A program made the position numbers and the translations under genes. The notes under the pieces are model-generated. The model was given only the letters and a program-made list of their open reading frames with translations. It had not been told where the DNA came from and ran no database searches. From Symbiodinium natans (taxonomy: Eukaryota; Sar; Dinophyceae; Suessiales; Symbiodiniaceae): a DNA stretch of 64,000 nt. The stretch's first letter is position 1. Each line of letters opens with the position of its first letter. The stretch covers positions 324,994 to 388,993 of the forward strand of contig CAJNDS010002500.1 in NCBI GenBank assembly GCA_905221605.1, in the 5' to 3' direction. Below, in pieces: positions 1 through 64,000 of this stretch.

Positions 1-1089
1 ATTCAACGTCTCAATGAGTCTTTGGAAATCGCCATGGAAACGATCGTACACTGTAATGAGTGCATCCCGAATGGAGATACGCACCAAGGCATTGATAGAT
101 TCAAAGCCCCCCGGCGCGTTCTCCACCAGCGCATGGATCAATTTCAGGTCCCTCTGGTCCGTGGCCTCGGCGCTGCGCAAGTCCAGCGCCGCCAGGCGCT
201 CAGCCACAGCCATGCAGACGTCGGTGCCGCCGACGCCGGCGGAGAGGACCCCAGAGGAAGTGCTCATCACAAAGCCCTGGTAGCGGGCGGCCTCCTGGTC
301 CTCCTTCCGCCGCTCATGGCAAAGACGAAATGTTTGGAAGACTTCGAAAAGGCACCAGGCACGTTGCAACGGCAAGGCCTCCTCGTCCAAAACCATGAGA
401 GTTCCTTGGCACCTCCTGTCATGCATGGCCTTGAAGAATGAGGAGCTGCAAATGTCACCATTCCCCAGTTCCTCCTTGATGTGGTGCTGGCTGTTGCTAA
501 AGGTGCAGACCCAGTATGCCAAGCCGCGGCCCTCACCCGCAACATGGTGCCCATGCCGCTGGAGCGCCTCCATGAAGTGGCGCACGGTCATGCCCCAATA
601 GTGGCTCACGAACCAGCTCAGAGCCTTCGGGCCAACCAACTCCGCGTAGGACACTAAATCACGTGCGGTCAAGGGGATCACCAAGTTGGATGACACAAAG
701 TACATGTTCCGGTCGCGGATGAAGGTTTGGAAGAACTCTTGAAAAAACAGGAGCTGCTTCAACGCCACCCCACGTGCTGCACCTCTTTCAACGGCTATCG
801 GTTTAGCAGGACCAGATTGTCGGAGCTGTTCCAGGAATCGCGTTCGGCTCTCGCTGATCGGCGTGTTCGCACAATTCTGCTGCTGGCGAAACTGAACACC
901 TAAGGTGCACAGCACTGCAACGAATCCAACAGCTGAAAGCATCAGCGGCGTCAAAAATCCACTTAGAGCGGCTCCCAAGGCCACAGCCCCAAAGGCCAGA
1001 ATCCAACATGCCAAAGGCACGTTAAGATAGCCTGCGTGCCACAGGGCAGTCCAGACCCCGAGCCTGAACCAGCCAACAGAAGTCTCCAT
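1..1089 (-). CDS. Conserved membrane protein, 3' end beyond window edge (partial)
   Basis: One uninterrupted minus-strand frame of 363 codons runs from an ATG at 1087-1089 off the left edge. Residues about 24-65 form two closely spaced hydrophobic helices. A long cytosolic or lumenal domain follows, with motifs WFVSHYWG, VCTFSNSQH, a conserved KEELG, and LDEEALPLQRAWCLFEV. I recall these motifs from a large unnamed protein family that is abundant in dinoflagellate gene sets; no function is known to me. Codon third positions are GC-rich. An in-frame stop lies 15 codons upstream of the chosen ATG; the leucine/valine-rich stretch just before the ATG could instead be 5' UTR or part of an exon. 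No intron is needed in the visible part. It lies about 660 bp downstream of, and on the same strand as, the FG-GAP gene. The gene is certain as coding sequence; its role is unknown. Confidence 0.8.
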   Translation of the reverse strand, partial: METSVGWFRLGVWTALWHAGYLNVPLACWILAFGAVALGAALSGFLTPLMLSAVGFVAVLCTLGVQFRQQQNCANTPISESRTRFLEQLRQSGPAKPIAVERGAARGVALKQLLFFQEFFQTFIRDRNMYFVSSNLVIPLTARDLVSYAELVGPKALSWFVSHYWGMTVRHFMEALQRHGHHVAGEGRGLAYWVCTFSNSQHHIKEELGNGDICSSSFFKAMHDRRCQGTLMVLDEEALPLQRAWCLFEVFQTFRLCHERRKEDQEAARYQGFVMSTSSGVLSAGVGGTDVCMAVAERLAALDLRSAEATDQRDLKLIHALVENAPGGFESINALVRISIRDALITVYDRFHGDFQRLIETLN

Positions 1090-1750
1090 CGGTCGGCCTT
1101 TCAGACACAGCACAAATAGCACAAATAGCTCTCATGTTCTGCTTGCTTTTCAGAATACCTTTAATGTAGGGAAGCAAGGAAGGCAACTACTAGGGGGCCC
1201 TCCTCCCCCTCACAGCTCTCAGGTTCCAAGTCCTAGAAGCTCGGATCTGAACCCCTTTCCAGTGCAACTCCAACTTACCGTCCCAGCAACCGGACAGGGT
1301 GCTCAAGAGCAAGGAATGCCAGCGCGCACCCCACAAAGACACGAAAGAATCTTGGAAACGCACACCAGGATGTCGACCACGACCCCGACGGAGACCACCG
1401 ACCGCCAAGAGACCAACAAAGCAGATCAAGAAAGACACCAAAAGACCACCCACCAGGAGACCACCAGGAGGAGCAGCAGGAGCTAGATCTCATCCGGCAG
1501 GCTGCCGGATGAGACAAAGTACACCCGGGAGAGCACTCGGAGAGGCCGAATCCACGCAGAAGATCCCTAAACCCTAAACCCTAAGACATCGTCCTTCAAA
1601 ATTCAAAACATGCAAGCAAGTCCTCGGCCGGTGTCACGGGCCGGGTGCGCCGCGCGTGCACTTCGCGGTGCCACCGATCTTAATCCTCTTATTTTGCTCT
1701 GAACGTTATTAAACCCCAAACGGTGACATGTGCACACTGTTTGGGGAATG
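1090..1750. other. Intergenic region between two minus-strand genes
   Basis: No convincing gene. Short open frames on both strands (1190-1577) are Arg/Thr-rich or Trp/Ser-rich shadows of a purine-rich stretch. It holds the perfect palindrome at 1488-1514 and a short CCCTAAA tract at about 1565-1585. The downstream end of the FG-GAP gene may extend into 1603-1750. Confidence 0.5.
1488..1514. repeat. Perfect inverted repeat, 13-bp arms, 1-base centre
   Basis: The arm TCTCATCCGGCAG is followed by a single G and its exact reverse complement. It lies in the gap between two minus-strand genes, about 400 bp upstream of the first. It could extrude as a cruciform or mark a mobile-element end; no flanking target duplication is evident. 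Confidence 0.7.
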
Positions 1751-4700
1751 TTAGAGGCCCAGGCCCCACATAGCCCCACAACCCCCAAAAGTCCAAGCGC
1801 AAGACCCCAAGCCCCCATGCCCGACTGTGGCCACGATGAAGCCTTCTCCGTGGGCGTGGAGGAGAAGCCTCTCTTTGCTGACCCTTTTGACGTTCCATTG
1901 TTGGGTATCGATGGTATCCAGCCAGGGAACCCCGGTTGAACTGAAGCTGACACTGGCCGCGCCACGCAGCCAGTGTCCTCCGTGGCTGGTGATGATCACG
2001 CTGCCTTCGATCTGCCTGGTAATATCAGCAATGGGCACCACATATGCGAAGGCCATCGCCGAGAAGCAGAGGCAGCAGACCAAAGACACGAAGAACGCAA
2101 GCAAGGCAATCCATTGAAGAGGGGGCAGCGTGCACTGCAAGCCCGTTTCGTCAACTGCGTAGACCAACAGACCTCTTTGCCCATTGCACACCACACAGGA
2201 AGTACCGCCTGAGGATGGTATCTGCCCGAAGTCGCACGAGATGCCTGGGGTTGCTTCTTGTGATATCCCGTGGCCCTCGAAAGACGCAAATTGTTTTCAT
2301 GCGTTGTGTTCGGCTTTGTAAATTACAAGAGAATTACAAGAACATGAAGACAGCTAGTTCTGTTTCCACCCTGGAAGCATGACAGGCTGGCTTCCGGAGC
2401 GTGTCTGCCAATGGGACAGTCTTTGCATTCACTGGCGCCAAGGGTCTGAGAATACTTTCCTGCCTGGCAAGCAGCACAGGCAGAACTGCCAAGGGTAGCA
2501 TATCGACCTGGCCTGCACTGGCGGCATTCCTGGCTGTCAGCAAAGCTCCCTGCGGGACATATCTGGCAACTTAAGCTGTGGTGGATGCTAGGGTGCCCTA
2601 AGCGCGTCACATTCATGTACGTCTCAATATGCCCTGCAGGACACCCTCCCTCTGTGCAGGTCCGATGTCCTGCTGAGTCGAAGCCACCAAAGGCCTCCGC
2701 AGCGCAAATACAGGAACCGTTGCCCTTGACTACAGTCTCATATGGTCTACTGGCACGATCCATGGCACGATCCATGGTGAACTGCGCATAGGCATCATCG
2801 ACGCAGACACCCCGAGCAGCGCAAGCCGCCCCTGCAGAATCACAAGGACACTGCAGGCAGCTGTGCACATGGGGGTTGCCGAACTTGTAGGATGAGGTGT
2901 AGTAGCCCACTGCGCAGCCAGAGCAATCGCTGAGCGACCGATCCTTGTTGCACGAGCACTGGCCGGAGCCCAAACAAGAACCCCGTCCACTGCAAACTTG
3001 AGGTGGCGTGCAGAAACCGGGATCTCTTACGTAAGGCTCTTGGTCCGCACCATTTTGAAGGACCAAGAGGTCGATGTCACCGTCGTTGTCCCAATCCCCA
3101 GCTGCGAGCCCGCGCATTGCATAAGAAACCCGGTCATCAGGGAAGCTTTGCGGGAAACAAGGCATGTCACACCGGAGCCGGCCATCCTCCTGCTTGCAAG
3201 AGACTGCCCCTTGATATGAATAATGCTTGTAGTGCTCGTACCAATATCGAATCAAGTCAAGATCCCCATCGCCGTCGCAGTCCATGACCTTCCAAGCCCA
3301 GTCTGATTGAAAATCGCCTGTGCTTGGCAAATCGCAGAAGCTGTGGTTCTCGCGGCGGACGAGCTTCCCAGCCACCTGCTCAAAGAAGGCTGCGCCGCAG
3401 GGCCCGTCAACCCCAGGGCCAAGCAGTAGGTCCAGATCACCATCCTGGTCCCAGTCGATCAGCTGCAGGGGCTGCCCTTCCTGCCTGTGCCATTGGCTTA
3501 ACTTCAGCGGCACCGAGACGCCCAGAAAGTGCTGGGATGCGTTCAGCTCTCGAAGCTGAACGCCGTCGTTGTCGAAGACTCGAATCAGACCATCGCTGCT
3601 GGTCACCACAAGATCGGTATCTCCATCGCTGTCCCAATCCACTGCGGTGATGCCTGTCCTGGCACCATTCCAGACAAGGGGAACAAGATCAAAGTCCATG
3701 TCATCTTCAACCGGTCTGCCTTGCACTTGCGTGAAGAGGCGAAGTTTTGCCGGCTCTGCCACCAGCAAGTCAAGATGGCCATCCATATTCCAATCCACAA
3801 GTTGCGGTCGCCCATCGGTGAACGACAAGCCAGCGAAGGGGTTCATGCTCTCCTTCCTCTCAACGAAGGCCGTGGAGCGGCTTCGCACATACACCGAAGA
3901 GCCTGTAAATAAGTCCGTCAGCCCATCTCCGTTCCAATCAATTGCCTGGAAACCCGCTGTGCCAAAGCTCATTACCGAACCCACCCCTCCGGGTGCTGTC
4001 ATAAAGGTCCCGTCTGCAAGCTGCTCTGCATAAATGACTCCGCGAAAAGCCATGGCGTAATGCTCCGAGTAGCAAGCAACAATAATATCGAAATCCCCAT
4101 CGTCGTCCCAATCAGTCACCCTGAAGACTTCCTGGCGATCAGAAGCTTTGCAGAGCGCAAGGCCGTTGAACGGGTTAGATCCCTCCGGGACTTCATGAAG
4201 TTCCCCGCCCCGGTTCCGAAAGTAGCGGATCTGCTCATGGGACCAGAACAGCATATCCTCCCGCCCGTCCTGATCCCAATCAACAACTTGGGCAACCATG
4301 TGCAAACTGCATTCAAACAAATCTGACAATGGAACGAGCTTGGGAGCTTCACCTTCAACCAGGGAGAAAGAGGCGTTTGCCGCGTTTGCGTTCTGCACAT
4401 GTTCCAAGTACCTGAGCTTGAGACGTGGACAGTCCGACTCGTTCGCTGTTGCCTCGTCAGTCATGATGACGTCCAGGTCTCCATCTCCATCCCAGTCCGT
4501 CAATTCCAGAACCGTGGGGTTCCGTATCTTCGACAGGCTAGGCCCTGAGAAATTCACAAGAACCTGCCTTCCTTCCGATAGATTCCCTCCCAAGCGCTCG
4601 TAGAACCACAGCTTACCATCCCGTAGGACAAGCGCATCCATGTCCCCATCGCTGTCTATATCGCCCAAGCGAACAGTGGCGAACCATGGCCTCAGCTCCT

Positions 4701-4869
4701 CGAACTGACCTAAAGCCTCAACCTCTGTGAGTTCATACTGGTTTCCGTAGCATTGACCTTTGTTGCGCCAGCACCACTCGCCTGCAACACAGGCACTCCA
4801 GAGTGTCACGAATGCCGTGCGAATGGCCATGGAGATTCTCGGGGAGCTTCCTAGGGCTGCCGTCTTCAT
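1751..4869 (-). CDS. Secreted/membrane FG-GAP (VCBS) repeat protein with EGF-like and ephrin-receptor-like Cys domains
   Basis: Exon 1 runs from ATG at 4867-4869 (or the in-frame ATG 14 codons later, which starts a cleaner signal peptide) to 2370. Ten calcium-binding FG-GAP/VCBS blades with DWDxDGDxD loops lie between about residues 70 and 610, enough for a beta-propeller. A Cys-rich EGF/laminin-like segment (about 615-700) follows, then repeats of the CxxC...C type seen in ephrin-receptor/GCC2-GCC3 domains (about 760-830). Exon 1 ends at CAGG|GT. A 125-bp GT-AG intron (2245-2369) joins in phase 1 to exon 2 at CCCCAG|GC. Exon 2 continues with four more Cys and a strong transmembrane helix (about 2040-2110), giving an extracellular propeller on a membrane anchor. 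The last ~24 codons before the stop at 1751 are Gly/Trp-rich and may be intron read-through, so the 3' end is uncertain. Family: putative adhesion or surface protein. Confidence 0.85.
2245..2369 (-). other. Intron of the FG-GAP gene
   Basis: The sense strand begins GTGGAAACAG after exon end TTCCAGG and ends AGCAACCCCAG before GCATC. Removing it keeps the frame, phase 1 on both sides, and replaces an exon-1 tail that ends in a stop with a Cys-containing continuation leading into a membrane helix. It has stops in frame with exon 1. Confidence 0.65.
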
Positions 4870-5239
4870 AGGATAAGACCATGCATTCTGGGAAATGCAA
4901 ACTGACTAGTCTGTGCAACAAGAGGCTCAAGACTAGGTCAGATCATGTCTGCCGGCCGGCGGACAGTCTCGGATTCGACATTTCATACCCGAATGACAGT
5001 GCCTTTTGTTTTAAATGTAAGGGCATTCTCAGCATGTCTGCAGGCTCTGCTCCACGCCGGAAAGCTTAAAGCAGCTCGAAACAGGATTCGTCACAAGCCC
5101 GTGTTCGATTCCAACCTGGCCCGCGGACAGCACCCATCTTCAGGACGCTTCACGGACCTTCAGTGGAGGTCTGGGTTGAAGAGGCTTGGGGGTGCAGGCT
5201 ACTTGAAGACCGAGAGGATGAATTAGAGCAAGACATATA

Positions 5240-5288
5240 AAGAGAGAGAGAGAGAGAGAGACAGAGAGATATATATATATATATATAT
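5240..5288. repeat. (GA)n followed by (TA)n microsatellite
   Basis: About ten GA units are followed by about ten TA units, 370 bp upstream of the FG-GAP start codon. Confidence 0.9.
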
Positions 5289-5559
5289 AGAATGGTGCAT
5301 CAGCCGGCCCCCGATTCCTTGCTCGTTTAGTGGTGCTTCCTTGCTCGTTTAGTGTACAAGCTGTTGCCGCTGCCGAGGGCCCAGCAGTTCAAAATACGCA
5401 TCTGAAGGATTAGCAACGATGGTCGACGGGCTCAAACGCTCCCTAGCAGCTTTTGTTGACTGAGGGAACAGCAACAGGACAAAGCTGTCACATGAGTGGT
5501 GGTTGCTGTCTGTCGTTTGTTGGTTGTTGGTTTCGGCTTTGCCGCTTTGTCTTGTTGTG

Positions 5560-5665
5560 GCGGTTGTTGTGGCGATTGTGGTTGTGGTTGTGGTTGTGGT
5601 TGTCGTTGTCGTTGTGGCTGTGGTTGGGGTTGCGGTTGCGGTTGTGGTTGCGGTTGTGTCTGTGT
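5560..5665. repeat. GTTGTG/GTTGCG hexanucleotide repeat
   Basis: A run of about 17 six-base units, GTTGTG with GTTGCG, GTTGTC and similar variants. It translates as His-Asn or Trp-Leu dipeptides in other frames, which explains the open frames overlapping it. Confidence 0.85.
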
Positions 5666-5887
5666 GTGACACCTGCTAGGACATGCAAGGAGTCACTTCC
5701 AAGACACACCACGTAACAACAAACAACAGCATTGTGAAGTGCAGAGGGGGTGCAAATTGGTGCTGAAGCAACCGTCCCGAGGCTGCGGCACAGCACCTTA
5801 GCAACGGGCTTTCGAGGTATTTACCCCATGGTCGGCAGATGAGGGAATGGATCCAACAGGAGGCAAGCAAGGATGAGATGTCATACA

Positions 5888-5973
5888 ACAACCCTAAACC
5901 TTAAACCCTAAACTCTAAACCCTAAGCCCTAAACCCTCAACCCTCAACCTTAAACCCTCAACCCTCAACCCTA
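5888..5973. repeat. Degenerate telomere-like CCCTAAA tract
   Basis: About twelve CCCTAAA-type units with variants (CCCTCAA, CCTTAAA, CTCTAAA). It faces the perfect TTTAGGG array at 6501 across about 530 bp, so the pair is oriented like the two ends of a small linear molecule. Confidence 0.85.
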
Positions 5974-6500
5974 CCTGGGTTAACGGAGGAGGAAACTCCC
6001 AGAAATGCCCAAACAGTGCGAATTGTTCTACACACGACAAGACTGCATATTCCATACATCGGAGTTTCTGAGTTTCTTCTCCGAACGATTCGGTTCTTTT
6101 GGGTAGGTTTTGGCAGCTTCCTGGGGTGCCGCGCGAGAAGGAGAAAACGGTCCAGAGTTTGCTTTGGGGGGGGGTTGGGGGGGGGCTCTAGGGGGCTAGG
6201 GGTTTAGGAATTCAAGGGTTGCTTGGGGCTTAAGGGTTGTTTAGGGCTATTTGGGGGGGTTCCAGAGTCAGAGAGTTGGGGCCTTTCGGGCCACATAAGG
6301 TCGATGAGCTCTTCGAAGTGCTCTTTCGGGTTCCATCCATGCTGTTTTTCGGTGCAGCGGCTACCTGAATGAAAGGCCCAAAGATGAAAGAAGGAAGAGC
6401 TTCGGGTTTAGGATCTAGTCCGCTGTCATCCTCTGCCTTGTGGCGTCGCGCTGTGGACATTGCCGCGGCGACTCTCCATCCGAGAACAGATGCTGCTTCT

Positions 6501-6628
6501 TTAGGGTTTAGGGTTTAGGGTTTAGGGTTTAGGGTTTAGGGTTTAGGGTTTAGGGTTTAGGGTTTAGGGTTTAGGGTTTAGGGTTTAGGGTTTAGGGTTT
6601 AGGGTTTAGGGTTTAGGGTTTAGGGTTT
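6501..6628 (+). repeat. Perfect interstitial telomeric array (TTTAGGG)~18
   Basis: 128 bp of uninterrupted TTTAGGG with no variants, in contrast to every other telomere-like tract in the window. It is internal because unique sequence continues on both sides. Confidence 0.95.
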
Positions 6629-7087
6629 GCAAGAAAGTGGCTTACACAGCAAAGCCATGTAGAAAGGAAGAGCAGCAGCAATGTTGGTAAGTATACACTG
6701 CCGGCCGATTCCCAACTTCAAGAGCCTCTGTGGCGGCATCGCATTGCCTCTATACACCGTATAAATCCAAGGATACGGGGCCCGTATGGTTTTTCGAGTT
6801 TTAAAGGCTTGCAACCTTGGTAGTTTACAAGAGGTTGGAGAGAATGTCAGAGGACCTACCAAGTGCGGCACTGAAAGCTGCGCTGAGCCCAGGCTGCCAG
6901 ACCGCTTCACGTGTTAGTCGGCACCCTCTACCACACTACTCTGAGCACGAGAGTGAAGTCAACTAAGGCTAGGTGCGTCTCTCATTTTGTTCTCAGCAAG
7001 TTCGTCAAAGCTGTCTTCGGTGCCCTTTGGACATTTTGGACTCTGGTTGCGTTGTGACCGCAATCTCTGACTTGTCATTGCGTCGTC
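6629..7087. other. Non-coding spacer between telomeric array and 216-bp array
   Basis: Nothing recognisable; only short open frames without motifs. Confidence 0.5.
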
Positions 7088-8790
7088 CGGGGTCACAGGG
7101 TGCGTTGCGTCCCGAATGGACCTGGCAGAAAGGGCGCCTACGCCCCTTACAATACTCCAGGCCATCCTGATTCAGCCTCTCTCTCCTAAGTATCCAACAG
7201 CCGGCTCCTGACAAGGTGTTGGCATCAGGTGTCCTTGAAAAAAATCAGCTTCGCAGCTGACCGGAACCCGTCTCACAGAGGTGCTTGCCACCCAGAACTC
7301 ATTGGGGGTCGCAGGGTGCGTTGCGTCCCGAATGGACCTGGCAGAAAGGGCGCCTACGCCCCTTACAATACTCCAGGCCATCCTGATTCAGCCTCTCTCT
7401 CCTAAGTATCCAACAGCCGGCTCCTGACAAGGTGTTGGCATCAGGTGTCCTTGAAAAAAATCAGCTTCGCAGCTGACCGGAACCCGTCTCACAGAGGTGC
7501 TTGCCACCCAGAACTCATTGGGGGTCGCAGGGTGCGTTGCGTCCCGAATGGACCTGGCAGAAAGGGCGCCTACGCCCCTTACAATACTCCAGGCCATCCT
7601 GATTCAGCCTCTCTCTCCTAAGTATCCAACAGCCGGCTCCTGACAAGGTGTTGGCATCAGGTGTCCTTGAAAAAAATCAGCTTCGCAGCTGACCGGAACC
7701 CGTCTCACAGAGGTGCTTGCCACCCAGAACTCATTGGGGGTCGCAGGGTGCGTTGCGTCCCGAATGGACCTGGCAGAAAGGGCGCCTACGCCCCTTACAA
7801 TACTCCAGGCCATCCTGATTCAGCCTCTCTCTCCTAAGTATCCAACAGCCGGCTCCTGACAAGGTGTTGGCATCAGGTGTCCTTGAAAAAAATCAGCTTC
7901 GCAGCTGACCGGAACCCGTCTCACAGAGGTGCTTGCCACCCAGAACTCATTGGGGGTCGCAGGGTGCGTTGCGTCCCGAATGGACCTGGCAGAAAGGGCG
8001 CCTACGCCCCTTACAATACTCCAGGCCATCCTGATTCAGCCTCTCTCTCCTAAGTATCCAACAGCCGGCTCCTGACAAGGTGTTGGCATCAGGTGTCCTT
8101 GAAAAAAATCAGCTTCGCAGCTGACCGGAACCCGTCTCACAGAGGTGCTTGCCACCCAGAACTCATTGGGGGTCGCAGGGTGCGTTGCGTCCCGAATGGA
8201 CCTGGCAGAAAGGGCGCCTACGCCCCTTACAATACTCCAGGCCATCCTGATTCAGCCTCTCTCTCCTAAGTATCCAACAGCCGGCTCCTGACAAGGTGTT
8301 GGCATCAGGTGTCCTTGAAAAAAATCAGCTTCGCAGCTGACCGGAACCCGTCTCACAGAGGTGCTTGCCACCCAGAACTCATTGGGGGTCGCAGGGTGCG
8401 TTGCGTCCCGAATGGACCTGGCAGAAAGGGCGCCTACGCCCCTTACAATACTCCAGGCCATCCTGATTCAGCCTCTCTCTCCTAAGTATCCAGCAGCCGG
8501 CTTTTGACTCAACCTCGCCTCCCAGCGCTCCTGACAAGGTGTTGGCATGAGGTGTCCTTGATAAATCAGCTTCGCAGCTGACCGGAACCCGTGGCATGCG
8601 TGGCATGCGGCCTAGCACCGGCTGAGGGCTGGCCATCAACCTTCATCATCTCTCGGTCTCACAGAGGTGCTTGCCACCCAGAACTCATGGGGGTCACAGG
8701 GTGCGTTGCGTCCCGAATGGACCTGGCAGAAAGGGCGCCTACGCCCCTTAAACACTCCAGGCCATCCTGATTCAGCCTCTCGATTTTCCT
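7088..8790. repeat. Tandem array of a 216-bp unit (six full near-perfect copies plus partial ends)
   Basis: Six units start at 7165, 7381, 7597, 7813, 8029 and 8245 and appear identical by eye. A partial unit precedes them (7088-7164) and a diverged, expanded unit follows (8461-8790). Each unit contains a 69-codon minus-strand open frame closed by its own stop. As 216 is a multiple of three, the same frame recurs in each copy without being evidence of coding. A single diverged relative begins copy B of the large duplication (about 22,440-22,640). Near-identity implies recent amplification or homogenisation. Confidence 0.95.
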
Positions 8791-10439
8791 CTCGGGGTGA
8801 TACTCTGCAAATGGGCACTGGTGGTCGCTTTCCGCTGCAACGGTAAAACATTGCACTGGACCTCGGGAAGGTGAAGCTCCCATGGTTTCTGAAGACCCAG
8901 ACGGCGCTGTGAAGTTCCGGCAGCGTTGGCATGCCAACTCGTGCTTCAGAGGATCCGATGAAACATGTCTTTTTTCCCGTTGAACAGCGCAAAGCATACG
9001 ACCGCTTGTGCTTGGATGTCGTGCAGCTGCAGCGTTCCATTTCTGAGGTCAGATAGCATCCAGTTTGTCGTCTGGTTTCCTGCTTCGAGTTCCTCGATCA
9101 GGGATTTTTGGTTGGGCCGCCCGAATCGTTCTGCCTCCTCACTGATTCCCTCCAACATTTCTCTGCACACATACCTGAGGTCTGCACGCTGGCGAGGTAG
9201 AGTGATGCAGCCCCTGGCCTCTTTGCGAGCCAGCCTCTTCCGACGCAGGGGAACCGGGAGGCAGCGTGAGGCTTTGGGGCCAGGGTGGAGGCGCAGAAAA
9301 GGAGCCAAGTCGAAAACAGGGCAAGATGCCGCGGAGGTGCGGGGGAGGTTCCTTGCAGCTGTGGAGCTCAAGGCGATCATCCTCCGTTCATCGCCCCTTC
9401 GTTTTGCGAGACCTCCCTGAGGTTGTCACTTCATCCACCTTTTGCCTAAGTCCTTGGCAGGGAAGCCGCATGGTGCTGCAGGCGCCTGCGAGCGGGCGTT
9501 GTGCAGCTTCAGGTTCGCTAGCGCCAGGGCGAAGGGCGAGGCAGAGGTGCCGAGCACAGGGCAATCGCAGGCCAGGGATCGGGTTATCGCCTTCGGCACA
9601 GTGGAGCCTGAAACCTTGCAAGGTTTGGGGGGCTCGTCTCGAAGGCAAGAGACTCCTGGGGACCTTGGGCCTTTGGCCTGAGCCGTCGCTTCTGCCACCC
9701 GCGCTAGGCGCGCCTAGCTGCACACCCCGAAAGTGCACGCATGGCGCGGCTCATCAGTGGGACTATGGGGACCACCTGAAGTGCAACAGTTCCAGTCCGG
9801 AAGACCCACCCGACCCAGACACTGGCAAGGCTGTGCGCAAAGGGCACAGGCAAAGCAGGAAGGTTCCTAAAGCGGCTTCGTGGCACTGCTGGCATCAACG
9901 GCCTAGTACGGTGCAAAAGGAAAAGGTCCATCAAAGATGCAGGCTCTTTTTTCGGGGGGCTGGACAAGGGCTCATCCTGGCCCCCACTCGCACTACACAC
10001 AGTGCCGCGTGGCATCCCGTGCACCTTGTGGGCCGCGGGTGAAGGAGGGGAGCCTACCACCACTTTCGCAGGGAACCTATAGAGAGAGATAAGGGGATCC
10101 CAGCGAGGGAGCCCAGAAGCAGGGCTCTTCAAGGCACAAAGGGAGCCTCACGGCTGCATGCTGCCGAAACGCCTGGGCGCGTGGCCGAGTCCAGAGCCGA
10201 GACTCGAGGGCTGCTCTCGAGAGGGCGCTGTCCGCCTGCAGTTGGACGTCTGGCAGCGCAACAATTCCCGGAAGTGCTTTCTGAGCGCTTCTCGCCTTTG
10301 TGATGCTTGAAAGGCTCAGTTCAACACGATGTGGAGGAAGCAGCGAGCTTCTGCTTAGGTTTGTAGATTTTTAAGAGTTGAAGGCCCAGAGCCCGCAGAG
10401 GGCCTGCGCGTTTGCGCCTTGCGAGCGTTCTGAGGGCAA

Positions 10440-11815
10440 GCTGAGGACACCTGAAAACACGAACGTCGCGCATCACACGGGGCCTTGCTGCGTTCGGTCT
10501 TCTACAGCACCTTAAGGCCCGGAACGCACGAACATGTCCACAGCGCGTGCAGTTCGTACCATGGCGCATGCCTGGCATGCGCGTGGCGAAGATCGGATGC
10601 CTAGCGATGATATTGTGCGGAACTGCGGCTGAAGCGATGCAAGCGCAGAGCATTGTGCACACGGAGCTGTCAGCAAGTGCAGCGTTGTTGCTAGATTGCT
10701 GCAAGCGGAGCCTTCACCTTTTCCACAAGCCTGAAGTTCAGGACGAGCCAATACTACTTTCAAGACGGCGCGCTGCAAAGTCACCAACTGACAGCATGCT
10801 GTGAACCCTTGCAGGTCTGCTGGAAAGGACTAGAAACGCGGGCCGCAATTTGCAGCATGCGGCAGAGGGCCTCATATTGGCCTGATGCTCTCCGAAAGGA
10901 TGTGGACAACCAACAGGTTCAGGAAGTGCGAATACATTGGACTCTTTCAAGATGGCACGCTACAAACCCAGAGACCGATGGGCTGCAAAGGTATGCTGGA
11001 GAGTACTAGAAGCGTGGGCTGCGTTTTAAAAGGCCGCGCCCGCGAGCTCCAAAAGGATGTGGACAACCAACAACGCTGCTGGAAGCACCTGGCGCACCTG
11101 GCGCGCGTGGCGCGCCTGGCGCGCGCTGCATGGAGACGCCTGGTGGGCCTTGCGATGACAGCCAGGCTTCGAGAGGACCAGCACCCCGTAACTGCCCACT
11201 CTGAACACTTGCCTGCAAGCTTTGACCGCCTTGCAGTGCGCTGGACTTAAATGTCTACCTACCTTTTTGAGCAGTTCTTTTCGTGGTGGCCTCCAGGATC
11301 TGTTCGCGAAAGACCGGCCATGAACAGCAGTCAGGCCAAGTTTTTGAACTGCGCCGACTCTGTGCACAAAGATACGCAAAGCGCAGCGTACCATCAGAAC
11401 AGCACGGCACCTCAAGCGACCGAGGTGCGCAGTGTAGCGCACGGAGCTGTCAGCACCTGCAGTGGTCCACAGTGAACTCGTGTCGTTGTTGCTAGATCGC
11501 TACAAGCGCTTCCTTCACCCTTTCCACATGCAGTTCAGGATGAGCGACAACAGTGGGCACTTTTAAGATGGCACGCTGCAAAGCCAGCAAGTGACTTCCG
11601 GCTGCGAACCCTTGCAGGCATGCTGAAGCGCCGGCCGCATCTTAAAGCATCGCAGCAGAGCGCGGGGCTCATTTTGGCCAGATGCAAGGATCTAAAGAAG
11701 CAACAGCGCTTCTGGAAGCAGCTGGCGCGCGTTGCGTGGGCGTGGACACGCCTGGCGACAGCGAGGAGTGACGGTGAGGCAGCTTCGATGCGGAGGCTTC
11801 GGGAGGACTAGCTCC
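10440..11815 (+). repeat. Nested sub-repeat family Y in copy A
   Basis: Three related stretches (10,660-10,930; 10,940-11,160; 11,470-11,815) share the succession TGTTGCTAGAT, a conserved CGCTGCAAAG box, GAACCCTTGCAGG, the GGCCGC-rich block and GGATGTGGACAACCAACAA or its derivative. A ~230-bp leader containing CACGGAGCTGTCAGCA precedes the first and third. The same arrangement recurs in copy B at 24,000-25,390, so this expansion predates the large duplication. Confidence 0.7.
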
Positions 11816-14344
11816 CTAGTTCCCGCCTCGCTACATGCTCAGCCGTCGAGTGGAGCAGCACTGGGGCGGTGGGAAGCGTTCATAAGTCAAAATTGAGTGT
11901 GTAATTGATGAAGCCACGCACAGAGAGCTCACCTGCAAGTCTTTTGGGGTTCACGACCACGGTCTGTGCGCTGTCACTCCTTCGACTGCTCTCGGATCAA
12001 GCCCTCCTCATTAAACGAGGACCAACATGGTCGCGTCACCGAATTCTTCGGGTCGGAGACAGTAGAAGCACACATCTGCTTCGGAAACATCTTGAATGCC
12101 GCAGGTTGCCATGATAATGAACTTGCCCAAGCACGAGCTGATGAGCCACTGCTGCGTTCGGACACTAGATTCGGCACTGCGGCTTCAGCCCATTCCAACC
12201 GATCCAGCCGTTCCAACCTCCCGCCCCCAAGCAGCGAAGCCGGCACTCGGCCTTGTGGTGATGGCCCGGCATGGGCATTGCCGCTCTTGCTCATGAGCTT
12301 CTCGGCAGAAACCGCGCCTCAAACACAAAACGAGGAGAAAGGCAAGGAAGCCGACCAAGGCCAACGGTGCTTCTCTCCGAGAGCTTCGACGGTCCGAGAG
12401 CCGAGGAGTGGGCACGGCAGGGGCTGCGAGCACGGCCGCGAGCGAGCTGCGGGAGTTTCTTGGAGCTAGGTGGCAGGGCCTGCAGCCTCTACAATTCAGC
12501 CTTCCTGTCGCAAGTTCCGCCTTGCTTCTCATGCCGCAGCTTGCAGGAGTCGGACAAAAGTGCAGGTTTCCGAAAGTTTTTTGCCGTGACATGGTCATAG
12601 GCCAGAGCGGAGGCTGAGAGGAAGGCCACGACAAGGAGCAAAAGGCGAAGCCTCAGAAGGGAGGGCGCAACAGCAACAAGCGTCCCGTCCGGAGTCGCAG
12701 CTGCGTGCCGCGCCCCACAGCGGCTAAGGCTTTGAAGGCTCAGCGAGACAGAGCGCAACGCGCTATTCGCGCGAAGCTAGGCCCCCCCCCCTCCACAAGA
12801 CCAAGAGAGAGACCTCAGGCGGACAGTCACGGCACAGGCCTCTCTAAGGGGCGCCTCTGTTAGGTACTCAGTACTGCCCAGGGTTCCCAGCATCCCCGAG
12901 TCTGTGGGGGGCGGCTCTGCAAAGTCCTGGGCTAAACTAGTTTTAGGGTTTTAGGGGGGCTGAGGGTTTCGGGTTCATTCCCCGAAATACACACACTGAG
13001 TTCCCGAAGCTCTGGAGGTGCTGGGTGGGCTGTGGATCAAGAACGGGCACTTCGCAACTTCTTTGGTGCAGGGCTGTTGAGAAACTTTTCGCGATTTGTT
13101 CACTTCCAGGTAGTTTTGGGGCCTCAGAAGCAGAAACATGGACCACACGTACAGCTCTTCTCGAGCCCGTTTGCCCTGGCTCTCCTCACAAAAGACCTGC
13201 GCAGCAAAGCCTCGTCGCAGTCACCGAACTGGCACAAACCCGTCATTTTGGAACCGATGCCGCCTGCGGGGCTTCTGTTCTCCTTAGGCTCACAGCGACG
13301 AAGTTGAAAGCATAACTCTCTCGCCAGAAGAGAGGGCAGCGAATCGGGTTTAGGGCCATGTGCAGGAGAACCGAGGCGAATCTGCACCGAGAGAACTGGG
13401 AGGGCAGCCCTGCCGGGCCCGCAGAAAGCCCTCAACAACCTTTCAGCCTGTTTCCCCACCCTTTCCAATGTTGATCAATGTTGCTGACATCATTCAGCGT
13501 GCTTCGAGCCAAACGAAGATCTTACAGGGCTTCGAGCTTTTCAGCTTCTCTCAAACATCCCGGACCGCCGAAGCCTCCACGGCAAGAGGATGAGCTCCTG
13601 GAGATGGAGTTTGCAGCACGCGGTCACGCAGTCTGCTCTGCCCAGAGCTCCGGCACAGAAGGCGCCCGTGGTCGAACGATCCCGGCAGTCACCGCAGAAA
13701 CGGGCGCTGCCAACGCGGCCCTTCAGTCAGTGGATGCGGAGGAGGCGAGAGGAGGGACGGAGGGGCTGCAGTTTGGTTCTCGCAAGGCGGGCGAAGCTCA
13801 AGTCGGCTTGAAATTGTGGTCGCAACGAACAGGAGGCCCTCAAGAGGAGGCTGCCGGAGGAAGAACATGGGCAACCCATCGTCGATGCTGCTAGAGTCGG
13901 AGGAGGATCCTTGTGACCATGATCAGGGCTTCATGTGGGTCTCAGCTTCTGTTAAGTAGGCTTCCTCTTCGTCACGAGTCAGGCGCCCATCTTCACTAGG
14001 GGGGCACGTTCTGGAGCTGCTCTGAGTGGCATGCGTTGGAAGCAGCGGGTAGCAGCTAGTGCTGCAGAGCTGCAAAGCTTCGCAAAAGCACCGTGAGCTT
14101 CGTCCTAGCCGAGGCCCTTTGTCGCTCTTGCAAAAGAGCACATGCACACGTCAGACAAATCACTGGAGCATCTTCATTCCTGCCACTTGCTGCCCCAAAC
14201 TATGAGACCTACACTACCTACACATCATCCGTGTTGGTGCAGCAAACAACGAGAGTGGAGAGAGTGGAGAGAGTGGAAGGGGTGTGGAAGGGGTGACTCC
14301 CAGCCTCAGGTGCCATGTTAGACCATGTTCGACCCACATTGACC

Positions 14345-14380
14345 CACATTCCTTCAGGCACCCCCCCCCCCGCCCCAACG
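14345..14380. repeat. Short tandem and C-homopolymer stretch
   Basis: Two GACCCACATT units, then a run of C. The copy-B equivalent is at about 27,925-27,970. Confidence 0.6.
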
Positions 14381-15774
14381 GATGTTCTTTCCATGCAAAG
14401 CTGCTGGCATTGCATGTTTTGGAGAACCGCTGCAAGAAACGGAAAGATGCGCCGCTAGCGAAGGTCGTGGCATCAGGATGCTGTCAGTGTGCTGTCCGCA
14501 CGCAGCTCTCCGGCATTGTGCTGCCCTGCGATCGGTTGGCCTGGGCGCTCCAGACTCTGGCGCGCGAAGTCGGAACGGCTGCGCAGCACGTGCGCAGCAA
14601 GGTTTTGGCCCGCGCGCGTTGCGTCTGGCGGCTCCTGCCAGGGCTGCAGGCCTGGAGTATGCGAAAGGACCCTAAACATCCCCAAACTCCTGCGACCCAA
14701 ACGCAAGAGCCTCATCCCAGACCCCCTAAACCCTTTGTCAAGCTGCAAGCCCGGCTAAACGCCAGGGACTCATCGACACCAGCTCCGCCTGGAGTTCTGC
14801 AGTCGGAACCTGAGCCAACCCAGCCAGCACGTCGCATCGGACGGGGACAAAGGTTGCATGAGATTGCATGCTTGGCACCGGTAGCGGGCCGTGCTGTAGC
14901 CAGCTGCCATGAAAGCTCACTGCGGCAAAGCCATGGGGTGTCTTTGCGACGCTGGGAGGTTTTGGCCCGGGCGGATATCAGGCGATGGACTTTCAGTGCC
15001 TGCCCTTCCAAGGCACCCAGCTGGAAACAGTCAAGGCAGGCGAAGTGCAGACCGCGAAGAAAACACGCTCGGGAGAGCCCTGCAGGTGACAAGCGCCGGT
15101 GCAGCAAAGAGGGAAGGCAGTGGAAAAGGAATGGCTGGCGGGCTCCCAGGGAATCGACACGCCAGAGGTCCGACCATCCCCTCAACACAGAGGATGCAGG
15201 GTGAGGAGAGGCTCAGAGGGAAGACTCCGCGGTAGCTGCAGTAGCTAACACGAGGTTCCACCATGCTGCCTTGCTCCAGAGGTAGGGTCCCTGTGTTTTG
15301 GTGGTTTAACCTTGTCAGATTCCATTCTTCTTAGAGAGTACCACAACCAAAAGAAGGACATAAAAACTCAGATAAGGTTTAGGTTTTGGAGTTTATTGCT
15401 GGAAGGCCTTGGGGGCTCGAGAAATTTCTCTGGTGTTGTTTGACGAGGTTTTTTGGACAGTATAGCACTGTGGCCATCTGGGACTGATGTTTCGGGGCAG
15501 TACAGCAATGTTGCTGGTTTCGTGCAAGCTGCACAGTACCACGATTACACATGAGATGGTTGCCAAGGAAGTAGCTCAGGCTCAAACCTCCGGTCCGGGT
15601 TTCGGTTTCAGGGTTCCCCCCCTTTGAAGCCTCCAAGGCTTCAAAGAGCTGAACATCCCCGATGCCCCCCCACTGACGCCAAAGCGTTGATGAAGGACGA
15701 GGCAGGTGGACTATGTAAGTACACAAGGGGCATTCTCCCTAGGGGAACCTCCTTAAGAAAGCCGGGGCGCACCC

Positions 15775-16210
15775 CCAAGGCGCGGCAGCCAGCTCCTGAT
15801 AGTGGCAGACTTGGGGCCACCGGGCCTCGCCGATCAGAAGCAACTCGTGGGCTGAGGGGGATATCGGGGCAGTGGCTTCGCGTTCACAGGCTGGCTGCGG
15901 GCATCATAGTCGAAGGCGCAAATGCGCCAACGTGGAGAGGCAGAAACTCTCCACCTCGCTCCGAGCACGGGCGAGGGCAGGGGTGGGGGAGGTCATGGAT
16001 CGGCAGCCAGCGCGCATGCTGTCCACGCAAGGCTGGCGCATGTCGCAGCAATTGAAGCTTTAGCACCCCGTGCACTACCGCTGTGACCCCTCAGAAACAT
16101 CACTGCAGGTGGCAAGGTCTCAGGCCGGCTCCTATGAAAGGTTGCAACCAGGGTCCCAGAAAGTGCTCGGAGACCCCGGAAGACACCCAATCGTCATCCC
16201 ATCGCTTTGC
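15775..16210 (+). repeat. Dispersed sub-repeat family X, copy 1
   Basis: It begins near GCGGCAGCCAGCTCCTGATA and ends near a GCAGGTGGCAAGGTCTCAGG box. Diverged relatives occur at 17,805-18,240, 29,190-29,590, 32,850-33,220 and 33,990-34,375 with the same order of boxes (CCTGATAGTGGCAG, a CAATCAGAAGC-like box, CACCTC/CATCAACTTGG block). Confidence 0.65.
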
Positions 16211-17219
16211 TGCACGTCCAGGCCCGTCCTTGTCGCGGCGCTGCATCTGCACAGCGGAGGTTCAAAGGCCTACCAGGCATGCTGGGATATCGCAGGCTCC
16301 TTGGAGCCCTCAACTGGAACTCGGAGTCCCTGCCCCGCGTCCCCCCGCGAGTCGCATGACGTGCTGTAGCATCACACTGGCCGAGAGAGCCAAGACTTGG
16401 TGCCAGCTGCCCTTGCCTATCGAACTCGGCAAAGCCCGGCAAAGAACTCTTGGGCGAATTGGTCGAGGCTGCCGTGTGTAGCGCAGACGGTCAGACGGTC
16501 AGGCTCTTAGGGTCTCAGGGTTCAGGGCATAACTTTGGTTTGAACACAACTTGACTCGGTGACGTGTCTTGGCCGTGCGGGCATCGGAAGTTGCCTGCCA
16601 TGCTGTGGCTTATCTTTGTTCCAGAGCTGGGACGGGCCATCTTGGCCCGGGGGCCCCAAAGGGCACCCCACGCCGAGGCATCTTCAGCTCAAGTGCTCAC
16701 GTCGCTGGAGTGCTGCCGGCTTGGATCGGCTTGGCCACGGATTTCCACCTGCGCACCGCACAGCGTCGCTGTGTCCCACCTTCAAAAACAATAATGAGCC
16801 TCAGGTGTGTTGAATGCATGGCTGCTGGAGAGACGGTTTCAGCATATCGAGCCTTTGAAGCTCAGTGGAGCCCTTGAACCTGGCAGGAACCCACTCCAAA
16901 ACCCACGATTTGAAGTACCTGAGCGCTTGGCCCTCGCACTGCTTTGACTACCCTGGAATAAGAAAGAGTGCTCATAGCAAGGCTTCAAGTGCGCAGACGG
17001 GCCTGTGGAAGGTACGTGCGTTGCATGCGACAGCGACCAGAGCAACAATCTTCGAGGAGCCTTGCTGATCTTGCAGACATGCGAGGCCGCATCTCCCCAT
17101 CTTCCGCAGAAGAAGCTTCGGAGGCCCCGCTGGGAAAGACGCGAAAGACGCGAGCTTGAAGGAGAGGGCGTGCGGAGAAGTGCAGCGGCTTGAGCGACGC
17201 AAGGCTTCGCAGGGCAAGG

Positions 17220-17300
17220 GCAGGGACCTCAGGGACCTCAGGGACCTCAGGGACCTGAGCCACAGCCCGTGCAGGAGGAGCAGGAGGAGCAGGAGGAGCC
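17220..17300. repeat. AGGGACCTC and AGGAGGAGC short tandem repeats
   Basis: Four AGGGACCTC-type units followed by three GCAGGAGGA-type units. Copy B has only two and one respectively (32,340-32,390), so the tract has expanded or contracted since duplication. Confidence 0.8.
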
Positions 17301-17804
17301 CTACAGGGCAGCCAACTCCATTTGAGGGGCCTCACCGGGGCTCACAAAACCAAAGGAACTAAGCGCACAAGTCGGGGAGCTCAGATGGGCGAAAATTCGA
17401 CTCAAACATGCTGACTCAGACCCCATCTTCCGCGAAATGGTGCCAAATGGCCGGATGAAGTTGGAGCTGGCAAAGCCGCGGAGACCCCCTAGCAGCTCTA
17501 CAATAGCAACACAGCTTCCCTTTATACACACAAGCTCGGTCAGAGGCAGCGGAATCGCCGGAAGCCAGGAAGGAGCTCCATGTGACATTTGCTTGGGAGG
17601 AAAGATCCGACTCAGACGTGACTCAGAAGGAACGCTCATTTTCCAGGCAATGCAAGCACTAGGGCCGCTAGGGGCTGCCTGCGCATTTGGTGTGTCGTGA
17701 CGTCGCAGCACGCTGAAGGGGGAGCCTCCATGGCACCTGCACAAGGTGCTGTCATCATGTGCATATGGGAAACGAACCCAGAACGAAGCACGAGCAAAGC
17801 CCTC

Positions 17805-18300
17805 CGCCACACGGCAGCCAGTGCCTGATAGTGGCAGGCCTCGGGCCAACACAACTCGCCAATCAGAAGCCACTCGCAGGCTGGGGGCACTGGGGTGGTG
17901 AGGGTAGTGCCTTCGCATTTACATCGGCAAGAGCCTGGCTTCGGACATCATCCGACGGCGCGACCACGCTAACGAGGAGAGGCATCAACTTGGGCAAACA
18001 CTCGTTCGTGTCCGAACGCAACCGGAAGAATGGGCGAGAGAAGCGCCGTGTGGGGTCATGGATGAGCCGCCAGCGCGCATACAGCTCCTGTCGCACACAC
18101 GTAAGGCTGGCGCAGCTTGTGCAGCTTGCACAGCTCTGAAGTTTTGAGCAGTGTTTTGGGATTTGGCACCTGGGCATAAGCGCTGCGACCCCCTCAGAGG
18201 ATCAATGCAGGTGGCAAGGTCTCAGGCTGGCTCCGGCCGCTCCCAAGAAAAGCATCCAGGACACACCCATCTCAGAAAACCCACGGAACATCACTGAACT
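17805..18300 (+). repeat. Dispersed sub-repeat family X, copy 2
   Basis: Closest relative of the two tandem units in copy B (32,850 and 33,990). It contains a TTGTGCAGCTTGCACAGCT element and the GGTGGCAAGGTCTCAGG box. Confidence 0.65.
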
Positions 18301-18554
18301 TCGCCTCCTGCCCCAGGCCCTCTGCCGCTGCGGCGCTGCGGTCTGGACTTCATGCTTGGGCTTCGTGGTCGCCAAAACTTTCGGGCGGAGGATTGGGAGG
18401 CAGCGCGGGCAAAGGGCAGCCACGCCACACAAAGTCACAGGCTGAAGCTTCCGCACCACTGGCACGCTGCGGCGCGCTGCAGTGCTCACGCACGCCCTAA
18501 GCAGTGAGCTGAAACCTTGCTGAGTTTTTTTGAAGGGGGACCGAACAGCCATCT

Positions 18555-19270
18555 TCGTCAGGGGCAACAACACGGCCCGTACACTTGTGATTGTGGGCTG
18601 GGAACAAGCCTCAATATTGGCGAGCCACCGTGCTGAGAAAGAGGTGCATCCACCTTGTCCTCACCTGTCTTCGGTGGGATCACAGGGCTCGTGTGCACAA
18701 AGGGTCGGATGAAGGGGGCACAGCCGGCAAAGCCGTGGGGGCCCCCTAGCACTCCAACACACTCACAGGGGCCCTTTATCAACTCAAACTCGGACGGGGG
18801 CAGCAGAACCGCCAGAAGCCAGGAAGGATGTCTATGCGTCGTGTCTGCTTGATGCCTGGACGAAGTCTCAGATCCGCAGGCTTAAAACAAGAGGCCCATG
18901 CGAGGTTGCCAAAACTAGGCAGGGTACCCGTTTGGGGACGTTAACCTATACTCACAGGATTGCAGGGTTCTTTTGTGGTACATCTCCCAGTTGGCAAGCG
19001 CACAAGGTTGCGCCACACACGCCTCGGCTCGTGCGAGGCCAAGAGGCTCGGGTACTTGGGGCAACGACACGGCCCGTACTGTGTTTGTGGGCTGGAAACA
19101 ATCTGAGAAAGAAGTGCATCCACCTTGTCCTCACCTGTCTTCGGTGAGATGACAGGGCTCGTTCACAAAGGGTGAGATTAAGGGAGCACAGCTGGCAAAG
19201 CCGTGGGGGCCCCTTACCACTCCAACACACTCACAGGGGCCCTTGATCCACTTCAATCTCGGACAGGGGG
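18555..19270 (+). repeat. Partial direct duplication within copy A
   Basis: The stretch 18,560-18,800 (CACGGCCCGTACAC ... CACTCCAACACACTCACAGGGGCCC) recurs in shortened form at 19,060-19,265, offset about 480 bp. Confidence 0.7.
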
Positions 19271-19510
19271 GGCAGCAGAATCGCCAGAAGCCAGGAAAGA
19301 TCTCCATGCGTCGTGGCTGCTTGAGGGACGAAGTCTCAGATCCACGGGGCCGAAAACGAGATTCCCAAAACTGGGCAGGGTACCATTTTGGGAGGTTAAC
19401 CTGTATTCAGGATTGCAGGATTCTGTGACACAGATAGAGACGGGCGAACCACAGAGACTTCCAAGCGCCGCGCCGCGCTGCCTCTCAGAGTGGGCCTTTA
19501 TGGGGGGGCT

Positions 19511-19556
19511 AAGTCGGCCAAGTCGGCTAAGTCGGCTAGGTGGACTAAGTGCGCTA
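19511..19556 (+). repeat. AAGTCGGCTA decamer repeat
   Basis: Four to five decamers, degenerate at the end. The counterpart in copy B is at 35,655-35,703. Confidence 0.85.
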
Positions 19557-21074
19557 GGGGATCACTCGCCGCCGATGCAGCTGCCGCAGGCCTGACCAGG
19601 GGGCGACGCACTCCGAGCCGCCCAGGTGCCCCCTCGAAAACCAAAGCTTAAAACACATGTCCACCCCAACCCCCAAGGTCAGATCTAACCTGGATCGGAA
19701 TGTAACTCTTGCTTGAGTCGGACTAGGCTCCCGGGCCTCCATCTGGAACCCCTGCTGCGTCATCTGACATGTTGCCGCTGCTGCCTCTTCCTCAGCCGCG
19801 AAGCACAGCACTGAATGGCGACTAGTGACTGGTACAGATCAGATCCTGCCCCATCACACAAGGACCCAACCCTAAACTCCGAAGCATGTCGACCCTAGTG
19901 CCATAATCCTTCGACCAGCTTCTTAGCGGTCAGCGACATGACTCCTGGAGTTGGCGTGGGCATCAACTGCTCGCAGTATAGCGACCTCCCATCTCGGCGT
20001 CAACCTGAGCACAGCGTCTCACATCGCTGCGTGCAGCAACGGGGGATGCCTGAATGTGGCCAACTCACCTCAGGGCTTTCAGCCGATTCTCCTGAAACCT
20101 TTATACAAGCCCTAAACCCAAGGGCTTTTGTTTTTGTAAGGCATTGAGGGGTTAGATTAGGGTCAAGGGAAGAGCCGATGACCTGGCACGGAAGTAAGAC
20201 GCCTAAGACGACCCCGGCCTCGTGCCCAGGATCTGGGTTGTCAGGTCACCGGGTGGCCCATGGCCTGTGGCACACGTACATTCACTTTCTTCTTTGCAGA
20301 GCCGCCTGTCTGATTTAGCTTGAGGTTCGAGGCTTTCTTGAGGGTTTTAGGGCTTTGGGGTTAAGGGTTTTACGGTTTTAGGGGCTCAGGGTGTTAGGGC
20401 TTATAGGGGACTCTTGAGCCTTGCGGTGGCGCATGCTGCAAATCCGCTGCCGACGCATGGAGCAGGGTACCTGGGCAAGAAAGCACACACACAGCAAAAA
20501 AAAACATCCACAAAATGGACCCATCGTAGAGCCACATGTATAAAGACCCGAAGAAACCATAACAAGGGCTCGCAAGAACCGTACATGAACCCACAGTGAG
20601 GACTCATGAGAACTCATACATGAGCCATATATGAGCCCCCCACCCTAAGTCCAAAACCCAAAACCCTAAACCCTAAACAATCTTGAGGCCTACAGCCCTT
20701 GAACGCCCAAATTGAAACGGAGCCCAGGTGCAGCGGGCACATCTGCCGCGGAGGCGCGGGTCATGTGGGAGTATTGCACGGTGGGCGCCGGGGAATTAGC
20801 CAAAGAGGCCCCCTAAGCTGTCTTCCTGCGACGTCAGACTTTCCCTAGGGGGCCATGTACCTGAGGCATACTTTGGCCTCGACTTCCTAGACCCTCAATC
20901 CTCAACCCTCAACCCTAAACCCTAAACCCTAAACCCTCCACCCTAAACCCTAAACCCAAGTAAAGACTTTTCAGGGAACAGTGGACCCTTAGGGTAAACA
21001 GAGGCCACAAAGGCGTTGTTTGGGTATGAGCCTGACAGCCGTTGCATCCAACCAGTCTTTCACATGGCACTAAT

Positions 21075-21405
<331 letters not shown>

Positions 21406-21560
21406 GGGTTTAAGGTTTAGGGTTTAGGGTAGGTTTAGGGGTACAAGGTATGTGCTGGATGCACTGCTGGCCTCAAGAAAGACACTCAGCATGGAGCGGA
21501 TTCCACTTGCTTCCCAGGCAATTGTCTGCAGATCTCACTAGCCTAAAGTCTAAGGGCCCA

Positions 21561-22437
21561 TGTGCCTTAAACATCCTTACTTAAGCCCCGACGATATACA
21601 GCAAGCAGCTTAAAGCCAAAGTCTAGGGCAGGTGTTTTCCGAAAGCACCGTGAAGGGTTCTTCGGAAAGAAACGCTTGCCTAAATACACCACACGAACCA
21701 CACCTCACGAAAATGCACCACTACACCACACTACCCACCACACCACACTACCCCGCCTACACCGCGCGAGCTACACCACTGCACCCTCACCTACACGGCT
21801 GACGCTGCTAACACCGCACTGCTCGACACGCTTCCATGACATTTGTCTTATTTCTTCGGCTGGGGTAGGCTTGGCGGGGGTTAGGGCGACGCACCCGGCT
21901 GCGGGGATAGTGTGTTTTTTGCGCATGTTGAAGCTCGCCCGCGAACCCTCTGCATTAATCGTGCGTGTCGAAGCACTTCCGCAGTGCGTTTTTGCGACGT
22001 CGTCCGTGAACCCTCTGCGGGGAGTCGTCGGGTTCGAGGCGCTCTCGCTGTGCGTTTGTGCGCATTTGCTTCCCCTAGGTGGCCCCCGGAGCGGGCTGGA
22101 AACTGGCTCTTTTGTAGTACCAACTAAGCGAAATGCTTCTTCGAAAGCCAAAATCGTGGTGCTCCAATGCCGGGTGTTCGAAAACCTCGCAAATATCGCG
22201 GTTACTTAATTCCAGGCGTGCGAAAACCTCGCCAAATTCGTGTTTATTCAATTCCATCCGAAAACCTCGCAAAGATCGTGGTCTGTAAAGTCCGGGTGTC
22301 CGAAACCCTCGCGAAAAATGGGGCTGGTTATTGAATGTTATTGAGCCAACATTGCAGGTGGAACCAGGGGCTGCAGTGAAGACAAGCGCGGGTGAACCAC
22401 TGCAAGGACTCTGCGCTCCCCAACACTGCTACACTCG
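21561..22437. other. Spacer between duplication copies A and B
   Basis: It holds a CACCA-rich low-complexity stretch (21,670-21,785), two diverged ~66-bp units containing CGAACCCTCTGC (21,945-22,070), and four ~42-bp units containing CGAAAACCTCGC (22,146-22,320). No gene seen. Confidence 0.6.
22146..22320. repeat. Four degenerate ~42-bp tandem units
   Basis: Each unit carries CGAAAACCTCGC followed by an AAATxTCGxGGTT-like segment and an AATTCCAGG-like segment. Confidence 0.75.
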
Positions 22438-23727
22438 ACGGCTTTTGACTCAACGAAGCATCTGTGACATCTCATGGCGTGTTGGCCTCAGGTGTCCTTG
22501 AGAGAGATCGGGTTCGCAGCTGACGGAACCCATGGCATTCGGCCTAGTGCGGGCCATAAACCTGAATCATCTCTCGGTCTCGCAGAAGTGCTCGCCGCCA
22601 AGAACTTATGGTCCAGAAGGGGCCTGGAACTGCGAATCGGAGCCTCAGCCCCATACCACAAAGCCGGCCTTTTGTTCACTTCCCTACCATCCTGATTTAG
22701 CCTCTCATATGAGTATGCTTTTGGGGTTATCTCGGGGTGTGCACTGGATCCGCGGGATTCTCTTAGGGTGATACTCGGGGCACCACCAGGTGGCGCAGCC
22801 CCTGGCCTCTTTGCGAGCCAGCCTCCTCCGACGCGGGGGAACCGGGAGGCGGCGTGAGGCTTTGGGGCCAGGGTGGAGGCGCAGAAAAGGAGCCAAGTCG
22901 AAAACAGGGCAAGATGCCGCGGAGGAGGTGCGGGGGAGGTTCCTTACAGCTGCGGAGCTCAAGGCGATCATCCTCCGTTCATCCTCCCTTCGTTTTGCGA
23001 AAGCTGATCCGATAGCTCCCTGAATTTGTCACTTCATCCACCATTTGCCTAGTCCTTGGCAGGGAAGCCGCATGGTGCGGCAGGCGCCTGAGAGGCGTTG
23101 TGCAGCTTACGGCTGGCAAAGGGCGAGGCAGAGGTGCCCAGCACAGGGCAATCGCAGGCCAGGGATCGGGTTATCGCCTTCGGCACAGTGGAGCCTGAAA
23201 CCTTGCAAGTTTTGGGGGGCTCGTCTCGAAGGCAAGAGACTCCTCGGGACCTTGGCCCTTTGGCCTGAGCCGTCGCTTCTCCCACCCGCGCTAGGCGCGC
23301 TGAGCTGCACACCCCCAAAGTGCACGCATGCCGCGGCTCATCAGTGGGACTATGGGGACCACCTGAAGTGCAACAGTTCCAGTCCGGAAGACCCACCCGA
23401 CCCAGACACTGGCAAGGCTGTGCCCAAAGGGCACAGGCAAAGCAGGAAGGTTCCCAAAGCGGCTTCGTGCCACTGCTGGCATCAACGGCCTAGTACGGTA
23501 CAAAAGGAAAAGGTCCATCAAAGATGCAGGCTCTTTTTTCTTCGGGGGGCTGGACAAGGGCTCATCCTGGCCCCCACTCGCATTACCCACGGTGCCGCGT
23601 GGCATCCCGTGCACCTTCTGGGCCGAGGGTGAAGGAGGGGAGCCTACCACCACTCTTGCAGGGAACCTATAGAGGGGGATCCCAGGGAGCCCAGAGGGAA
23701 GCAAGGCTCTTCAAGGCAGGGAGCCTC

Positions 23728-23782
23728 ACATGCTGCCGAAACGCCTGGGCGCGTGGCCGAAACGCCTGGGCGCGTGGCCGAG
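23728..23782. repeat. 22-bp direct repeat pair
   Basis: GCCGAAACGCCTGGGCGCGT occurs twice in succession here but once in copy A (about 10,160). Confidence 0.8.
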
Positions 23783-23999
23783 CCCAGAGCCGAGGGCTGC
23801 TCTCGAGAGGGCGCTGTCCGCCTGCAGTTGGACGTCTGGCAGAGCAACAACTTCCGGAAGTGCTTTCGCGTTTCTCGCCTTTGTGATGCTTGAAAGGCTC
23901 AGTTTCCACGTTCTGGAGGAAGCAGCCAGCTTCTGCTTAGGCTTGTAGATTCTTAAGAGTTGAATGCCCAGCCTTGCGAGCTTTCTGAGAGCAAGCTGA

Positions 24000-25390
24000 G
24001 GACACCTGAAAACACGAACGTCGCGCATCACACGGGGCCTTGCTGCGTTCGGTCTTCTACAGCACCTTAAGGCCCGGAACGCACGAACATGTCCACAGCG
24101 CGTGCAGTTCGTACCATGGCGCATGCCTGGCATGCGTGTGGCGAAGATGGGATGCCTAGCGAAGATATTGTGCGGAACTGCGGCTGCAGCGATGCAAGCG
24201 CAGAGCATTGTGCACACGGAGCTGTCAGCAAGTGCAGCGTTGTTGCTAGATTGCTGCAAGCGCTTCCTTCACCTTTTTCACAAGCCTGAAGTTCCGGATG
24301 AGCCAATACTACTTTCAAGATGGCGCGCTGCAAAGTCAGCAACTGACAGCGTGCTGTGAACCCTTGCAGGTCTGCTGGAAAGGACTAGAAACGCGGGCCG
24401 AGGGCCTCATATTGGCCTAATGCTATCCGAAATACATTGGACTCTTTCAAGATGGCACGCTACAAACCCAGAGACCGATGGGCTGCAAAGGTATGCTGGA
24501 GAGTACTAGAAGCGTGGGCTGCATCTTAAAACGTGCAGCAGAGCGAGTGGCTCATTGTTAGCTGCACCCGCGAGCTCCAAAAGGATGTGGACAACCAACA
24601 ACGCCGCTGGAAGCACCTGGCGCGCGTGGCGCGCCTGGCGCGCGCTGCATGGAGATGCCTCGTGGGCCTTGCGACGACAGCGAGTGAGGCAGTTGCGACG
24701 TGGAGGCTTCGAGAGGACCAGCACCCCGTAGCTGCCCACCACTCTGAACACTTGCCTGCAAGCTTTGACCGCTTTACAGTGCGCTGGACTCAGATGCCTA
24801 CCCACCTTTTTGAGCAGTTCCTTTCGTGGTGACCTCCAGGATCTGTTCGCGAAAGACCGGCCATGAACAGCAGTCAGGCCAAGTTTTTGAAATGCGCCGA
24901 CTCTGTGCACAAAGATGCGCAAAGCGCAGTGTACCATCAGAACAGCACGGCACCTCAAGCGACCGAGGTGCGCAGTATAGCGCACGGAGCTGTCAGCACG
25001 TTCTCGTGATGCTGATGCCGCAGTGGTCCACGGTGAACTCGTGGCGTTGTTGCTAGATCGCTACAAGCGCTTCCTTCACCCTTTCCACATGCACTTCAGG
25101 ATGAGCGACAGCAGTGGGCTCTTTCAAGATGGCACGCTGCAAAGCCAGCAAGTGACTTCCGGCTGCGAACCCTTGCAGGCATGCTGAAGCGCCGGCCGCA
25201 TCTTAACGCATCGCAGAGGAGCGAGGGGCTCATTTCGGCCCGATCCACCCGCGAGGTCCACAAGGATCTAAAGAAGCAACAGCGCTTCTGGAAGCAGCTG
25301 GCGCGCGTTGCGTGGGCGTGGACACGCCTGGCGACAGCGAGGAGTGACGGTGAGGCAGCTTCGATGCAGAGGATATGGGAGGACTAGCTC
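24000..25390 (+). repeat. Nested sub-repeat family Y in copy B
   Basis: Counterpart of 10,440-11,815 with the same three-unit order. It has small deletions in the first unit. Confidence 0.7.
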
Positions 25391-28300
25391 CCTAGTTCCC
25401 GCCTCGCTACATGCTCAGCCTTCGAGTGGAGCAGCACTGGGGCGGAGGTGGGAAGCGTTTATAAGTCAAAATTGAGTGTGTAATTGATGAAGCCACGCAT
25501 AGAGAGCTCCCCTGCAAGTCTTTTGGGGTTCACGAAAACGGTCTGTGCGGTGTCACTCCTTCGGATCAAGCCTCCTCAAGAAACGAGGACCAGCATGGTC
25601 GCGTCACCGAATTCTTGGGGTCGGTGACAGTAGAAGCATACACCTGCTTTGGAAACATCTTGAATGCCGCAGGCTGCCATGTCAGTGAACTTGCCAAAGC
25701 ACGTGCTGATGAGCTGCTGCTGCGTTCGGACACTAGATTCGGCACTGCGGCTTCAGCCCGTTGCAACCGATCCAGCCGCTCCCAGAAGCCCCCAAGCAGC
25801 GAAGCACCCCGAGATATCTCAGATAGCCTTGTGGCTCGTGATGGCCCGGCATGGCTAAGCATTGCTGGTGTTGCTCATGCCTGAGCTTCCCGGGGGTGCG
25901 CCTCAAACACGAAGCGAGGAAAAAGCCGAGGAAGCCGACCAAGGCCAACGGTGCTTCTCTCCGAGAGCTTCGACGGTCCGAGACCCGAGGAGTGGGCACG
26001 GCAGGGGCTGCGAGCAAGGCGGCGAGCGAGCTGCGGGAGTTTCTTGGAGCTATGTGGCAGGGCCTGCAGCCTCTACAACTAAGCCTTCCTGTCGCAAGTT
26101 CCGCCCCGCAGCTTGCAGGAGTCGGACAAAAGTGCAGGTTTCCGACATTTCCTGCCGTGACATGGCCAGAGCGGAGGCTGAGAGGAAGGCCACGACAAGG
26201 AGCAAAAGGAAAAGCTTCAGAACGGAGGGCGCAACAGCCGCAAGCATCCCGTCCGGAGTCGAAGCTGCGTGCCGCGCCCCAGAGCGGCTAAGGCTTTGAA
26301 GGCTTAGCGAGACAGAGCGCAACGTGCTAGTTGCGCGAAGCTGGGCCCCCCCCCCCCACAAGACCAAGAGAGAGAGAGACCTCACAGGGACGCCAGGCCA
26401 AAGGCAGTCCCGGCACGGCCTCTAAGGGGCGGCTCTGTTAAGTTCCCAACTGCCGAGAGCAACCAGCGTTCGCAGCATCCCTGAGTCCGCAGCGAGGGGC
26501 GGCTCTGCAAAGTCCTGGGCTAAACTAGTTTTAGGGTTTTTGGGGGGCTGGGGGTTTCGGGTTCATCCCCGAAATGTACACTGGGTTCCCGAAGCACTGG
26601 AGGTGCTGGGTGGGCTGTGGATGAAGAACGGACACTTCGCAACTTCTTTGGTGCAGGGCTGTAGAGTCACTTTTAGCGACTTGTTCACTTCCAGGTAGTT
26701 TTGGGGCCTCAGCATGAGAAATGGACCACACGTACAGCTCTTCTCGAGCCCGTTTGCTTTGGCTCTCCTCACAAGAGACTTGCGCAGGAGAGCTGCGTCG
26801 CAGTCACCGAACTGGCACAAACCCTTCATTTCGGAACCGATGCCGCCTGCATCTGTTCTCCTTAGGCTCACACCGACGAAGTTGAAAGCATAACTCTCTC
26901 CCCAGAAGAGAAGGGCAGCGAATCGGGTTCAGGGCCGTGTGCAGGAGAACTGCGGCGAATCTGCACCGAGAGAACCGGGAGGGCAGCCCTGCTGGGCCCA
27001 CAGAAAGCCCTCAACAACCCTTCAGCCTGTTTCCCCCCCTTTGCAACGTTGCTGACATCATTCAACGTGCTTCGAGCCAGACGAAGATCTTACAGGGCTT
27101 CGAGCTTTTCAGCTTCTCTCAAACATCCCGGACCGCCGAAGCCTCCACGGCAAGAGGATGAGCTCCCGGAGTTGGAGTTTGCAGCACGCGGTCACGCGGT
27201 CACGCGGTCTGCTCTGCCCAGAGCTCCGGCACAGAAGGCGCCCGTGGTCGAACGATCCCGGCAGTCACCGCAGAAACGGGCGCTGCCAACGCGGCCCTTC
27301 AGTCGAAAGTGGCAGTCCGTACAACCAGTGGATGCGGAGGAGGCGAGAGGAGGGACGGGGGGGATGCAGTTTGGTGCTCGCAAGGCGGGCGAAGCTCAAG
27401 TCGGCTTGAAATTGTGGTCGCAACGAACAGGAGGCCCTCGAGAGGAGGCTGCCGAAGGAAGAACATGGGCAACCCATCGCCGATGCTGCTAGAGTCGGAG
27501 GAGGATCCTTGTGACCATGATCAGGGCTTCATGTGGGTCTCAGCCTCTGTTAAGTAGGCTTCCTCTTCGTCACGAATCAAGCGCCCATCCTCACAAGGCA
27601 CTTTCTGGAGCTGCTTTGAGTAGCATACGTTGGAAGCAGCGGGTAGCAGCTAGTGCTGCAGAGCTGCAAAGCTTCGCAAAAGCACCGTGAGCTTCGTCCT
27701 AGCCGAGGCCCTTTGTCGCTCTTGCAACAGGGCACATGCACACGTCAGACAAATCACTGGAGCATCTTCATTCCTGCCACTTGCTGCCCCAAACTATGGG
27801 ACCTATGCTACCTACACATCATCCGTGTTGGTGCAGCAAACAACGAGAGTGGAGAGAGTGGAAGGGGTGTGGAAGGGGTGTGGAAGGGGTGACTCCCAGC
27901 CTCAGGTGCCATGTTAGACCATGTTCGACCCACATTGACCCACATTCCTTCAGGCACCCCCCCCCCCGCCCCAACGGATGTTCTTTCCATGCAAAGCTGC
28001 TGGCATTGCATGTTTTGGAGAACCGCTGCAAGAAACGGAAAGATGCGCCGCTAGCGAAGGTCGTGGCATCAGGGTGCTGTCAGTGTGCTGTCCGCACGCA
28101 GCCCTCCGGCATTGTGCGGCCCTGCGATCGGTTGGCCTGGGCGCTCCAGACTCTGGCGCGCGAAGTCGACACGGCTGAGCAGCACGTGCGCAGCAAGGCT
28201 TTGGCCTGCGCGTGTTGCGTCTGGCGGCTCCTGCCAGGGCAGCAGGCATGGAGTATGCGAAAGGACCCTAAACATCCCCAAACTCCTGCGACCCAAGCGC

Positions 28301-30024
28301 AAGAGCCTCATCCCAGAGCCCCTAAACCTTTGTTAAGCTTCAAGCCTGGCTAAACGCAAGGGACTCATCGACACCAGCTCCGCCTGGAGTTCTGCAGTCG
28401 GAACCTGAGCCAACCCGGCCAGCACGTCGCCTCGGACGGGGACAAAGGTTGCATGAGATTGCATGCTTGGCACCGGCAGCGGGCCGTGCTGTAGCCAGCT
28501 GCCATGAAAGCTCACTGCGGCAAAGCCTCGGGGTGTCTTTGCGATGCTGGGAGGTTTTGGCCCGGGCGGATATCAAGTGATGGACTTTCAGTGCCTGCCC
28601 TTCCGGTGGACGCGGCAGCGCCAAGGCACTCGGCGGGGAACAGTCAAGTCAGGCTAAGCGGAGATCGCAAAGAAAACTCAAGACTCTGGAGAGCCTGCAT
28701 TCCGTGACAAGAGCCATGCAGGTACAGCGAACAAAACGCTAAGGCAGCGGAACAGCAATAGCTGGCGGGCATCTCCCCGCGCATCGACACGCCGGAGGCC
28801 GCCACACCATCCCCTCAGCACAGAGGATGCAAGGTGAGGAGAGGCTTAGAGGGAAGACTCTGCTGTAGCTGTAGTTGCTGTACAGGCACCTACACGGGGG
28901 ATACCCTTTATGTACCCCAAAAGGCTACAATTCCTTGAGCTATAGTTGCCAAGGACGTTGCCTGATTACTCAACATCCGATTAGGGTTTAGGTTTCAGGG
29001 TTCCCCCCCTATGGAGGCCTTCAAGGCTTCAAGGAGCTGAAAATCCCTGATGAGCTGAAAACCCCTGCTGTCCCCCCAAAGATGCCAAGGCGTTGATGAA
29101 GGAGGAGGCAGGTGGACTATGTAAGTACACCCGGGGCACTCTCTCTAGACTGCTGCTGAGGGGTACCTCCTTAAGAAAGCCCGGGCGCACCCCCAAGGCG
29201 CGGCAGCCAGCTCCTGATAGTGGCAGACTTGGGGCCCCGGGGCCTCGCCGATCAGAAGCAACTCGTGGGCTGAGGGGGATATCGGGGCAGTGGCTTCGCG
29301 TTCACAGGCTGGCTGCGGGCATCATAGTCGAAGGCGCAAATGCGCCAACCTGGAGAGGCAGAAACTCTCGAAACTCTCCACCTCACTCCGAGCACGCGCG
29401 AGGGCAGCGGGGGTGGGGGAGGTCGTGGATCGGCAGCCAGCGCGCATGCTGCCCACGCAAGGCTGGCGCATTTCGCACGGCTGAGAAGTTTTGGCAATTG
29501 AAGCTGTAGCACCCCGTGCACAGGCGCTGTGACCCCTCAGCAACATCACTGCAGGTGGCAAGGTCTCAGGCCCGCTCCCATGAGCTTGAAAGCCCTCGAA
29601 GAACCGAGAAGACACCCAGTCGTCATCACTTTGCTGCACGTCCCGGACCTTCCCCGGCGCTGCATCTGCACTGCCGAGGTCAAGGCATACCAAACATAAT
29701 TACTGGGAGATCGCAGGCTCCTTGGAGCCCTCAACTGGAACTCGGAGTCCCTGCCCCGCATCCCCCCGCGAGTCGCATGACGTGCTCTAGCATCACACTG
29801 GCCGAGACAGCCAAGACTTGGTGCCAGCTGCCCTTGCCTATCGAACTCGGCAAAGCCTGGCAAAGAACTCTTGGGCGAATTGGTCGAAGCTGCCGTGTGT
29901 AGCGCAGACTGTCAGACGGTCAGGCTCTTAGGGTCTCAGGATTCAGGGCATAGCGGCATAACTTTGGTTTGAACACACGACTTGGCTCGGTGACGTGTTT
30001 TGGCCGTGCGCACGGGCATCGGAA

Positions 30025-31710
30025 GGAACCCGAACAGAGCCCTATAAGGTTGAGATCATGCACGGGGGGTCGGGCAAAACCAAGAAGGAGGATGAAAGAT
30101 GAAAGCACAGGAGAAGCGCTCAGAGACAGCCCTCGCCAAGTCATCTTCAACTGCTCAGCAACAAAGCACACGAAGGCTCATAGAGACACTGCCTTGCACT
30201 CTGAAAGGTGTCATAGACTGTCATAGACGCTGGTTGTGAGAGGCTTCATGCACAGCTCCAGGATCAGGCCTAGGTCGGCGCGTCGGCTACGGAGAACGGG
30301 CACTGCCTGAGCTTTGTTGCAATCTGGAGCCTTGGAAGCCATGACAGGTCATGGCTGACCCCCTGATGCAGCCGGAGCTGAGCAAAGCAGTGTGACAGGT
30401 GACTTCAGAGCCCGTGCTGAAGGATCTGCTACCACGGAAGGCGACGAGACGCACGCCGTGGGAGCAGTGTAAATTTGGCAACTCATGGGCTGCAATTGCG
30501 TCCTGTTGTCTCTGTGCGCACACTCGCCAATACAGGGGTGCCAAGCCGTCTATTTTCAGGGGTGGCGTGTGCGAGGGCCTGGGTAGGGCTTGGAGAGGGT
30601 ATCCAACAAGTAGAAGCCAGTGTTGCCTCTTTGGCTTGCTATGGCAATGGCTCCACACTGACCTGCAACACATGAGCGTAACGTTCGGACATGGAGGTTG
30701 CCTGCTGGGACGGGCCATCTTGTCCGGGGCCCAGCGGGACCACACTCTGAATTTGGGGTAGACATGCGAGGTGATACACGAAGCTCTCGGATTGATGGAG
30801 AGGAACTCTGCTAGTCAGCTGCGGAACAGCCAGCGCAACACGGACACACAAGCACTCACAAACCCCGCCCCCTCCCAGATCATCTCCTGGAAATTCGCTT
30901 GACAAGGGGTCCATCCAGACCGGGGAATCTTGCAGAGTCCGGACAATTCTGGGCGCTTCCTTTCCCCTGCACCTGCTCTGCGTGTCTGCAACAGTCGCAA
31001 CAGCTGCGGCAACCCATGCAAAAGCTGATTCCGATTCCTTTCACCTTCAAATTATTCGGGTTTCCCCAGCATAAGCACGATCTGTTCAGGTGTTGAGATC
31101 ATTTGCCCGGCAAGGTGAGCACCCAGACAGCACAACACGAGGGGTCACGGCGCGGCCATCATGGAAACACTGCCCCTCCTTGTGCACAGGTGCCATGGCC
31201 GCCCTACATAGCCACCGACAGAAGGCACACACATAACTTGTTGCTGTCAGAGGCTTCACAGCTCGAGGATCAGGCCCAGGCCCTGTGGCGAGCCTTCGGC
31301 CGCGGAAGACGGGCATTGCCCGAGCGTTGCGAATAAGATTTTGGGCATTGGAAGCCGTGACAATGTTATGATGTCATGGCTGACCACTGACACTGACGCA
31401 GCCGGAGCTGAGCAAAGCAGTGCGACGGGTGACTGCTGAAGGATCTGCTACCACGGAAGGCGACGAGACGCACGCCGTGGGAGCAGTGTAAATTTGGCAA
31501 CTCATGGGCTGCAATTGCGTCCTGTTGTCTCTGTGCGCACACTCGCCAATACAGGGGTGCCAAGCCGTCTATTTTCAGGGGTGGCGTGTGCGAGGGCCTG
31601 GGTAGGGCTTGGAGAGGGTATCCAAAAAGTAGAAGCCAGTGTTGCCTCTTTGGCTTGCTATGGCAATGGCTCCACACTGACCTGCAACACATGAGCGTAA
31701 CGTTCGGCCG
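30025..31710 (+). repeat. Copy-B-specific block with internal ~1,017-bp-spaced direct repeat
   Basis: Copy A reads continuously from GACGTGTCTTGGCCGTG into GTTGCCTGCCATGCTG (16,561-16,600). In copy B the same two flanks are separated by about 1.7 kb. Inside, 30,230-30,690 and 31,240-31,710 are close direct repeats; each ends in the motif that adjoins the right flank (CATGGAGGTTGCCTGC/CGTGGAGGTTGCCTGC). Either the block inserted and then duplicated in part, or copy A lost it by recombination between the repeats. Confidence 0.75.
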
Positions 31711-32849
31711 TGGAGGTTGCCTGCCACGCCGTGGCTGCTGGGACGGGCCATCTTGGCCTGGGGGCCCAAAGGGCACCCCACGCCTTGCGAGGCATCTTCA
31801 GCTCAAGTGCTCACGTCGCTGGAGTGCTGCCGGCTTGGATTGGCTTGGCCACGGATTTCCACCTGCGCACCGCACAGCGTCGCTGTGTCCCACCTTCAAA
31901 AACAATAATGAGCCTCAGGTTTGTTGAATGCATGGCTGCTGGAGAGACGGTTTTCAGCATATCGAGCCTTTGAAGCTCAGTGGAGCCTTTGACCCTGGCA
32001 GGAACCCACTCCAAAACCCACGATTTGAAGTACCTGCGCGCTTGGCCCTCGCACTGCTTTGACGACGCTGGAATAAGAAAGAGTGCTCATAGCAAGGCTT
32101 CAAGTGCGCAGACGGGCCTGTGGAAGGTACGTGCGTTGCATGCGACAGCGACCAGAGCAACAATCTTCGAGGAGCCTTGCTGATCTTGCAGACATGCGAG
32201 GCCGCACCTCCCCATCTCCCGCAGAAGAAGCTTTGGAGGCCCCGCTGGAAAAGACGCGAAAGACGCGAGCTTGAAGGAGAGGGCGTGCAGAGTAGCGCAG
32301 CGCTGGCTTAAGCGACACAGGGCTCGCAGGGCAAGGGCAGGGACCTCAGGGACCTGAGCCACAGCCCGTGCAGAAGGAGCAGGAGGAGCCCTACAGGTTC
32401 GGCAGCCAACTCCATTTGGGGGGCCTCATCGGGGCTCACAACACCAAAGGAACTAAGCGCGCAAGTCGGTTTAAGGAGGGGAGGAGCGAGTCAGGCAACA
32501 TGCTGACCCCGCTTCCGCAAAACGGTGGCGAAAGGCCGGATGAAGGTGGAGCTGGCGAAGCCATGGAGATCCCCTAGCAGCCCTATAGCACTCCAACACA
32601 CTCTCTCTTTAAGCGCTCAAACTCGGACAGAGCAGAGTTGCCGGAAGCCAGGGAGGATCTCCATGCGACATGTGCTTTGGAGGAAAGATCCGACTCAGAA
32701 GGCAAGCTCAATTTCCAGACATTGCACGCGCTGGGGGCTGCCTGCGCTTTGGCGTGGTGACGTCGCAGCACGCCGAATGGGGAGCCTCCATGGCACCTGC
32801 ACAAGGTGCTGTCATCACGTGAATATGGGAAATGAACCCAGAAGAAAGC

Positions 32850-34950
32850 ACGCGGCAGCCAGTGCCTGATAGTGGCAGGCCTCGGGCCAACACAACTCGC
32901 CAATCAGAAGCAACTTGCAGGTTGAGGGGATTGGGGTAGTGAGGGCAGTGGCTTCGCATTTACATCGGCATGAGGCTGGCTGGCGACCACGCCAATGACC
33001 AGAGGCATCAGCTTGGGCAAACACTCGTTCGTGTCCGAACGCAACCGGAAGATTGGGCGAGAGAAGCAGCGTGAGAGGTCACATGTAAGGCTGGCGCAGC
33101 TTGTGCAGCTTGCACAGCTCTGAAGTTTTGAGCAGTGTTTTGGGATTTGGCACCTGGGCATAAGCGCTGCGACCCCTTCAGAGGATCAATGCAGGTGGCA
33201 AGGTCTCAGGCTGGCTCCGACCGCTCCCAAGAAAAGCATCCAGGACACACCCATCTCAGAAAACCCACGGAACATCACTGAACTTCGCCGTGTGCTCCGG
33301 GCCACCTGCCGCTGCGGCGCTGCGGCCGTGCAGACGGCGGAGGTCTGGACGTGCTTGGGCTTCGTGGTCGCCAAAACTTTCGGGCGGAGGATTGGGAGGC
33401 AGCGCGGGCAAAGGGCAGCCACGCCACACAAAGTCACAGGCTGAAGCTTCCGCACCACTGGCACGCTGCGGCGCGCTGCAGTGCTCACGCACGCCCTAAG
33501 CAGTGAGCTGACGCAGGGAACTGGACTTTCACACCTTGCTGAGTTTTTTTGAAGGGGGACCGAACAGCCATCTTCGTCAGGGGCAACAACACGGCCCGTA
33601 CACTTGTGATTGTGGGCTGGGAACAAGCCTCAATATTGGCGAGCCACCGTTCTGAGAAAGAGGTGCATCCACCTTGTCCTCACCTGTCTTCGGTGGGATC
33701 ACAGGGCTCGTGTTCACAAAGGGTCGGATAAAGGGGGCGCAGCCGGCAAAGCCGTGGGGGCCCCCTACTCCAACACACTCACAGGGGCCCTTCATCCGCT
33801 CAAACTCAGTGAATCGCCGGGATCTCTGCGCGATGTAGGCGGAGCCTGAAACTGAGACTGTGTCTGTTGGTGTGGTGACGTCGCAGCACGCTGCATTGGG
33901 AGCCTCCATGGGTGCTGCTATCATGTGCATAGCGGAATGTGCAGAGCGGAAGCAAAGCCCGAACAAAGCACGGGCGCACTCCGACACGCGGCAGCCAGTG
34001 CCTGATAGTGGCAGGCCTCGGGCCAACACAACTCGCCAATCAGAAGCAACTTGCAGGTTGAGGGGAGTGGGGTAGTGAGGGCAGCGGCTTTGCATTTACA
34101 TCGGCATGAGGCTGGCTGCTGCGGACATCATCCGACGGCGCGACCACGCCAATGACGAGAGGCATCAGCTTGGGCAAACACTCGTTCGTGTCCGAACGCA
34201 ACCGGAAGATTGGGCGAGAGAAGCAGCGTGAGAGGTCACATGTAAGGCTGGCGCAGCTTGTGCAGCTTGCACAGCTCTGAAGTTTTGAGCAGTGTTTTGG
34301 GATTTGGCACCTGGGCATAAGCGCTGCGACCCCCTCAGAGGATCAATGCAGGTGGCAAGGTCTCAGGCTGGCTCCGGCCGCTCCCAAGAAAAGCATCCAG
34401 GACACATCTCAGAAAACCCACGAAACATCACTGAACTTTGCCTCCTGCCCCAGGCCCTCTGCCGCTGCGGTGCTGCGGTCTGGACTTCATGCTTGGGCTT
34501 CGTGGTCGCCAAAACTTTCGGGCGGAGGATTGGGAGGCAGCGCGGGCAAAGGGCAGCCACGCCACACAAAGTCACAGGCTGAAGCTTCCGCACCACTGGC
34601 ACGCTGCGGCGCGCTGCAGTGCTCACGCACGCGCTAGGCAGTGAGCTGACGCAGGGAACTGGACTTTCACACCTTGCTGAGTTTTTTTGAAGGGGGACCG
34701 AACAGCCATCTTCGTCAGGGGCAACAACACGGCCCGTACACTTGTGATTGTGGGCTGGGAACAAGCCTCAATATTGGCGAGCCACCGTTCTGAGAAAGAG
34801 GTGCATCCACCTTGTCCTCACCTGTCTTCGGTGGGATCACAGGGCTCGTGTTCACAAAGGGTCGGATAAAGGGGGCGCAGCCGGCAAAGCCGTGGGGGCC
34901 CCCTAGCACTCCAACACACTCACAGGGGCCCTTTATCAACTCAAACTCGG
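32850..34950 (+). repeat. Tandem duplication (~1.14 kb unit) inside copy B
   Basis: Units 32,850-33,985 and 33,990-34,950 both correspond to the single segment 17,805-18,800 of copy A. They are nearly identical over long stretches (for example 33,560-33,760 and 34,690-34,900). Confidence 0.85.
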
Positions 34951-35654
34951 ACGGGGGCAGCAGAACCGCCAGAAGCCAGGAAGGATCTCCATGCGTCGTG
35001 TCTGCTTAATGCCTGGACGACGTCTCAGGTCCGCAGGGCTTAAAACAAAAGGCCCACGCGAGGTTGCCCTAGGCAGGGTGCCATTTTGGGGACGTTAACC
35101 CTCACAGGATTGCAGGGTTCTTTTGTGACACATCTCCAAGTTGGCAAGCGCACCAGGTTGCGCCACACACGGCTCGGCTCGAGGCCAAGAGGCTCGGAAC
35201 AATTCGGGACAGCACTGAGGGGGACGTGCCCTTTGCCTCCGCCTGTGTGCCTACTCACGGAAACGCCGTTTCAGGGGAGCTGCGCGAGGCGGCTGAAGCT
35301 TGACAAAGGAGGCACTCAAGGCACTCAACTCGCAATCGAAGCCTTGCACCTTAAGAATCCCCGAGCTCCCGAAGAACTTCAGCGAGTCCCCATGAATGAG
35401 AGAGCTTCTGGAACGGACTGCGCAGCAGAGTTGCGAAGTGGTGGATGGGCCCTTATTCGTGTGCGTTTTTGGGGGGACTCTGGCATCACTCGAGGCAAAA
35501 AAACTTAACGCATCTGCACGGCCTCTCGCCTCGCCCCACTGGCGACAGCACACCCAAGACTGGATCAACCCGACGTCTGCATCGGCTTGGCGAATCGGGG
35601 TGCTGGGAGGTGGCCCTGTAAAGGTCATCTCATGTCGAAGTTTCAGCTCGAGGC

Positions 35655-35703
35655 TAAGTCGGCTAAGTCGGCTAAGTCGGCTAAGTCGGCTAAGTCGGCC
35701 AGG
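35655..35703 (+). repeat. AAGTCGGCTA decamer repeat, copy B
   Basis: About five units, cleaner than the copy-A counterpart. Confidence 0.85.
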
Positions 35704-37215
35704 GCTCAGGGCCTCCTTTAACCCGAGGGCTCCAGCGCATGGCCGGCGTGCTCCTTCCACAGAAGGCTCCAAAAGCCTCACATGGCAAGGGCCCTCCATG
35801 CAGGGGCTCCTGGGAGCCCGGAACATGAACCTGAGCGTTTGGCACCAACCTTGCATCGTGAAGAACGAAGGCACTTCTGCCCTCAGGATGTCGTTTGTGG
35901 CCTCCAAAAGAAGAAGCTGCATGACCCATGCAGTCGGATGCTCTACTCGAGGGGGGGGGAGCAAGCCACAGAGACCTCCAAGCGCCGCACCGCGCCGCCG
36001 CGCAGCGGGCGCATGGGGGCTAAGTGGGGGGGATCATGCGTCGACGGTGCAGCTGCCGCAGGCCTGACCGGGCTCCGAGTCGCTGAGCCCCCACTCAAGA
36101 AGGAAAGCCACATCCCCACCCCAACCCCCACACCAGGATTCTGTCAACTTCCCAACCATTCCCAATTGTTTTCCGGGGGGTGGGGCGGACGGGTTGCAGA
36201 TCTAACCTGATCTAAGATAACTCTTGCTTTAGTCGGACTGGTTGAATGGGAAAAGCATCGCCCGCAGACTCCCGGGCCTCCATCTAAAACCTCATCTGAC
36301 TTGTTGCAGCTGCTGCCTCGTCCTCAGCGGTTTAGGGTTGTTTAGGATTTAGGATTTAGAGTTTAGGCGCCACTGCACTGAACAGCGGCTAGTGCGTGAC
36401 TAGTACAGATCAGATCATTGCTGCTTTGCCCATACACACAAGGACACCACCCCTAATCTCTCAATCTCTCAACCCTGTACCCTACTACCATGCCACAATG
36501 TTCTGACCAGCTTCTTAGCGATCAGTGGCGTGGACGTCAACTGCTCGCAGTATGGGGACCTCCCATCTTGGCGTCAACCTGAGCACAGCGTCTCACATCG
36601 CTGCGTGCAATGGGCGATGCCTGAACGTGGCCAGCTCAACCCTTTAAACCCTAAACCCAAGGGCTTCTTTTTGTAAGGCATTGAGGGGTGATTGGGGTCC
36701 AGGGAAGAGGCGATGCTCTTGCACAGAAGCAAGACGCCCGAAGACGCCCCCCGGCCTCCTGCCCAGGATCTGGGCGGTCAGGTCACGGGGCGGTCCATGG
36801 CCTGTGGCACACGTAACACATCACATTCTTCTTTGCACCGCCGCCTGTCTGATTTTGTTCTTTAGAGTTTAGGGTGTTTAGGGCGTTTAGGGCCTAAGTT
36901 TAGGGTTTGAGGGTTATATATGGGGCTCAGGGTTTTACGGGCAGGTTGCACCCCAGCCAAAAGGGGCAGGGGCCTTGCGGTGGCGCATGCTGCAAATCCG
37001 CTGCGAACGCATGGAGCGGGGTGCCTGGGCAAGAAAGCATACACACAAAAAACCCACAAACTGGACCCATCGCAGAGCTACATGTATGAAACCCTAAGGA
37101 ACCATAACAAGGACTCGCAAAAAACCATACACGAACCCACAACGAGGACTCATGAGAACTCATGCATGAGCCCCACCCTCAATCCAAAACCCTAAACCCT
37201 AAACCCGAAACCCTA

Positions 37216-37537
37216 CCTGCTAAACCTATTTCGTGGTAATGATTCCGTTTCTGTAGAATTCGTGCGAATTCTTTAGGCAAGTTGAATATTATCACAGCCA
37301 CGCGAAAATGTTCAGGAGCGTTCGGGAGCATTCGGACAGTGAGAGGCGTTCGCGCGGCATTCGCGCGGCGTTCGCGCGGCGTCCGCGAGGCGTTCGGAGG
37401 CGTTCGGCCTGGCATCCGCGTTCATTCGCGATCGGGAGCGACCAAACGCCATCGCACGCGTTAAAATGCATTCGCCCCCAGGAATTCGTAATAATTCTCC
37501 ATATCCGTACTCATTAGTATGGAAAGGGTTTAGCAGG
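37216..37537. mobile_element. MITE with TA target duplication, 322 bp
   Basis: The element starts CCTGCTAAACC and ends GGTTTAGCAGG, an exact 11-bp terminal inverted repeat that continues imperfectly for about 60 bp (both arms carry TAATGA and GAATTC-type boxes), so it can fold back. It is flanked by TA on both sides (37,214-37,215 and 37,538-37,539), as for Tc1/mariner-type non-autonomous elements. It has no transposase; the interior is a GTTCGCGCGGC-rich stretch. The matching place in copy A (about 20,680-20,700) lacks the element. The TIR itself resembles a telomere-like GGTTTAG string. Confidence 0.75.
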
Positions 37538-37674
37538 TAAAGCCTGCAACAAGGAATCCCGAGTCTTACAGAATTGAAACGGAGACCAGGGGGCAGCGGG
37601 CGCAACATCCGCCGAGGAGGCGCAGGTCATGTGGGAGTATTCCATGGTGAGCGCTGTGGAATAAACCCTACCCT

Positions 37675-37735
37675 ACGCCCTAAATCCTAAACCCTAAACC
37701 CTATAAACCCTAAACCCTAAACCCAAAATTAGGGG
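37675..37735. repeat. CCCTAAA tract
   Basis: Six to eight telomere-like units with one CCCTATAAA variant. Near the right end of copy B. Confidence 0.85.
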
Positions 37736-38324
37736 TTAGAGTTCAAGGCTTCAGGATGCGCCCTTGCTGCCTTCATCTGTCGTCCATTTCTTGAGGCTTG
37801 AAACATAACAGACTTTCTCTAGGGGCCCATGTGCCTCGTGCATACTTTGCCTCAAACTTCCTGTGTAATTCGCTTGCGGTAGAGACTTTTCAGGCAACAG
37901 TGGCCCTCAGGGTAAACGCACTTAGGCGTTGTTTGGGTCTGAGCCCGAATTACAGCAGTTGCATCCAACCAGTCTTCGCACTGTAGCACAAAAACGGCCC
38001 AGGCACCAATGGAGCTATGGCTTACTTGGAGGTTCATGGGCTCCCACAACCCCATTTCTCACGGTACTTATAAGCCCCGTCAGTCCCCTAAGCAGGTTAC
38101 AAGTTGACTTAAAACTGATGTTATAAGTACCCATGTAGAGTGGGGTTGGTCGTGCATACATGCCTTGTGCTGGATGAATTGCTGGCTTGCAAAAAGAAGC
38201 GGATTCCACTCGTTTTGCAAGCAATGTCTGCAGATCTCACGAGCCCTAAGTGTCCATATTTCTACACTCACCAGTAATAAGAAGGAACCCTATGAACACT
38301 CACCCCTAACAGCTTAGGCCGAAA

Positions 38325-38420
38325 CCCTAAACTCGGAACCATAAACCCTAAACCCTACACCTCAAACCCGAAACCCTAAACCCTAAACTTTAAACACTAA
38401 ACCCTAAACCCTAAACCCAG
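38325..38420. repeat. CCCTAAA tract downstream of the PAP2-like terminal exon
   Basis: About eleven degenerate CCCTAAA units on the plus strand. On the minus (gene) strand this reads TTTAGGG and lies just past the stop codon at 38,426-38,428. Confidence 0.85.
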
Positions 38421-38425
38421 AGCCC

Positions 38426-41400
38426 TCAGATTGTGGGCGCTACAAAGAGGAGTCCGAGTCCAACGAGAAGCAGAAGAACGTGGCCTCACAGGGGAGGGTT
38501 TAGGGTTTAGGGTTTCGGGTTTAGGGCGTAGGGTTTAGGGTTTAGGGCTTAGGGTTTAGGGTTTCGGGTTTCGGGTTCAGGGCAAGGGGAGGTCGGTTTC
38601 GCTTCGAGATTAAGGCTTAGCAGGGGTTGAGGGGCCGAAATGGGACCCATCTCTACATATGGTCACTTCTCTCAAATGTGGTCCCTTTTGGGGTCCTCAT
38701 TATAAGGCGGCCCCTCCTATTTAGGGTACCAAAAAAAGGGACCCTAATTCCTCCATGGTTCAGGCCTCTCAAGGCAAAGGAGCTTGGGTCTCTCAGCTTT
38801 GCATTGAGGTTTCAGTTTTCTGGACCGGTTGCGGCAGTCGTCCCAACCTCAAAATACCTCGGAAGCATCTTTTTCCTGGCTGTGAGGTAGGGCCGGTGCA
38901 GGAGTGGGACATGCGATGTACAGCCAAAGGCCTGAAGTCCCACCCAACTTCCTCTTCAGGGACCCGGATTGAAGGCTTAGGGTTCCCTAAACCCTAACCC
39001 CCAAACCCCAAACCCCAAACCCTAAACCCTAAACCCTAAACCCCAAACCCTAAACCCCAAACCCTAAACCCCAAGACCCTAAACCCTAAACCCATGAAGC
39101 CCTTCTGGGCCCCAGTGCTTGATTTTGCTGGACCGCTGTAGATGCGCTTCGTGAGCTTCATGGCCATGCCGAAGCCTGGGGTTTAGGGTTTAGGGTTTGG
39201 GGTTTAGGGTTTGGGGTTTAGGGTTTAGGGTTTAGGGTTTAGGGCTTAGGGTTTAGGGTTTAGGGCTTTGCCGTTTGTTAGGTGCTTTGACCCTCGTCCT
39301 ACAGAAGGCTTGTCGGCAATGTTCTGAAAGGCTACGTCAGGTCATTGCGCAACTCGGACCCCCAATTTTTCAAAAGAACTCAGGCACACTCCGATTTTTG
39401 CAGATCGTGGGAAATGCTTTTTGATGGACGTCATGGACGTCTTGCATCTCCTTTACATGGTTCCTAGTCCCTTCTTTTGAAAACAAGCGCAAGACCCATT
39501 GAGGCAGAGCTGCCCACACTCGCCACGAGCAGCCCAATGAGCTGACGTACATCGAAGGACTCGTGCATGCGGATGACCTCTCGGCGCAAAGAAGGAAAGT
39601 TTAGGGGTTAGGGTTTAGGGTTTAGGGTTTAGGGTTTAGGGTGTAGGGTGTAGGGAACATCCAGTCAGCTTCAACACATGTGTCCGAGACCATCACCAGC
39701 CATCACCATCATCAGGTAAGCTGCATTTCTGATGTTTTGGCTGGTGAGATCATCCGAACGAATCGTGCTTCGTTAACGGCTCAGATTGAAAACAGAGCCC
39801 TCAAGCATATAGCTCCTGAACCATGTTCTCGCTTTTTCAAGCCCATAGCCCCTAAGCCCTCATCCCTGAAAACCATACTGGCTTCAGGGCTTAGGGTCTA
39901 GGGGTTTGGGATCTTAGGGTTGAGGGGTTTAGGGCTTACCGGTTTCAGGTTTAGGGTTTTGGGGTTTAGGGTTTACGGCTTTGGGTTTAAGGCTCAGGGG
40001 CATCGTAGCACCCCCTGGCCTTTGCAGCCAGAAGTGATACGGCGCAGCCCTCCGCATATCCTGCAATCACATCCAGCCAGTGGTGCGCCAAGAAGTACCT
40101 CGGGCTTTCCAGTCGGAGGGCCCTAACCCTCTGAAAACATATTCGTTGTTGTAATCCTCTTGAAACCTAATCAGGGAGATCTAGAACATCCCAAGGACCT
40201 ACCTAGCTTCAGAGTTAGGCTCCCCCAAAATGTAGGTTTCGAGTTTTGGGGCTCAGGGTTTAGGGGCTTCAGGTAGCTTGGCAGTCCTGCGTTCCGAGGT
40301 CTGAAGAATGTAAAGCAAGCAACAGCAACAAGTCGGTGAATGGAGGGAGCATTGTCAGGAATCAGGGTTTCAGGCGAAGAGTTGTGGATTTGTTTGCCGC
40401 TTGGCTGTCTTGTATCATGTGATAATGCCCTAAACCTTAAACCCAAGACCCCCACTGAACCCAATAACAGAGCTGAAGATGAACATGATCGACTCCGATC
40501 CTCCCTATGTCACAATCGCAACTAAACGTTCAATGGCTCGACAACTGGACAAGACGCTTCAAGCAGTTGAAATTCGTCTTTTCCAACAGGGCATTTGCCA
40601 ATAGAGGTGCAGATGTTCTGATGTACTGCTACTGTTGTGAATGACACTCACAAGAGGGTAACTTCTCTAAATTAGGATCCCTTTCAGGTACTTGCTATAA
40701 GGCGGCCCCGAATTGAGGGCCATAGTTTTAAGAACTGACCCTTTGGCTTCGTGAACGCCGTCTGATGTCGTGTTTTTCATCACCGTGCTCACCAGGTTGC
40801 ACACGACCAAAGCCCACCTGGGCGGCTCTGCGTCTCATGTGCTGATTGGGGGGCGAAGCTTTAGATTTGCATGGCATAATGGGGGTTTAAGGGCCTCCGT
40901 AGACTGGATGTATTTTGGGCAGTTTACAAGAAATATTGCAGAGAATATAGGTGGCAATCAACCGGGCGAGACGCCTGCGACATGCTCAAGATGCGAGCGA
41001 TAGCGAGCCTTTCAAGAGCTGGGCTAGTCTCCCCCAGGCTTCAAAACCCTGAGGTGCCGATGGTCCCTCATCCCTGTACCCTAGCTAGCCTAACTCCCCT
41101 AAGTACCCTTGTTACCCTCATTTCCCGAATTTCCCTAATTGCCCTAATTACTCTCACTACCCTGCCAGAAGAATGGCGAAATCTTGGTCAGACAGAAACT
41201 CCCCTGGCTGCGTCAGTGACGAGTGCCCCAAGAACCCAACCAAAAGACTCCCTTTTTGTCATGTTTAACTCCCTTGGATTTGTACGGTTTTGGTTTTTGA
41301 CATCATGCTGAAGAAGCTTCCTGAGGAAAATATGGGGAGTGACAAGTGTTGGCGTGGCACGGCGTGCATGAAGTCGCATTGATCCCTGGCAGGTGTGGGT

Positions 41401-44400
41401 TCTTGCCGATGTTTGCCATCGTTTCCCAAAAAAACTTCCATGCCTGGCGTGATGAGTGGTGCACTCCCTGTGCATGCGAGGCCCGCCCATTCATTCTCTC
41501 AAGTGCCTTGGAGTCATCTGAGAGTGCCTACACCCTAAACCCTAAACCCTTTGTGGGCTTTGTACATCTTTTTTTGAGGATTCGTCTTTTGCAGAGCAGG
41601 GTTCACGTTGACGTCAAACCGAAGAAAGGTCGCACTGTTTCACCTACTTGGTACTTATAACCCAATCATAACTGCACCAATAAGGCCTCACACCCGCTAA
41701 CAAATCCGCCGACCCCGGCAGCAAGCGGGCAATGGGGATTATAGGGTCAACCTAAACCCTAAACCCTAAACCCTATAGGGTTTAGGGCATCTCTGGTCCG
41801 GGCCGCATAGAGGCCCAAGAACCACCAACCCGTCCCACAGCCAGCAAGCGCAAGCGAAGCGCCTGGGAGCAAAGGCAAGACCTTCTGGTTTGTGGTCCAT
41901 ATTCAATGTTGCTGAATTTTGCGTCGTGGGGAATATCATAGTTTAGGGTACGCTTTAGAAGCTCTGCAGACTACTCTTTTTTGGATTGTGTGTGTGATTG
42001 AAATGCATTTGAAAAGCGTCAAGTCAGTGAATTCGCATCAGCTTCAACAAGTGACACACAGCTGTACGGAATGGTCTACTTTGCCCACACTTCTTTGGTT
42101 TGACGTACTCGAACTGGGCTCATTCCGAATATGTGGGCATTTGAGCACTGGTGTCCAAATTTTGTGTGCTTTTGAGATCGCAGAGAGAAAGATGGGCATT
42201 ATATGGCATTATTGTCCTGAAAGCTTCAGCGCTTCGGTGGCTTTTCCTCTCAGGGCAAAGGCTCCCTCCGCATCAGATCAGGAGTCACCCAGCAAAAGGC
42301 AGCAAGGGCGATGATGTCCCGTGTTTTGGGCTCATGGATATGTGGGGGGGGGGGGGGTGTGGGCGGCTTTGTGGCTTAGGTGGGCTGGTCACGGAGGCCC
42401 GATTGCGCGCCTGTCACGCTCCCGGCCATCGTGTCACCCGATGGAAAGGATGCACCGTCCTTGCAAGTGAAAAACTCTGGAACTCTTTTTTTTGGGAGGG
42501 TTTAGGGTTTGGGCCTAGGGTTTGGAGTCTGGTTTTTTAGGGTCCACATTCCATGGTCACTCGAAGCATAGGCCCGCGATGGCCCACTGCCTGCAAAGGT
42601 GACGGGGCCCACCAAGTAGGGTTCACAGGGTTCAGGGTTCAGGGTTTAGGGTTTAGGGTTCAGGGTTTCGGGTTTAGGGTTTGGGGTTTGGGGTTTAGGG
42701 TTTAGGGAAGCCTTTTCATCCTCCAACCCCAACAAGTCCATAGCCAAGCTGCCGCGTGGGCATCCGTCAAAATGATGGTGCGGAAGATTCGCTTGACCTG
42801 GCAGCAGAGACTGAATTCTTAAAACAACGGAAGGTCCGGGCTCGATTTGCTTTGCGCTGTTTGGTTGGCCGTTCCTTCCTTCTAGTTCAAATTTTCGGGA
42901 GCCTCAAGTATTTGGGAACGCTGTAGAAGTATTCGTGCAGAACTTCACTTTGGCCCGATCTCCATGCTGCTGCGCGGCGTCCTCCGGAGGTATTGGTCTC
43001 TGCCGCTGAAAGACCAGTTTCAGAATGCGGTTCAGCAGCTGGCCGTAGCACAGAGCAAACCTGGGCAGCATCCTTTCAACGCCGAAGAAGCACCCCTGAT
43101 GTCCCCACTTGTTTTAATTGATAGTAGAAATGCTTCCCGAAGGGTGGCTCATCTCATGGTTCTACAGGACAAAAAGCGGGGATACTGCTTGGCTACCATG
43201 TAGGCCTCTCTCGCAAGAGCCTCGAAACCCCTGAACCATGAGGGCTGCTGGGCCACAGGACCATCCGCAGCGGCTGGAAGCCGTAGAGAAGCGCGGACAG
43301 CGTAAGGGAGATGCCGACCCCCTCCCAGCTGAAGGCCAGGGAGCCTGTCTCATGGGGTTTAGGGTTTAGGATTTAGGGTTTAGGGTTTAGGGTTTGGGGT
43401 TTAAGGTTCAGGGTTCAGGGTTTCCAGTGTGGGGGTTTAGAGGGCTTCTGACGCCCTGAACCCCAAAGTGCCATCTCATCACCATGCCCCCTACACCCAA
43501 AAGCAAGATTTTCTTGCGAGTTGGATGTAATGAGTCATCTTGCAGCCCTCAGCCTTAGATATAGGCCTTCTTCTAGCAACTATAAACCTATAAACCTCCA
43601 AGCTGAGATTTGTCCCTCGACTCTGCCTGGGTAAACGAGGACCTCCAGCCATCCCAGCGACAGGGACTGCGCCTGCCGCGTCAAGAAGACCTGGCCACTC
43701 AACATGCCGACGCGACAACAATTGAAAAAAACACTTGCTCCCCAAGCCCCTAACCCCATACCCTAAATCCTAAACCCTCAGCACTTTTTTGCTGATTTGC
43801 CTTTTTATTCTTTGAAATCAGCTGCGCTAGGGAGGTGCCCTGATGCCCGGCACACTTTGAGCAACACCTCTGGGAGCCGAAGCTAAAGCCCCAAACACTC
43901 CAAGTGCCATAATCATATATTAGTATGACAAAAATAGTCATACTAGTATACTCGTATACTCGTATACTTGTATACTAGCATGCCAGTATACCAGTGTACC
44001 AATGTACTAGTTTACTAGCATACTGGCATCTGCAAGAAGAATTACTACCAATCGTATCGTACTTCAAAGAAAGCGTCGTCCAGGTCCAGCAGCCGGGACA
44101 ACGCCATGGCCGGTGAAGAGGCTGCACTGTAGCAAAGGCCAGCTCCCCTTGTAGTATTTTGAAGCTCACACAGGTTTTGCAGGGTTTGTTTCGGGTTGAG
44201 GGTTTAGTGTTTAGGGTCTCTACATGTTGAAGGGTTCTTTGCATTGCGGAGCGGCTGGAGGTTAGGTTGCGAATCATTGGCAGCAGGTCCACTAAGAATG
44301 ACTATGAGGAGCCTGCGAGGACCACTGTGTAAACCAGTGTGAAGAGCGTTGTCTTGCGGAATCTTGCAGGTTTCCTGAGCCTCGGCAGTCGCTTACCTAT

Positions 44401-44517
44401 GGTGAGGTGTCCATGCGTCAAACAACATGCCCAAATTGCTTTCAGAGTTGCGCCAGGCTGTCCACAGGGCGTAGGATTTAGGAGTTTTGCCGTGTTTGGC
44501 CCACTTTTCCTGCTCAT
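38426..44517 (-). CDS. Multi-exon polytopic PAP2 (lipid phosphate phosphatase)-like membrane protein
   Basis: Hand-built model. Exons (minus): 44517-44313, 43737-43627, 43344-43237, 42476-42393, 41862-41772, 40098-40020 (start could be 40130), 39577-39496, 39175-39092, 38931-38858, 38484-38426. Further islands at about 42,800-42,710 and 42,590-42,561 may also be exons. Most junctions are phase 1 with AG|G acceptors; donors are GT, with GC at three sites. The first exon starts at an ATG and ends in a hydrophobic helix. Exon 3 holds a helix followed by RMVLWPSSP, exon 4 FPSGDTMAG, exon 5 a Trp-rich helix, and exon 6 YFLAHHWLDVIAG. Their order and local spacing match the three PAP2 signatures (KxxxxxxRP, PSGH, SRxxxxxHxxxD), the third being closest to plant lipid phosphatases (HHWxDVxAG). 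The last exon is a single hydrophobic helix before a stop. Catalytic residues deviate (K to R, R to S, PSGH to PSGD). The junction into the last exon does not match in phase, so one exon is probably missing. Coding is likely; exact boundaries are provisional. Confidence 0.55.
38497..38583 (+). repeat. TTTAGGG tract, acceptor side of the last PAP2-like intron
   Basis: About eleven degenerate units. Read on the gene strand the tract is CCCTAAACCC and runs to within a few bases of the acceptor CCCTGTGAG|GC at 38,484. Confidence 0.85.
38655..38750 (+). repeat. Dispersed ~90-bp repeat, copy 1
   Basis: It shares a CACTTCTCT box, a GGTCCCTTT-like box and TATAAGGCGGCCCC with 40,655-40,740 in the same order. 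It lies in an intron of the PAP2-like gene model. Confidence 0.6.
38981..39091. repeat. CCCTAAA tract forming the donor side of an intron
   Basis: About fifteen units with CCCCAAA variants. On the gene (minus) strand it begins exactly at the exon end, TTCATGG|GTTTAGGG, so the repeat supplies the GT donor. Confidence 0.85.
39176..39270 (+). repeat. TTTAGGG tract forming the acceptor side of an intron
   Basis: About thirteen units. On the gene (minus) strand it ends CCCTAAACCCCAG|GC, so the telomere-like repeat supplies the pyrimidine stretch and AG of the acceptor. Confidence 0.85.
39600..39656 (+). repeat. TTTAGGG tract upstream of an exon acceptor
   Basis: About eight units, with TGTAGGG variants at the end. 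On the gene strand it lies about 20 bp before the acceptor at 39,578. Confidence 0.85.
39885..39990 (+). repeat. Highly degenerate TTTAGGG-like tract in an intron
   Basis: Units such as GGGGTTTGGG, TTAGGGTTGAGGGG and GGTTTACGG. It lies just past the exon end at 40,020 on the gene strand. Confidence 0.7.
40655..40740 (+). repeat. Dispersed ~90-bp repeat, copy 2
   Basis: Relative of 38,655-38,750; conserved TATAAGGCGGCCCC. Confidence 0.55.
41753..41788. repeat. Abutting CCCTAAA/TTTAGGG inverted pair
   Basis: Three CCCTAAA units meet TTTAGGG through CCCTATAGGG with no spacer. On the gene strand the exon end CCTATAGG|GTTTAGGG falls here, so the repeat would provide the donor. Confidence 0.85.
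42497..42540 (+). repeat. TTTAGGG-like tract in a short intron
   Basis: Three degenerate units inside the 84-bp intron between the 42,561 and 42,476 exon edges. On the gene strand CCCTAAACCC precedes the acceptor. Confidence 0.7.
42625..42707 (+). repeat. TTTAGGG tract with TTCAGGG variants
   Basis: About eleven units in the intron following exon 43,344-43,237 of the PAP2-like model. Confidence 0.85.
43357..43432 (+). repeat. TTTAGGG tract before exon 43,344 (gene strand)
   Basis: About ten units. The gene strand reads CCCTAAACCCCATGAGACAG directly into the exon. Confidence 0.85.
43925..44030. repeat. TATAC-type degenerate tandem repeat
   Basis: About ten 8-10-base units of the form TATACTxG (TATACTCG, TATACTTG, TATACCAG). 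Within the first intron of the PAP2-like model. Confidence 0.8.
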
Positions 44518-45710
44518 GCGCGTTTCTTTTGTTCCGGCGCTGACATCGAAGGCCAACTTGAATCTCCCACTGTGAACCTGGCATGCATGGCTTTTGGGCT
44601 TTAGGGTTCAGTTCTCAGGTCAGGATGTCGGTGGGCATTTGGTGGGTAAAGAATCAGGGTGATGGGATTGTCAGCAACAACACAAAGCCCGCCAAGATAC
44701 CTTGCATCGTGTGCGAGTGGCTATTGCGACCATCTAGCTCGTGCGAACTTTGCGTGCTGCTGCTCTGATAACTCGCGTCAAGCAAGATTTGTGTGGTGGC
44801 TTGAGGTGAAAGGTTTGGGGGAATTCCGGCTTTGCTGTGTGGGGGCTTAAATAGGGAGCTTCAAAGAGTGTTACCGCGCCTCCTTAGGGCTCATTGAGGG
44901 TTGAAGGGTTCTAAACGGGAGCGAGCCGGCATTGCAGCATTTCGAGGTTTCATTTTCGGGGTTCGGGGGTTTAGGGCAAGTTTAGGGAGCCGTTAGACTC
45001 TGCTTATCTTGCTGCCATCCCCTTCCTTCCCTCCTGCTACTCCCCAGAGCAGCTGCTAGTGCATTTGCACTGCATTTGCTGCATTCTCCCTCTTTTGAGA
45101 TTGGTCTCCTTGGATGAAAGACGGTGTAACTCGTAGCAAGCTGGTGGCGATCAGGAAACACTGACTAGGCAGCCAAACACGTTGAAACCTCCTAAGCCCA
45201 GAAGCCTGAACTGCAGCTTCGTGGCCAGCTAACTAACGCCGCGGCACGCGACTTCTTCTTGAGCCACCAGCCGGCGTTGCTGAATATGGGGGCCCTATCA
45301 AACCCAAAACACTGCAGAACACTTTTTGTAGCCCAAATCTGTCTAGGAACCGTAGGCAAATCACGTCCTCAGCCCCTCAGCCCCTTGGCACCGTTGCAGC
45401 TATACTTCTCCCAACTTGAGCCAAGACCAAGTCGAGCTGCCACAACGCTTCAAAGAGCCATTCGCTCTCAGCACCAGCAACCTGCAACCAGTCCCCAGCT
45501 TTCGCGTCGGAATCTGCGCCCCCAGGGATCCCCGGAGTCTTGGAAAGGTACGATACAGGGGCCTCAATGATGAGAAGAGGGTTTTGGGGTTCCCATGATA
45601 CTAGAGTTCTAATGAGGAAGCGCCCAAAATAGTATTGGTACTCATTAAGGCCCCTATATTACAACACGCCGCATACCTGCGGGTGATCTCACTAAGTGCG
45701 GGCAGCACCT
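44518..45710. other. Intergenic region between PAP2-like and NlpC/P60-like genes
   Basis: No supported gene. Weak TTTAGGG-like remnants occur near 44,600 and 44,960-44,990. The plus-strand frame 45,259-45,570 starts from TTG and has no motif. Confidence 0.5.
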
Positions 45711-47513
45711 TCAGAAGTACAGCACGAAGGCAGCGAGCATCAAGAAGCTCGGAAAGAGCCGCTGACCGTTGCTGCCCTCGCAGTAGATGCCCACGTGATC
45801 CGCGAAGTAGAGCTTTGAATCCGTGACAAACTCGTAGCCCGTCAACTGCTCTTGCACCTGTCGGACGCTGGTCACCGAGCTGGGCCTTACGGTTTCGTTG
45901 GACGGGTCGAGGAAGAAGACCACGTCTCCCACCTCAACTTCGGTGGGGCGCTTGTTTTTCCACCGTTCGCCTGCTTCGCCTGCTTCAAGGTCAGGAACGT
46001 CAGGATCCCGCACGGGTACGAAGGCATCCGGGCCGACCAGCACAGGCTTCCCTAAAAGATGAGAGAGCTCGTGGTCGATCTCAGTGTAGCTTGTCACGCT
46101 CACCGTCGTGACGGCAACGTTGCAGCCCGGCGCAGTTACCTGCCTGCTTGCATACCCCCACCTTTCGTGCATGATGTCGTAGGCGTTCTGTCCCCAACCC
46201 GCATCCGGCCCACTGGCTTTTCCAGGCGAGAAGATTTTGAATGGAGACGTGTCTGAGTTCTCAATATCTTCGACCTTCCATTCCCCTTTCAACGGAATCG
46301 ACACGCACTCGACCTCCCCATGGTGGAGCTCGCATTTCTGGTCCTCACCCCCAGACGCAGAGATGATGGTCCCTCTTGGCACGCAACGCCAATTACGGCC
46401 TCCGTTAGACGGAGCGGGCTCGTGGCGCACCCGCGATGCTTCCTGCAAGAAGAACTGCTGCACATTGAAGACCTCCTCCCAGCAGCCTGGCTCCGCCTGG
46501 CAGGCGCGGATGTGCTGGCGGACCACCCGAGCACGCACCTCCGCGGAGGACCTGCGGAAGAGCTCCCTGAAGCCCAGGTTGGCCTTGAGCCGGGCCTTGA
46601 GCGCAGCCTCCTGAAGGATGCTTTTGGGATCTGCAAAAAGCAACGGCAACAATATTGTAGTATTTGTCGTATATTCTAGTATAGTATATTCTAGTACAGT
46701 ATACTCTAGTATAGTATATTCTAGTATGGCATAGTATAGTAGATCATACTCCCGAAGGATGCTCGGGGTCTGCAAAAGGATTGTATTGTAGCATCGTACA
46801 GTTGTTTTATAGTATAATATAGTATAGCATCGTATCGTATAGTACAGTATGGTATAGTATAGTATAGTAAAGTAAAGTAAAGTGAAGTAAAGTATATTAC
46901 AGTGTAGTGGATTATACTCCTGAAGGACGCTCGGGATCTGCAAGAGGTCTGCGGCGGAATGGTTTTCGAAGGCCTCCTCGTCGAAGTGGGCGGAGAGGAG
47001 GTCGTCCGCCTCGCGGCAGAAGTCGGCCAAGGCTGGGTCGGGGGTCTCCTTCACCAAGTCACCGGGCCCAAACTGCCGGCCTGAGAATGTGAAGAGGGTT
47101 GCACCCAGCGAAGCGCACAAAATCTCGTTGTACTGGTTGTTGCAGCAGACATCGAAGCCCAACTTCCAGGCGGACCAGTTGGCATTGTAGAAGTGCTCTT
47201 CTTCCTCCTCCTGGGTCTTGTTGAGGCACTGCGAGATCATCTTGCTGCACCCCGAGTGCTGCGGCGATGAGAACGGATTGGCACGGCGATATCCGTGCTG
47301 CAGAAGGGCATGCCCAACCGGTGGCAGTGCACAACTCCCGTCTGCAAGGCATTCAGTCCCTGAGCCCTTCGCAACGACGATGATTGCGGCGAGTGCGAAG
47401 CTAAGCATCGTGGCTGTCACGATGATTGCGGTACACACGGGAGAAGATAAATGTTTTCGAGCTGCAAGGCTTGCGGCACCAGTGGGTCCTCTTAAGTATC
47501 CGAGCTGGCGCAT
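45711..47513 (-). CDS. Signal-anchored protein with NlpC/P60-like (papain-fold) C-terminal domain
   Basis: The frame is open from 47,672 upstream of this start, but the first ATG is at 47,511-47,513; upstream codons may belong to another exon. About residue 25 after that ATG a 24-residue hydrophobic segment gives a signal anchor, followed by a Cys-rich lumenal part. The C-terminal 180 residues contain the NlpC/P60-type layout: GCNVAV (nucleophile Cys candidate, codon 46122-46124), a Pro/Trp-containing spacer, VGDVVFFLD, then ADHVGIYC (His candidate), with the usual spacing of about 65 and 45 residues. In that superfamily such enzymes cleave peptide or amide bonds, often in cell-wall peptides; the substrate here is unknown. 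A 309-bp TA-rich insert (46611-46919) lies in frame without stops and is best read as an intron; its removal joins IPSVLQ to EAALKA. The frame ends in a hydrophobic tail. Coding is near certain; the domain call rests on motifs only. Confidence 0.7.
   Translation of the reverse strand: MRQLGYLRGPTGAASLAARKHLSSPVCTAIIVTATMLSFALAAIIVVAKGSGTECLADGSCALPPVGHALLQHGYRRANPFSSPQHSGCSKMISQCLNKTQEEEEEHFYNANWSAWKLGFDVCCNNQYNEILCASLGATLFTFSGRQFGPGDLVKETPDPALADFCREADDLLSAHFDEEAFENHSAADLLQIPSVLQEYNPLHCNILYFTLLYFTILYYTILYYTIRCYTILYYKTTVRCYNTILLQTPSILREYDLLYYAILEYTILEYTVLEYTILEYTTNTTILLPLLFADPKSILQEAALKARLKANLGFRELFRRSSAEVRARVVRQHIRACQAEPGCWEEVFNVQQFFLQEASRVRHEPAPSNGGRNWRCVPRGTIISASGGEDQKCELHHGEVECVSIPLKGEWKVEDIENSDTSPFKIFSPGKASGPDAGWGQNAYDIMHERWGYASRQVTAPGCNVAVTTVSVTSYTEIDHELSHLLGKPVLVGPDAFVPVRDPDVPDLEAGEAGERWKNKRPTEVEVGDVVFFLDPSNETVRPSSVTSVRQVQEQLTGYEFVTDSKLYFADHVGIYCEGSNGQRLFPSFLMLAAFVLYF
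46611..46919 (-). other. In-frame, stop-free TA-rich intron flanked by direct repeats
   Basis: The exon sequence ATCC(C/T)TCAGGAG at the donor side is repeated at the acceptor side and once more in the middle (about 46,751). Sub-units are 168 and 141 bp, both multiples of three. Cutting at equivalent positions gives ...CTTCAG|GAGTAT ... CTTCAG|GAGG, a GA-AG intron of 309 bp. Unspliced it would encode Leu/Ile/Tyr repeats. Confidence 0.55.
46640..46912. repeat. TAGTA/TATAG pentamer-rich repeat
   Basis: AT-rich degenerate pentamers (TAGTA, TATTC, AAGTA) fill both sub-units of the intron and contrast sharply with the GC-rich exons on each side. Confidence 0.85.
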
Positions 47514-47964
47514 CACCCGATACAGCAGGCAACTCCTACGGATCTCAACCGCTCGAGCACTCTCGCTGAAAGAATCGCACACGCCCTTTTTGTAAGCGAA
47601 GAACAGCTCAATGACTACCCTGAACTGCTCGTTTGACAAAACCTCAGATGACAGGAATGCGCCAAAAAACAAAACAAGGTCGATCCTCTCGGCAGTGAAG
47701 CTGAGCAGCCGGCTGCTGTACTTGAGCTCCAGTCCTGACCAGCTTCACTGGGATCGCTTTGCGGAATGGCAGCCGTGGAAGGATGCCAATGGCATGACTC
47801 GGCATGATGGTTAGAGCTTACGCCGTGGAACTGCCAACTAGCTGGACAGCTCCCTTACGATGCTTGTGGAGCCCCTTTTTTTTGGAACGCTCTTATAACA
47901 ACAAATGTAGAAGCCAAGAACCTTACACTTCCCAGGCAGACTCTGCACGGCTCTCCCGGCAGTT

Positions 47965-48333
47965 CTATGGGATTCTGATGTTTTGTATTCCCGAACAGTG
48001 TGGGCAACACTTTGGGGTTCTTGCGCTAGTAGTAAAGGCAATTGATAAGTCTGGTGCGTTGTTTTCGCTGACGTGCAGCAAATCCTGCCCCCACAGGGCC
48101 GAGTCATTACATGGACCACGGCTCTTTGGCTTCGAAAGCCTGAAATTGCAGCAGTTCTTTGGTGGAAAGGATTTGAGGCGTCCTGCTGGATCGCGCCAGT
48201 CAAGGGGCTCAAGCTCCGTGGTCTCGAATCCCGCCAGTTTTTGAGGGAAAAAGCACTTTCGATCACTTTCGCACTGGTCCTGATCCTCGGGTCTCCCGGT
48301 GGTCTTCCGGTGCATTGTGATGAACCACTGCAT
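47965..48333 (-). CDS. Hypothetical protein/exon, Cys-containing
   Basis: Minus-strand frame from ATG at 48,331-48,333 to a stop at 47,965 (122 codons), open further upstream to 48,372 and beyond. The composition is protein-like, with balanced charge, FETTELEPLDWRDPAG, and a CCPHCSG near the end, and GC-rich third positions. The opposing plus frame (47,804-48,244) is less convincing. No family recognised. It shares strand with the NlpC/P60-like gene and could be an upstream exon of it or of a separate gene. Confidence 0.35.
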   Translation of the reverse strand: MQWFITMHRKTTGRPEDQDQCESDRKCFFPQKLAGFETTELEPLDWRDPAGRLKSFPPKNCCNFRLSKPKSRGPCNDSALWGQDLLHVSENNAPDLSIAFTTSARTPKCCPHCSGIQNIRIP

Positions 48334-48372
48334 TCTGCACGCAGCTTCTGCTTGCTCCGCATCGCTGCCCAC

Positions 48373-49005
48373 AGCTTAAGGCCTGTTCTGCTTTTGGACT
48401 TTAAGTGGACTTGAGGGCCTGGGCCTCACGAGCAGGCTCACGGCTCGAAACCACTCAAAACCCAACCTCAGGCAAAGCTCAAGTCCTCTTTACCCGGGTC
48501 CTTCAAGCCTTCGCTGTGAAGGCCCCCTAAACCCTAAACCCTAAACCCCACCAGCGATTGGACGCCCACAATCACAAATTCATGGGCCGACTCCGACATG
48601 GAGGCTTCACAGCCGAACGGCTGCGACACTCACAGCTTGAATGCTTTGGGCTTGTGGGGTTTAGGGCTCTGTTTTGGGAAGAAGTTTTGGGGTTTGGGAT
48701 TTAAAAGGGCCTGCCAACAAGAAATGGCTCGCGCAAAGCTGGAGCGAATCTTCACAACACTCACGAATAGCGCCCAGGCGTTCTATGGCGAATGCCCAAA
48801 CAGCACCGAATCAGTACAAATCGAAGGCTGCTCGTCAACTTCGGCAACACATCCATAGTTCAGCAACTCCTCTCGTCTCACTAAACATGTTGTGTCGAAT
48901 GACCAGTACTCCTACGAAACACCTTCTAGGCCCCGTAGTTCAGAATCGTGAGATTTCTCCAGTAAAAGGCCATGTGATGCACTGAATCTCGTCTCAAGGA
49001 TGTAT
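48373..49005. other. Intergenic/intronic region
   Basis: It contains a short CCCTAAA run at about 48,525-48,550 and a TTTAGGG-like remnant near 48,660. No supported coding sequence. Confidence 0.45.
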
Positions 49006-49790
49006 TTAGACCTTGTGGTCAGCCCGAGATGCACTCGCTTGCCGATGTCTCTTGGCGCAGTCGGCACCATGGGATTCGAGCCACTTCAGAGCTCGCCTGC
49101 TCAGGGTGGTTTTGTTCGGACGCGTCTCCACCATAGCCTTCTTGTGCGGACTCTGCCTTGGATCACAAGGTCATAGGATGCCTTCGAGAATGTCCGGCGA
49201 TGCTTCGTCATCTGGTTTATCGTTTTCCGGCAAGAATCTCCGAGGCCGTTGCAGATGAGGTGCCGCCGGTCCAAGGGTTGCGAATTCCACCATCAGCAGA
49301 GCCTCCAACAATTTGGTGGCATCCTCATCTCCGAAGTTCTTGCACTCTATCGTCGCAGGCGCCGGACGGACCACAGCCGCGATTACTTTCATGCATATCC
49401 GCATACCTCCTCAGCTTGTGTAAAAGAGGCAAGTCGGTCTCGGAAGAGGGGCGGAAGTGGCCTTGGGAACTCGCCTTTGATCGAAGCGCCGAGGGCCGCC
49501 CACTGTCTCTCTGCTTGGCACCAGCCCCGAAAGCTGTGGCGTCTGTTTCGCTGAGAGATGGGGGACGTCCATCACTTTCCTGGCGTCCTCCCAGTACGCC
49601 AGGATGCTCGAACCATTCCTCGCCAGGATGGTCCTGAATTTCTTTCGGCGTGAGAGCCTCGATCCTCTAAACTTTCACGGCCTTGTGGGAGTGAAGCAGG
49701 TGCATGCCCTTGAGCGCCTGCCGAAAGACTCGCTCCTGATCCTCTTTTCTTTCATACTGGTACAGGAAGAGAAAGTCGTGACGGCACACC
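49006..49790 (-). CDS. Hypothetical multi-exon gene (coding islands)
   Basis: Four successive minus-strand stretches read like protein with GC-rich third positions. 49790-49667 (QYERKEDQERVFRQAL) is preceded by a T-rich tract and the acceptor GTGTTTAG|GG. 49640-49540 has two plausible frames, so its phase is unresolved. 49404-49171 begins ATG and contains FGDEDATKLLEALLMVEF. 49143-49006 (TLSRRALKWLESHG) ends in TAA or at a donor AAG|GTCTAA. Plus-strand frames overlap some of them (49,604-49,879), so strand assignment is not certain. No domain recognised. Confidence 0.35.
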
Positions 49791-49879
49791 CTAAACACCC
49801 CGGAAAAAAAAAGCTCTTCCATTCCACTACGACTACTCTTACAAGCGTCTACGATTCCGCCGCCACTTCCAGCACTTAG

Positions 49880-50640
49880 CCTCTTCCAAGACCCCCAAAC
49901 ATCCCCAAACCTGTTTGAAACATGCCAGATACTCCATGTTCAGTCATGCGAAGACATGCGTTGGATGCATGAGTTGGCTCAAGAACAAAAGAGTGTGAGC
50001 GTAAGGGGTCCCTTTGATCTTTGGGTTCTCCTTGGAGTTTCGAGGGATTTGACATTGCTCTTCAAAGCTGATCAACAAGCAGCTGCAGCAACAGCTTGCA
50101 CATTCAGACATACTTGCAACTTCATTGCATCAAGGAGCATCAAGAAGACCTTGTCGTTGCTGTATTTGTGTGTTGGCAGAAGCTGGCTGTTTTGGCGAGA
50201 GTTTCAGAGGACGACATTTGGGATTTGTTTGGAAAGAAGGCTGCTGCAGCAACAGCAGCTGCAGCAGCAACATTCACTGCATGTGGGCATTGGCATTTCC
50301 ATTCAACATCTCATTATCTCGACTCCATCATACAAACTTCATCTCGTTCTCCAGGTGGGACAAGACACGAAGGGTTGGGTTAACCTTAATCCCATCCTAC
50401 TTGCTTGTCACCTGTTGTAGCCCAACACCCTACTGTTCAGGGCTTCAGGGCACCGGCCCCAGCGTAGGACCCTGTGTGGGATTGGTTGTGTGGTTTCCTC
50501 TGTTCCCTATTAGTTTCAGGGTAGGCAAGAGGTCTCGTCAGGACTTGAAGGCCTTTGGGGGCCATGAACATAGATGAGGAGGGACTCCCATCTCCTTCGA
50601 CCCCTAGAATTTGAGCCATCACATATCCCGATTATTTCAG
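49880..50640. other. Region upstream of gag-like ORF, possible LTR/leader
   Basis: It contains a GCAGCA/CAACAG-rich stretch (50,240-50,275) and, from about 50,415, a sequence starting TGTTGTAGCCCAACA that leads to the ATG at 50,645. No second copy of this stretch lies in the window, so an LTR cannot be demonstrated. No other gene seen. Confidence 0.4.
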
Positions 50641-50644
50641 TCCT

Positions 50645-51500
50645 GTGACCGACACCACAGGAAGTCCAGAGCCACTCCACATACCAGCACATCCTACAGC
50701 ACCAGCAGCACTCACACCCTTCCCGGATCATAACCGACAGGTTATGAGCCCAAGGGGCACCACTGCAGCTTGGACACCGCCTCCAGCAGTACATCCTTTT
50801 GCAGCTTCTGCTTCAGGTACAACTACTCCGTTTGCAGGTGCAACCTTCACGCAAGCAACTCGGATTGAGGTCCCGGTACACGTGTTGGAACAATTTGCAC
50901 AGCAGAATACGATTGACAACGAGATCCTTGGAGATTTACGGGCGGCCGTTGTAGAACTACATGACCGCATGCAACACCGCACAAACATCCTTGGAACAAC
51001 AACTACCTCGTTGGCCGACGGCTACAACCTTGTGGTAGAAAAGTTAGGGCGACTGCAGCAGGGCCTTGATGCACACAGTGAAGTCATCACTCGTCTTGTG
51101 CAGGACAACCGAGGAATTCATGATGAGCTTGAAGCTACGCGCGCTCAGTTGGAGGAGGTTCGGACAATGGCTCAGACCTCTCGATTGGGACCAGAACAAT
51201 GGCAGGCTCAGGTGGAAGCACATATCTTGAAACTTCAGAATGAGTTCGACATGCGAATGAAGCAGGTCGATGATGATATCATCATAGCACCAAATCCCGT
51301 GTTCGAAATCTTGAGGACACGGCTGTGAGTAGGACGGAAGTTCCTAATGCTCACATGGTACTGGAACAAGTGGACGAGACCTTTTCTGCCTTGCAGCACC
51401 TCAGAAGCATCGTCGAGGCCAAGCACCTGGAGTTAGACCATGGCTTGGCAGAGGCAAGGGAATCGATTCAGGACCTGTCCAACACTCCGGAAGGTTGAGA
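50645..51500 (+). pseudogene. Gag-like coiled-coil ORF, frameshifted
   Basis: The intact frame 50,645-51,328 (227 aa) starts at an in-frame GTG; no ATG is visible at that exact position, the first ATG being about 33 codons in. A Pro/Ala/Thr-rich N-terminus precedes a long heptad-rich coiled coil (LGRLQQGLDAHSEVITRLVQ and following). After a probable single-base shift near 51,275-51,300 the coiled coil resumes in another frame (HMVLEQVDETFSALQHLRS) to a stop at about 51,498, with further Leu/Glu/Gln-rich codons in the third frame. No zinc knuckle, protease or reverse transcriptase follows. The composition resembles the 5' part of dinoflagellate LTR-retrotransposon gag proteins, an inference from shape only; a decayed cellular coiled-coil gene is possible. 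Confidence 0.4.
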
Positions 51501-52815
51501 AGAGTCTTGATCACCTTCAGGCACTTTGTGAGCAGTTCGTGAAAAACCGAAGGTCCCTCTGGTACCTTTTCCCTTGAAAGCACGAACCCAAACCTATCTC
51601 AACCAAGTGCGGACACGCTCTTTTTCACTCGCAGGCCTTGAGCCAAAAGTCACGAAGTGCGCAAACTAAACGAATTCACATGTGAGCTTAAACTCAGCTT
51701 CAGAACAAAGTTCCCACACACTGCACACTCACTCAAAGTAGCGTATTGGGCAAAAACATATACTCGCATGATTTCCTAGGAAAATCATGGAGGCAAAAAC
51801 ATCGAGGATGGGATCACAAAGATTCCCAATCACTCCGAAGCAAAACAACTCTCTACAAGCTGATTCAAAACATGATAAAACCGTCAATGATCAGCCACGA
51901 TCTTCCACCCGCCGCATTTTGCTGAGGGTTCATGCCAAAGATCCAAAGTCCAAGCACAGCTCGGCACTTCAACACTAAGGGGATGCCCTGGCCACATTCC
52001 CTTGGTGCATACTCGCCACCAGAACGAAACAAACGACACACCAATCGATCTTGACATCAAACTGAAAACTTATGCAAGATCCCACCATAAGGCAGGTTGT
52101 CCTGGGTCCGGTACTGGCTTGGTACCCAAGAGTTCGCAGTGAAAACACGTAACAAACGAATTCATGCAAGGCTTTAGAGTGTCAACCCCACTCTCAGTAC
52201 ACAACCTCAACGTGGTCATACTCCTCAACCTCGCTTCAGCTAGCATCTGCCAGAACCAAAGGGGGCTTTCGAGGTATCCAGGCCAAGGGCTGCCTTGGCT
52301 CAGCCACCCAAGATATCCTAAGAGGGGGCCTTGTCACAGCCTTCAGGGCACCGCGTTCGCAATACTCGCCTGCCCAACTGCCTGCTGCTCTTCGTTGCCG
52401 CCTGCATCGAGAGTGGGCTTGGTGTTTGCCATAGCTGACAGCTTCTGTTGTGAAGGGCACTGGCATGCCAGTTTGCATTCTGCACGTTCCTGTTCTTCGT
52501 TCTCTCTCCCATCTTCTCCCTGCGTATGCAGTTGAGCCTGTTTTCGTGCTGAAGTGCGAGAAGCACCTAGCGTCCCTGCGCTGCCGTGCTGATTGTTAAG
52601 CTCACGCATTTTTCGCCGGGAATGAAGACCGCTTGCATCACGCAGAGTGCAGACTGCCACTTCATTTCACAATTCTGGATTCGAATGCGGCGGGGCACTC
52701 GGCAAAGGTTTCGCAGCTGCTCATCTGGCACATGCCGGCGCGAAAGTCGTAAGCACCCTGACCATGCATATCCTTGCTTGGGATTACAGGTTGCGCTGCT
52801 TCTTCGCACTAGGCT
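51501..52815. other. Non-coding or unrecognised stretch
   Basis: AT-richer than its surroundings at 51,560-52,170. Plus-strand frames at 52,160-52,540 and 52,586-52,963 have no motifs. Nothing firm. Confidence 0.4.
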
Positions 52816-52828
52816 GAACGAGTCAGTT

Positions 52829-53023
52829 CCGCTGCGCTCACCCTTGGCATCAGTCTTGCCGGGAAGGTACCGCAGCCTGCCCAGAGCAGGCCCACAACTT
52901 AAGATACTTAAGGCGCTATGCCAAGCAGCAGTTTCACCCCTCCTCTCCCAAGGAGCAGCTTAAACAAGCACCCATGACAGCAAGGAGTTTGGTGGCATCG
53001 CAGCTTGCAGATGTCACATGAGT
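52829..53023 (+). CDS. Terminal-exon-like frame ending in ARSLVASQLADVT
   Basis: A plus frame free of stops from just after a TGA at about 52,813 to TGA at 53,021-53,023. Its last 14 residues (TARSLVASQLADVT) and the stop are shared with the frames at 54,157-54,465 (minus) and 55,657-55,965 (plus), while upstream residues differ or carry indels (SSPKEQLKQ against SSPEEQRFLTKQ). Preservation of frame across diverged copies hints at a real C-terminal exon. Function unknown. Confidence 0.35.
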
Positions 53024-53431
53024 GTTGTGAACAGGGTGTTGGGTTGAGGGTTCGGATGTGAAGGAGTCCGACGCGTACCCTGAACCTGTTTCCGTACTAG
53101 CCGGAATGAGCCGTGGCTCTGCGTGCCATGCCAGGCAAGATCGCGGATCGACATCAGCGGCTTGGCCAAGTCCCTGAGCTCTCCTTCGCCGAAGGCCTCC
53201 GCCCGCAATCGGCTCTCATGCCGGGCGCCTGAATTATGGGCAAGTCATCCTATCTGAAGTGAGAAAGGGTAGCCCTGTGGCTAAGAGCAACCCCCAACAC
53301 CTGCGTCGCTTGGAGTAGATGCTGGCAAAAGAATCGCCCGTTGCGGGACAAAGCGCCACAATAGCGTGGCTGCACGCGAGTGCTTCTGCATGTGGCCCTT
53401 GCAAAAGACCACTCAAGAAAAGAATTTAACA

Positions 53432-53647
53432 ATGTCCCTGTCATTACAGATGTATGGGTATGGGACCGAGGAGGAACGCCGCGCTGAGGGGCATGATATC
53501 TCTGACGAAGAGGCGGAATTGATGGCGCGCGCCTTGGCAGAAAACGCGGTGATCGTTGTGGGCTTTATTAAAGATTTAAAGATTGCGGAGTCAGGTCAAG
53601 TTGACTTGTCTATTGAATTGACGACGTTTGGGGCGGATGCTCCTTAA
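53432..53647 (+). CDS. 71-aa acidic ORF in inverted repeat, copy 1
   Basis: ATG at 53,432 to TAA at 53,647. Product: short, acidic (EEERRAEGHDISDEEAELMA), then a Val/Ile-rich stretch and DLSIELTTFGADAP. No Cys and no membrane helix. Codon choice uses more AT-ending codons (ATT AAA GAT TTA AAG) than the nearby minus-strand genes, hinting at a different origin (transferred or organellar), but the sample is small. An identical protein is encoded at 55,235-55,450. No family recognised. The ATG is preceded by an A-rich AAGAATTTAACA in both copies. Confidence 0.45.
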   Translation: MSLSLQMYGYGTEEERRAEGHDISDEEAELMARALAENAVIVVGFIKDLKIAESGQVDLSIELTTFGADAP

Positions 53648-54156
53648 TGGCTGCAGGCCACACTCAACACCTGGCACTTGCCGCCGGCCTCCCTTTGCCA
53701 CGGAGTGCTTACACGGTGTGCAGTCGCTGCAGTGGCGCAGTGCCCCCGCGGGGCTTTACAGTCAGCTGTCACATTGATCGCAAGAGTACTTTATCACTCA
53801 TCAACAGCAGGATGTCACACATGATCTCTGATGTTGGAGGAATTGTACAAGGATGCGCACCCACATCGGGAGCAGTCTTCCCACCACTGCATCCACTGCC
53901 ACATCGCTCACGAGCGCTCTTCACCCTGCTCGCAGGAACTGTTTCCATGCGTCCTGGCACACAAAACTGGAACACGCCAAAGAGATCCCGACATCCCAAC
54001 TAAGGTTCTGAAGGCCACTGCAGGCAGGACACACATCCCATTCTAAACACACAAGCTACTCTAAACGCTGCTCATGAAGCAAGCAGTTTGGCGAGCACCC
54101 CTCAGGCGCCCGGCGTGAAGAGCCGATTGCGAGCGGAGGCCTTCGGCGAAGGAGAC

Positions 54157-54465
54157 TCATGTGACATCTGCAAGCTGCGAGGCCACCAAACTCCGTGCTG
54201 TCAGGGGTTGCTTGGTTAAAAAACGCTGCTCCTCGGGAGAGGAAGCCAGTTCCGGACGTCCCTGGGAGCTGTGACAGCTACGAAACTCCACCACTTCGGC
54301 TTCTTCGGCTTCTTCGGCTTTTGACATTGTGGCAGGCGTACGATGGTAACCCTTGGGCAGAGGTTGGCCAAAGCCTTGCAAAAGCTTAGGGAGCAGTCCT
54401 TGGCAGCAAACTCTAAATCCTAATGGAAAAAGTACGGCCCTAGAGTTGTAGAAAGGACAACGCAA
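54157..54465 (-). CDS. 102-aa frame of the ADVT-ending family, inverted-repeat arm 1
   Basis: Minus frame with start ATG near the conserved PFYNSRAVLFPLGF. An internal MSKAEEAEEAEVVEF starts an alternative shorter product with an AAGCCGAAG repeat. Ends TARSLVASQLADVT. Differs from the 55,657 copy at one residue (R for H). May be a real small gene or an exon remnant. Confidence 0.3.
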   Translation of the reverse strand: MRCPFYNSRAVLFPLGFRVCCQGLLPKLLQGFGQPLPKGYHRTPATMSKAEEAEEAEVVEFRSCHSSQGRPELASSPEEQRFLTKQPLTARSLVASQLADVT

Positions 54466-55234
54466 GTTGCCTTGGCTGTTCCTGAAAGCGCGTTAAAACC
54501 CGAAAACCCAAAAACCCTAAATTTGGGGAGCTGCAAGATGCCGACGATGCTCTCAAACGCGTCGAAAATGCAGCGGTGTAGAAGTATAGACGCCTATATA
54601 AACCCGAAGCATAAAAGGGCTTGAGATTTTTAAAGGTTCGGAACGGTTTCCAACTGTTCAGGGACGCTGCTACATACAGTTCCCAAGAATGTGCCGATAG
54701 TCCCTGCAATAGTTCCGAAGCCCCTGTGAGCAGTCACACTCAAACAAGCCACCGAGCATTCCAAAGCAGCGTGCAAGTCATCCCATCTGAAGTGAGAAAA
54801 GGTAGCCCAGTGGCTAAGAGCAACCCCCAACACCTGCGTCGCTTGGAGTAGATGCTGGCAAGAGAATCGCCCGTTGCGGGACAAAGCGCCGCAATAGCGT
54901 GGCTGCACGCGAGTGCTTCTGCATGTGGCCCTTGCAAAAGACAGCAGGGTGAAGAGCGCTCGTGAGCGATGTTGGGCATGGGCAGTGGATGCAGTGGTGG
55001 GAAGACTGCTCCCGGCGTGGGTGCACAACCTTGTACAATGCCTTCAGCATCAGAGATCATGTGTGACATCCTGCTGTTGATGAGTGATAAAGTACTCTTG
55101 CGATCAATGTGACAGCTGACTGTAAAGCCCCGCGGGGGCACTGCGCCACTGCAGCGACTGCACACCGTGTAAGCACTCCGTGGCAAAGGGGAGGCCGGCG
55201 GCAAGTGCCAGGTGTTGAGTGTGGCCTGCAGCCA

Positions 55235-55450
55235 TTAAGGAGCATCCGCCCCAAACGTCGTCAATTCAATAGACAAGTCAACTTGACCTGACTCCGCAAT
55301 CTTTAAATCTTTAATAAAGCCCACAACGATCACCGCGTTTTCTGCCAAGGCGCGCGCCATCAATTCCGCCTCTTCGTCAGAGATATCATGCCCCTCAGCG
55401 CGGCGTTCCTCCTCGGTCCCATACCCATACATCTGTAATGACAGGGACAT
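55235..55450 (-). CDS. 71-aa acidic ORF in inverted repeat, copy 2
   Basis: Reverse-oriented copy of 53,432-53,647 with an identical predicted protein. Divergence starts just upstream of the ATG, where this copy continues into S4-derived sequence rather than S2. The two copies lie about 1.6 kb apart, convergent across the inverted repeat. Confidence 0.45.
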   Translation of the reverse strand: MSLSLQMYGYGTEEERRAEGHDISDEEAELMARALAENAVIVVGFIKDLKIAESGQVDLSIELTTFGADAP

Positions 55451-55656
55451 TGTTAAATTCTTTCTTGAGTGCTTTAAAAATCTCAAGCCCTTACATATCG
55501 CTGCCAAAATGCTTCGGGTTTATATAGACGTCTATACTTCTACACCGCTGCATTTTCGACGCGTTTGAGAGCATCGTCGGCATCTTGCAGCTCCCCAAAA
55601 TTTAGGGTTTTTGGGTTTTCGGGTTTTAACGCGCTTTCAGGAACAGCCAAGGCAAC

Positions 55657-55965
55657 TTGCGTTGTCCTTTCTACAACTCTAGGGCCGTACTTTTTCCATT
55701 AGGATTTAGAGTTTGCTGCCAAGGACTACTCCCTAAGCTTTTGCAAGGCTTTGGCCAACCTCTGCCCAAGGGTTACCATCGTACGCCTGCCACAATGTCA
55801 AAAGCCGAAGAAGCCGAAGAAGCCGAAGTGGTGGAGTTTCGTAGCTGTCACAGCTCCCAGGGACATCCGGAACTGGCTTCCTCTCCCGAGGAGCAGCGTT
55901 TTTTAACCAAGCAACCCCTGACAGCACGGAGTTTGGTGGCCTCGCAGCTTGCAGATGTCACATGA
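55657..55965 (+). CDS. 102-aa frame of the ADVT-ending family, inverted-repeat arm 2
   Basis: Copy of 54,157-54,465 on the other strand with one amino-acid difference. Downstream it shares the CCTTCGCCGAAGG hairpin box with 53,183-53,200 and 54,135-54,155. Confidence 0.3.
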   Translation: MRCPFYNSRAVLFPLGFRVCCQGLLPKLLQGFGQPLPKGYHRTPATMSKAEEAEEAEVVEFRSCHSSQGHPELASSPEEQRFLTKQPLTARSLVASQLADVT

Positions 55966-56819
55966 GTCTCCTTCGCCGAAGGCCTCCGCTCGCAATCGGC
56001 TCTTCATGCCGGGCGCCTGAGGGGTGCTCGCCAAACTGCTTGCTTCATGAGCAGCGTTTAGAGTAGCTTGTGGTTTGTTTAGAATGGGATGTGTGTCCTG
56101 CCTGCAGTGGCCTTCAGAACCTTAGTTGGGATGTCGGGATCTCTTTGGCGTGTTCCAGTTTTGTGTGCCAGGACGCATGGAAACAGTTCCTGCGGTTCGG
56201 AACGGTTTCCAACTGTTCAGGGACGCTGCTACATACAGTTCCCAAGAATGTGCCGATAGTCCCTGCAATAGTTCCGAAGCCCCTGTGAGCAGTCACACTC
56301 AAACAAGCCACCGAGCATTCCAAAGCAGCGTGCAAGTCATCCCATCTGAAGTGAGAAAAGGTAGCCCAGTGGCTAAGAGCAACCCCCAACACCTGCGTCG
56401 CTTGGAGTAGATGCTGGCAAGAGAATCGCCCGTTGCGGGACAAAGCGCCGCAATAGCGTGGCTGCACGCGAGTGCTTCTGCATGTGGCCCTTGCAAAAGA
56501 CAGCAGGGTGAAGAGCGCTCGTGAGCGATGTTGGGCATGGGCAGTGGATGCAGTGGTGGGAAGACTGCTCCCGGCGTGGGTGCACAACCTTGTACAATGC
56601 CTTCAGCATCAGAGATCATGTGTGACGCGGTGCACTGCTGCTCGCATGCATGCTTTTGTGCATTCATCACTACGCAAGTGCATTTATCTGCCCCATCGCT
56701 GCGATGGGGCGACCATTCCCCGATGTTGGCCAGTTTTCAAGTGCACTGCTTCTCGCTTCTTAGAGGCGCATGCCGCATGCCCGAAGGCTTGTCTGCAAAA
56801 CTGAGGGAGTTGAATTGAC

Positions 56820-57895
56820 TCGCTGTGACCGCCGCAGTGGGCGGCACTCACTGCAATAGCATGGCTCGAGGGCTCCCGCAAAGTTCATCAAGGCAAAACT
56901 AACAGAGTGACGACGAACCGTAGCCACACCGCACTGCGCTTTGTTGACCACCCCTGGGGCTCGCAGAAGCTTGCGGTGCTTGTACAGTACCTGGTTGGTG
57001 GTCGAAGGCCGTACCGTTGCTTTGCCTCTTGGCCCTCAGAAGTGATGTGAAGCCGTATGGCCATTCGGGCGTTTGTTCCGGACAGCACGGACATTGACAA
57101 AAACGGCATAAACGGAAAGAAGCCATCCCTCTTGCCCGGCCCCCGTTCCACCTTTCACTTTCGTTTAGGCAGGATGCCCTAAAGAAAGCTTGGTCCGCAG
57201 TGGTTCGTCGTGGGTCCGCTGTCCGGCATGTCTTGAGCCTGCCCCGAAGTCGTCCCCGGATGGCCCGTTCTGACAAAGTCCGTTTGTTTACGCGCCTCGG
57301 GTTTGCGAGAAAGAGCCTCACTCCCGATGCCGCAGCTTCCGTCGAAAGCCTTCAATCTCCGAGTGCCTCTAATCAAGTGCGCCCTTCGTTCACAGCCGAG
57401 CAGGTTTGACTCGACCGAGGCCGTTGCATTCCTTGCAAGGGCCAGGATTGTCGTTGCTTGTCACCACATTCACCACCTACACGGAGCTGTGACAGTCGTG
57501 CCTCGTTTTCTTGACAGGCATACAGTCAAGGCGGGGAGAGGTTACTGAGAAGACGTGCCTTCTGGAAGAACGCAGGAGATCGCACACGTTGTCAAGCAGG
57601 TCCGCGTCTAACACATACTTGCTGAGCTGTCCATGACTCGCCTCGCTGCTCGCTCTCTGCCGGGTCGCTCGTGGCTTTTGCTCTGGCCTCCCCGGCTCTG
57701 TCAAGTGAGGCGCTCACTTCGCGCGCTGCGGATTCCTGCGCTGGTCGCGCACAGGGCCCGACTGAAAAAGAAAGGAGAGCATGATGCCCGTCTGTGCCGG
57801 GCGCGTACTGCTTGGATGGCTATGCTCCTAGTTGGTCGAAGGCCATCCCGTTGCTTTGCCTCTTGGCCCTCAGAAGTGATGTGAAGCCGTATAAC
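56820..57895 (+). repeat. Direct duplication, unit 1
   Basis: It corresponds to 58,530-59,550. Best matched from 57,078 (CACGGACATTGACAAAAACG) to 57,790. An ~70-bp piece (GTCGAAGGCC ... CCATTCGGGC) occurs twice within this unit, at 56,998-57,068 and 57,835-57,905. Indels between the units are mostly multiples of three in 57,330-57,410. Overlapping frames on both strands are preserved (57,303-57,548 plus; 57,477-57,704 minus), so coding cannot be excluded. Confidence 0.75.
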
Positions 57896-58003
57896 CATTC
57901 GGGCCTTTGCAACGGGACCTTCTCCACCTTAACACTGGTGAAGTCCAGGGTCGATCTCTTGCTGAGCTCTGTTGACTCGAAGTGATCTGTGGATAAGACC
58001 TGG

Positions 58004-58363
58004 CTAAGACTCCCAGAGCTTGAAAGACATTGCCGCCTGAAGCCAAAGGGGTGCCTCAGGCTCTCGTAGCCCGCCTTGGGAGTCGAGGGCTCCGAAGGGG
58101 ATCACTGGTGTGTGACTCATTTGGGGCAACTGGGTCGCTCTGGGCAGAGGATGCTGGTCATATCTCATAGCCGTCATAGCAAGATGAGAGACCACGAAGG
58201 CGACGCAGTCGACCCGGGCACATCTGCTCACGCCGGCAAGCTGATTTAAAGTTCTCTGAGCAGTCTCACGCAGTGTGAGCTTGTGCAGCACATGCTTGTG
58301 TAACTCCAGGCACGCCCAGCACTCGGGCATCAAACTGGATTGTGACAGGTCTGAACGCCACAA
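58004..58363 (-). other. 119-codon open frame between duplication units, unknown
   Basis: Minus frame ending at 58,004; protein-like in its middle (LHKHVLHKLTLRETAQRTLN). No motif and no duplicated counterpart. Possibly an exon. Confidence 0.2.
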
Positions 58364-58462
58364 GACCCCATTGAGCTTGCCCTGGCCCTCGCCTGCGCGG
58401 CCGAAGCCGCGCTAGTGCCAGAGGTGTGGCTGCGACTGTACCGGACTGGGGGAGTTGAATAG

Positions 58463-58530
58463 GGTTTCGGGTTTAGGGTTTAGGGTTTAAGGTTTAGGGT
58501 TTAGGGTTTAGGGTTTAGGGTTTAGGGGAC
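58463..58530 (+). repeat. TTTAGGG tract at duplication boundary
   Basis: Nine near-perfect units immediately before duplication unit 2 begins (58,530). Unit 1 lacks them at the same edge. Confidence 0.9.
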
Positions 58531-59550
58531 CAGCGCAGTGGGTGACAGGCACTGCAATCACATGGCTCGAGGGCTCCGCAAAAGTCATCAAGGCAAAGCA
58601 TTATTCACGGGTAAAGGAAGCACCCAGCCCGCAATTCGCAGAACCGTGCTAGCCTTCGGCTGACTGACGCAGCATACCAGGTTCGTAGGAGGAGGTTCCC
58701 TTTCATATCGAGTCTTGCAGGTGACGACAGGCTGTAGCCAAACTGCCTTTTGTAGCTTGTGGTGCCGACTATCTTTGTGCCACACAGCTCGCAAAAAGGG
58801 CAGCAAGTCCCGGACAGCACGGACATTGACAAAAACGGCATAAACGAAAAGAAGCCATCCCTCTTGCCCGGCCCCCGCTCCACCTTTCACTTTCGTTTAG
58901 ACAGGCTTGGTCCGCAGTGGTTCGCCGTGGGTCCGCTGTCCGGCATGTCTTGAGCCTGCCCCGAAGTCGTCCCCGGATGGCCCGTTCTGACAAAGTCCGT
59001 TTCTTTACGTGCCTCGGGTTTGAGAGAAAGAGCCTCACTCCCAATGCCGCAGCTTCCGTCGAAAGCCTTGCCCGCGTCTGCTTGCCTCCACTTCAATCTG
59101 AGAGTGCCTCTAATCACGTGCGCCCTTCGTTCACAGCCGAGCAGCAGGTTTGACTCGACGGAGGCCGTTGCATTCCTTGCAAGGGCCAGGATTGTCGTTG
59201 CTTGTCACCACATTCACCACCTACACGGAGCTGTGACAGTTGTGCCTCGTTTTCTTGACAGGCATACAGTCAAGGCGGGGAGAGGTTACTGAGAAGACGT
59301 GCCTTCTGGAAGAATGCAGGAGATCGCACACGTTGTCAAGCAGGTCCATGTCTAACACATACCTGCTGAGCTGTCCATGACTCGCCTCGCTGCTCGCTCT
59401 CTGCCGGGTCGCTCGTGGCTTTTGCTCTGGCCTCCCCGGCTCTGTCAAGTGAGGCGCTCACTTCGTGCGCTGCGAGTCCCGCGCTGGTCGCGCGCAGGGC
59501 CCGACTGAAAAAGAAAGGAGAGCATGATGCCTGGCTATGCCGGGCGCGGT
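58530..59550 (+). repeat. Direct duplication, unit 2
   Basis: Counterpart of 56,820-57,790, offset about 1.7 kb. It differs in the first 250 bp and is nearly identical afterwards, to GGAGAGCATGATGCC at 59,517-59,531. Confidence 0.75.
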
Positions 59551-61635
59551 GCAGGGCAGCCTAATCGCCTCCCCCATTGAACCCCTCGAATCTTCAATAT
59601 TGACACAAGTAGGGAGGGGCCTCCTAAACCCTCGAGCCTCGGGCTTGAGCTGTGTGGTTTGGTATGTTTAGGGGAAGGGACTGTTGAGGGCCTGCACTTG
59701 CCAAGATGACTGGGGGAGTGGGTTCTGGGCAGATCTCCCGATCGAAGAGCACAGCTTAAGGCTTTAAGGCTTGCGCCGAAGCCACGGCGACTTGCGCTCC
59801 TTCTGTGACCTCGACTTGCCGCTCCAAGTGGCGAAGATTGGGATCCTTAGTGCGTTCTGAGGCCGCCGTGGATACCCTGGATTCTGAACATCTGCAAGGT
59901 TGGCTCCATCCGGCTTGCGTCGGTTTTCCCTGTGTGGGGAGTGTTTGGAAAAGTCGTTTAGCAGTCGTGCTGCTGGAAGTGGCCGCAAGGCCAGCGGGCT
60001 TTGTGGATCTCTGTGGCTGAGGGTGCTCTGCCAGAAAAAAAACCCCGAACTCTCAATAATTCCACTCCAAGAAGTAGATGCTGCTGAGGTCCTAGCCAGG
60101 TGAACGCAGGCCATAGGGACCAGCCACGATGCCGGTGCAAAGTTCTCGATACTCGATACCCTGCAGATATCTCTGAGATGCTTCGGGTAGTCTTTGGATA
60201 ATATGTTTAGTGAGTCTGGTGTGGCCGGCTCCCGCCGCGGCGCAAGATGTCCACGAGAAGTCTACGAGATGTCTGCATGTGCGAATCGGAGCCTCAGAGG
60301 ACCTCAGAGAGGTTCTTGAGAGGTCCTGTGGGATAAGTAGCTCCGTGCATACGACGGCCCGTGGTTTGCGCTCCGTCCCATCGCGACTCAAGCATCAGAT
60401 GTGAGCCTCTTCTTGCCGCAGCCATAGGCTCATAGGGCTCGGCTTGGATGCAGAAATGTGCAGATGTGTTTGCAGAGATGTTGCATCCGGTGCAGATGCC
60501 AACCTGGCATAACCTGGCCTACAAGCCAAGCCTGTTCCAGGAAGGGTCAGTCGACATTTCCGACATCCTCCGATCTTCCATCCCTGTGTGTTGTGCTCCG
60601 TTTTCCCCGAATGAGCACTCGTACAGGCGCTCGCCGCCCTGAGCGTGCGGCCCCCTTGTTCAGGGGAGCTCGCATGTCACCACAGCTGTCGCTCGAGGCA
60701 GACCTGCCGCGCGACTCTGATTCCGATGTGCTTCATGCACGAGATGTTGTATACTCAGATATACTGAGCATACTGTCATCTTGTCATTTTTGGTGTGGCG
60801 TCCCTAGGGCCCTAGGGCCTTGTAGGATGGCGCCTGCCGGGTGCGGCATGCTTGGAACTGCCTGGCCCGACGGAGCTCCGACTCTTTTGCACTTAACGGA
60901 GGCCATCCACCAAAGGGGAGCAAGGAACCCTATATCAACCCTATAAACCCTTATAAACCCTATAAACAAGCCCTATAAACCCCCTAAGCCTCTGCACCAG
61001 CTCGTTGCACTTAGTCGGGCTGATGGGGCTGCTCAGGGCTCTACCTTCAGGTGCCGAGCCTGCGAGTTCGGTGGCTTGTGAAGCTCCAGTGAAGCTCCGG
61101 CCTAGAGTCCACTGCTGTGCCAGAAGCTTCCAACTAGGTGCCCTTCTCCGAGCCTGTGTCTGCGCTTGGATGCACGCCACTGCGGGCGACGCAGTGTGTG
61201 GGGTTGGGCAGCTGCCGCAGACGGATGTGTCGATATGTTGATCCACGGACTCGATGACCCCCCCCCCCAAAGTGATGCTGGGCTCCATCGCACGGCTCGA
61301 GTGCTGGAATTACCACAGCCAGCTGGCAAGTTACACTCCGCAGCTCGATGCACGCCCCTCATCCCTCCAGCGCACGCAGCTTGGCTCCCGGCATTGGGTG
61401 ACCTCCAGTGCTCGAGCCACACACTGAGCTGCTCGGCATGTGCAGCTTGAACGTTCCTTTTGCCATGGCTTTACGGAAACCGGGCTCACGTACAGAACAT
61501 GCAGGCCGCAGATGCTCGAGATACTCGCGGAGGCGCACGACTCCGTGTAACACACGTCCAGCACCCCACACTTCCGCCCTTTCCACTAAAGCTGCAACTC
61601 CGCAGTGGGGGAAGGCTACAGGTGTTACGAGGGGC
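59551..61635. other. Unassigned region
   Basis: Only short open frames on both strands (59,764-60,114 minus; 60,092-60,391 minus; 60,448-60,642 plus) without motifs. A TATAAACCC-rich stretch occurs at 60,930-60,985 and a C-run at 61,257-61,268. No supported gene. Confidence 0.4.
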
Positions 61636-61639
61636 GCAG

Positions 61640-62335
61640 CCTGCGTGCACCACGTGGCCGATTTGCGTCCCGCATGCCTCGTCCGCGGCCTGCGACGGCG
61701 GCAGCGCAAGTCTCAAAGCGCCGCGCCGCGTGGGCCCCGGTCCCGGACTGCTAGGTGCAAAACTTGACTTTGTCCGTTCTCGGATGGCCTTGCCATGGGG
61801 TGTGAGAGCGCCCTTTGAGGGGGACCTGGCGCCGCTATGCGCCGCTAACACTGCTAACTGCTAACACTGTGCTTGCGCAGGTTCTTGCACAAGTGCTGCG
61901 CGAGGTGCCGCAGGCGGTGCTGCAAGCGGCACCGGCCGAGGGTGGAGGGGCACCCTCGCATGCTCGTCGCAACTTATAAGGCTTTGCAATTCTTAGCATG
62001 AAAGGAGAGCCCCAAAGCTGCAATTGTCGCAGCCACCACGTGGCCGATCTGTGTCCCGCAGGCCTGGTCTGTGGCGTGCGACGGCGCCAGCGAAAGTCCC
62101 CGCGGAGGCTCACCAAAGATCCGTGCCGTGTGGGCCCCGGTCGCGGATTGCCCGGTGCAGAAAACTTGACTACACCATGATAATATTGCCATCCGACTCC
62201 GTTCTCGGATGGCCTTGCCATGCGAGCGTGAGAGCGCCCTTTGAGGGCGCCCTGGCGCCGCGAACACTGTGCTTGCACAGGTTCATGCACAATTGCTGTC
62301 AGGGTTGCCGCAGGCGTTGCTGCATGAGGGCCCAG
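61640..62335 (+). repeat. Tandem pair of ~300-bp units, offset ~390 bp
   Basis: 61,645-61,930 and 62,035-62,330 share CACGTGGCCGAT, GTGTGGGCCCCGGTC, TTCTCGGATGGCCTTGCCATG, GAGCGCCCTTTGAGG, then GTGCTTGCxCAGGTTC and GCCGCAGGCG, in the same order with indels. Overlapping GC-rich open frames on both strands are explained by composition. Confidence 0.75.
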
Positions 62336-62497
62336 AGGGCACCTTCGCATTCTCGTCGCAACTAAAGGCTTTGCCTGAAATGAGAGCCCGCGTGCGCCCT
62401 GTGCCACACAGCTCCTTCTTGCCGCTCATGATTCTCTCACGCATGGCCTCGGATCACTCGGCGTGTCGGACCATGTCGGACCCGATGCCAAGCGGAG

Positions 62498-63787
62498 ATG
62501 TTTGGCGCGTGGTTGCCTTGTCCAGGCGCGTTTGAAGCGCTTCCCCTCCAGCGCTCGCTTGCTTTCAAGGGCTCGAAGAAAGCTCCGTGTGCACCGTGGT
62601 CGGTCCTCGACGTATCTCGACGTGCCTGTCGAAGTGCTGCCGCTGAGGATCTCATCAAATCCAACAAGCTGGCATGGAGAGAGACGGTCGGACAGGTGTT
62701 GGCATGTCTTGCCAAGCTTACAGACACATGCTGCCTGCCTGGCCAGCGTCCGAGCTGCAGCACAAAGGCTTCGCTGCCACGCTTCATGCAGTGCTTCTGG
62801 TGCACCAGCTCGATGAGGTCATGGCATCACAAGGACAGCAACCGTCGTTTCCAGATGCCTTTCTCTCTGCACCACCGGACTGTGCACGCACAGTCCCCTG
62901 TACATCCTGTACCTGTGCTGAGGCAACTCAAGAGACCTCGATCGGCTGGCTGTCTGCGGAAGCATGTCACTATGGGTCCAGTGCATCCCAGAAGATCTTG
63001 GGACGTGCTCGCGAGAGGAATGTCATACCCCACCATCAATGCCACCTTACCAGGCGACAGCTCCTGATGAGTCTACACAGGGGATGCAGGCAGAGGCACC
63101 CTGCACACCGTGCACCCCGAAGTGCACGAGTTGGATCGAGTTGGGTGCAGCAACTTGAGCTGCGATGTCGCGCCGCCAGCTTTTTGCTGTGACTGCTGCT
63201 GCTCCAGCGACGGAGCGAGATGGAGCTGCCTGGTTCGGCGCTGTGTTCAATCAGCTGGCAGACGATGGCCAGATTGCAACGCCCTCCAGATTCAAGATGC
63301 GGCCAATACACCAAAGCCGAAGCCAAGCTTCTAAGTATCATGACGCGGCGATCCACATGCGACATCCAAGGTTCCTGTTCCTAGAGGGCCCTACGGAAGG
63401 AAGTGGACACCTTGGAGCCCCCTGTCTTGCAAAGCGGAAAGGCCTGTGTGCAGCTCAGCCGCTTGGTGGGTGGAGGAACACATGGTTCTGCGATGTTCTG
63501 CGCACAAACGATGCCTCCTCTACCCCGCCGCGAAGACATGTAGACCTAGCTCACATAGAAACCCCCCTTGTGCATTCCTTGACGGCAGTCGCCTGCATTC
63601 AGAGGTCGCTTACACTTCCCCCGCATTTCTGCCCGACCTAGTTTCGAGGACCTCTCTTCTTGCTGGCATGCCAGGCATGCCTTTTCTCACAGCTTTTGCA
63701 GGAGGGGTCCCCCCCCCCGTTGCACCAGGCTCGAACGAAGGCGAAGGCACGCAGTACCTGATGGATCAGTGGAGAGCCAATCAATGA
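62498..63787 (+). other. Scattered plus-strand open frames, possible exons
   Basis: Overlapping plus frames at 62,498-63,067 (start from ATG; AEDLIKSNKLAWRETVGQVL), 62,674-63,192, 63,165-63,641 and 63,446-63,787 (ends MPFLTAFAGG...WRANQ). None alone is convincing, but local stretches have protein-like composition and a spliced gene is possible. No domain recognised. After 63,788 the sequence becomes AT-richer with no frame, as for a 3' flank. Confidence 0.2.
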
Positions 63788-64000
63788 GGATGAACCAGCT
63801 GAGTACCATCCTACGCATGCAAGCGAGAAAGAGTAGCTGTTTCTTACATGTCTTTCGGCATTCCTCGGCATGTTGTGGCATTGGTCAGTTCTTTTTTGGA
63901 TGCGACGCTGACAGGAGGTTCACGCTGTATTAAAATTTGCAGCGTCTTCGAGAACATATAGAATAAGTGTTAGTGTTGATAGAAGATTACATCAGGGTGA

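Follow-up and report, generated by a model that had tools for sequence, protein, structure and literature searches.

Telomeric repeat arrays lie close to the splice sites of a PAP2 gene in Symbiodinium natans

Introduction

The window analysed here (64,000 nucleotides) is as a whole a contig end of Symbiodinium natans, and in it a minus-strand gene is interspersed with tracts of TTTAGGG/CCCTAAA. TTTAGGG is given as the dinoflagellate telomere unit in the text available to us of PMC11453091. The locus raises the question of what telomeric DNA does inside a gene. A sequence-only reading of the window had proposed that a telomere insert creates the donor, the branch site and the acceptor and so acts as a ready-made intron. 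We reconstructed the gene from homologous proteins and compared its introns with arrays sampled elsewhere in the assembly.

Results

The telomere 14-mer is present in 3,575,698 copies in the assembly, against 537 for the reversed control, and by this count the repeat makes up at least 3.3% of the S. natans assembly. The reverse order of CCCTAAACCC N90-120 GGGTTTAGGG has a genome-wide count of 118,934. A sample of 24 stretches (286,493 bases), which carries half of the genome-wide repeat density, contained 194 telomere arrays, with the heptamer in tandem and away from contig ends, as expected of interstitial telomeric sequences. In the window, the tracts are present at the positions given by the sequence-only reading.

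The host gene belongs to the PAP2 superfamily, as that reading had supposed, since the protein P0001 (same gene) matched Pfam PF01569 at E 1.3e-12 (48.0 bits; cut-off 27.2); an incomplete 200-residue exon join gave no Pfam match, and a search of a phage collection gave none either. Homolog-guided splicing placed the gene on the minus strand at 44,107-38,426, with 12 exons and 11 introns (Table 1). All 229 residues of the homolog-guided protein were placed on the 12 exons (229/229), with a score of 1066, which is 1145 minus intron penalties. Independently of splice rules, tblastn with the transcriptome protein P0005 recovered exons 2, 3, 4, 6, 7, and 9 at E <1e-4, exon 10 at E 0.009, and exon 11 at E 0.029. 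The support for the splicing comes from homologous proteins, two of which (P0005 and P0007) are from transcript collections.

In dinoflagellate introns, a G follows the acceptor. The acceptors read AG/G (the slash marks the border) in 11 of 11 introns under a script that permitted AG acceptors and G[TCA] donors only, and the donors were GC in nine, GT in one, and GA in one. All 11 would thus fit the dinoflagellate spliceosomal type, with a GC, GT, or GA donor and an AG/G acceptor. No telomere unit, even at one mismatch, was found in the 12 exons.

Table 1 Exons of the PAP2 gene and its introns with telomeric arrays (positions in the window)
Feature	Position	Strand	Description	Support
Exon 1	44078..44107	-	MALSRLLDLD; donor GA	Homolog-guided splicing; start inferred from homologs, absent in P0001
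Exon 2	43627..43690	-	Donor GC at 43,626	Homolog-guided splicing, tblastn
Intron 2	43345..43626	-	Sense-C array 43,358-43,420, stops 13 nt short of acceptor	
Exon 3	43257..43344	-	Acceptor ACAG/GC; donor GT at 43,256	Homolog-guided splicing, tblastn
Exon 4	42979..43060	-		Homolog-guided splicing, tblastn
Exon 5	42753..42797	-		Homolog-guided splicing
Intron 5	42460..42752	-	Sense-C array 42,631-42,707, starts 45 nt past donor; final near-unit 30 nt from acceptor	
Exon 6	42411..42459	-	FPSGDTMAG	Homolog-guided splicing, tblastn
Exon 7	41807..41862	-		Homolog-guided splicing, tblastn
Intron 7	40818..41806	-	Donor GC at 41,806; sense-G array 41,750-41,777, starts 29 nt past donor	
Exon 8	40801..40817	-	17-nt micro-exon (VGFGRV)	Homolog-guided splicing; residues conserved in homologs
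Exon 9	40020..40098	-	YFLAHHWLDVIAG	Homolog-guided splicing, tblastn
Intron 9	39578..40019	-	Two sense-C arrays: 39,950-39,992 (27 nt past donor) and 39,600-39,655 (22 nt before acceptor)	
Exon 10	39514..39577	-		Homolog-guided splicing, tblastn
Intron 10	39176..39513	-	Sense-C array 39,182-39,265 (84 nt), 6 nt short of acceptor CCCCAG/GC	
Exon 11	39119..39175	-	Donor GC at 39,118	Homolog-guided splicing, tblastn
Intron 11	38485..39118	-	Sense-G array 28 nt past donor; sense-C array 14 nt before acceptor	
Exon 12	38426..38484	-	Includes stop codon	Homolog-guided splicing

The acceptors that the sequence-only reading had placed at 43,344, 39,175, and 38,484 were recovered exactly, as was the last exon end at 38,426 with its stop codon. 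Its acceptor at 42,476 was displaced to 42,459 (CTTGCAAG/GAC), and its gene start near 44,517 to 44,107. The three donors that it had seen in the repeat, after 41,772, 39,092, and 43,237, gave way to exon ends at 41,807 (TAT/GCGGCC, 35 nt upstream, GC donor), 39,119 (TCAA/GCACTGG, 27 nt upstream, GC donor), and 43,257 (CCT/GTGGCCC, 20 nt upstream, GT donor), respectively. The residues TGAQKGFM, which would be gained with the 39,092 donor, are missing at that junction in P0001-P0005 and P0007; P0006, P0008, and P0009 diverge or stop ahead of the exon 11 donor junction.

Of the eight arrays in the PAP2 gene, seven are no more than 30 nt from a splice site. Random placement gave 1.49 on average, and none of 20,000 such placements reached seven; the placement of tracts near PAP2 splice sites exceeds chance. 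Arrays near donors start 27, 28, 29, or 45 nt into the intron. Telomere sequence probably makes up the end of some introns, where the C-rich strand is tolerated and apparently used. Because the array of intron 10 runs up to CCCCAG/GC, the putative branch point and pyrimidines of this intron would lie in the repeat (CCCTAAAC), except with a branch point some 90 nt or more distant. The proposal that the repeat furnishes splice signals is partly supported by the C-rich array up to the intron 10 acceptor and not supported for the donor, as none of the 11 donors is within a tract.

In the 286-kb sample, a gap of 60-180 nt separated 34 of 53 CCCTAAA-gap-TTTAGGG neighbours and 10 of 54 neighbours in the reverse order (Fisher p 1.8e-6), an excess that none of 5,000 label shuffles matched. 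With the window left out, the contrast was 32/47 versus 10/49, and counted by locus, nine were for outward orientation, one was against, and six were ties (p 0.021). Exon-sized gaps tend to be flanked mostly by outward-pointing arrays, a tendency that these counts partly establish. A loose open-exon test did not distinguish exon-sized gaps between arrays from other gaps.

Where the gene strand was known (53 exons from three genes or families), the acceptor side had 15 C-type and 3 G-type arrays (p 0.0075), and the donor side, counted by rule, had 7 G-type and 5 C-type arrays and no polarity (p 0.77). A donor-side tally of 9 to 3 made by eye included weak tracts and was dropped in favour of this recount. 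The acceptor side gave 11 versus 3 without the PAP2 gene (p 0.057) and 4 C-type versus 3 G-type in the kinesins alone, for which 32 of 98 exon matches were looked at; only seven of these 32 exons had a tract within 150 nt upstream. In kinesin exon L042, the tract stops about 8 nt ahead of AAG/G. By-eye readings of 12 and 3 distances gave p 0.010 for the difference in distance between C-type and G-type arrays, and p 0.028 once three further distances, initially set aside, were included. In the TPR gene L030, two joined exons, chosen by eye, matched TPR_10 at E 2.5e-7, and a homolog search gave one weak TPR match. A codon-usage test, which gave p 0.19 on the acceptor side and p 3e-6 on the donor side on uncertain exons, has almost no power, because the PAP2 coding sequence itself reached only 0.08 per codon. 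For L024, L014, and L026, a Pfam search with three minus-strand frames per locus yielded nothing helpful for intron borders. An RZ zinc finger was seen in L024 and a sub-threshold Pfam match in L026.

Proteins P0010 and P0011, from contigs of relatives, have the exon 3 start as in the PAP2 gene, with 70 and 13 stop-free residues upstream of it, respectively. No array would stand ahead of exon 3 in them, because a pure array would impose a stop. If these residues are intron read-through, the intron 2 acceptor predates the tract; with proteins made by a splice-aware program, an older acceptor does not follow.

Discussion

Considering these results, we favour, with a probability of about 0.6, the explanation that these are ordinary dinoflagellate spliceosomal introns with interstitial telomeric repeats inserted or expanded inside them. 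In this scenario, repeats would have entered pre-existing introns, and their source may have been telomerase or telomeric RNA acting at broken DNA, by analogy with a proposal made for mammalian short interstitial telomeres. In the PAP2 gene, the tracts often come as close as 27-45 nt to the donor and 6-30 nt to the acceptor, and the exons are thereby left as islands. The C-rich RNA strand could serve as an intron 3' end because it has adenosines and pyrimidines and no AG, and the G-rich strand may be kept farther from acceptors because TTTAG/GG presents a possible false acceptor each 7 nt.

Repeats might instead gather passively in any non-coding DNA through slippage or repair, exons being islands only since a tract inside them would disrupt the frame; the orientation pattern would then be sampling noise or local clustering. 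Exons without tracts, the 4 to 3 count on the kinesin acceptor side, and the overall 7 to 5 on the donor side are as this account expects; the gap orientation (34/53 versus 10/54, 0/5,000 shuffles), the acceptor-side 15 to 3, and the clustering of PAP2 arrays within 30 nt of splice sites argue against it, and we consider it unlikely, though a serious alternative. An introner origin, with each intron derived from a DNA transposon that has telomere-like terminal inverted repeats and its own splice sites, is a poor prospect. The introners of Symbiodinium microadriaticum have 4-bp target duplications and inverted repeats, according to the portion of PMC9860276 at hand; intron 11 has the G-to-C geometry, and introns 2 and 6, unlike the other introns, have CAG/GC at each border. 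However, in the inverted-copy test of 37 G-to-C pairs, terminal inverted repeats matching each other were not found, the variant likeness of the arms being 0.103 versus 0.110 for distant arrays. As raw values with no significance attached, C-gap-G and G-G neighbours were slightly more similar in variants, at 0.182 and 0.181, respectively, against the same 0.110. The edges of exon-sized gaps had little sequence in common, with a mean similarity of 12.95 in own pairs, 11.06 in cross pairs, and 10.32 in the direct control, a difference partly owed to L031, the one locus in which sequence shared beside arrays was clear, and only in intron 11, of 11, were the ends joined in a long hairpin.

This hairpin gave some substance to the view that TTTAGGG and CCCTAAA arms pair in the pre-mRNA and join donor and acceptor as a selected function. 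The predicted fold of intron 11 (-321 kcal/mol, z -10 to -12) is a single long hairpin, with 77 pairs linking the first and last 100 nt of the intron. Yet only introns 11, 1, and 9 of the 11 folded more than 2 sd better than shuffles (12-20 shuffles each), intron 1 (z -4.9) having five pairs between its ends, intron 9 reaching z -2.5, and intron 10 only z -0.7 to -1.6. A hairpin as a general intron feature was rejected, as few introns beat shuffles, and selected pairing would be highly improbable. The ready-made intron is very doubtful; acceptors directly after CCCTAAA units in the PAP2 gene and in kinesin L042 agree with it, whereas the lack of a donor inside any tract speaks against it, as does the intron 2 acceptor that seems present without an array in two relatives.

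A genome-wide extension of the favoured explanation, in which telomerase or telomeric RNA capped broken intron DNA to give (CCCTAAA)n-exon-(TTTAGGG)n and the spliceosome uses the C-rich strand as branch-and-pyrimidine region, is rather improbable. Arrays pointing outward from an exon would match the layout left when broken ends are capped and rejoined. The donor-side recount makes the capped-ends reading less likely. S. natans may nevertheless offer a natural experiment on the entry of telomere repeats into chromosome interiors and on the minimum sequence required by the 3' splice region. If confirmed, one cDNA data set would show whether telomeric DNA has a working role in many introns; Iso-Seq and RNA-seq are described in the part of the S. 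natans assembly paper available to us (PMC8045281).

Searches of an open-access library turned up no paper that describes telomere repeats at the ends of dinoflagellate introns, although one may exist, and the 2023 paper by Roy et al. in Curr Biol, reportedly on dinoflagellate introners, lies outside that scope. Mammalian short interstitial telomeric sequences are, like the arrays here, internal telomere-type repeats, and in human none are in exons and some are in introns; 31% there are intronic, which fits random insertion (PMC7215372, excerpts). In S. natans, in contrast, the repeats make up at least the 3.3% given above and crowd the intron ends of the PAP2 gene. The introners of S. microadriaticum and Amoebophrya share with our introns a dinoflagellate host, ends with inverted repeats, and non-standard donors (PMC9860276 and PMC7789003, each in extract), and the accessible text of the former has no word starting 'telomer'. 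Unlike in introners, shared family ends were not found among the gap edges compared in S. natans, the arms are not copies of each other, and the repeat is the telomere heptamer. GC/GA-AG borders occur in 25-74% of introns in Symbiodiniaceae, according to the same partial text of PMC11453091, and all 11 PAP2 introns fit such ordinary introns with GC or GA donors. They differ from them in that the interior is largely, and the 3' end sometimes, a telomeric array.

Results

Symbiodinium natans is a free-living dinoflagellate. The window covers positions 324,994–388,993 of a contig of 388,993 bases, in an assembly of 759,417,921 bases and 2,543 contigs. A protein search with the joined exon islands of the sequence-only reading, together with further islands judged to be coding, returned 11 matching proteins. 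The named organisms among the nine best were S. natans (P0001), Durusdinium trenchii (P0003, P0006), and Effrenium voratum (P0004), and the homologs P0005 (MMETSP) and P0007 (EukProt TRINITY) came from transcript collections. The PAP2 label PF01569 was present on seven of these nine homologs and absent from P0008 and P0009, and P0001 matched PF01569 in Pfam with an E-value of 1.3e-12. Despite this match, P0001 carries the label Znhit2; in P0009 (symbB.v1.2.013946), a PF04438 N-terminus is fused to the PAP2-like part, and such an N-terminus is perhaps the source of the name.

Using a spliced-alignment script restricting donors to GT, GC, or GA and acceptors to AG, the 229-residue model mapped with 229 of 229 residues identical, plus a stop, onto 12 exons and 11 introns. 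All support for exon 1 comes from homologs; P0001 starts in exon 2. In tblastn with P0005, which applies no splice rules, exons 2, 3, 4, 6, 7, and 9 were detected at E < 1e-4 and exons 10 and 11 weakly, with no match to exons 1, 8, and 12. The residues VGFGRV, encoded by a micro-exon, are kept in most homologs, and intron 1 has an apparent GA donor (Table).

The sequence-only reading held that the telomere repeat (TTTAGGG/CCCTAAA) supplies the donor, branch site, and acceptor of introns in this gene, which was in part right. Three of its acceptors agreed with the spliced alignment and a fourth, placed at 42,476, was displaced, but all three donors were wrong, and the residues that a donor at 39,092 would add are absent from P0001–P0005 and P0007. 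The telomere repeat thus supplies no donors in the PAP2 gene.

Table Coordinates of features in the window and in sampled stretches (slash, splice site)
Feature	Position	Strand	Detail
PAP2 gene model	44,107–38,429	minus	coding part before stop
Apparent GA donor, intron 1	44,077	minus	GAC/GACGCT
Micro-exon	40,801–40,817	minus	17 nt
Acceptors as proposed	43,344; 39,175; 38,484	minus
Acceptor corrected	42,459	minus
Donors corrected	43,256; 41,806; 39,118	minus	GT; GC; GC
Head-to-head telomere junction	41,750–41,790		CCCTAAACCCTATAGGGTTTAGGG (sense)
Open frame	4–1,131	minus
Long open frame	2,329–4,905	minus	FG-GAP repeats
Tandem array	7,089–8,502		216-bp unit, 6.5 copies, 99% match
Open frame	45,717–47,744	minus	676 aa
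GTATA/TATAG microsatellites	46,669–46,908		read as LLYFTILYYTILYY
RZ-type zinc finger exon	L024:4,514–4,648	minus	PF20173, E 1.1e-13
Gap between arrays	L031:4,842–4,987		exon-sized

At least one exact heptamer occurred in 9 of the 11 introns, and no telomere unit was found in the 12 exons with one mismatch allowed. When an array was defined as at least three near-units, of which at least two are exact, the gene contained eight arrays spread over six introns. The four arrays on the acceptor side were all C-type (CCCTAAA) in the sense strand and ended 6, 13, 14, and 22 nt upstream of the acceptor. On the donor side, arrays started 27 nt (C-type) and 28 and 29 nt (G-type, TTTAGGG) downstream of the donor, with one further C-type array starting at 45 nt. 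Seven of the eight arrays thus lay no more than 30 nt from a splice site; random placement gave 1.49, and none of 20,000 simulations reached seven. In intron 10, only CCCCAG separates the array from the exon, and the branch point should therefore lie inside the repeat unless it is approximately 90 nt or more away. No clear branch consensus was found in the other introns, and folding indicated strong end pairing in intron 11 only. The head-to-head junction lies just 3′ of the intron 7 donor.

P0010 and P0011, from ENA contigs of relatives, share the exon 3 sequence with an identical start (R/GSLAF); past the donor of that exon they run on into PEAQQ and PAAQQ, which also resembles read-through. 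Upstream of the exon 3 start, they have 70 and 13 residues, respectively, without a stop; if these are intron read-through, AG/GC is implied. A pure CCCTAAA array is incompatible with these stop-free residues, and the tract in intron 2 is therefore probably younger than the intron itself, though splice-aware prediction of both proteins could join other exons.

In the assembly, the 14-mer CCCTAAACCCTAAA had 1,787,600 + 1,788,098 copies, compared to 280 + 257 for the reversed 14-mer, and its repeats account for at least 25 Mb, or at least 3.3% of the assembly, counting at least 7 new bases per match. The sample, consisting of the window and 23 stretches (L009–L031, of which L009 and L010 adjoin the window), comprised 286,493 bases, including 7,600 N, and contained 194 arrays. 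It is not fully representative, because its 14-mer density is half that of the genome (2,356 vs. 4,708 per Mb) and reverse-order pairs at 90–120 nt are rarer (64.5 vs. 156.6 per Mb).

With C and G arrays named as read on the plus strand, gaps of 60–180 nt separated 34 of 53 C-to-G neighbours in the sample and 10 of 54 G-to-C neighbours (Fisher p 1.8e-6), along with 14 of 42 C–C and 5 of 29 G–G neighbours. This difference was reached in 0 of 5,000 runs with orientation labels shuffled within loci, and it persisted with the window left out (32/47 vs. 10/49); nine loci were in favour, one was against, and six were ties. The arrays flanking exon-sized gaps, few of which are shown to be exons, thus tend to point outward on both sides. 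One such gap, in L031, has edges that are mutually inverted copies of approximately 27 nt.

For 53 exons of known strand, the nearest array within 150 nt was scored by script under the same array rule. The acceptor side had four C-type and no G-type arrays in the PAP2 gene (12 exons), seven and none in the TPR gene of L030 (nine exons), and four and three in kinesin (32 exons taken from 98 genome matches); the corresponding G-type and C-type counts on the donor side were two and two, four and two, and one and one. Pooled, the C-type excess at acceptors (15 vs. 3, p 0.0075; without PAP2, 11 vs. 3, p 0.057) is suggestive, and the array–acceptor distance was smaller for C-type than for G-type arrays (p 0.028, all 15 + 3 values, read by eye). 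Donors showed no orientation bias in these exons (G 7 vs. C 5, p 0.77), and the strand-free outward pattern is therefore without known-strand support at donors. The TPR gene, a minus-strand gene, was identified visually: two joined exons scored above the cut-off (TPR_10, E 2.5e-7), nine pieces joined by X failed it (E 9.9e-5), and the homolog search gave a single weak TPR match. The kinesin exon of L042, whose frame is certain, is a close copy of the PAP2 arrangement, with a tract ending approximately 8 nt upstream of TTCAAG/G and a G-type array starting approximately 30 nt past the matched part. The zinc finger exon, with coordinates worked out by hand from residues 1785–1829, shows that the array-rich L024 stretch contains a minus-strand gene.

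Discussion

The genome of this alga carries a huge load of telomere repeats, and in the sample they crowd introns as far as the acceptor. AG, GT, GC, and GA are all absent from a pure C-rich strand; each unit of a pure G-rich strand has one AG and one GT. A G-rich tract upstream of an acceptor would present TTTAG/GG every 7 nt, like the AG/G acceptors of the PAP2 gene, and a C-rich tract would not; avoidance of false acceptors can thus explain C-type arrays at acceptors. If the outward orientation on the two sides holds genome-wide, the process behind it would have to be directional, for example the addition of telomeres at each end of a break. A single mobile element with matching ends is disfavoured, since the similarity between putative intron arms (37 G-to-C pairs) did not exceed that between distant arrays (0.103 vs. 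0.110); C-to-G and G–G neighbours were somewhat more alike (0.182 and 0.181).

According to excerpts of the literature, introners of S. microadriaticum have target duplications and inverted repeats carrying their own 3′ splice site (PMC9860276), and those of Amoebophrya have inverted repeats of 8–20 nt (PMC7789003). Among human interstitial telomeres, 31% are in introns and none in exons, and their splicing effect is named as a point to test (PMC7215372). The main text of the S. natans genome paper (PMC8045281) has no word starting with “telomer”, and portions of PMC12730881, PMC1805493, and PMC11508785 contained nothing bearing on telomere repeats in introns. In a search mostly confined to open-access literature, we found no paper describing telomere repeats at the ends of dinoflagellate introns.

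Elsewhere in the window, the microsatellites lie within the 676-aa open frame and are perhaps an intron open by chance. The open frame at the window start had 28 protein matches among 8,000 candidates scored, the named ones being from Symbiodiniaceae, and no Pfam domain was found in it. The long open frame combines its FG-GAP repeats (PF13517, E 4.5e-35) with an ephrin-receptor-like stretch.
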